A stretch of 42,984 nt of DNA, from NCBI GenBank assembly GCA_022925895.1, contig JAKSYS010000541.1, positions 1 through 42,984 of the forward strand. The letters run 5' to 3'. The notes under the pieces were generated by a model. That model had not been told where the DNA came from. It saw nothing but the letters and a program-made list of their open reading frames with translations, and did not search any database. This DNA is from Fragilaria crotonensis (Eukaryota > Bacillariophyta > Fragilariophyceae > Fragilariales > Fragilariaceae). This document shows positions 1-42,984 of this stretch, piece after piece; within the stretch, counting starts at the first letter, position 1, and each line of letters opens with the position of its first letter. Both the position numbers and the translations under genes were made by a program.

Positions 1-105
1 AGGTACTGTATTGAGTACAACAGTGTCTGTAGGGTATAATGGTATAATTGACAATGGTGGCAATAACCTAATTTCTTTCTGTCTCAAATGAGGTTTACGA
101 CCTCG

Positions 106-129
106 TAAGGTTTAAGTATTTAAACCTTA
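106..129. repeat. Perfect 10-bp inverted repeat
   Basis: TAAGGTTTAA and TTAAACCTTA form a perfect 10-bp stem around the loop GTAT. The word TTAAACCTTAA recurs near 365-375. No function is evident. Confidence 0.6.
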
Positions 130-399
130 ATACGACAGGCTGTAGTAGTACTGTACAACATAGTACTCAGTATGTATCTTCTGCAATGATGGTAACACTG
201 CAATTGTTGAATCTTGAATCCACACTGGAATCACCATGGGGACAGCATCACAATCCGCAATCGCTAGTAGCCATCGTCTGGCTTCGCTCAACGAACAGCA
301 ATGCAACGAAAGTGCTAGTAGGAGTCACAATTGAGTACTGACTACTGTACACTGTCTTCTGTTCTTAAACCTTAAAACCGTCTCATGAATAACAAAATC

Positions 400-436
400 A
401 ACAAGGTTAAGTATTAAATTCTTAATAAACCTTGTT
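400..436. repeat. Imperfect AT-rich inverted repeat
   Basis: AACAAGGTT and AACCTTGTT are the outer arms. The inner TATTAA/TTAATA pairing is offset by three extra bases (AAG) on the left arm. It resembles the hairpin at 106-129 in its AAGGTT/AACCTT core. No function is evident. Confidence 0.45.
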
Positions 437-1392
437 ACGTATTTAAATTTAGTGATGCCACCCTTGGATAAGACTAGTACTATGCATGTTCATACATTAT
501 ACTATACCGGTGGTGTGCCAGTATTATGGCACTTGAGTGATGAGTTCACTTTTCACGTTCTCGGCGTACAATACGAAGTACTATTTCCAGCAGTCAAGCC
601 TTGTACAACGCTTGAAGAAAGCGGTATTGCTCTTCATTCCAACAGAATGATGGTGTGGAGTGCTGGTTGCAATTGAAGGGAACCTGACACACAGCATGCA
701 TCAAGATGAAGAACAATGTGATGAAAAGAGTGAAGAAGAAGAAGGTGTGAAAACTGCATGGAGCATTACTCTCAGATTTGAAGGCCAATTACAGAAGTGG
801 AATTTCATACATTGCATGCAGTTCTTTGCAATGTGAGTAACAGTACTATGCTTCTGTAGTTCCATCTTCATGCTGTTGTTGGAAGGATTGATGATACAAC
901 ACACACTTCAATTTGTTCTCAGACTTCTTGAAGATAAAATTGAATTGGACCAAGAATAGGCAATGAGCATGATGCACCGCCATGGTAAATTGTAAAGGGA
1001 TTTAGTATGGACACAGCAATTTATTCCGTTTTTGTCCTGGTACTAAATTTGGTTCAAGATTAATATGCTTGCCAGGAATGGTGCATGTGCTGAAACATTT
1101 CAATGTGTTGCGTCTGATGTAGTAGTGACACCATTGCTAATCCCAGTGGCAGTGGGTTGAATTCAAAATTTACTGCAATGACATCGTTGCTGGAACAGTC
1201 TTGTAATGCCGCTGTCCGTGCTGGTTTGTTGCGTTGAAGTCGCAGGAATGCTGGGAAATTGCATCAAGGTGGTGTATCAAGGGCTACTACTATGAATGGA
1301 GGACATTATCCAACAAGGTGGGTGGAAATCCAAGAGACAAATTTTGCATTTGTACATCATTGGTGCGTTGCTCGTACTTCAGGTACCTGGTA

Positions 1393-1416
1393 CAGGCATA
1401 AGCATAGTACCTGGAC
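1393..1416. repeat. Left terminal inverted repeat, split by LINE insertion
   Basis: This stretch matches the reverse complement of 13956-13979 except near the outermost bases (CAGG against CGAG). The last two bases of the full repeat (AG) lie at 10807-10808, beyond the retrotransposon, directly after the second copy of the target duplication. Confidence 0.7.
1403..1416. repeat. Target site duplication of the LINE, copy 1
   Basis: CATAGTACCTGGAC occurs here next to the 3' end of the minus-strand retrotransposon and again at 10793-10806 next to its 5' end. The bases outside the pair differ. Fourteen bp is a normal length for duplications made by target-primed reverse transcription. Confidence 0.65.
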
Positions 1417-1621
1417 GAGAAAAAGTATTCGCAACATTGACACACTTCTTAACCTACTTCTAACAGCAGCATTCAATAGATCTGATACAGAGCTTTGCTT
1501 GTTTGTAGCTATTCAAAGTGATGACAAGGTCAATATTGATGAAGATATGTATATAAAAACTAATTATAGGGTTATCACCGTCCATGCCCGGTAGTGCATA
1601 GTGCGTACCCCAATCCGGCGG

Positions 1622-2059
1622 TTAAAACCGCGAGATCTTGTGAAAAGCAGCTGTCCCCGTTATGGTCGCCGTGCGAAATATGATGTCATTTTTGTCTGTG
1701 TTTTTCCCCTCAGTGCTTGATATTCCAATAGATTTTTTAACCAGGCGTAGCCATCGGCGTTGCGTTGCGGCACTGCCATCAAGAAGTTTCGTCAACGGAC
1801 GCTCACATAAATGCCGGTCGTCAAACCGTAGAAGGTGCGGGTGGTTATGGTAGTGTTTGATCTCCGATATTGTTGCGGACCGGATTGAAACAGCGAGTGC
1901 GTTGGATTCGGTTGTGTGGAGAAGCTCATTTCGATGAAGCCAAGTAGCGCGAGTGTATTCGTATAGACTGATCATGGCTTTGCGAAGACGTCCGTTCACT
2001 TTGTCGTCCGAGACCGTACAGGAATCATTTATGTCGAGAGAGATGCCAGAACCCGCCAC
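1622..2059 (-). pseudogene. Frame-displaced C-terminal tail of LINE ORF2
   Basis: The ORF2 frame stops at 2029, but a neighbouring frame overlapping it by about 30 nt continues with residues typical of the C-terminal end of these retrotransposon polyproteins (for example RLRKAMISLYEYTRATWLHR, then a tail with paired Leu/Arg and RWLRLVKKSI). The shift corresponds to one missing base relative to a continuous frame, somewhere near 2029-2060. Whether ORF2 tolerates loss of this tail is unknown. It could also be a sequencing deletion. Confidence 0.65.
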
Positions 2060-5000
2060 TCACGACTGAGGAAACCTCGCAAGGCATTATCCCAACCAAT
2101 TTTGTTTTGGGAAGCGACTGCCCGGGTAATTGCTTCGCGAAGATGAGGTCCATACGAAGACATGTCAGGGCAGTAGAGAGAATCAGGCGAAGCCGTCCAG
2201 TGCTCTATTCCGGCGACAAGGCAGTACCATAGTGGATGAGGATCCTCCTTTGTTAAAACTTCTTTTCGAAATTGGGTCCAACCAGTGAGACGACCCTGAT
2301 TTGCGGGGCAGCATACGAGGTGGCGTTGATCTTCCTTGGTAGCATGACAGCATGGACAGAGAGAGAGAACAGGATCTTTGATGGTTGCCTGTTGATATCG
2401 GCGGACGCCCAGAGGTTGTTGGTCGTGCACAAATTTCATGTGGGCAATTTGTCGAGAAGGTCGTAGACGACGAAAGTGGAGCTCAAATAGCTGAAAGTCG
2501 ACTGAGTCCCATGTGAGATCATCCCATTTGCGCCTTGTTTGAATATACTGGCGAAGGTGGTACCCGTTTACATGGAAGCGGAGACTGGAGTCATACTGGC
2601 TGGTAAGTTTTCGTCCGTTGATACTGATAGAGATCTTTTGGCCTGGTTGGTGATCCAGGGTCTCACTTGATTTATGCCGCCCAGAGCGTCGATATTGAGT
2701 GGCTAATTGATCCGCCATGATATTGAGTTTAGCCGACGAAGACAATTTTTCAAGCGCAGCGTGATCGTCTTGATGAGCTTTGATCCAGGTAATGCGAATC
2801 TTTTTGCCCAATTCCTTGTAGTATTTCCAGATGATGGAGAGAATGTCGACATCCGGAGGCTGACGTCCTCGTTTTAAATGTCCCCATTGTAAGTATTTAC
2901 GAACACGCGATATTGCAGCGGTGCTGTCCACTAACCATCGAAATCGGCACCGATACTTGCACTTCCAGACACGAGAGACCAGAGCCAAACTTAAGAGTGA
3001 AGATGCGTATCCCCATAACTCGCTGCGGGTTGACGAGGCCGTGTCCCGAGATCCGTCAACGGGACCAGAGCAACGGAGAACCACCTTAGATTTCCGTGCG
3101 ACAACCCATCCAAAAGTCCCCTGTGTGCCTTGAAGGCCTCCGTCGGATGCAATTGTAACCAGCTTCTTTGACTGGAAAAAATCGACCCCTGATGGTTTGT
3201 CGGAGATCAGCTCGAGTGCCTCAACCATTCTCCTTTCGGTCCGTGGAAGATGCTTTATGTGGTCTTTGATAGAGACCGACGTATTCGTGGCCTCAGACAT
3301 CGGTGAAGAGCATGGCGTATTGGACACTCCGAGAGTTGGAGCTGAAATCCAAAAAGGGATATATCGAAGATAAGAGGATTTGATGAACCGATTCCATAAC
3401 CTACGTTGCGATGGACTTGGAAGTAGTTGCCGTGGCCATCGCGAGCATTCTTGCCACTCAGGAGGGCGTTTACCATCAAGGTAATCCAAATTAATGCGAG
3501 TTGGGGACCGGTCATCTGCCATATCCGCGAGGGAATATACTTGGAGATAGATTCGAACAAGATTGAGATCTCGTTGTTGGAGGAGAGTATATCGTTGCAA
3601 ATGGACGTCCTGCATGATCGGAAAATCGCCGCCTCGAATGGGCTGACTTCCGTCGTTGGTGATTGTAATCGTCAAGTTGTGTCGCGAGAGATACTGGCGG
3701 ACCGATGTAACCCATGTCGGTGTTAGGTATGGGATGTGGATATTGGGCTTCTCTAATATGGGTTCCGGAATCCCTGCCTCGCGTTGTGAGTATTGGAGGT
3801 TCGTTACAATCAGTCGCCCCGCTGGAGAGTCCGAGAACACGGAATCGCGCATGAATTTAATAGCTTCGATGCCCACTTCGGTTTGCACATCGTACAGATC
3901 AAGGCCGCCAAAGAGTTTTGGGCCGTGTCGAATGGCCGTGGGAAGGTGGCTATTTACATTCATCTTTTGAAGAAGGGAGGCCATGAGGTTGGTTTGAATG
4001 GGTTTCAGAGACTCTTCATTAGCAGCAATCGCTGCTAAGGAGTAGCGCATAGTAGGAACGTAGATCGTCTGGTGGAACAAAAGTGCGTCCGTCACTGTGA
4101 TGCGAGGTGATTTTAAGCGAACGGCGAATGTGTCAGCTCGAGTCTTTAACACCTGAATGTGGGCGGAGAAGTCACCGGTGGGGGATATGAAGACCCCCAG
4201 TATACGTGGAGCTTCCTCAAGATCCATTCTACGGATGGTTGTCTCTTCGGTAGAGGTGCCTTGACGAAGTTTGATTTCAGTATCAGAGGCATGGCGGTTG
4301 CGGATAACGGGACGCCCTCCTTTCCAATCCCATGTGAGGACATACCAAGAACACTTTTTAAGATTGAGCGATCCCCCTGACAGATGAAGTAGATGCTCCC
4401 ATGTTTGGGATATTTCTTGAAGACGAGAAATGAGGCCTTCCAATTCCAAAGACCCGGATCCGTCGGTAAATCCTATCGATGTGTCATCCACAAAAGCATC
4501 GACCACCCTCGAGTTGGTGATCTTCCCATCCGGAGAAACAAAATGCATTCGCTCCGGGATCAGACGCTCAAAAGTATTGAGCATAACCACAACAAGGGAC
4601 AGCCACACCGCGGGAGAAGCGCCACTGCCTTGGCCTGTGCCAAAAAGGGGCTCAAAAACAGTTCCGCTATAATTCTCGTCAGAGACTCCGTGAACCGTCT
4701 TGACCGTATACTTCATTAGCCTGAGGACATCTGCATGGGTTTGAACCGATTCCTCGGGCATGCCACATCGTCGTGCTGCCAGCATAGCCAGTGCGACAAT
4801 GATGCGGTCATAGCAAGCACTGGCGTCATTATCAAATCGAGCAAGGGTGTGCTTCAGGACCATGCAAAGATCCGTGGTGAGCTGTAATAGCATGACCGGT
4901 TCTATCGCCATGCGACCCGGCCGAGATCCATACTGGCCATCATGCAATATGTTAAGCTCGTCGGCACGTCGAATCAGTCGATGACCCCATTGCAGTTTGA

Positions 5001-7602
5001 GGAAAAAATTATAATCCGCCTCGAAGAGGTGAATAATCCGGAGCCGATGGATCTTTGGTCGTCCCGTGTCTTTCTCAATCAGGACATTTGTGGCGTTGCA
5101 CCAACGTGACACTGCGATTCCCCGAGATGTAACAATTTGAAGGAACCATGTGAGGCATTGAAGAAGCCTGGCATCTTGGATCAGAGCCTTGTAGTGACCC
5201 AAATGACGATTGGACGGCGACGTAGACGTATTTTCCGACCAGGTCTTGAATCCTTTGACAACGTCATCCGTCGTTATGTTTGTTGATATCGGACCTTTGT
5301 CAATGACGGCTGGAGGTATGCAGAACGAGGCCAGGAACTCCTTGAGTGCCAAATCATCCCCATACCATTCTGGTGGTACAACACCCCGGAGGACGTCAGT
5401 TGCGGCAGGGGAGAGGCTTGTAAACGTTAAAGCATCGAAAATGACCCCATGCCCGCAAGGTGAGTCTGCCGCAGCACGAAACGAGTCACGGTTGTAGGAC
5501 AGAAGGCGCTGCTCCATATCAGTGCGATCGATAATTGTGTCCCATACAACCTCCCTCGGTGTGGGATGATGTATCATGTTATACATTTCCGATGGGTGGG
5601 GAAGGTTGAGGTCATCCTGGTAGCGAGGAACAAGTATTTTATTCAAGGGAGTGTGGACGGTAGGTTTGACGATGTTCCCGAGGGACCGGTGTAGGCGCCG
5701 TTGATTTTCCGAGAGAATGGTGCGTCGGATGATCTTCAGCTTACGTTTGGATGAAGCCTTTGTTGACGGATCGACATCATCCTCGTAGGAGAGCATGAGA
5801 TCATGGTAAGATTGGCTCCGAAGATCGGTAGAGTTACGTTGACAGTTACGAAACGCCGTTGATGCCGCTGTGAAAAGTTGGCTTGTTTCCTCTCGTGAAA
5901 GGACCATCCGTCGCATCGGAAGTGAGAAGCTGGCGTCCTGTGCCTGTGTTTGTTTCGTCCATCTATCAAAGGTTCGTCCCCAAGTTTCACCAAAGTCAAG
6001 CTCCCTGAGACGTAAACGCCAGTACTGACGAATGATAGCGCTATTACGGAGTGTAGGAGACCACGCAAACGCTTTGGCGGTGAAAGATTTCAGAGATTTC
6101 TCCGAAGATTTCATAGCCCGTCCTTGATCCTGATCCCACTTGTTAAGACGTTCGCGTAGCTCTGCGGTGGAAAGAACTTGATGTGTTTCATACAACTCTT
6201 TCATTCGATCGAACATACGATGTTGATCGTAATACTGATTCATCATAAGATTGTATTGGTCGACATGCTCGGGATTACCTGATACCAAAGATCGTTTGTC
6301 CATGGTCTGATGGGCCGGTGGTTCGTAGTGTGGGTCGAAGATGGAAGGAAGATCAAGATCGACATACAGACCTCGATGATCAGATTGTGGGCCTTCATTG
6401 TAGGAGAGAGTGCCAGATCGTGTTGACCCGCTGGCAATCCTTTCAGTACCGAGAATGTAGTCAATCCGTCGGTTTTTTGCTCCAATATATGTGGAAGGAG
6501 CTGGATCACGAGAGTGGAGGTCAAGAAGTTCCTGTGTATGGATGAATTCTAGAAAGTGTTTATCGTGATGCAAGTCAGAGTTGGCATCAAACATAACTAG
6601 GAAAGAGTGGGAACCATTGCCACCACTGCGCAGACTGCTCATAAATCGCCCCAGGTCTGTAAAGAAAAGTCTTCTTGGGTTGGGATTGGTGATACCTTGC
6701 GATCTGTGATACTCATACTCCCGAGTAAAAGTACTTCCAAGAGGAGCAGTCTTGATAGACCCACTACAAGCGCGATAAGCAGTAATGATACTGAGTTGTG
6801 TGGATGCTTTGCCCAGAAAGGTAAGGCCACTCCATCGCCCCAATCCAGAGGGATCCCGAAGAACTTCGCCAGTCGAGAACGATACTGCTTTCCCAGTCGC
6901 CATGGTGATACAACCCCCCGATTGGAAAGATTCACGGTCCGGACACTTATCCACTGCTGCTGCAGGGGACCCAAAAGATATTCGGTTTTGGCGAAAATGT
7001 TTTCTCGCGAGTTGTTGGAAGTCCGTTCTTAAGTGGGTATGGTCCCAGCAGGTATTCGTTTCCGCGAGACCAAAAACATCGACTTGATACGCTGACATGC
7101 AGGCCATGTAGTAGCCATAATCATCACCAGAGGCTGTGTGGGTGAGGCCTTTCACATTCTGAAAAAACACCCGTGTACTTTCCGGATGTTTTTGAATGAT
7201 TGGATCACCGTACAGAAGCTCTGGAAACTCATCGACAGGGCGAAGGCGGGTCTGCCGCTTTGGACGATCCGGTGGTAAATTAAGGATACATGATATCGGG
7301 ATACCAGGGACATCGTCGGATAAGGAGACATTCCGATATGTTTGTTTTTTGTTAAGAGATGTGTTTGGGAGAGCTTGGAGGGACCTATGTGATCCCCGAG
7401 GTTGGTTCCCGTGTACGGTCGAAATGCGTACCCTGTGTATAAGATCCTGTTCGTTGGATTCAAATACGTGTCGTGTAGAGACATCGGTGTCGCAGGCATC
7501 GGCTTGTGGATGGACGTGTGCAGGGATGCCTTCCCCCATACGACGGCCATCAGAGACAATCGTGTGAGGGGAAGACAGGAGTGGTTGGCCTTCAGCCTCC
7601 AT
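2029..7602 (-). CDS. LINE ORF2: endonuclease-reverse transcriptase-RNase H polyprotein
   Basis: A 1857-residue protein that nicks target DNA and reverse-transcribes the element RNA. The AP-like endonuclease (about 143-415) has its full catalytic set: N149 in FFQN, E181 in AETN, Y276 in TAYR, D339/N341 in FDAN, D381 in RRIDYIL, and SDH at 407-409. The reverse transcriptase (about 835-1130) shows the block around D923-D925, the TGQGSGASP segment (989-997) and the FVDD catalytic motif at 1037-1040. An RNase H domain (about 1480-1640) keeps D1487, E1528, D1559, H1610 and D1631. A CCHC-type finger follows at about 1749-1764. The start ATG overlaps the ORF1 stop (TAATG), so translation probably depends on reinitiation. 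Only the last part of the tail is lost to a frame break near 2040. Confidence 0.9.
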   Translation of the reverse strand: MEAEGQPLLSSPHTIVSDGRRMGEGIPAHVHPQADACDTDVSTRHVFESNEQDLIHRVRISTVHGNQPRGSHRSLQALPNTSLNKKQTYRNVSLSDDVPGIPISCILNLPPDRPKRQTRLRPVDEFPELLYGDPIIQKHPESTRVFFQNVKGLTHTASGDDYGYYMACMSAYQVDVFGLAETNTCWDHTHLRTDFQQLARKHFRQNRISFGSPAAAVDKCPDRESFQSGGCITMATGKAVSFSTGEVLRDPSGLGRWSGLTFLGKASTQLSIITAYRACSGSIKTAPLGSTFTREYEYHRSQGITNPNPRRLFFTDLGRFMSSLRSGGNGSHSFLVMFDANSDLHHDKHFLEFIHTQELLDLHSRDPAPSTYIGAKNRRIDYILGTERIASGSTRSGTLSYNEGPQSDHRGLYVDLDLPSIFDPHYEPPAHQTMDKRSLVSGNPEHVDQYNLMMNQYYDQHRMFDRMKELYETHQVLSTAELRERLNKWDQDQGRAMKSSEKSLKSFTAKAFAWSPTLRNSAIIRQYWRLRLRELDFGETWGRTFDRWTKQTQAQDASFSLPMRRMVLSREETSQLFTAASTAFRNCQRNSTDLRSQSYHDLMLSYEDDVDPSTKASSKRKLKIIRRTILSENQRRLHRSLGNIVKPTVHTPLNKILVPRYQDDLNLPHPSEMYNMIHHPTPREVVWDTIIDRTDMEQRLLSYNRDSFRAAADSPCGHGVIFDALTFTSLSPAATDVLRGVVPPEWYGDDLALKEFLASFCIPPAVIDKGPISTNITTDDVVKGFKTWSENTSTSPSNRHLGHYKALIQDARLLQCLTWFLQIVTSRGIAVSRWCNATNVLIEKDTGRPKIHRLRIIHLFEADYNFFLKLQWGHRLIRRADELNILHDGQYGSRPGRMAIEPVMLLQLTTDLCMVLKHTLARFDNDASACYDRIIVALAMLAARRCGMPEESVQTHADVLRLMKYTVKTVHGVSDENYSGTVFEPLFGTGQGSGASPAVWLSLVVVMLNTFERLIPERMHFVSPDGKITNSRVVDAFVDDTSIGFTDGSGSLELEGLISRLQEISQTWEHLLHLSGGSLNLKKCSWYVLTWDWKGGRPVIRNRHASDTEIKLRQGTSTEETTIRRMDLEEAPRILGVFISPTGDFSAHIQVLKTRADTFAVRLKSPRITVTDALLFHQTIYVPTMRYSLAAIAANEESLKPIQTNLMASLLQKMNVNSHLPTAIRHGPKLFGGLDLYDVQTEVGIEAIKFMRDSVFSDSPAGRLIVTNLQYSQREAGIPEPILEKPNIHIPYLTPTWVTSVRQYLSRHNLTITITNDGSQPIRGGDFPIMQDVHLQRYTLLQQRDLNLVRIYLQVYSLADMADDRSPTRINLDYLDGKRPPEWQECSRWPRQLLPSPSQRRLWNRFIKSSYLRYIPFWISAPTLGVSNTPCSSPMSEATNTSVSIKDHIKHLPRTERRMVEALELISDKPSGVDFFQSKKLVTIASDGGLQGTQGTFGWVVARKSKVVLRCSGPVDGSRDTASSTRSELWGYASSLLSLALVSRVWKCKYRCRFRWLVDSTAAISRVRKYLQWGHLKRGRQPPDVDILSIIWKYYKELGKKIRITWIKAHQDDHAALEKLSSSAKLNIMADQLATQYRRSGRHKSSETLDHQPGQKISISINGRKLTSQYDSSLRFHVNGYHLRQYIQTRRKWDDLTWDSVDFQLFELHFRRLRPSRQIAHMKFVHDQQPLGVRRYQQATIKDPVLSLCPCCHATKEDQRHLVCCPANQGRLTGWTQFRKEVLTKEDPHPLWYCLVAGIEHWTASPDSLYCPDMSSYGPHLREAITRAVASQNKIGWDNALRGFLSREWRVLASLST

Positions 7603-7604
7603 TA
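7600..7604 (-). promoter_or_regulatory. TAATG stop-start overlap coupling ORF1 to ORF2
   Basis: On the minus strand the ORF1 stop TAA (7604-7602) shares its last A with the ORF2 start ATG (7602-7600). UAAUG overlaps are an established translational-coupling device in some non-LTR retrotransposons (SART1 is the studied case). Here it gives the only start in a plausible position for ORF2. Confidence 0.75.
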
Positions 7605-10600
7605 ACCGTTGTCGCCCCCGTCTGGAGATGGTGGGTCGCTGGACGTGGAGCCGTCAGTCAGCTTGTATTGATCTTCCAGATCGGGCAGGGCGAGGGTGGT
7701 GGGACTAGTTTCAACAGTTTCCATGTCGGTAGGTTCCATGAGCATGGAGGTTGCCTGTGTCAACAGGGAGAGCGGAGGGAGGGGGAGATGCATCTGCTGC
7801 GGAGCAGGGTAGAGTGGAGGGGTTGATCCAAAGGACGATGATGACTTGTCATCCTCTTGAGTCTCGTACTCCAGAGTCAACGCATCCATGGTGTCGGGCA
7901 TAGATCGTTTTAGATGTTTTTTGGGAGGGGGTTGTGCGTGCTGAGATCCGCTTGACGTGGAGTTTACCGAGCGGCCCCCCTGATGCTGCTGGTTAGTGTC
8001 ATGTATGGGGGCAAGTAGCGTCCCCGCGGTCACAGGGGACTCCGAGGCATGGCTTATGACCGGTAGATGGTGAGCGAAGCTTGTGTCGCCTTGTATTGGA
8101 GATTGTGTGGAGAATACAAATGCCTCCTGTGAGACAGGATTGTGGGGCTTGCTTGGTGCCGCACTAGCGATTTGTTGCATCATTTCCATCATTTGGGTCA
8201 TTTGGGATTGAACAGCTGTGAGGGCGTTGTTCGTGTCCACATGGTATTGCATTGATTGGACCGCTTTAGCCTCCAGGTTATCCAGACGGGGATCCAGGTG
8301 TTTGAGTTTTGTGTCAATATCAAGTAGTTGCGCTTTGGTGGTCTGGAGATCTGAGTTTCGTTGCTCCTGAACACGCTGTAGTTTACTTTCCAATTCCATG
8401 TATGCCTGGTCGTTCGAAGAAGTTGCCGTGGATAAGAGGGAATGCGTTGTCGAAAAATCCTCTTGCGGGTTTGTCCCTGCTGGTTTCACTTTTCGACGAG
8501 ATGCACGTGCCTTTCGCGAGGGAGGGGGGGGAGGTGCCGAGTCGCTCTCATCGGACGACTGTGAGAGATGGGAGGTGACGGAGGGTGCTGCTGGAGGAGT
8601 CGGTTTCCGTTGGGCTGTGTTTATTCCACCCTGTCGTACGGAAGGTGATACGTGATTCCAGACATTGTCAGATGACATTTTCTCAAGTAGATCGAGTGCT
8701 TCTTGGACCGAGGGATCAATTTGAATAATACCGGGAAAACCCAATATGGTTTGACGAAACCGTGCCTCACGTCTATCCACAGGATTGAGACGTTGTCTGT
8801 ATTTGTCAACTTCGAGAAGAATCTCCTGGTAATGTTGACGAGGTACCAAAAGGGTAGCAACTTGATCATAGCCTCCGTTTACGATGTCACACCGGGCGTT
8901 CATGCCTGTAGCTGGTAGTGTTAGGGTGAGTGCCCACTCTCGAGATGTCCTTTTCCTAAGATCACCGTTGTCATAGAATTCATCCCGGAGGCTGTCCAGG
9001 TCATCAATCCATGGTGTCAGAGTGATAGATCGAAGCGATTTCATGTAGTCATCATGGATCTTGAAATATTGTGATATTTTTTCCGGAGAAAGGTTACCCA
9101 GGAGAAGTCGTGGGAGGTAAAGAGCGCTGCCGCTTCCCTTTAGAAGATTTGAGAGTGCTTTAGACAGAGGCTCCACGTGGTGCTCTCCGCATTGGACAGC
9201 CAGATGATGGATCAATTGATTGGTAGGAGTACGCTTCAAATGAATGATGTCAAAAAATGGGATATTTTCAGGCAACAGAACAAGAAGACTCTTAAGATAT
9301 TTAATCCGTTGAGTAAGGTTTGGTGCTTTCATAAGGATATATCCGGCAATTACAAGATTGCCGCTTGTACTGCAGGAGTTGGATACGGTCGCCCAAACCT
9401 TGTGCTTTCTCATGGCATCCTTTGTCTCCAATTTTGTCAACCATTTTGCAGGGGTCTTGGTGGAAAAGCCAAAGCGGACCGCAAAAATGAACGTCTTCGT
9501 TGCCCGAATGTACGTTACCTTGGGAGAAATATACTCCAGCAAAACCTCCTCTGACATAGAATGCGGCGATTTCCAGTTTGAGAGGGAGACACTCCCCCAT
9601 GGATAGAATGCTCCCATATCATTGCCAAATAAATCGAGAAGCATAGTCAAAGCGGCCGTTGTCCAGTTTCTTGGATTGTCTTTATACGAAAGCTGTGCCG
9701 TAGGTGTCCAACGGATTGTAATGCGTTGAGTGCCATCGTTCATTTTTATCTGCTTCGCTGAAGCGCGTGAATCAGGATAAATGGTGGATGTTTCCGAGTA
9801 TATGGACGCATCTGTTGGTGGAATCTCCTCAGGAAAGGAAGCGGTCGCAGTAGGCGGTGTCGCAAGCTGAAGTGATACTTGTGGAGGCACGAGTGGAGGA
9901 ACTGGAGGGTTCCATGCCGGTTTTCGATGATCCTCACGTGGGGGGGATTGTTGTTGGGGAGTCAGTGAACTCGGAGTCTGCTTTGTTTTCAGAATACCCA
10001 CTCGGCGGAGAGTAGTCAAGGAGGACAACGGGGACAAGGATGCAGAAAGTGGAGCAGCTGCAGGAGGTCTGATACGATGCTCGGGTTCATTGAGAGTAAC
10101 TTGTTTCTTCACACCCACACGTGGGGGTTTTGTCCTACCCACAGTAGTCCAGTCATCACCAGCGTCGTCGCCGTCCGCGCTCAATGCTTGGGCGCTTGGC
10201 CAGGTCGAGTCAAGTGTATTGATCTTCAGGAAGGAAGGCTTATGCGCAAGTAGGTAAGGTTGTGCGACCTGAGTCGCCCACGCTTCGAGTTCGAGTGGAA
10301 TGTCGATGTGGCGATCAACGTAACACATGAAATTGTACCAGACAATTTTATGACGATGCAGCAGGTTGATAGGTTTCTGGTTCCACTCAGCATCAAACTG
10401 AGCACCATCGAGGTGGGAAAAGAAGCCAACGATAATGTATCGGTTCCATTGAAGCGGTGATGCTGTCAAGCGGAAGTTTTCTAGAAAGAATGGACGTGGA
10501 GTCGAAAGTCCTTCGTTTGAAACGATTTGTGTGGCTGCTTTGGGCGGATCCAGCCATGCATCGATTCCGAAAGAGAACAGAGGATTGTCGGGATCATGAT

Positions 10601-10646
10601 AACCCAGGGGGATTGCGGTAGACGGGGGACCAACGGCCTCGGTCAT
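7602..10646 (-). CDS. LINE ORF1: coiled-coil RNA-binding-type protein
   Basis: ORF1 of the retrotransposon, presumed to bind element RNA and form the ribonucleoprotein. The frame is open up to 10847, but that part lies outside the inferred 5' end of the element (10792). The first sensible ATG is at 10646 (MTEAVGPPSTA), giving about 1014 residues. Visible features are Pro-rich low-complexity stretches near 170-290 and in the last 250 residues, a basic cluster (SRKARASRRKVKP), and then a long coiled coil with heptad-like spacing (from about YMELESKLQRVQEQ to MMQQI). I see no CCHC knuckle and no clear RRM, so nucleic-acid binding is inferred from position only. It overlaps ORF2 by one base. Confidence 0.75.
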   Translation of the reverse strand: MTEAVGPPSTAIPLGYHDPDNPLFSFGIDAWLDPPKAATQIVSNEGLSTPRPFFLENFRLTASPLQWNRYIIVGFFSHLDGAQFDAEWNQKPINLLHRHKIVWYNFMCYVDRHIDIPLELEAWATQVAQPYLLAHKPSFLKINTLDSTWPSAQALSADGDDAGDDWTTVGRTKPPRVGVKKQVTLNEPEHRIRPPAAAPLSASLSPLSSLTTLRRVGILKTKQTPSSLTPQQQSPPREDHRKPAWNPPVPPLVPPQVSLQLATPPTATASFPEEIPPTDASIYSETSTIYPDSRASAKQIKMNDGTQRITIRWTPTAQLSYKDNPRNWTTAALTMLLDLFGNDMGAFYPWGSVSLSNWKSPHSMSEEVLLEYISPKVTYIRATKTFIFAVRFGFSTKTPAKWLTKLETKDAMRKHKVWATVSNSCSTSGNLVIAGYILMKAPNLTQRIKYLKSLLVLLPENIPFFDIIHLKRTPTNQLIHHLAVQCGEHHVEPLSKALSNLLKGSGSALYLPRLLLGNLSPEKISQYFKIHDDYMKSLRSITLTPWIDDLDSLRDEFYDNGDLRKRTSREWALTLTLPATGMNARCDIVNGGYDQVATLLVPRQHYQEILLEVDKYRQRLNPVDRREARFRQTILGFPGIIQIDPSVQEALDLLEKMSSDNVWNHVSPSVRQGGINTAQRKPTPPAAPSVTSHLSQSSDESDSAPPPPPSRKARASRRKVKPAGTNPQEDFSTTHSLLSTATSSNDQAYMELESKLQRVQEQRNSDLQTTKAQLLDIDTKLKHLDPRLDNLEAKAVQSMQYHVDTNNALTAVQSQMTQMMEMMQQIASAAPSKPHNPVSQEAFVFSTQSPIQGDTSFAHHLPVISHASESPVTAGTLLAPIHDTNQQHQGGRSVNSTSSGSQHAQPPPKKHLKRSMPDTMDALTLEYETQEDDKSSSSFGSTPPLYPAPQQMHLPLPPLSLLTQATSMLMEPTDMETVETSPTTLALPDLEDQYKLTDGSTSSDPPSPDGGDNG

Positions 10647-10792
10647 GGTGGATAGAGCACGCGACAACTTCCTACTAAACTTGCGTAAAAACGGACGACG
10701 GACGGTTCGATATTTACGAATACGTATGTAAAAAATTGTGTTATTGATGAAGATATGATTAATCGACTTCTTGTTTTCTGCAATTTTCTTAA

Positions 10793-10806
10793 CATAGTAC
10801 CTGGAC
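10793..10806. repeat. Target site duplication of the LINE, copy 2
   Basis: CATAGTACCTGGAC, identical to 1403-1416, abuts the 5' end of the minus-strand retrotransposon. It is followed by AG, which completes the inverted repeat of the DNA transposon. Confidence 0.65.
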
Positions 10807-11091
10807 AGATGAGTCACTAGTACGGCAAATTGAGCCCTTTTCATCAATCCCTTGTCTCATCACTCTTCTAATGCACTAAGATATTCATTGACAATAGGTC
10901 AGCTAGGAGTGTGCGTTGCAAGAAATGCAATATCTTTCTTTTTGATCTTAAATTTTCCGTTTCTTCGCATGAACGAATTTTCGTGGGACTTCGTAGGTAA
11001 AGTCCCGGTTGCCAAAAATTCTCATTTGAGGGTGCTTCCGAAGTGCATAAATCAGTCCATCGACGATTAAACACATCCTCAATGCCCCTGC

Positions 11092-13717
11092 TTACACCAT
11101 TGTAGGTGGGATTGCAGGGACCAACTCCCTACGAGGAATGTAAGTGGTCCACTCACGAGGCAGTGTTGCAAGTTTTGCCAGGATTGGATCTCGCCTTTTG
11201 AGGTCCTTGAGAAGGAAGTCCACCTTCGCCTCCGGCAAGACCCACCTGATCACATCGCCCCAATCCTTGTCAGTAAGTGATGCCGCATCAATTTCAAACT
11301 TAAGTAGTGCTGTCTGCGCTTTGTCTAATACCTTGAGCATCGCCTCACTTTTTTTGTCCGCCACTTTCACCCTTGCCGCTTCGTTCAACTCAAGCTGCTG
11401 TTGCTGCGCTTGCAGCGTCACTCCAGCATTCCCAATACGGGATTCGCAGTGATTCCACTGTCCACCAGCGGAGAAGGCCTTTCCACTGCTAAGCAGCTCT
11501 GCCACTTGCCCAGCCTTTGTTGCTGCCCTTTCAACATGAACAGCCCTTGGAATCGCAGCATCCCAAATCCCAGGGTTGAATCCGTCAGCTTCAATCGAAT
11601 CAACCAGGATGTCGTAGCAAAGTTGTAAGTTCACCAGTCCAGCGTCTTCTTTGTGTTGTCCGAGCTCTTTCCTAACCCTCTTGTTCTCCAGGCAGCTTCT
11701 TGTAAATGGCACAAAGCCAACTTTTGCCCACAACCAAAGAATTTTTTCCTTTGTGAAATGCGTATTGAATGGTCTGTTGGAATTGATGTCATCGGCGGTG
11801 CCATTGACAATGGTTGGCAAGTCGCTGAAATCAAGATTGAGCACCGCACATGGAAGCCGTTCGCCATTTCTCCTTGCAAGTCCTCGCACTCGAAGCTTCT
11901 CCTGCACCACCTGCTCGCCTCGAGCGTACGTGGCAGACTTAAAGGGTCCGTACAGGGCGTCCATTTCTTGTTGAACGCTTGTAGCGTTAGGTAAGCCCAT
12001 CAGAATGATGAGACCACGCTCGAATAGTGCTGCTCGATGTGCCAAAATCTTTTCTGACGAAACGATTCTTCCAGGTCCGGCATCAACCTTTAATATAACA
12101 GGTCCTTGGTTAAGCTTGCCTGTCCTTTCGTCGAATACGGCTGTCTTATGCATGTTGGGGTACAGAGGCACAATCACGTTTTCGATGTACTCGTTGAGCA
12201 ATGTGTCGTCCATTGATCCGCGAGGGCGTACAGCATAAAAGCTATCAGACTCCACACGAGTTGGGCAACCATACCTTCCTGTCACTTTGGGAGACCAACA
12301 AGCCAATCAACCTTGACGCGAAAATTCCCCTCTGACTTTGCCGATGAATCGTATATGAAAAATGGTGGCAAAGCTTCTCCAGCGGCGTTTGTTGCGTATG
12401 CACCTGTCACATGCCTTGCTGATTTGACTCCTCTTGTTGCTCCTCTCTGAAATGATGGATTGTGATATGAAACTGCGCGAGAGCCGCCCTTGTCGCCTGT
12501 AATGCTGAGGTCATGGTGAGTCTCATCCATGTTTATGAATCGTCTCTCCGTGTCCTGCTTGAACCGAACCTCTGACACCAATGCTCCATTCTCCGCATCG
12601 AAGACCTTTTCATCCTCAACAAGACCGGTTGCTAGTATGTCCTTCTTCGCATCGTCAAACCACTGGTTGAGATTATCGTACGTCGTCCACTGAGCACGAG
12701 CATCCTCCACAGCTATCTTTGTGGCTGCTTGAAGGGCATCCGGAAACTCTGCGCATGCCTTTCGCCAAACGGACTCAGGCTTGTAAAGGTTGGCGTGCGG
12801 AGTTCCCACAATGGAAGCACCTATCAACCGCTTCAAGTCCTTGCCTTTGAGTTCACCATCTCCAACCTGACAAACTCCAGCATGCGTCGCGGCCATTTCC
12901 ATCAACTTAATCGGAATTTTGGACTCAGGACCTTTCTTCCCTGTTGGGCTGCATCCAGCGAGGCCGTCCTTTGTAGCCTGATACACGGTGCTACGTGCCA
13001 AGCGTTTGCTGCCATCAAGAGAGTATTCGACGTTGAGTCTGTCGCACATTTTACCAACAGGCTCGCCTGTGGTGCTGGAGGCGACCAGATTCGTTGCAGT
13101 CTTGAAAGCTGTTTTGTACCTAAGTTCGTAATCCAACTTTCTTCTCTTGAGTTCGAGTTTATGAGCACTTGCTTGTTTGGATGAACGTCGACTACGTTTG
13201 CTGGTTGACCGAGACGATGCTGTGGAGCTCAGGGTTGTGAAGCTTGAGGAATTGGTGCTGTTCATTGTGACGGGGGATATGTTCCTTAATTCGTCATCTC
13301 CTCCTGTTAAATCAATAACCATGTCCAGTTTATCTTGAATTGACTTTCGAATAAGAACATCGTAGGTACCTTTGTCTCTCCTAGCTTGAACACACGAGTA
13401 GAGCGTACTTAATGGAACAGTTCCATGCTTGTTCTGTAGTGAGACCATTGACAATCACCTTCGTCGATTTTGTGGATTGACGATGCGATTAAATTAGTTA
13501 GTATGGATTTCCTGTAGGATATGGGATTGATTGGAAGTCGACACTCATTTTTTGAAGCCATTTTGTCTGTTCACAATGGTAATTTTAGTGCAGCCGCAAG
13601 AAACAGAATACGTACCAACTTGACCGCATCTTCAACAGTGCATTTTGTCGATGGCCTACCAAAAGATACTGACGCGGATGCTGGACCTGTACAGCCTTTC
13701 TTTCCTTTGCTTGACAT
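11092..13717 (-). pseudogene. DDE transposase (pogo/Tc1-like), frame broken
   Basis: Two overlapping frames (13454-12282 and 12306-11092) together encode one transposase that would cut and rejoin the element ends. The catalytic acid positions are visible: NMDET near the end of the first frame, then VDAGPG and LPNATSVQQEMD-YGPFKS in the second, giving a DDD-type triad. Upstream is a basic Ser/Arg/Lys stretch (about residues 85-110 of the first frame) after a helix-turn-helix-like N-terminus. The frames meet near 12290 (CCCAAAGTG) with one base missing. A likely first exon starts at 13717 (MSSKGKKGC) and could splice over 13615-13434 (GT...AG, with a TACTAAC branch-like word at about 13497-13503). 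That intron is inference. The long C-terminal region is Ala/Lys/Gln-rich helix. Confidence 0.72.
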
Positions 13718-13953
13718 GTTAAAAAAAAATCGACTTAACCTACGAACTTTAATGTAAGGCGAGAAAAAAAATTAAACATTTTTGATCCGCGCCATCTTTT
13801 GAAAAAGACCTCCTCTACACAAACAAGCTACAGTAACCCCATATCGATTGCTGTGTACAACAACTTTTGACTTGGAGAAATGATTGATCTTCGTGAATGA
13901 ATAGGCTGAAATCACTCGATTCTGAATCTGTCCAGGTATACCCGTAATTTTGG

Positions 13954-13979
13954 CTGTCCAGGTACTATGCTTATGCTCG
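13954..13979. repeat. Right terminal inverted repeat of the DNA transposon
   Basis: The reverse complement of 13954-13976 equals the rejoined left repeat (1394-1416 region plus 10807-10808) over 23 bp. The flanking TA is at 13980-13981. A partial second copy of the core, CTGTCCAGGTA, lies 26 bp further in at 13928-13938, in the same orientation. It may be a second transposase binding site. Confidence 0.68.
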
Positions 13980-14252
13980 TATGGCTTGTTTCGCTTCGTA
14001 GCAAAATATAGTGCAACTCGTGTAGGATCAGTACAAAATCCGTGACGTCTTCGTTTTATGCCAGGGGATGGCAGCCTCGCACATCGAAACAAGACGATCG
14101 AAACCACACCAAAAAAAGTTGTTCGGACCATGATATTGTAACGACAACTTCACCAACTTACACTTCGTAACTGCCGAGCCTTTTGTTGCGACTGGATCAA
14201 TAATATACTTCAAGGCAGAGTTTAACTTGCGAGGGTCGGCAGTTGAGACATA

Positions 14253-17200
14253 ATGAAGACGCTCGCAACGTATTATCAGTGTTGGCTTGAAATCACCAAG
14301 CAACAACGATACCGAGACAAATGGCTGTCAGACGAACTCTATTTCCGTGCAATCAATGCCCAGTTTCCAACTCTCAAGGCCCTTGGATTCGATAGAGGCA
14401 TGTTGAACAAAGCAATTTCATCATGCGAAGGCGCAACACTTGATGACTTCACAGAATTGAATGATACTGGCCGATTCCGGAGGTCAGCCAAAGGCCTTGA
14501 TATCTTCGGCAATCCAAAACGAAAGATCTGGGGATACTACGTAACAGATCCCGGAGGATTGGTCGAACGTCCGCCAGATGGAAAGAAATGTTTCTTGTCT
14601 CTGTTGCAAGACGCAGGAATAAATGATCGCTATAGTGTGGCACGTGGTTCATCGGAAATTGTGGATCTGACGACGGAAATTCATATCCAATCGAGAGCAA
14701 AGAGGAAAGCTGAAGCAGGTGCAGCTGTTGCGGCACAATCTCCTGGTAGTCAGAAGAAAGCAAAGGCTTCTCAACTTGCTTCTGGATCTGATTCGGCAAT
14801 TATCTCGGTAGAGAGCTACTGGGACAGTCCGGAGGCAAAAAAAGCTCTTCCTTGGGAGCTCAACCGACAACCGAAGCGTTGTTGATGTTCTTCAGCAACG
14901 TATAGAAAGGCTGCAGCAAGTCAATAGAAGTCCTGACGGGTGGAGAGACCTCATTGATAAGCATGATGTAGACAATCTCTGTTCTCCGTATGATATCTTC
15001 ATAATACGACAGCGATGCTCCATTCTTTGCTTAGCATATATCATGGCCTTGGAGGAGATGAACTCTGCTCGGTGGGTAGAAGATTGCTGCTCCCAGGCTG
15101 TCTATGATAGCAATAGGATGGGCATTGAAGCCGCAACCAGCAAGCTTACAGTTGCAGGCTGGAATATCCTACTGCGGCGAATCGCGAGCACTTTCCGTTA
15201 CCAGACCCGAAGATACATAAACAAAGAAACCACTCCCTGATCTTCTAGAGTACTTCCGTGAAGAAATCACATTACCATGGATTGACTACTGTATTGGAAG
15301 CCTTGCTGACCTAACAGTGGAATCGGCACGTAACGAGCTGATCACTAAGATAATTCCTAACTATTGTTCGCAGGTGAATGACGATGACACGGAGGAGAAT
15401 GCAACAAACGAGAACGGTGAATCTAGTACTACAATTAAAGACTGCTGCCCACTCCTTCAGACGTATCTAGATTCTCCTATCTCATTGACGACAACCTGGC
15501 GATGGCTTCGACGTCTCGGCTTTCATTACGACAGTCGCAAGAAATCCTTCTTTGTTGATGGGCATGAGAGACCCAATGTCGTATTCCACCGGAACGAGTT
15601 CTGCACGAAATACCTATCGAAGCTTGAACCTCGAACCCATCGATGGATTCAAGTGAGAAGAGAAACTGTGGAAAAGTGGAAGTCAGAGAAAGAATTTCAG
15701 ACGACGTCGGAGGTCAAGGATATTCTTACCAAGAGCAGCCTTCGGGCAAAGAAATGATTGAATTCCACGTGGACGATTTTGATTTTCTTCATTCGGTTGC
15801 GGAGGAAATGGGCTTTGGTATGTTTGGAGGGAACCTCAGCGTTCGCAAGCCGCTAGGTCTGAAACCACTGATGATCTTCGGCCAAGATGAAAGCGTGTTC
15901 AACCAGTTTCTGCTCAAATCACGCCAATGGGTTGGGCCACTAGGTCAACGTCCACTTTTGCCAAAGACGGACGGAATGAGCCTCATGCTCTCCGCAATTC
16001 AATCGCGTGAAACCGGATTCGGAGTTCCGATCAGTCGGATTCAGATGGAAGAAATAAATGAGACTCGTCGTGGTCATAACTATGTTGACCTTGATGCAGC
16101 GATTGCAGTTCATGGCCAAGTGTCCAAGAAAGACCTGGAAGAATCGCCATTTGTTGTGAGTTTCGAATTGGGAGCAAACAACGAAGGGTATTGGACTTAC
16201 AATCACATGAGCATGCAGTTTGAGGACTGCGTCGACTGCATCAAAGTTATATACCCCCAATTTGACTTCGTTTTCTGTTTGATCATTCGCAGGGACATTC
16301 AAAGAAATTGACGGGCGGTCTAGATGCTTACAGTATGAATAGAAGCTATGGAGGAGCACAACCAATAATGCGTGAGTCAAAAATAAAGGAACACGATGGG
16401 TACCTCGGGATGCATGCTGCACGAACCTTAAACGTTGGCGACACACAATCTTTTGTGTTTACCTCGGAGGATGATGGTCCATTCTGGATGTCACCACAAG
16501 AACGGGAACTTAACCGTGATGACCGCATACTCCCATCTCCGGCAGGCATTCCGCGAATGCGAAACAAAACCATCGCTGAACTCAAATCGGAGCTCGCTCC
16601 ACTCAATATCTTGAGCAATCGCCGCCAATATCGCCTGACCGAATTACAACAGATTGCAAGGGATAACAATTTGGATCCAAAAGTGGAAAGGACAAGGGAG
16701 AAAAAGGTTGGTTAGGCCAGCCGAAAGGTCTCATGCAAGTCCTTTGGGAGCGAGGATGGATAGATGAAGGCAATATTGACAAGTATACAATGGATATTGC
16801 GAAGGACAAGAATGATGGTGAAGATATGGAGGATGCCGAAAATTGGAGCTTAAAATATCTGATGGCATCGTGTCTTGACTTTGCTGAAGAGATGACAGCG
16901 TTGCAGCATGTGGGACATGCACTTGGAGTTTCGGTCCTCATCACTCAAAGTTCCACGCCGAAATGGCCGGCGAGGGAATTGAATACAGTTGGGGGTGTCG
17001 AAGAGTGTCTACCGCAAAATGCCACTGGATTCTAAAAGGGAAAGACATCTTTCAAGGCGTTAGTGAAAGAATGTACAAGCAGAGATGTCCTCAAAACAGT
17101 GACAGTGCGAAAGCTTTCGACGGGCACGATCATACATATGTGCATACTTTGTCCTTCATCAACAAAACCTGAACAGTTGCGAGGACAGTATTCCTACAGC

Positions 17201-17360
17201 ACTCACCTTGCCTCGGATTGAACGCGTCAGGAAGGAATTCAAAACCCACCGAGCTGTAGTTGACTTTGATGCTGGCTTTGTGCAAAGCTTTGTCTCGCCT
17301 GCAATAGAGGACGTTGTTCTGATGGCAGCAAAGAATGAAACGCCAGCAGCAGGAGTATAA
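14253..17360 (+). pseudogene. Degenerate DDE-type transposase, family not assigned
   Basis: A string of plus-strand frames (14253-14885, 14880-15240, 15226-15757, 15740-16311, 16260-16715, 16700-17035, then fragments to about 17360) reads as one long protein broken at least six times. Recognisable blocks in order: an N-terminal half rich in charged helices; WRWLRRLGFHYDSRKKSFF-VDGHERP; MIEFHVDDF; IFGQDESVFNQFLL; FELGANNEGYWTYNHM; a displaced frame with LFDHS-GHSKK; then GDTQSFVF, DDGPFWMSP and GEGIEYSWG. The GQDE, FDHSxGH and GEGIEYSWG blocks could supply the acidic triad (inference). Similar transposase-like proteins are multicopy in diatom genomes to my knowledge, but I cannot name the superfamily. 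Breaks are mostly one missing base, with two extra-base cases, one in an A7 run near 14840. No inverted repeats were found around it. Confidence 0.6.
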
Positions 17361-17639
17361 CGTCTGAGACGCTATCGGTACTTTCGGAAATGCAAGACCG
17401 ATAAAGACGAATCTGTTCAACGTGCAGCTCACCTTCAATTATTCTCGTTGCTTCTTCATCGTTTCGGCCTCGTAGTGCAAATAGATGCGAATGAAACAGA
17501 TTGTCGAAGATATAGATTTATGGATCATACCGAATTCTTGTTCTATTTTGAGGAGACTGCCGGAGGATTGGAGGCAGTTTCTCAGTTCAACTAAAATTTT
17601 AGAATACTGAGTCTACGTGCTCCTACCATATATTGCCTC
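17361..17639. other. Spacer between transposase remnant and copia fragment
   Basis: One plus-strand frame stays open (RRYRYFRKCK... to about 17590) but matches nothing I recognise. It could be the last remnant of the upstream transposase or the lost 5' part of the copia element. Confidence 0.35.
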
Positions 17640-19298
17640 ATGGTGAAACAAGCCATACCTGTTAAGTGGATTTTCAAGATCAAGGAGGAACAAGACGGCA
17701 CACTACGGTACAAGAGCAGAATCGTACTGAAGGGCTACGTGATGGTACCTGGTGTTGACTACACAGAGTCATTTTCACCTGTGGCAACGGACACAACGGT
17801 CAGACTCGCAATTACTATCGCGCTGTACAGACAAGACGAAGGCTGGACGATTGAGATGATCGATATTGAAGCAGCGTTCTTAAATGCGGAACTTGAAGAT
17901 GACAAGCCAGTATTTGCTGAGTGGCCGGAAGGTATTGTTGAATTGGGATATATAACGGAAGACGAATTGAGACGTTACTGTATTATGCTGACACGTCCTA
18001 TGTATGGAGGAGTGGATGTCCCAAGACTTTTTATGAAGACACTCCGTAAGTACTTGACGAAGCACATGAATATGATTCAGAGTCTGGTTGATCCGTGCAT
18101 GTACTACTGGAAAGACACGAAAGGGCGTATGACCCTGATGGCAGTTGTGCATGTGGATGACGTAATTTTGGTTGGATCGAAGAAGGCGATTGAAGAATTC
18201 AAGACTAAGCTTAAGGAACGATTCAATATATCTGATCTCGGAAAGTTGAAGAAGCACTTGGGAGTATGGTACGATTGGAGCGTGGACGAAAACGGAAATG
18301 TCATTATCATTGCGAAGATGAACAAACTTGAAGATGAAATCGTGAAACCTACGAGAAGATTACTGGCAAGAAGTCAAGACATACGACACGCCCGGATACC
18401 CGAACAAGTACCTGTAAAAACGAAGGACCTACGGTTAATATGACGGATTACAGGTCAATGGTTGGAAAGATCATGTATTTAACGACGAAACTGGCACCGG
18501 ATTTGGCCAACGCAGCTCGGGAACTGGCACAGCACCTATCGAACCCAGGTGAGGATCACTGGAAGGCATTGGACAGAATGGTCGGTCATATCAAGCTACG
18601 ACCGTACGAGGACTCACGTACAGAAGACCAGGAACTACGACCTATTTCTATGGTGGATTCCGACTATGCCAAGAATACGGACAATCGCAGAGTATATCTT
18701 CGGGACTGCATACGATAGGTGGAACGCTGGTCCATTGGGAATCAAAGACCCAACACGTCGTTACACTATCGAGTACGAAGCGGAGTATATCAGTTTGGCG
18801 AGAGGTGCATGCGAGAACAAGTTTATTATGATGTTACTTGACGAAGGCATACGAAGACCGGATGAGAAACGTCATATGGGAAAAGTGTACGAGGACAATC
18901 TTGGAGCTATTTATTTGGTCAAAAATCAACATGTCGGAGCCAGAACGAAGCATATCGATGTACGTGCTCATTTTATCCGTGAACTGGAAGATAACGGTTA
19001 TTTGAACGTGCAGTTTATTCGATCGGAAGAGAATGCAGCAGACATATTGAACAAGAACTGTCCTGAAAAATTACATACGAAACACGCGAAGAACATACGA
19101 GATGGAACCCTGGATTGTTGGAGGGAGGATGTCGAGGATAGTAGGCTACTGGATAAGTCCAGTACCGGTGAGACAGTGAATACTATCGTTGGCGAAGCTG
19201 AGAGAGATTCGACGTTTGGACGGAATGTCAGATTCGAGTCAGACGTGAACTCGGAATTGAACACACGACTGAACTGGGATAAAGAATTCGAGAATTAA
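17640..19298 (+). pseudogene. Copia-type reverse transcriptase and RNase H, 5'-truncated and frame broken
   Basis: The first frame (17640-18443) is the Ty1/copia reverse transcriptase. KWIFKIKEEQDGTLRYKSRIV, VDYTESFSPVA, IDIEAAFLNAEL and the catalytic VHVDDVILVG are all visible. Translation then continues in a second frame from 18440 (DYRSMVGKIMYLTTK), a third over about 18685-18780 (GLHTIGGTLVHWESKTQHV), and the 18549 frame (EAEYISLARGA, VYEDNLGAIYLV, TKHIDVRAHFIRE, ENAADILNKN), which are the RNase H blocks of copia. All three breaks are one missing base. Gag, protease and integrase are absent upstream, so this is the 3' half of an element, followed by a putative LTR. Confidence 0.82.
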
Positions 19299-19383
19299 TC
19301 GCGTACAGTTTCCAAAGAGTCCAACAAACCAAGATTCCATCGGAGGACGAAAACTATGGAAAGTTGGAGGAAAACATTTAACA

Positions 19384-19856
19384 TGTAGGAGATTGGACAG
19401 AAGTCCACTATAAAAGAACTGGGAAGAACAAGAAGGAGACACAAGGAAGGAAGAAGACAGAGGAAGGTTCTGGAGAGACAGAGAAGGGAACCTGGAAGAG
19501 GAGTTTAGTTAGAACCTAAACTCATAACTTTTACTTTGCTGATTTTGTCAAGGCCTGACAACCGCAGTTATCACCCCATAACCAGAGCAAGTACTGTGGT
19601 ACCGCGCTCACGATATCTGGGATTCTCAACAGACACTTGACACCTGTTTCTCGTTCGAATTTTACGATCCTAGAGACTGCATAGGATATTTGCGTACTTA
19701 GGCGGAATACCGGTCAGGGCTAAACCTCGGCGTATTCCTCTCAGGAGAAGTAAAATGCATCGCCCCGGACTATTATTGATCATGGATTATAATTAAAGAC
19801 TATAGTCATTGTATTTCGGTGATTAACTATAGAACGTCTTACAAGAACCAGGGACA
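19384..19856 (+). repeat. Putative 3' LTR of the copia element
   Basis: A purine-rich stretch and the end of the RNase H frame are followed by TGTAGGAGATTGG. A segment of about 473 bp ends ...CCAGGGACA, giving TGT...ACA termini as expected for an LTR. A TATA box is close to its start. With no second LTR in the window the borders cannot be confirmed. Confidence 0.4.
19409..19415 (+). promoter_or_regulatory. TATA box in putative LTR
   Basis: TATAAAA lies 26 bp inside the inferred LTR start, in the sense orientation of the copia element. Such a position fits an LTR promoter. Confidence 0.35.
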
Positions 19857-20392
19857 TCCCAAAACGCCGCAATAAATCTGAAAAACTCGATTTCGAATCG
19901 ACATCTGAATGGACAAGGAACATACTACAGTACTATGGTATAGACGAATACTATTTCCTAAAGTGGTGAGTTGTACGAGGGTTTTTATGTGGCACGTATG
20001 CAAGCCTCGGAGTATTGTTGTCCGTCGAGATGAGTTAAATATCGAAGGGGTTAAAAGACCTGACTGCGGTCATAGCTGCGCACCCGTCGAAATTTCATAA
20101 ATACTGGAGTACCAATTGATACTTGAACTTCACGTAGGGGTGCATGTAGGGAGAACTCCAACTCTGCATCACGTGTTACTTTATCCTCGTGCTTAAATGG
20201 TGCACACTTCGAGAATGAAAAAGCGTGGTCATTCAAGCATTTTAGCCGCGGTCATGAATCGAAGTTTGTGTCCCGTTTCGTATAAAATTCCTCTACTACA
20301 CTGGTACCCAAACATATAGTGGTGAAACTTCATGAGTACCTGGTACCTGGTACTGCAGTTCGAAGGATAAATATGCGACGAATGAATGGGGC
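19857..20392. other. Spacer upstream of the kinase gene
   Basis: No credible gene. It contains the tandem word GTACCTG-GTACCTG-GTAC around 20336-20353, about 40-130 bp before the two candidate kinase starts. The promoter of the kinase gene must lie here, but no TATA box is convincing. Confidence 0.4.
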
Positions 20393-21796
20393 ATGTCCTC
20401 GGTTGTACTCGTGGAGACCCCGTGGCAGACATTATTATTTCCCCTCACGACGAGCTATCAAGTCACATTAACGCCAGAATTCACGATGATAGTACAAGAA
20501 CAAGAGGACGAGCAAGATCCAGAATGGAAGCCGCTTCCGTTTGACATTGCTGAATTGGCGAGCCGTAAGATCAATAGGGGTGTCAATCGTTTTCTATCAA
20601 ATTCGCGATTTGTGAATGCCAAATCCGTCCGATCGCTGCCTCAATTTAGCCGAGACGAAATCGTTCTCGGAAAATTGTTGGGGTCTGGAGGTTTCTCTCA
20701 CGTTTACGAGGTGAAATCAATCGCTCAATCTGAACAGAAGGATCCTTCAGCAAAAGAAGACGAGGCACGAGCATCGCTCATTGAACTTGCTAGAAAACGC
20801 CACAAAAATCAAGGGCCATTTGTTGTCAAACATATGAAGGAGAAGTTTCTCGACAACCCGAACAAGTTTCGCCACGCCGGGACTGACTTGGTCATCGAGG
20901 CTCACTTCTTGGCGTCGCTCTCTCACCCTAACATCCTGTCAATCCGAGGGTGGACGAAACATGGCGGACGCGCGTACGCAGGTGGTCTACACTCCGACTT
21001 CTTCCTCATTCTTGACCGACTCGATGAATCCCTCGATGACCGCATCAAGCAATGGTCCAAACAGCTCAAGCGTTACAGGACACCCATCCTTCAGAAGATC
21101 AACCCGAACATGAAGGAGTTGTTGTTCGCTGGGCGTCTGCAAGTAAGCCGTGATATTGCTGGGGCGCTCAGCTACCTACACGAAAACGGTATCATCTACA
21201 GAGACTTGAAACCTGGAAACATCGGATTTGATGCTAACGGTGTGGTCAAACTCTTCGATTTTGGACTTTCAAGAGAGCTGGGACCTTCTTGGTATGAAGG
21301 CTCTCGAGATGACGACGCCGAGCTTTTCGATCTTTCTGGCAAAATTGGAACCCAACGGTATATGGCGCCTGAAGTTGGCTGTAACCGACCATACAACCAA
21401 AAAGCAGATGTATACAGTTTAAGCCTCGTCCTTTGGGAGTGCTTGAGCCTTATTAAGCCATTTGCTTCGCATTCCAAGTCCATCCATCGCACCCTCGTGT
21501 TGGAAGGGGAAGAGAGACCTCCTTTGGAAGTCTCGTGGCCCTACGGCATAAGGTCTCTGCTTCAGTGCAGTTGGTGCTCTGACATTAGCGCCCGCCCCAC
21601 TATGAAAGCATTCCAGGAAATCCTGAGTCGCGAGATTGCTGATCTGAGCGTTGTGCGACCATATAGGACTCGTGTCTCGATCAAGCTTGGCAGATCGAAT
21701 TCCTGGAGATCTCTCTCCGTCGTCTCTCACTCGGCCAGCGTCAGTATTGAGAACAGCCGAATCTCAGCTTATTCCGGTGATTCCATGGATACCTAA
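20393..21796 (+). CDS. Protein kinase, TKL-like Ser/Thr type
   Basis: A complete kinase domain in an intact frame that transfers phosphate from ATP to protein Ser/Thr (or Tyr). Using the longest start (467 residues): the glycine loop GSGGFSHVYEV is at 97-107, the VAIK-type lysine K146 in FVVKHMK, YRDLKPGN at 269-276 (His of the usual HRD is Tyr), DFG at 289-291, MAPEV at 324-328, DVYSLSLVLWE at 339-349, and the ARP arginine R401. An insert rich in charged residues separates strands 2 and 3 (about 110-140). The last 50 residues are a Ser/Arg-rich tail. The in-frame ATG at 20486 (MIVQEQEDEQ) has a good context and may be the true start, since the first 31 residues look like translated leader. 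It resembles the many stramenopile TKL kinases. The substrate cannot be told. Confidence 0.88.
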   Translation: MSSVVLVETPWQTLLFPLTTSYQVTLTPEFTMIVQEQEDEQDPEWKPLPFDIAELASRKINRGVNRFLSNSRFVNAKSVRSLPQFSRDEIVLGKLLGSGGFSHVYEVKSIAQSEQKDPSAKEDEARASLIELARKRHKNQGPFVVKHMKEKFLDNPNKFRHAGTDLVIEAHFLASLSHPNILSIRGWTKHGGRAYAGGLHSDFFLILDRLDESLDDRIKQWSKQLKRYRTPILQKINPNMKELLFAGRLQVSRDIAGALSYLHENGIIYRDLKPGNIGFDANGVVKLFDFGLSRELGPSWYEGSRDDDAELFDLSGKIGTQRYMAPEVGCNRPYNQKADVYSLSLVLWECLSLIKPFASHSKSIHRTLVLEGEERPPLEVSWPYGIRSLLQCSWCSDISARPTMKAFQEILSREIADLSVVRPYRTRVSIKLGRSNSWRSLSVVSHSASVSIENSRISAYSGDSMDT

Positions 21797-23172
21797 ATCG
21801 ATGCATTGAAATTGAATTCTAGAATACGTTCGTCGTTTTAGGCAGTAATGGAGCTTGATCGTGTAATGATATTAATGACAAATCAAAAAAGAGCATCCAA
21901 ATGTTTATTGTTTGGGCACAGTTGATCATACGACACTCCATTGAGTACTCTGGAACACCTCATTTCGTCGAGTACACATGATTCTGCTGCTGTTGCACTG
22001 GTAACATTGCATTATCACATCACTCCTTGGGGTGCAGACGTACCCGACGAAGGGATTCAGGCTACCGATGGGCACCGCTCATGAATTGATACTGAGCATC
22101 AATTAGTTCTAGTAGCAAGCAGTCTACAGTGACAATTACCAACTACTACCAGGTACTACAAAGATAATAGATTCAACGGTTCTTGCACAATATACCCACC
22201 ACCCAAGCAAACAAGAACTGCAGTCTTCAGACAGTCTTTTCCATCGTCTCCAATCCCTCTCCACACACCGTAGGCTCCGAGGAAGAGCGATGCTGGTTCA
22301 TAGCTACCACTATACTGGTAGGAGGAGTACTCGAGTAGACTGATGCTATGCATACATACTACATTCCTGGTGCAAGAACAAGTTCTAGAGTGTACTTTCT
22401 GAGTTCACTATCGTCACTTCAAACTGTAAGTCAAGAAGAAGTCTCATACAAACAATACACTACGGTGAGTCGAGGTACAGCATATCATACGCGGTGGTTG
22501 TTGCACCATTGTTGACATCGGAAGCTGAGTCCCATCTAGCTTTGGCTATGAACACTGTGTATGGTACAATGTACAACAACTACAGTTATCCCTGTAAGCT
22601 TCCGCTCAAAAATCCAAATTTTGCAAACATCAAAACCTTGTAATGCAACAAACATCACCCTCCATGTGACAGCAATTTCCAAGATGTGTCCTGCACCATA
22701 TTTGTTAAGTGCAACCATGTTGCAACTGTTGTTGCAGGTCCAGGTTTTCAAGTTGATGCAAAATTGGTGCTGAGACTCCATTGCCATCATCAATCACTGC
22801 AATGCATATATATTCTTATGTTCACAGATACTGTATACTGCACACTGCATACTGACCTTCCAAAAACTGGAATATACTGTACATATGGTACAGTCTACAG
22901 TAGTCTACGTGTAGAATACAGTCTCTATGATAAGCAACTACTTGTACTTGTACTGGTGCTTGTACCACGTATTTGGACTCGGAGTACACTTCTCATACGG
23001 AAGTGATAGCTGAAACACCGTTGATCACCAGTTGTCACTGAAATAGAGTGATACACAAAGTGCTGCTGACAACGGTTTCGTTCGGTCGACAATTTAGTGG
23101 GACCGACGCATGGTAGCCTATTGTGCTGGTCCAGTGGTTTGACGATTTAAGGGAACCAGTCCTGTCTTGACA
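21797..23172. other. Intergenic spacer with GTAC-rich words
   Basis: About 1.4 kb without a recognisable gene. Short frames on both strands are low in complexity. GTAC-containing words cluster at 22130-22340 and 22860-22990, the latter with a repeated CTTGTACTTGTACTGGTGCTTGTACC pattern. The 3' end of the kinase gene and the promoter of the oxygenase gene must lie here. Confidence 0.5.
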
Positions 23173-24533
23173 ATGGGAAAGAACCGTTCCAAGAAACGAC
23201 GGGCTGAATCCGAACAGAGAAGCCCCTCCTCCATTGCGGCGTCGCTTGTTGGAAAGCGGAAACTAGTTGAACTAGAATGCGGTGCAATCGAGCCGGAAGA
23301 TCTCGAGATTACTATCCAAACACTAAATAGGGTTGCCACTCAGGAGGGCGCACTTCTAGAAACTTTGGCTGCGAAGCGGTACAAGGATTTGCGACGAGCA
23401 CTTCATCCATTCCAAGAAGCATGGAGGGAACGATTTGATCCAATTGATTATCCTGCCCGTGTTACTGCGTTGTTGGAACAGCAACAGTGGACCCCAGTGT
23501 TGTTCGCTCTGGAGGGCTGCGCGTACTACTTCGAAAACAAATTGAAGCGAGGCACAATCCAACGCTGGGTTCGATTTTGCGATGAATGTAAATCTCCTGG
23601 TCTGAAACTGAAGTTGATTGCTGCGATTCTCAGGTGTGCATCGCCAGAAACTCCGAATGAAGATGGCGCCATGAATCGGCATGATCCTCGTCGGGTACTA
23701 CTCGAACAGGATCTTGAAGGAATCTCGAGATTGCGAATCGAGTGAAATGGAATCCACCGGAATGTAAAACGCTGCCACTTATTTCGGATGAGGGTTGGAA
23801 GGTTCCCACCGATATTCAAATCATCCATCACGTTTCAGCCGAGGATCGGAAGCCACCGAATCACCACGATCTCAAGATATCATACACAGATACAACCGTG
23901 CTGTCGCAAGACTACAACACACTTGCAATCGAGAAACATGTAGTACCTCCAATCCCTGGTGCCGTGCTCTTGACTAACGTGTTAATGGCACATGAATGCC
24001 AACGACTAATCCTGACGGCAGAACGCATGGGTTACTCACCAGACCACCCAGTTGAAAGCATGGAAGCCACTGGTATTGATACATGCGAGTGGTTGGCTCT
24101 AAAGGAGTCAGAACTTCTGTTTCAGCGAGTACTGCCTTATCTGCCTGCAACCATTCAAGGGGAGGATGTGACCGGGATCAATTCTAGATGGCGACTCTTT
24201 CGATACAGTACTGATTCCGTTTATCGTCCCCATATTGATGGTTCCTGGCCGGCAAGTGCGCTGCAGGATGGGAAATATATATCTGACGACTCCCATAGGA
24301 GTCGATTGACCTTTCTGGTATATTTGAACGATGGATTTGAGGGTGGAGGAACGACGTTTTATCTTCCCAAGAACGGGGGTTTGGAAGCGGTGTCTGTTAC
24401 TCCACACGCAGGAAATGTATTGCTCTTCCCTCAGGGGAATACTGCTAGTCTAGTGCACGAGGGCAGCAAAGTGGAGAGCAAGGACCGCTGCAAGTATGTG
24501 ATTCGAACCGACGTATTGTACAAGAAGAAATGA
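23173..24533 (+). CDS. 2-oxoglutarate/Fe(II) oxygenase with one frame break
   Basis: Two abutting frames make one gene. The first (ATG at 23173, stop at 23745) starts with a basic stretch MGKNRSKKRR and encodes an alpha-helical region of about 190 residues that I do not recognise. The second (to 24533) ends in a prolyl-4-hydroxylase-like 2OG-Fe(II) dioxygenase domain. Numbered from 23742, the iron ligands are H165 and D167 (RPHIDGSW) and H240 (SLVHEGSKV), and R256 (KYVIRTDVLY) would bind 2-oxoglutarate; LTFLVYLNDGFEGGGTTFY is the typical core strand pair. The frames meet between about 23715 and 23741 with one base missing, and the second frame has no ATG at the junction. The continuous sense across the break argues for a single-base deletion or assembly error rather than two genes. 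Substrate unknown; a hydroxylase of protein or small molecule is possible. Confidence 0.8.
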
Positions 24534-24881
24534 TATACCTGTAAGCCTGCTTTGGTGGCACTGAGTTGCAGTAGAGTTCACTCTAACGGAGGCCGTGTGT
24601 GTTAGTCCCTCAAATCCTCAAGGTCGAGTCGCTCCTGCGCGGGTGGCAAAGTAGTGAATACGGTATGGAATTCTAAGCACATTGCTGCATCTGACGCACG
24701 AGTTTGACCAATTAGGTGAAGTGGCGGACCTTTAAGCCAATATGATTTAACTAGACTACAGATAGGCCTCGACCTTAAGGTCTTCGACCCTTGACCATAT
24801 TCTACCATACAAAAAGTCCAAGGAAGACGAATAAACAAAGTAGAGTTTTTGATTTGATTTGAACACAGAAAGATAGTGTAC
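24534..24881. other. Spacer upstream of the tRNA gene
   Basis: The 3' flank of the oxygenase gene and the 5' flank of the tRNA. Nothing else is recognisable. Confidence 0.5.
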
Positions 24882-24954
24882 GCTCGTGTGGTCTAGGGGT
24901 TATGACGCGGCTTTCACACAGCCGAGGTCGCGAGTTCGATTCTCGCCTCGAGTA
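24882..24954 (+). tRNA. tRNA-Val(CAC)
   Basis: A 73-nt cloverleaf. The acceptor strands GCTCGTG and CTCGAGT pair with a G-U at 1-72 and a T-T mismatch at 6-67. The D arm is GTCT-AGGGGTTA-TGAC, the anticodon arm CGGCT-TTCACAC-AGCCG with anticodon CAC (valine GUG codons), the variable loop AGGTC, the T arm GCGAG-TTCGATT-CTCGC, and the discriminator A. The internal promoter boxes match the A box (TGGTCTAGGGG) and B box (GGTCGCGAGTTCGATTC). No intron. T5 follows directly. Confidence 0.92.
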
Positions 24955-24958
24955 TTTT
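24954..24958 (+). terminator. Pol III T-run terminator
   Basis: A run of five T begins right after the tRNA discriminator base, as expected for RNA polymerase III termination. Confidence 0.65.
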
Positions 24959-26037
24959 TACTCCACTTTTCAACTTTTTTCGTTCGAATATTTTTTAATG
25001 GAAATTTCAATATCCACTGAAAAATTGCTTTTGAAAATCAAATTTCATTGCAGCAAAAATTTGCTTATTTGCTTGCTTACTGAACAGAAAAATTGTGTAA
25101 GTTAAAACAACCTTGTTGGCTTGGATGGATCAACAATCAACACCATGACTTACAATAATGTTCTCACATCATGCAAATCGGAGCACGGCTGGAACGCAAA
25201 CTCAACTGTCTCAAACTTTATAACGGCTGGAATATGGACGGGGGTTGACGGCCGGACGACAAAAATGTGCGAAGGGTGCTTTGCACCGTGAAAAATGAAT
25301 TATCAAATACGTGGACCTCAAACTACCTGACATTTTAGAGAAATTTCTTATCTTAACAGAAGTACCAAGAAAGGACTTTCATTTTGGAATCAAGTGGTTA
25401 CGTGGAACTCAAATGACCTGACATTTAGAGAAATTTCTTAAGTTTCTAAACGTAGCAGCGTGGAAGTATCAAGAAAGGACTTTCATTTTGGAATCGAGTG
25501 GTTTCAAATGCATTCTATAACAGTATGCGCCTAAAGGTAGGGAGTACTGTAGACTGTAGTACTCAGACTCAGAGTACCAGATACTTGGGGTTTTCAGTTT
25601 TCAGTGCATCATTCTTGAGAAAATAGGGAAGTTAGGGAAATTGTTCACGGAAGACTCCAGTACTACTCTACTAGTAGGTTTACTGGTTACCACTGTACCG
25701 ATACTCGAACATGACGAACGATGACTGCTGACGTAGACCTTTATTCGTTGTGATCGAACTTTTTCGAGAAAGATACCATTTCCGAGTTCTCATTCGTCCT
25801 CTGGGTTCGCGTCGATGACCGACGAAGAGCGCAGGGTGTCAAGTTTTTTGACTGTAGTCAATCGTATGCAGGATGCAGGGTCACGCGATTCTTGTAACAT
25901 CACAAATGCGAAGCATCACCTTGAACTGACACGAACTCAAAATTGAACTAGGGTGATGGAAGAAGAATCCATACAGCGTCACTCACAAAAAGATCGTTGA
26001 GACATAACAAAACATTACTCAAAAGTAAACTTGAAAC
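24959..26037. other. Intergenic region upstream of PEPCK
   Basis: It holds the PEPCK promoter region. The visible elements are a small hairpin (GGTGC-TTT-GCACC) near 25275-25290, the imperfect direct repeat at 25308-25502, and a GTAC cluster at 25540-25690. No coding sequence is supported. Confidence 0.5.
25308..25502. repeat. Imperfect tandem direct repeat, two copies
   Basis: Copy 1 (25308-25398, 91 bp) and copy 2 (25399-25502, 104 bp) both begin TACGTGGA and end with GGAATC-AGTGGT. They share TAGAGAAATTTCTTA and AAGAAAGGACTTTCATTTTG. Copy 2 has an extra 13 or so bases in its middle. The repeat lies about 540-730 bp before the PEPCK start. Confidence 0.8.
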
Positions 26038-28007
26038 ATGTTGGCATCATCAGGCCGCATCATGCTTCACAGAGCTTCCGCCATTGGCGGCAGGTTGGCA
26101 CTTCGCGCCTTGGTAACTCATGCCTTTGCATCTGGTTTTCCTGGGCCTAACAAGGTGAGAAATGAAAGAAGCAACCACGGATGTTCATGACTGTCCTTCC
26201 CTAACACAAAGGTCCGATAATACAGCTCGCTTCAACCCCTATCACTCGTCGTTTCCAATCTGCATTGGTTCAAGAGGAGTTGGAACCCCGAGATGCCTAT
26301 AGGGTAGCACGAACGTTCGAGGGGACCGATGCTTGTCTGAAAGCCGGCATTTCGCCACTTGGCATAAGTGGTCCTTCTATCGTCTACCGAAATTTGTCCT
26401 TCCAAGATTTGTTTGAACATGAGCAGGCCAACAAAGAAGGCTTCGTTGCAGCAGCTGACTGTGGCCCTACCTTCACTGTCGACACAGGCAAATTCACCGG
26501 CCGTTCACCGAAGGACAAGTGGATCGTGAAGAACATCGGATCGGAGTCCGACGCCAACATAGACTGGGGTGAAGTCAACCAGCCCACGCGACCTGAGGTA
26601 TTTGACAAACTCTATGAAAAGGCCGTCGCTCACTTTAATACAAGAGACACCGCATACGTCTTCGACGGCTACTGTGGTGCAAGCCCTATGTCGCGAAAGA
26701 AGGTTCGCTTCATCCACGAAATGGCTTGGCAGCAGCACTTTGTGACCAATATGTTTATTCGTCCCGAAACGGAGAGCGAGTTGGAAGACTTTGATCCAGA
26801 CTTTACGATCATCAACTGCTGCAGTCAAGTTGCTGAGGACTGGAAGGAACTGGGCTTGCACAGCGATACAGCGGTCGTCTTCAACGTGGAAAAGAAAGTT
26901 GCCGTTATCTTCGGTACTTGGTACGGAGGGGAGAATAAAAAGGGAATTTTCTCCCTCATGAATTACTGGCTGCCGATGCAGGGCCATTTATCTATGCACT
27001 GCAGCGCCAATGTTGGTAGGGATGGAGATGTCGCCCTCTTCTTTGGGCTCAGTGGTACTGGCAAAACCACATTGAGCGCCGATCCTCATCGGGCCTTGAT
27101 AGGCGACGATGAGCACGGATGGGACGAACACGGTATTTTCAACTTCGAAGGCGGCTGCTATGCAAAGACAATCAACTTGTCAGAAAGGACAGAACCTGAC
27201 ATCTACCATGCCATCAAAACAGATGCTCTCTTGGAGAACGTAAAATTGGTCGACAAGGAAGGTAAAAAGGTTCCCGACTACTTTGACGTATCGAAGACTG
27301 AGAATGGCCGCGTTTCATATCCGATTTTTCATATCCCGAATTATGTAAGTGCCTTCAATCTTCGAGTTTGCTGAAAATTGGACATTTCCTGATTGCCTCC
27401 TTTCGTTTAGCACAAACCACAAATGGCTGGGCACCCAAACAACATCATCTTCTTGAGTTGTGATGCCTTTGGAGTCCTGCCACCTGTGGCCAAACTCAGT
27501 CCACAACAGGCCATGTATCACTTTCTTTCTGGTTACACTGCCAAGGTTGCGGGGACGGAACGAGGCATCAAGGAACCGGCTGCCACTTTCTCTGCCTGTT
27601 TTGGAGCTGCGTTCATGACTCTGTGCCCAACTCGGTACGCTGACTTGTTACACGACAAGCTCGAAGAACATGGAACATCTGCGTATCTAGTGAACAGTGG
27701 CTGGTCCGGCGGACCATATGGCATCGGAAATCGTATGTCTATCAATACGACGCGCGCCTGCATTGACGCTATCCTAGACGGCAGCATCAATGACGCTGAA
27801 ATGGTTAAGGATCCAATCTTTGGGTTCGAAGTCCCGAAGGCTCTTCACGACGTTGATTCAGATCTCTTGAATCCGAAGTCAACCTGGCCCGACGAGGCAG
27901 CATATGATGCAGCGGCCAAGAACCTGGCTGAAATGTACATCTCCAATTTCACAAAGTATGAGGGAGCGGGATCGGTCGATTACACACAATTCGGACCAAA
28001 GCTTTGA
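26038..28007 (+). CDS. PEPCK: ATP-dependent phosphoenolpyruvate carboxykinase, three exons, mitochondrial-type presequence
   Basis: Converts oxaloacetate and ATP to phosphoenolpyruvate, CO2 and ADP. Exons 26038-26154, 26226-27344 and 27411-28007 (introns 71 and 66 nt, gtgaga...acag and gtaagt...ttag, both phase 0) give 610 residues. Residues 1-52 form a presequence rich in Arg, Ala and Ser without acidic residues ([14 protein letters not shown]...TPITRRFQS), which suggests mitochondrial import. The catalytic body is complete: [10 protein letters not shown] at about 129-138 (substrate site), the P-loop GLSGTGKTT at 313-321, the metal/kinase-2 motif IGDDEHGW at 331-338, then [12 protein letters not shown]. 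It is the ATP-type of bacteria, plants and diatoms, not the animal GTP-type. The frame has no damage. Intron 1 sits inside the presequence, near the boundary between targeting and mature parts. Localisation is inferred. Confidence 0.95.
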
Positions 28008-28751
28008 ACAGCGACTTGCTGAAGTTGCGAGGGGAAATTGATCTGGAAAGGCTGTCAATAAGCTGCATATGAAATCCAGCAGTGAACATCATGCTGTTCA
28101 TTTTGAAGTATACTAGTAGGATATAGGTATTCAAACTTTGTCAGATGTGGCTTTGGTCTTTGGTGTAGGCGGAGCGCGGAGTATTGCATAGGAAAAGATG
28201 GTCGGGAGTGCCAACACTTACTGATCATGGGTCGACCTCATCGTATCGAACGTTGTCCTTTCTCTTCGAGTCTTCGAGAGGCCTCCTCGAGTCTTGGCAT
28301 CTTCAGTGGGATAGAAAAAATTGTTTCGACCTCATCGTATCGAACGTTGTCCTTTCTCTTCGAGTCTTCGAGAGGCCTCCTCGAGTCTTGGCATCTTCAG
28401 TGGGATAGAAAAAATTGTTTGGAACATACAGTCATACAGTATCATATTGCATAGTAGTACTTGCGTACCTCTAATACTCCAAGTACTGCTAACTGGTACT
28501 GGTAGCATGAAATACCCGGTACGTGTATGACATACTGGCGGTCGCTGGTATGTTTACTGGATACTGGAGTCACTCCCACACCGTGACCATCAGAAAGCGT
28601 CTGTCTCCCTGTCCAACCCGGCAGGTTTCCGTTCTCCACCAGTGTATCTGCCCTTTTATTTCTTTATTAGAACAAGTGCTCCCACCCATCACGACCTCAC
28701 CCATACATCCAATTGTTGTGACAAGAACGCCAACTCTGGGTGAAACCCAAC
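28008..28751. other. Intergenic region PEPCK to rRNA methyltransferase
   Basis: The PEPCK 3' flank, a 94-bp tandem duplication (listed separately), and a GTAC cluster at 28455-28530 with five GTAC in about 95 bp. The short frames within the duplication are just repeats of each other. Confidence 0.5.
28232..28419. repeat. 94-bp perfect tandem duplication
   Basis: Copies at 28232-28325 and 28326-28419 both begin TCGACCTCATCGTATCGAAC and end in GATAGAAAAAATTGTT. I see no difference between them. Each copy contains an inner TCTTCGAGTCTTCGAGAGG and CCTCCTCGAGTCTT echo. A recent replication-slippage event or an assembly artefact are both possible. Confidence 0.9.
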
Positions 28752-30457
28752 ATGACTGTGACGAATGTGAGAAAATGGTTCATCGTCGTGCTACTCTTCG
28801 CTTCATCGCATGCCTTTTCGACTGCCCCAAATCAAAGAACAAATACGGTTCGTCGACCTGTTACAAACGACAACGTCGACCTTGAGCAAGCAAGCAACCG
28901 GTACATTGCTACTTGCATTCCTGGTCTAGCCCCTGTCCTTGCCGATGAGCTGGAGGCCTTGGGTGCTTTTGATATAAACCTATCCGGAAATTCGGCAGTT
29001 GGATTTCGAGGATCACCAGAGGTTGGCCTCAAATCACTGCTTCGTCTGAGGACGGCCCACCGACTCATGGAGTTGGTGTCCACCTCGGAAGAGATGGTAT
29101 CAACGAGGGATGACATTCATCACTTCATCAAGGAGACTCTGGACGTTAAAGAGTTATTGGGAGATGGTAAGGGTGGGCTCTTGACGATCAGTGTGGCGGT
29201 TGTCATGAATGGAAGGATCCCTCCCGATATCAATCATTCACACTACACAGCTCTGAGTATTAAAAATGCTCTTTGTGACACGGTTCGTGACTTGAGAGGC
29301 GACCGCCCGGATGTGGATGTGGACAATGCCGACGTACCTTTAGTTGCCATCCTCCGAGGGTTCGGGAAGGTGCCGAGATTTCGTTATACCGGTGCCTTCA
29401 CCCACCTGGTAGTCTTCACCGCCGCGGGTATCGTGGAGGAAGTGCCATGCATAAGGCTGCCATGAAAGAGAGCATGGCCGCAGGTTTGTTGTTAAAGGCA
29501 GGATGGCAAGAGAAGTGCATAGCGGCAAGGACGACTGGGGAATCGCTAGTTTTGCTTGACCCGATGGGTGGCAGTGGTTCCCTTGTTGTGGAGGCAGCCA
29601 TGATAGCTGCCAATCTATCACCGGGGTTGATGAGAATCAAGTGTGGCATGTCGGGCTTCCAAGTTCCTCCTGTGCTGCGATGGAAATCTGGTCGTGGTAT
29701 GATGGATACATGGAAAGTATTCCTACAGGAAGCAACTGAAGAGGCAAGGGAAGGTCTCCAATGGATTTCAAGTTCAGGCCAAATCGAATTGATGGTGAAT
29801 GATATCCACGCAGGGGCATTAGAGATTTGTGATGCGTCCCTCCGACAAGCCGGTCTGGCAAACACGGTCTCCCTTCGTCAAGGGGACTGCAAAGAATTAG
29901 ATTTGAATAATCAGAAGTGTTTGATTGTGACCAATCCTCCCTGGGGTGTCCGCTTGACTGATGACATGGAAGAGAGTTGGGAATCATTGAGGTCACTTTT
30001 GAGACGTTGCGCACCTGGGACTGAAGCGTGGGTCTTGTCGGGGAACAAGGATGCCACGAAACATCTTGGACTCCGACGATCTCAGAGCATGGTTCTCAAG
30101 ACTGCTGATCAAGACCTACGATGGATCCAATACATCATCATGGACAAGTCAAGTCAAGTTGTTGGAGCAGGAGCCTACGACGGAGATGACGTCGAGATGA
30201 CCAATTTTCCTCGGGAGCGAAATCATCACAGTGATCTTCGTCAGTCGGAGAAATGGTCGCAAACTCGCCAAATCGAGAAGAGGCCTGATAATCGTCCTGA
30301 GAATAGGAGGTCAGCACAAAGTGGAGCGGCTCGTTCCGGTTACAAGGCGCGCTCGGTAGCGATGGGTCGAGCCTCTCCTCTACCTAAGCGAAAGGGCGAT
30401 ACTGATCCCATGACGGAGAAGGATCGAGAAGCAAGAAAGAACTCTTGGAGTTTGTGA
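28752..30457 (+). CDS. rlmL: Plastid-targeted RlmL-type rRNA guanine-N2 methyltransferase, one frame break
   Basis: THUMP/UPF0020 methyltransferase family, which methylates 23S rRNA guanine N2 using S-adenosylmethionine. The ATG at 28752 begins a signal peptide (KWFIVVLLFASSHA) followed at once by FSTAP, the diatom plastid-import pattern in which Phe follows the cleavage site. Next come the RlmL N-terminal fold (YIATCIPGLAPVLADELEAL) and a THUMP part (LRGDRPDVDVDNADVPL). The frame then breaks near 29350-29370 with one base missing; the displaced frame reads ISLYRCL...SLHRRGYRGG just before MHKAAMKES at 29447. The second frame has DPMGGSGSLVVEAA (SAM site, residues 38-51) and NPPWG (163-167) and a basic Arg/Lys tail. 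The continuous homology across the break indicates one gene. A plastid ribosome target is inferred. Confidence 0.85.
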
Positions 30458-31337
30458 ATCAATTCAAGCTGTTCCATTTGCAACGAACCTGATAAATTCC
30501 ACGAACCCTATCAGAACTGCATCGTCTGATGGTGCTGATAAGGTTGATATCAAGGTAGGATGCTACCAACTCGGGTAGCATAGTCTACCGGTAGCGGTCA
30601 AGAACAGAATTGCTAATGCTGGGACGATGCCGCTACTATGCATAAGTTGGAAACCCCTTGTCCAGCTCTCTGTTCATGCTTTAGTAAGAGTATGTGATGC
30701 AAATACCCCTCTAACTTGTTGTTTTGGAGTACAGTCTTCGGTATCAGGTACTCTATATGTATTATATGCATTCGACGATACATAATACTGTACATGTCCT
30801 CCGAGTACAACCCATAAAAAAGAAGCCTACATACGACGAGTAAATGTGTGTGTTACAGTTTTTTCTCTGCGGAGAGGTGCCACTCGACGCGTTGCTCACC
30901 TCCTGCGTACTAACTCGAACCCTGTCAAGAGCAATCCGACGATCCAGTAAACCTGTACCGTGGCCCTACAGTAGATTCAACATGGTACACACAAGTACCA
31001 CGCACCCAACCCACACATACGCTGGATCCCAAATCCCAACAGAGGCAGTACTGTGCACTAGTAGAATACTTCGTACTCGAGTACTGTATGTCTGTCCAGT
31101 ACGTGATGACCGCATCGTACATCGCCTTCAGGACAGAATGAAGCGTCACGCTGTGGGCCATTCCAGTCGTGATGTTTTAGATTTCAAATCAAGCAATCGA
31201 AACGAACTCCAACATCACAATTCGATTTGATACATCATTCGTACCACGAACGCGACCAGTTCATCGAAAACAACTCACTTATTAGCAGGTCGGTATTTCC
31301 TTCTCCACCTTTGGCTCACAACACATCAGTATCTACC
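30458..31337. other. Intergenic region upstream of the first PAS gene
   Basis: No gene supported. GTAC words cluster at 30730-30800 and 31045-31110. The last 70 bases before the PAS start are pyrimidine-rich (TTTCCTTCTCCACCTTTGGC), matching a similar leader before the second PAS gene. Confidence 0.5.
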
Positions 31338-32287
31338 ATGTTATCCAAGGTCGCTGTCAGAGTCGGAAAGTTGGGAAAGCAGGTTTTCTCCACTCGACTG
31401 TACTCCGCGTGGTCTCAGTCTCTCTCTTTTTCTTCCCCTGAAGCTGATTTCTGTCACAGTGCAATCATTCAGGAATTTGAAATATCTTCTCCGTCTTGGT
31501 CTCAATCTCTTTCTTTTGTCTCCCCCGAAGCCGACTTTGCATCCGTAACCGAAACTACGCAAGTCAGTCTTTCCGAGGGTTACCAATGGTCAGGACAATT
31601 GTCATTCACATCCCCCGAAGCCGACTTTTCGGCTGAACCGGCAGCAGCGGACTGGCAGTGGTCCGAACAGTACTCTTTTGCATCACCCGAATCCGATTTT
31701 CAAGCTGCTTCGCTGCCTGAACCTCATCGAGCATTGGATGCGGAATGTGCGTCGGTACCTCAAACCTCGCCGATTCTGGGACTGGCCATATCCAGCCCTG
31801 AATCGGCTATAGGTTTCATGCACGCGCATCATTTGCTCAACCCCCAAGATTTACACAAGCTTCACGAAGTACGCGAAGAACACCGGGGTGAGCATCCTCT
31901 ACCACGAACGTTGGAAGACGCTCTGAACAACTCCGATCCTCGCGCCATTGTTGTTACGGAAGCTCAGGCCCCCTTCCGTATTGTTGATGTGAATGATGCA
32001 TGGGTAGATTTGTGTGGATACTCAGAGAAGAGGTCCGAAATCACTCTTTGAAGATGATTCAGGGTCCCGCTACCCGCAATACCGCCATCAAAACAATGAT
32101 GAATCAACTACTAGCTGGGCAAGAGACCTCATCTCTCCTCACTAACTACACCAAAACTGGACGCAAGTTCTACAACCGCGTGCGCGCCGGACCTCTGTTC
32201 AATGCAAATGAGACGGTCACCCACTTCGTCGGAATTCTTGAGGAAGTGACCGAACAACCAGAGTACTTCCAGGTGGCGCGTCTTTAA
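31338..32287 (+). CDS. PAS/LOV-like protein 1 with four WS-SPEADF repeats, one frame break
   Basis: Paralogue of the gene at 33164. The ATG at 31338 is chosen because the protein then begins like its paralogue: a 24-residue basic segment without acids (MLSKVAVRVGKLGK) that resembles a mitochondrial presequence. Four 14-residue motifs follow at 25-38, 54-67, 84-97 and 108-121 (WSQSLSFSSPEADF, WSQSLSFVSPEADF, WSGQLSFTSPEADF, WSEQYSFASPESDF), then the linker LAISSPESAIG-MHAHHLL and a PAS domain from about residue 202 (AIVVTEAQAPFRIVDVNDAW). The frame ends early at 32051; the rest of the PAS domain (EEVRNHSLKMIQGPAT, NYTKTGRKFYN, THFVGILEEV) continues in the frame ending at 32287. One base is missing near 32030. 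As in the paralogue, the LOV cysteine and glutamine positions are Leu. The break may be a sequencing deletion. Confidence 0.8.
31410..31700 (+). repeat. Four coding copies of a 14-residue motif
   Basis: Encodes four motifs of consensus W[ST]xx[LFY]S[FY]xSPE[AS]DF, spaced 24-30 residues start to start. The spacers vary in sequence, so selection is on the motif. SPEAD contains an SP pair that could be phosphorylated (inference). Confidence 0.85.
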
Positions 32288-33163
32288 TCATTAGAGCACC
32301 CCACCAGGTAAATGGAATCTTGCTAGGGAAAGGCTGGAGTGGAAGTAACAATGTTAGGTAACGAAATGGGGTGCATACTCTCGATTATGCCGCGTAAATG
32401 GTCGGTCATCAGCGCTCGTCTAGATGGGCGCAAGGGTGATCGCTGATCGCATGTGTGAAGAAAAATGAGGCGCATAGGTGACCGAGGAAAGTCCTCTAAT
32501 AGTATGCTACACTCGAAGTACTAGGTTGGCAAATCATTCTACTCCCTGTATGCGAAACAACATCAAGCGAATGTTCGCAAGGCAATTTTAGTATTTTCAA
32601 TCATGCCGCTTGCTGTGCCATCAACACTGTTCTCTGAGTCGGAAGTCGCAACACTGGTGCCTGATGAGAAACTTGTTTTATAGTTGATTGTTGCAAGTAG
32701 GTTGACTATTGACTACTGCTCCGTTACTGCGTTCCATGATGGCCCGGCAATTTCTTACCCTGTATCATCATCTGTCCGACACCTTTATTTGCCGGACTCT
32801 ACCGTTGAAAAATTGTTTACTCCGACTCCGGGTCCGGAGTACCAGTACTGTAGTAGTGCGTAGTGCCATACAGTATGAACGAAACCATGATGTTGGAGTT
32901 CTCATTAGCTTGAGCATCACAGCATCACCTGCGTCTGGTTTGTAAGTGCAGATTTAAATTGTCGTCATGAACGTCATCAAGCTGAATTTGCAGCCAATGA
33001 AAAGGTTTCATCGTACGCACGTTTCGAAGTTTTTCCTCCCCCTGGAGGGGAGCCCTTGTTCTTCACATTTTGACCAGCGGTTTGGTGCTTCTGCGAAAGA
33101 GCACACATTCAGTCCATCAATTTTTCCTTCTCTCACTTTCTTATCAATTTCAAGCCGCCGACC
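32288..33163. other. Spacer between the two PAS paralogues
   Basis: No gene supported. GTAC words occur near 32517 and 32837-32845. The last 50 bases before the second PAS start are pyrimidine-rich (TTTTTCCTTCTCTCACTTTC), probably leader or initiator sequence. Confidence 0.5.
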
Positions 33164-34210
33164 ATGATATCCGCTGTAGCCAAAAGTGCTTTGAGGAATG
33201 GAAAGAAAGCTTCAGGCTTTCGCTCGTTTACTGCGTGGTCAGGCGAATTGTCCTTCTCGTCACCGGAAGCTGATTTTTACCACACTACCATACATCGAGA
33301 GGGGGAATCACCCGCCCAAGCTTGGTCTCGGTCTTTCTCCTATGCGTCACCCGAAGCTGACTTTTCCTATGTCGTGACCAGCGGCGCCTCCATCTCTAGC
33401 TCGCAACATAAAGAATGGTCTGGAAACTTCTCCTTCGTCTCACCAGAGGCTGATGTTACCTCTTACCCTGACGCCGATACTGAATGGGAATGGACTCAAC
33501 AGTTGACATTTGCCTCGCCTGAATCTGACTTCCAAAATGCCTCCTCTGAACTCGCGTTCCAGGATGAATGGTCCGAACGTCTCTCCTTTGCGTCCCCTGA
33601 ATCAGATTTCCAAATGCAAGCCTTGTTCGTTGCCTCGCCTACTCAAGAAATTATCCAAGACTATTCTTCTGAACTAAACGCTTCTGAAGTAATGCGATTG
33701 GCTATCTCCAGCCCAGAATCAGCTTTGGGATCGCTGCATGCCCATCACCTTCTCCGAGCTGATCAGCTGTATCAACTCCATGAATCGAGAAACGAGAGAA
33801 TTTCCAACCAAGAACCTCTTCCTCAGACCCTCCACGACGCTCTATCCGACGAGCATCGCGCCATTGTCATTACTGAAGCTCATGCGCCCTTCCGCATCGT
33901 AGATGTCAATGATGCCTGGGTTGGCCTCTGTGGCTACACTAAGGAAGAAGCCCGCCAGCGTTCTCTAGCAATGCTTCATGGTCCTGAAACCAACGTGGCA
34001 GCCCTCCGAGCCATGGAGGAGCAGTTGGTCCATGCCGCCGATAAGGAGGCTACAGCACACGTTGTGAACTACACCAAGGTCGGACGCAAATTTTACAATC
34101 AATTGAGAGCTGGACCATTGTATGATGCCAACGGATCGATTACTCATTTTGTGGGTGTCCTTCAAGAAGTGTTTCAAGAACCGGAATACTTCCATGTCGC
34201 TCATGCGTAG
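33164..34210 (+). CDS. PAS/LOV-like protein 2 with five WS-SPEADF repeats
   Basis: An intact 348-residue protein that I do not recognise as a named family. Residues 1-24 are basic and Ser/Ala-rich with no acids before Glu28 (MISAVAKSALRNGKKASGFR), presequence-like. Five motifs W[ST]xx[LF][ST][FY]xSPE[AS]D[FV] lie at 25-38, 54-67, 85-98, 110-123 and 136-149. A conserved linker RLAISSPESALGSLHAHHLL (about 178-197) echoes the SPES core. The PAS domain is at about 232-336. It aligns by eye with LOV domains: LHGPETN for LQGPDTD, VNYTKVGRKFYN for LNYRKDGTPFWN, and HFVGVL for FIGVQ. The two flavin-contact Asn (N302, N312) are kept, but the adduct Cys is L268 and the signalling Gln is L333. A sensor or scaffold without LOV photochemistry is the best inference. 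The neighbour at 31338 is a tandem paralogue. Confidence 0.88.
   Translation: MISAVAKSALRNGKKASGFRSFTAWSGELSFSSPEADFYHTTIHREGESPAQAWSRSFSYASPEADFSYVVTSGASISSSQHKEWSGNFSFVSPEADVTSYPDADTEWEWTQQLTFASPESDFQNASSELAFQDEWSERLSFASPESDFQMQALFVASPTQEIIQDYSSELNASEVMRLAISSPESALGSLHAHHLLRADQLYQLHESRNERISNQEPLPQTLHDALSDEHRAIVITEAHAPFRIVDVNDAWVGLCGYTKEEARQRSLAMLHGPETNVAALRAMEEQLVHAADKEATAHVVNYTKVGRKFYNQLRAGPLYDANGSITHFVGVLQEVFQEPEYFHVAHA
33236..33610 (+). repeat. Five coding copies of a 14-residue motif
   Basis: Encodes motif copies WSGELSFSSPEADF, WSRSFSYASPEADF, WSGNFSFVSPEADV, WTQQLTFASPESDF and WSERLSFASPESDF with unrelated spacers of 11-17 residues. Invariant positions are W1, S9, P10, E11 and D13. 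Confidence 0.88.
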
Positions 34211-34551
34211 GAAAGTAATCTGCAGAAGCCTTCAGTTTTGATACTCGGGTTTTGCGTCAGTCAAGTGAGATGCAAGGTGGATAGATGGGTAGAAACAGAT
34301 AGAGTATGTTTTTCCTTTTCTAAGTATGTAGTACCGCTGGGCAAACGTGGGAAGAATGAAAGGGATTGTGGATCGTTTCAGGTACCGCACATTGGTGATT
34401 GGGACTAGGGCGCCTGCCGGGAAGCTTGAAGCCGCACCTGTGCATTGTTTCAGGCATATCCTGCTCTTCCAGCAGTATCGGATCTGAATTCACTGGCGAT
34501 CCACGATCGACTCGCACATCTTGCATCGCATTTTTCATAGCGCATTCGGGT
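34211..34551. other. Convergent 3' spacer
   Basis: The 3' ends of the PAS2 gene (plus) and the FkbM gene (minus) face each other here. No other feature is recognised. Confidence 0.5.
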
Positions 34552-35701
34552 TCAATCCTTGAAACAATAATCATCCTTTTCTATGTTGAGTGTGTGCCGC
34601 GCAGTCGGACGCTCCAGATACTTCTTCATGGTATCGATGTTGCACGAGGCTTTAACGTCCAATTGATCAACCATGCTTTGGTGCACCCACAGTGTGTCAC
34701 CGGAATTCACTTTCAGGAGGCGTAGATATTGATACCCATTCCGTGTCAACACTTTTGAAAGAGCATCGGAGGGACGTTCAAGGGTGATAATAGTGATGCG
34801 ATACTTGTCAAAGGGAAATCCTTCCATGACAAGGTCTTCTGCGCCCTCTTTAATTGACACGAAATGATGAAACGTATTTGAGCCGCGAGTAATGAAAACG
34901 ACGGCATCGCTTCTGACGAACGCAAGCTCATGCAACGAAATGTAACGATACGCAACACAATCAACCGCAACTTACCAACGTCTAGCGACAGGTAATCGAT
35001 AAGTGCGGGTGCCTGAAATCGTTCAAGAATCTCCGACAATGCGACAGTATACCTCGGTCTCACATCTTCTGCATCGTTTGCTGTCAATTCCACCTTGTTA
35101 TCAAAATCTTCCCCGACAATACCCCCCTTTGGTGCTTTTTTATTTGGAAATCTGAATTTGACTTGTTGCATTCGTCTTGCGCCGACGACTGCACCAATGA
35201 CGTGACAGTTGCTGCGATGTGCCAATCCCGTCCAGTACGTTGGATTGGGTTCGAGGCACAATCCGGTCCAACCCAAGCGCGTTTCGAGCGCATACGTGTT
35301 GCTAATTTTGACGGGATCGTTGGCGGCCAAATCGACAAAGTATCCACCACGCTTGTGACGCAGGAGAGCCGCCACGACTTCATCCTGGCGGGCCTGGGAA
35401 TACCAAGAAACGTGATGAAAGTAGTCGTTGGAAATGGAGGATGATACTGAATGTGATTGGTGTCGCCGTAAAAAACGTGAACAGGATTCCAACCGTTTCC
35501 TTGGAGACTAGATGGTGTGCATGATGATGCTGCTGCTGCGTTGTGAGACAGATTCGTAGTAGATGCTATCCCCCCCGGCAAGGAATACCTCCACGGAAGT
35601 CCTATAAAAAATGAGATAATGACACCGACCGCGACACCAGCGAGAAAGTATCCCAAACCAACGCGATGGCGGTGTTTCTTCCACAAGGAAGTGGCGTTCA
35701 T
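34552..35701 (-). CDS. FkbM-family methyltransferase, type II membrane protein, one intron, one frame break
   Basis: SAM-dependent methyltransferase of the FkbM type, which methylates hydroxyls on sugars or small molecules. From the ATG at 35701, residues 14-36 form one transmembrane helix (VGLGYFLAGVAVGVIISFFIGL) after a basic N-terminus, so the enzyme domain should face the Golgi/ER lumen. The frame breaks near 35445 with one base missing. The 35492 frame then carries SQARQDEVVAALL, GGYFVDLAANDP (SAM site) and GWTGLCLEPNP. An intron at 34975-34848 (GTAAGT...AAAG, 128 nt) splits the Glu codon of the family motif SLDVEGAE. Exon 2 (34847-34552) has EGAEDLVMEGFPFDKYRI and ends at 34552. The substrate is not predictable. 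Type II FkbM-like enzymes are common in diatoms. Confidence 0.8.
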
Positions 35702-36764
35702 TGCTCAAGGCAATGGAAGCGCTGGGATAATAGGCAAAGTTATTGTTTTTTTTTTAATATTCGTCAGCTTGAATCATGGATCATGGGATCATGGGGTCCA
35801 TAGTAGCAATTAACCCTGCACGACATCGAAGGTTAAAGTGATGAAAGTGTCCTATACGTATGTGCGTATGTAAGGTAAACCACCGGTAAGCAACGATGCT
35901 GTTAATTATCGTATGCGCACCCTATCATATCCATGTGCAGATCTGTCTTTCGTACATACAAATATTTATGTATGAATATCGATAATCCAAACCACTGTGG
36001 TACTACTAGTAGTAGCAATGTATAGTACCGGTAGCACAAGTACTCCGGTATCGTCTTCTGATTACTCGCACTCGTACTACAGTACCATTAGTACTACCGG
36101 TAGTACCTACTAGTAATTAGAAGTACTGTATCAGAAACTACCGTACTACACGTACGTACATGTACGTGAAAAGCAACGCTGCCTGGCGAGTGGCGAGACA
36201 CGACATACTGGTACGAACTCTGTATGCTACCGTAGTGCCGTGCGGAGCCGTATCGTGCCATGTGATGAACACGCTGCTGCTACTGCACCGTAACCCGGTG
36301 TGTTAAACATTCCGTATCGCCCTACATATTTTTCTATTATCCCTATCCCTAAACTGTCGCTCGCATGCACAGTAAAACATTACATCCGTGCTCCAGTAAC
36401 CAGTGCGACACTGCACGACTGGAATCAAAACTCACGTCGATTCAAATCATGTTCATCTCGTTCCTCGAGTTTGTACATTGATTTTCAAACGACGCTCAAC
36501 GCCTCGTTTACGAAAAACAACGCAGCCGTACGCTGCTGACCGTGATTGATATGAGGTGTTCCTCATTGTTCCAAGGAACACTCCCTTCAATCAGACCTCT
36601 CATTTCGGTCGCCCTTCATTTCTTCCCACAATTGTCAATTTTTCATATTTTAGTGTCACTCACCTTTTACTTACTGCACATATTTTTCGCGATGATGATG
36701 ATCGACCATGACGCGTTTTTACCCGCCGTCATGACATCATACATACCGTGCTGTACAAATATAC

Positions 36765-36790
36765 GTAGTGAGTACGACGGTACTCACTAC
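36765..36790. repeat. Perfect 11-bp inverted repeat with GACG loop
   Basis: GTAGTGAGTAC and GTACTCACTAC pair perfectly around GACG. It would form a stable hairpin in DNA or RNA. It lies in the GTAC-rich tract about 650 bp before the first retroelement frame. Confidence 0.8.
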
Positions 36791-37256
36791 AACAATAACA
36801 CAACACAAACACGGCGACCGGTACAACAGTACCTTTACGCACAACTTCCTCTGCCCGTCGATAGTACGCGCACGTCTGAGTTTACCGTTACTGTACATAA
36901 CGATAAACTAATAGACAGTGCCCACTATACGACACGCGATATTTATACTAGTCAGTCTCTCGCACATACGTGTAGCGATAGAACGACAGATAGTACATGT
37001 ATCGTTATCTGTAGCGGTAGACAGCACTGCGTAGCTGTACCGTTTATAGATGAACTGAGCAGTAGTCAGTGTCGTACTAGACACTTACCTACTGGGGCGT
37101 ACCCGTAACGGTTACGTCCTGGTTCTTGAACCCTATGCCGACCTGCGCGTCGCTAGGTTCCGTTAACCCGAACCATATCATGGTTGCTCGCCAGACCCGT
37201 CCTGGCCCATATCCTGACCGGTCGCCGGGTTCCCTCCCCGAAACTCCGACCTGTCT

Positions 37257-37292
37257 CAATTTAAATCTGGTGCCTAGCACCGATTTAAATTG
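37257..37292. repeat. 16-bp inverted repeat with one bulged base
   Basis: CAATTTAAATCTGGTGC and GCACCGATTTAAATTG pair except for one extra T on the left arm, around the loop CTA. If transcribed, it would place a long hairpin in the leader 150 bp before the ATG at 37443. Confidence 0.8.
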
Positions 37293-37442
37293 CTCTAACC
37301 TGTTCTTTTCATTCCAGCCCTCACCCAATACCAGCAGTACATGTCCCTACTGCTGGGAAAAATTCTCATTCCTTGCGCTCACTTTTTTGCAAAACTGTTC
37401 TCACCCAACTAACACTTCATCCTCAACTTTGCAACACTCACC

Positions 37443-39176
37443 ATGGCCAACCCAGCGCCCACCCGTTCGCCTCCAACCAAGGCCAACCCTCCCTCCGCCC
37501 ATTGTGTGAAACCTACGAAGCACATGGCGAACTACGTCGCCGCCGACGGCGATTTTGCAGCTCCTTTTGATGCACTCAAAATGCTGTTCTACCTTGCAAC
37601 ACTTCAAACATCTATGCTGCAACTTCTAACCACTTCACTAACACTTATCCTACAGCTGGAACTAACACCTTCACGCCCAAGAAGAGCACCAACAAGGCTC
37701 CAGGCGATTTTCAGCGCTCGCACGGCCCTGACTCCTCAACAAGAGTCCGCCGAGATCTCGCGTTTCCTTGCAATCGTCGAGCAAGAACGCGCCCAAGACA
37801 CCAAGACCAGGGTTACCTACGCCTGCGAACCCTCCAACGAAGCAGGATCTACCGAAATGGGTCGCTCCCATTCTATTTCCAACGCAAACGGCGCCACCAA
37901 CGACATCGAAGCCGCCGAACCCAAAAACGACAATGACGACGACGCGCGCAATAACACTCCTCCCACCTCCCTCCCGCGCCAAGAAGACTCCCCACTCGCC
38001 TCCTACGAAAGGCCTATCAAGAAACAACGTGTTAGCTTTGATACCAACGTCGCAATCATCAAGAACAAGCACTACAATGAAGTCGTGAAATGCGACTCTT
38101 TCAAGATCCCGGCTTTCAACGCCGAAGACCTCTCCAACGACAAGAGGGGTACCATTCGAACCGCCTTTGACAGTGCTTTCCAATGCACTTCTCCAATCCG
38201 CAATCCGACGATTACTCGTAGAGAAATCGTCGAAACCGCGAAGCCCATCAAGTTATTCGACGAAAACGCACGTTTCACGACCGTTCTCCCCGAAGACGCT
38301 CTCCCCGAGAATTCTGACGACGCCATCCTCTCCAGCGACGAAAGAGCTCTCGAACAAGACCTCACTGACCTTAATCCGCCAGAAATTGGCGGAGAACGAG
38401 ACGAAACAGTGACGGCAGAAATGGATGACAACCATTCGACAAAACGCAAATTCATGTATGGCGCCGACAACGAGTATACACCCGCGACGCCAGAACATGT
38501 GGTTTTCCCTCCTGGTACTGTTTTACGGCGGTCTCTACGACAGACGAACAGTTCTTCCGCGAGTACTGCCCTTCTACGCCTGGGCACGCTACGCGCTACC
38601 CACACCGCATCAATGCGGTCATACACCGCGGCACAGTGTTCTTCCCTGGGACTCCGCCCAGCACAACCTCCGGCCGCACTCGCGGCATTTCAGTCACCAG
38701 TCTCCCGACGAGAACACCCCGTCCACGGTGACGCCATCAATGGCCCCGGTCACAACGACGGCATTGGTCCGATGTCCGAGCGCGATCCCGGAATCGAAAA
38801 TGCCGTTAACCCCAACTTCAACGACGACATTTGCGAAAATGTCCTTGCTGTAGTTAACATGTCAGCCAATACCTCTATCTACTCGCCTGCGCTGAGTAGT
38901 AGACGTAGCGTGCATTTGTACATGCCTGAACTCACACGTACGTCATGTACCCTCACACTGCCTTCACAGACGGAATCCGAACAAAACCAATGGCAGAAAT
39001 ATTCATCAAGACTCCTCCCCAGGACGAGAAATCGAAATTCCTACGTCGAATTCGCCTACTTGCAAGACTCCCGCGGACACCACCCACGCGTCTGTGGACA
39101 TGCTGACGTCTACGTTTCCAGCACAGCCACACGCAATGTCCGCCTTCCATCGCCCGGACACCAAGATCTACGGTGA
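37443..39176 (+). CDS. Unrecognised 577-residue ORF, low-complexity, retroelement-associated
   Basis: An open frame starting ATGGCCAACCCAGCGCCC. I do not recognise the protein. It is Ser/Thr/Pro/Asn-rich and largely disordered-looking, with an acidic stretch at about 150-180 (NDIEAAEPKNDNDDDARNN), a basic RPIKKQRV patch near 190, and more acidic segments at 290-340. After about 38520 the other plus-strand frames look equally protein-like, so the true reading may shift there. The long minus-strand frames opposite are shadows of this composition. It could be an accessory ORF of the retroelement. Confidence 0.4.
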   Translation: MANPAPTRSPPTKANPPSAHCVKPTKHMANYVAADGDFAAPFDALKMLFYLATLQTSMLQLLTTSLTLILQLELTPSRPRRAPTRLQAIFSARTALTPQQESAEISRFLAIVEQERAQDTKTRVTYACEPSNEAGSTEMGRSHSISNANGATNDIEAAEPKNDNDDDARNNTPPTSLPRQEDSPLASYERPIKKQRVSFDTNVAIIKNKHYNEVVKCDSFKIPAFNAEDLSNDKRGTIRTAFDSAFQCTSPIRNPTITRREIVETAKPIKLFDENARFTTVLPEDALPENSDDAILSSDERALEQDLTDLNPPEIGGERDETVTAEMDDNHSTKRKFMYGADNEYTPATPEHVVFPPGTVLRRSLRQTNSSSASTALLRLGTLRATHTASMRSYTAAQCSSLGLRPAQPPAALAAFQSPVSRREHPVHGDAINGPGHNDGIGPMSERDPGIENAVNPNFNDDICENVLAVVNMSANTSIYSPALSSRRSVHLYMPELTRTSCTLTLPSQTESEQNQWQKYSSRLLPRTRNRNSYVEFAYLQDSRGHHPRVCGHADVYVSSTATRNVRLPSPGHQDLR

Positions 39177-42100
39177 GACAGACAAGACGAACAAGAAAAC
39201 TACCCGCTTTTCGTCAGTCACATATCACAATTTTTCATCCAAGAAAACTGCAGCCCTACAAACTGCAATCCCTTTTATTTTCAACCCATCTCTGAAGACC
39301 CTCATATTTTTCATCCCATCGTCGACAGACTACGAGACATCATCTACCGCGTGCAACGCCTCACGTCTCATTCAAGACCCTGAAGCTTTCAGGATTCCAA
39401 CGCCCTTCAGCTTCGACAGACATCCATCTCCCTTCACGTTTGCATCCGAAACTTTTTCGCCTTTATTCTCCCACTTCACCGCCACCGACGGCGCCTACGA
39501 CTGCCTTTCTACGACTACAGGCATCACCAACTTCGTCGAAGCCATGTCAAGTGATCACCCTACGGATCCCTACCGACTTGACACACCGTTTGTCCCCCTA
39601 CCGACAGACAGCACATTGGACCCAATCCACCATGTGCCCTTCCTGCAGCACTCCTCTGAGCTTGACTCAAGGACTAACCCTCATGCCGCCCTTCTATATT
39701 ACCCTGATGCAACTTTGCAGGATAATGTTAATGGGCCAGTCACCATGCGCAATCTACCTGCATGTGTTGACGTTAGCATCACCGCTGCATCCTTCTGCCT
39801 CCGATACATCCAATCGGACGCTGCGACCAAGAAATGTATCCGTGACCTCACTACGGACCACCTACGTCATTTCTTCCGCGAACTTCACCCGTCCTAACTG
39901 TGGATCATACAACTATTGCTGACAATGATGACAGCATTGAGTACATCCAATGTATGCAACACACTTTGAACAGGACAACCAACTTAGTCATGGACAATTT
40001 ACCTGCTGAATTGCTCCAAACTAACTTCCCAGATGGCACCCCTGCCTCTTATCTGAGTCTCTGACTGATCATGAGCCAGACACCCCAGGCCATGAATGTG
40101 CCCTTGCCATTCTCTATGCCTTCAAGACACTGCATCTTGTTCACTTTCTGACCTACCCCTCAAGTCAAGATTCCACTTTCAAGTTCATGCCACATGACCT
40201 CTCTGATATCATCGGAATGTGCCATCCTTTGCGACAGCACTGCGTTTATTTCCCAACCGAAGTAATTTCAGAGACGTCCCTGCATTCATTCACACTTTCT
40301 TCCAAGACCAGCAAGTTGCTTTAACCCCTTCGACAAGCGACAAGACAGCCAACGCTCATCCTACAATGAGCATCCTACCAACTTTGGCTCAACCTCACTA
40401 TTTGCCTTCACTTATTCTCCGCTTGTGAACGGCTTTGGTGACCCATCTCCCGAAGTCCCACCTAGAAGCTCTCTAGCTGCAAGGTCCCTCATCTCAGCTG
40501 CCCTCCAACACCATGCATCTCTCTCTACCAAGGTCACCAATGGTGATGACCCAGATTTGCAACCTACCAACATCATTCTTGGAGCCCTACCCCAGCTGAC
40601 ATGATCTTCAACTACCATTGCTCTGCTTCCCAATGGCTACTCTACCTACAACTGAGCAGCTCCATGGCAACACTACCTATGCAATGAACCCTGCTACCAC
40701 CCTAGCAGTGAACTTTGTGATTTGTCGAGATATTTCTCCAAATTACCTCCAAGAGATCGACATCCCGCTGGAAACCATCAATATTCCTCGGACAAGTCCC
40801 ACTTCATCCCAATTTCTACCAACACCTACAACTACTCGATCGACTTTCTACCAGATCATGAGTATCTACTCTTCCGTGTTGTCAAGACTCTCGATGTTAT
40901 CGATCCCCAACGTGTGCTACCGCAGACCCCAGAACCATCCAATGTTCTCATCTTCCAGGTACACTCAGAGAACCCATCCTCCACACCTCTGGATCTCAAG
41001 TTGAACTGCCTATTCCAAAGGAAGGAGCACACACCTTCCCTATCATCTATGATTCTGGCAATCTGCCCATCATTTTGATCACAGAAATGGCAATGTTGAA
41101 CCCTACACTTCAACCACAGTTCAAGCCTTTTTCAGACTCAAGCTTGCATTCCTATGACTGCAAACTATGAAGCAAATCAATGGGCATGTCCTAACAATCC
41201 CAGTCAACTTTGGCGCCAGTCAAACCCTGTCCACCATGTTGTTGATGATCCTCACACTGTTCCCCTTGATCTTGCTATCAGACTTATCAAGTTATCACCA
41301 CGAAACGTGGATCCGACAATGTCTACCGCTTGGGCCTTGCCACATCTTCAAGACGCCCTCCAAAAGCCGGCTGATCAGATCAAACACAATCGCTTTTCAT
41401 TTCTCTGGCAACAGCACAATCACCCAGAATACCCATACACAAACAAGACTCAGAATTACTCCTTAATGTCATTCCTGGTGAGTCCAGTTCCTTGTGTTCT
41501 GACAATGAAAGCACAGCCAAATCTATTACTTGCAACTCACTTATCCCTCCTGGCCACAGACACAATGATGTGAATGTAGCAACAGAGGATAATTGCAATG
41601 TAATTAGATATGATTGGAAAAACAACAATGTCCTCTTGAACACAATGCATTAGTTGTTCTAACACGCAGATCATCGCTTCTACCGGAAAACAACCCGGGA
41701 ATCGAACCTGCAACCCCAATCCTGAAACTCAGACAGTTCTACCGAAATTGACGAAACAGAACATGAAACGTCAGCAATTCCTGAAAACTCACCCATTTCT
41801 GACACTCCTGCCCCTTTTATGACACTTCGCACAAAATCCGACAGAAAATCCGTCGAATCCCTTGCAGCGTCTGTCACGTGCAGTCGGACAAATTCTAACA
41901 CCAAAAACCCTTGTCCGACACAGCAGACCAAACCCAGCCTCCACCCGCTGAAATTGTTCCCAAAACACCAACGTCAAGACCAAACGCTCCGTTACCGACA
42001 AAACGCTCAGAAACTCACCCAACGTTCGCTTACCCGCCAAGACAAGAGACATTCTTCGACAACGACGACCAAGACGACGAACAAGAAGACGACAACGGAC

Positions 42101-42223
42101 CGCCTCAGATTCCCTTAGGTTCTCCTGATGCCCTGACTTCATCAACAAGAACCGACTTCACATATCCTCCGATTGAAGATCTGACAAAACGCTCCTGAAA
42201 TACGCCAAGACTGCAAACCTTCA
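39094..42223 (+). pseudogene. Interrupted coding-like region between the leader ORF and gag
   Basis: Successive plus-strand frames (39094-39897, about 39900-40080, 40070-40325, 40360-40600, 40720-41078, 41154-41573, 41911-42198) have amino-acid composition of real protein and follow one another with small overlaps, as expected of one decayed long ORF. Examples are SIEYIQCMQHTLNRTTNLV, GFGDPSPEVPPRSSLAARS and DFLPDHEYLLFRVVKTLDV. No domain is recognised. Near 41920-42110 the reading is very acidic (DNDDQDDEQEDDN). Confidence 0.4.
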
Positions 42224-42941
42224 AAGCTGAACTATCCAAGTGATCTTCTCCAACGACGACGTCAGTTCAATGCCTTTATGGACAACCTTCGATTGTTTGC
42301 AACATATCCCCATGGACACGCAATGTCTTTGACCTCTGGCCAAAGCAAATCAGCTACTCCCATCCATGCATTGGCACAGCACTCTACAACCTGATCTTCA
42401 CCAACATCAGTGATCCTTGCCAGAAGCACATCATTGACTGTCCACCTGATGCCAGAACTGCCATTCTGACTCTAAGACGTCATTGTGCTCCACTCACCAA
42501 GATCACATTGAACGCACGCCGAATCCTTCTACTCGATCAAACAAGGTCACCAAGAAGTTGCGACATCATACTTGAATCGCATTCGGACTCTAATGCGCGA
42601 CTGCTATCATGCCGGTATCCCTAACACCGATGCCGACATTATCAAGCGAACCATCCGTGGCGGCAGCAATCACCACTTTTGCTGCTTCCTACCAACGTTT
42701 TGACGCCGACATCCGTCGAGCTGAGTTGAATGACGAAGAACTACCCACTTTTGCGGAACTTGAGAGCCACCTGCTGAACATCGACGACTCGCGTGGACTC
42801 ACTCTCCCTTCCCAAAATCAACGCAATTACAACCAGCATGCAAATTCTGCACGTCAACCGTTTTCAAACCAATCCTTCTCGCCCTCGCCAAGGCACAACG
42901 CGTTTTCACACCACGCCAACAACATGCCTTCAGTTCTATGA
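42224..42941 (+). pseudogene. Retrotransposon gag, frame broken, copia-like
   Basis: Reading across four frame breaks gives a capsid-type gag: YPSDLLQRRRQFNAFMDNLR, then WTRNVFDLWPKQISYSHP, TALYNLIFTNISDPCQKHII, ILTLRRHCAPLTK, ESFYSIKQGHQEVATSYLNR, IRTLMRDCYHAGIPNTDADI, IKRTIRGGSNHHF and a C-terminal part SYQRFDADIRRAELNDEELP. This layout matches gag of diatom copia elements (UBN2-like helices). Three breaks are one missing base; the fourth, in a TTTT run near 42680, is the opposite phase. The zinc knuckle would follow beyond the window. Confidence 0.65.
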
Positions 42942-42984
42942 TGCGACCGTACCTGCTTCAAACAACAGACCACCGCATCGACCA

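Follow-up and report, generated by a model that had tools for sequence, protein, structure and literature searches.

What a PAS domain of the LOV type can still do once the cysteine of the flavin adduct and the glutamine of the light signal are both absent is the question raised by two tandem genes of the diatom Fragilaria crotonensis. The genes lie in a window of 42,984 bases, which is the entire contig C494 of a genome of 62.1 Mb in 881 contigs. On sequence grounds, the PAS domain is probably a descendant or a sister of LOV domains that no longer works as one. We consider it reasonably probable that the proteins are built around a PAS module which acts in mitochondria, independently of light, by binding partners or a small ligand, and whose repeated SPEADF motifs serve for docking or phosphorylation.

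Both genes are on the forward strand. Copy 2 is intact, a single unbroken open reading frame of 348 amino acids (33164..34210; identified by the ORF list, PAS_9, and the structural model), and its product consists of a presequence-like N-terminus, five SPEADF motifs, a helical linker, and a C-terminal LOV-like PAS domain, which together with the tail covers residues 231-348 (33854..34207; PAS_9, profile, and model). Copy 1 extends over 31338-32287 in two parts, each 53% identical to copy 2. Its first part, an open reading frame of 229 amino acids (31338..32024), contains a presequence-like N-terminus, four SPEADF motifs, the linker, and the start of the PAS domain, and its second part (32027..32287) contains the remainder of the PAS domain and the tail. 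The frame changes between 32024 and 32027, where bases 32025-32026 occupy the place of one copy 2 codon, so that one base is missing. An intron at the break was considered and rejected: the protein alignment has space for a single codon. A DNA search of the assembly found no second (haplotype) copy of the locus. Upstream of the PAS genes is an ATP-dependent PEP carboxykinase gene in two stretches (26265-28007, forward strand), and an RlmL-type methyltransferase gene runs across two overlapping frames (28740-30457, forward strand), with RlmL_1st and THUMP in 28740-29465 and UPF0020 in 29447-30457. The window also contains a fragment of a Copia-type reverse transcriptase (17640-18443, forward strand; RVT_2, E=1e-37) and, on the reverse strand (2029-10847), two long open reading frames, perhaps of a LINE-type retroelement, the first of which has a weak RNase H match under the Pfam cut-off and the second no match.

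The PAS domain is not a chance assignment, since Pfam PAS_9 matches copy 2 at E=3.1e-12 (residues 243-335) and the second part of copy 1 at E=3.5e-8 (ORF 32000-32287). In the profile search that the initial annotation had asked for, LOV models score above the generic PAS box. A PAS fold is predicted for the domain, and among solved proteins LOV domains are nearest to it in both sequence and structure, the structural score of the KCNH channel PAS domain being tied with the LOV match. The high confidence of the model depends on LOV rows in the alignment; with the window rows only, the mean pLDDT drops to 52.5, though the elements still follow in the same order and LOV domains are still matched. 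The region of the SPEADF motifs is without a confident predicted fold, and Pfam finds in the window proteins neither a bZIP (E<=10) nor a channel family.

A third paralogue lies outside the window on another contig (C405:119827-120291). It is 40% identical over the PAS domain and has the same pair of leucines; its gene model has three exons in frame with GT-AG introns, and its product has a presequence-like start and a short linker that can be aligned with the linker of the window proteins. With this third paralogue, the Leu/Leu proteins are, by alignment, a small family.

The residues at the photochemical positions of copy 2 are those claimed in the initial annotation. Leu268 (CTA, 33965..33967) is aligned with the LOV adduct cysteine and Leu333 (CTT, 34160..34162) with the signal glutamine, and copy 1 has leucine at both positions too (TTG at 32048 and CTT at 32237). 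With C405 included, both columns are leucine in all three paralogues, and at the cysteine column the three leucine codons are all distinct (CTA, TTG, and CTC in copy 2, copy 1, and C405). Among the 31 rows of the first tree alignment, two of which are gapped at the glutamine column, the only Leu/Leu rows are the three paralogues; one of the LOV references, 8pky, is itself an engineered protein, Cys-less and changed at the glutamine. Q334, which adjoins L333, was rejected as a displaced glutamine, the residue at that position being E in copy 1 and R in C405. A relocated cysteine was also considered: Cys256 (33929-33931), 12 residues from the adduct position, is common to the three Leu/Leu proteins in the motif LCGY/LCGW, and its column is Thr in the bZIP-PAS rows of the same genome and in most LOV rows (LTGY).

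The flavin positions are divided. Asn302 (34067..34069) and Asn312 (34097..34099) stand at the first and second positions that contact the flavin ring in LOV domains, and both, or their equivalents, are retained in all three Leu/Leu domains. LOV domains also have two arginines in contact with the phosphate of the flavin; the first of these positions is A in copy 2, K in copy 1, and N in C405, and the second is E (Glu285, 34016..34018), M, and M, respectively. Thus, the asparagines on the side of the flavin ring survive and the ribityl-phosphate side is gone. The filters published in PMC9098866 and PMC4682037 together name ten LOV signature residues, of which three are kept in each window copy, four in C405, and 9-10 in the four aureochromes of the genome. 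The window domains resemble LOV photoreceptors such as phototropin, YtvA, and aureochrome, which are their best matches in sequence and structure, in the PAS fold, the two ring asparagines, and the GP.T and NY.K.G..F.N segments, but differ from them in the two leucines, the lost phosphate arginines, a mostly replaced GRNCRFLQ core (3-4 of 10 signature residues), and the lack of a recognised output domain. Aureochromes have a bZIP beside the LOV domain, unlike the window proteins. One aureochrome of the genome is very near the solved LOV domain of Phaeodactylum tricornutum aureochrome 1a (E=1.1e-72), and an aureochrome-type bZIP-LOV protein (C698:13023-13322; bZIP_2 35 bits, PAS_9 69 bits) keeps the adduct cysteine and has Ile at the position of the signal glutamine (FIGVIVKV).

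The consequences of such changes can be gauged from published LOV domains. According to PMC9098866, replacement of the glutamine by leucine alone leaves light signalling mostly intact in YF1, NmPAL, and AsLOV2; because the lone replacement still signals in YF1 and AsLOV2, the glutamine position by itself cannot exclude light sensing. In Cys-less Vivid, as described in PMC4682037, the same replacement left photoreduction unchanged and completely abolished light-driven dimerisation. A natural Leu/Leu domain with the phosphate arginines lost should be light-blind. A flavin could nevertheless serve another purpose. The proteins might be Cys-less redox sensors, holding FMN, FAD, or riboflavin via the two asparagines and reporting the redox state of mitochondrial flavin as BAT-LOV* and NifL-type PAS domains do. 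The asparagines kept in all three domains and a NifL model that also matches, at 29 bits, are in line with this, and BAT-LOV*, in which Pro takes the place of the cysteine, binds flavin and alters its shape upon reduction (PMC4682037). However, both phosphate-arginine positions are lost, BAT retains the glutamine that reads N5 protonation whereas the window domains do not, and in Cys-less Vivid the Gln-to-Leu change halted dimerisation (both from PMC4682037), so that we regard a flavin redox sensor as unlikely.

A PAS domain that has left flavin chemistry behind would have a precedent in the KCNH (EAG/ERG) channels. According to PMC10468136, 57% of the LOV cluster of PAS domains (cluster 11) has the cysteine, and the KCNH PAS domain belongs to that cluster with its flavin-binding polar residues replaced; KCNH-type PAS cavities are described as being without ligand in PMC3598652. 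The likeness to the window domains lies in the LOV cluster, the replaced polar residues, and the tied structural score; unlike the window proteins, KCNH PAS is an animal channel domain, and the likeness is a tie in fold, with no closer sequence relation in the present comparisons. The natural Cys-less (BAT LOV*) and Gln-less (LOV-deltaQ) domains each lack one photochemical residue, whereas the window domains lack both. About 70 Cys-less LOV-like proteins, filtered for at least nine of the other signature residues, are reported in PMC4682037, and about 350 Gln-less ones, filtered for 8 of 9 signature residues, in PMC9098866. These sets keep nearly all other signature residues, compared with 3 of 10 in the window domains, and neither survey should contain domains of the window type because the filters demanded nearly all of those residues. 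A Leu/Leu LOV-like family was absent from the literature matches listed, which does not disprove its existence in print. The initial claim that no family with this combination had been described is thus good for the Leu/Leu pair among those matches and has to be qualified by the KCNH PAS domains (PMC10468136) and by the natural Cys-less (PMC4682037) and Gln-less (PMC9098866) LOV domains, each published separately.

Whether LOV chemistry was lost or was never present is a matter of descent. In the second tree, for which the trait columns were omitted, the three Leu/Leu domains form a clade (97/80), joined at 100/97 by the PAS domains of two bZIP-PAS proteins of the genome (C548 and C167). This joint clade stands beside LOV inside a 96/88 clade, and LOV alone is 84/84. 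The second tree dropped rows C70, C472, C108a, C339a, and C339b and added ten plasmid rows, and its higher supports follow from this choice of rows. The first tree, with other rows, has the same inner groups at 91/80 and 94/89; the clade of LOV, Leu/Leu, and bZIP-PAS domains is absent from it, and forcing these rows together gives a p-AU of 0.26. The glutamine is absent in 5/5 members of the clade (Leu, Leu, Leu, Thr, and Tyr) and the cysteine in 4/5. The exception, C548 (394051-394320; bZIP match 23.3 bits, under the Pfam cut-off), keeps the cysteine with an extra residue before it (GKASCRILQG) and has Thr at the glutamine position; in its CRxLQG core the Cys, the Arg, the Leu, and the Gln are all in place, and 7 of the ten signature residues are kept. 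C167/C273 has Leu at the cysteine column, has lost both ring asparagines, and has Tyr at the glutamine column, a reading that relies on an exon joined across a GT-AG intron. The branch of the C167 row is long (3.07), and the bZIP (19.9 bits) and PAS_9 (16.4 bits) matches of this protein are under cut-off. Besides the grouping and the lost glutamine, these bZIP-PAS domains share with the window domains a Trp that replaces Phe in VN..W, and C167 the Leu at the cysteine position; in contrast to them, the window proteins have no bZIP and have presequence-like N-termini and SPEADF motifs, and C548 keeps its cysteine. The paired contigs C167/C273, C339/C363, and C243/C14 carry near-identical PAS stretches and are haplotypes or assembly duplicates. 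Another locus (C108:835010-837172) is an array of PAS repeats, and the repeat tested (L037) has its nearest PDB relatives in the PAS domains of phytochromes.

Alternatively, LOV chemistry may never have been present, and the domain would be an ordinary PAS domain with only the NY-x-K-x-G-x-x-F-x-N pattern in common with LOV and nothing lost. All 11 non-LOV PAS rows of the first alignment, several of which are placed differently in the second, have Leu, Ile, or Phe at the cysteine column, and Leu at this position alone is therefore no marker of special function; the clade also lies beside LOV and not within it. On the other hand, LOV models outscore the generic PAS box in the profile search, and loss from a LOV-like ancestor would be simpler because the sister domain of C548 keeps the cysteine and most of the core. 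The argument from C548 is one from a single sequence, and we nevertheless hold an ordinary PAS origin to be quite unlikely. As the initial annotation proposed, the domain is on the LOV side of the PAS domains by profile and tree. Its statement that the sequence follows LOV closely was too strong, as copy 2 departs from LOV at 7 of the 10 signature residues, and the picture of a LOV domain merely minus two residues has to be given up in view of these changes, the changed phosphate arginines, and the place of the clade beside LOV together with the bZIP-PAS domains.

The N-termini, which did not figure in the initial annotation, point to where the proteins probably act. An acid-free, basic N-terminus is the pattern of mitochondrial presequences, and diatom plastid precursors require a signal peptide. 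In both copy 2 (residues 1-26, 33164..33241) and copy 1 (residues 1-26, 31338..31415), the first 24 residues contain five Lys or Arg and no Asp or Glu, and the hydrophobic moment is matched by 4.7% and 3% of shuffles, respectively. Both also contain R-x-[FY]-[ST], which is presumably a presequence cleavage pattern. The N-terminus of C405 has three Lys or Arg and no Asp or Glu. The acid-free basic start is thus found in 3/3 paralogues and amphipathicity above shuffles in 2/3; no hydrophobic signal stretch is found in the first 30 residues of any of the three. From this charge pattern, the N-termini probably look mitochondrial. It is very unlikely that these are light-blind PAS proteins of the cytosol or another compartment: the amphipathicity of C405, equalled by 68% of its shuffles and so no higher than they are, speaks for such a location and against the mitochondrial reading, but three diverged paralogues keep acid-free starts with three to five Arg or Lys, and both window copies have the R-x-[FY]-[ST] pattern.

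Between presequence and PAS domain, the two window copies contain nine (4+5) conserved motifs of 15 amino acids, WSxxxSFxSPE[AS]DF, which the initial annotation had likewise passed over. The five of copy 2 (33236..33613) start 25-31 residues apart and the four of copy 1 (31410..31703) 24-30 residues apart. With residues 1-169 as query against the genome (E<=10), the best candidates scored include two matches, both in the window, and the literature matches listed for the SPEADF motif include a single unrelated paper.

Constraint on the two copies argues for a maintained function. Between them, pS is 0.75 before and 0.80 after the frame break, at or near saturation, and pN is 0.31 and 0.27. Because pS is saturated and pN low, selection must have constrained the amino acids of the second part of copy 1 during most of its history, and the break, judged from these values, is recent or an assembly error. 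A degenerating, functionless gene pair with copy 1 already a pseudogene, which the one-base break might suggest, is scarcely credible given an intact copy 2, a pN that is low before and after the break although pS is saturated, and a leucine kept in three paralogues despite synonymous codon change. A stable role rather than decay, as originally suggested, is borne out by this constraint and by the third Leu/Leu paralogue.

The favoured reading, a light-independent mitochondrial module, would operate as follows. The proteins would enter mitochondria via a cleavable presequence. The PAS domain would form no flavin adduct, give no LOV-type light signal, and probably be without a bound flavin nucleotide; without need of light, it would interact with partners via the PAS beta-sheet and the helical N-cap, or alternatively accommodate a small ligand, perhaps by means of the two retained asparagines. 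The repeated SPEADF motifs would gather partners as docking or phosphorylation segments. Against this reading stands, besides the amphipathicity of C405, the retention in 3/3 domains of two asparagines for which flavin-free domains have no need.

Relatives outside the genome were sought in several collections. The search of viral contigs with the three-sequence alignment gave 22 pattern matches and that with the full protein 2, none confirmed. GTDB genomes gave 39 matches with one confirmed, a Maricaulis PAS domain with Pro at the cysteine position. Among plasmids, 147 records matched; in the 10 domains examined of 30 matches listed, the cysteine position is Cys in nine, Pro in one, and Leu in none, and the glutamine position is Gln in nine and Leu in one (Rhizobium). 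The Leu/Leu pair may be conserved between species; the present data are paralogues of one diatom genome. A broader proposal, possible though on the unlikely side, is a conserved diatom class, mitochondrial and LOV-descended, that abandoned light sensing and flavin-nucleotide binding and kept the ring-contacting asparagines; it would sense another heterocycle (riboflavin, lumichrome, pterin, or similar) or mitochondrial redox, with the SPEADF repeats gathering output partners.

PAS domains of the LOV cluster with replaced flavin residues (KCNH) and natural Cys-less or Gln-less LOV domains were known already. If the favoured reading is true, a photosynthetic cell would have turned the fold of a blue-light receptor to a task that needs no light and is probably mitochondrial, in parallel with the animal KCNH channels, and it would suggest that such domains escape both published surveys, of Cys-less and of Gln-less LOV domains, with their demand for nearly all other signature residues. 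The three paralogues and the bZIP-PAS domains would then also be a defined set for tracing how photochemistry was lost.
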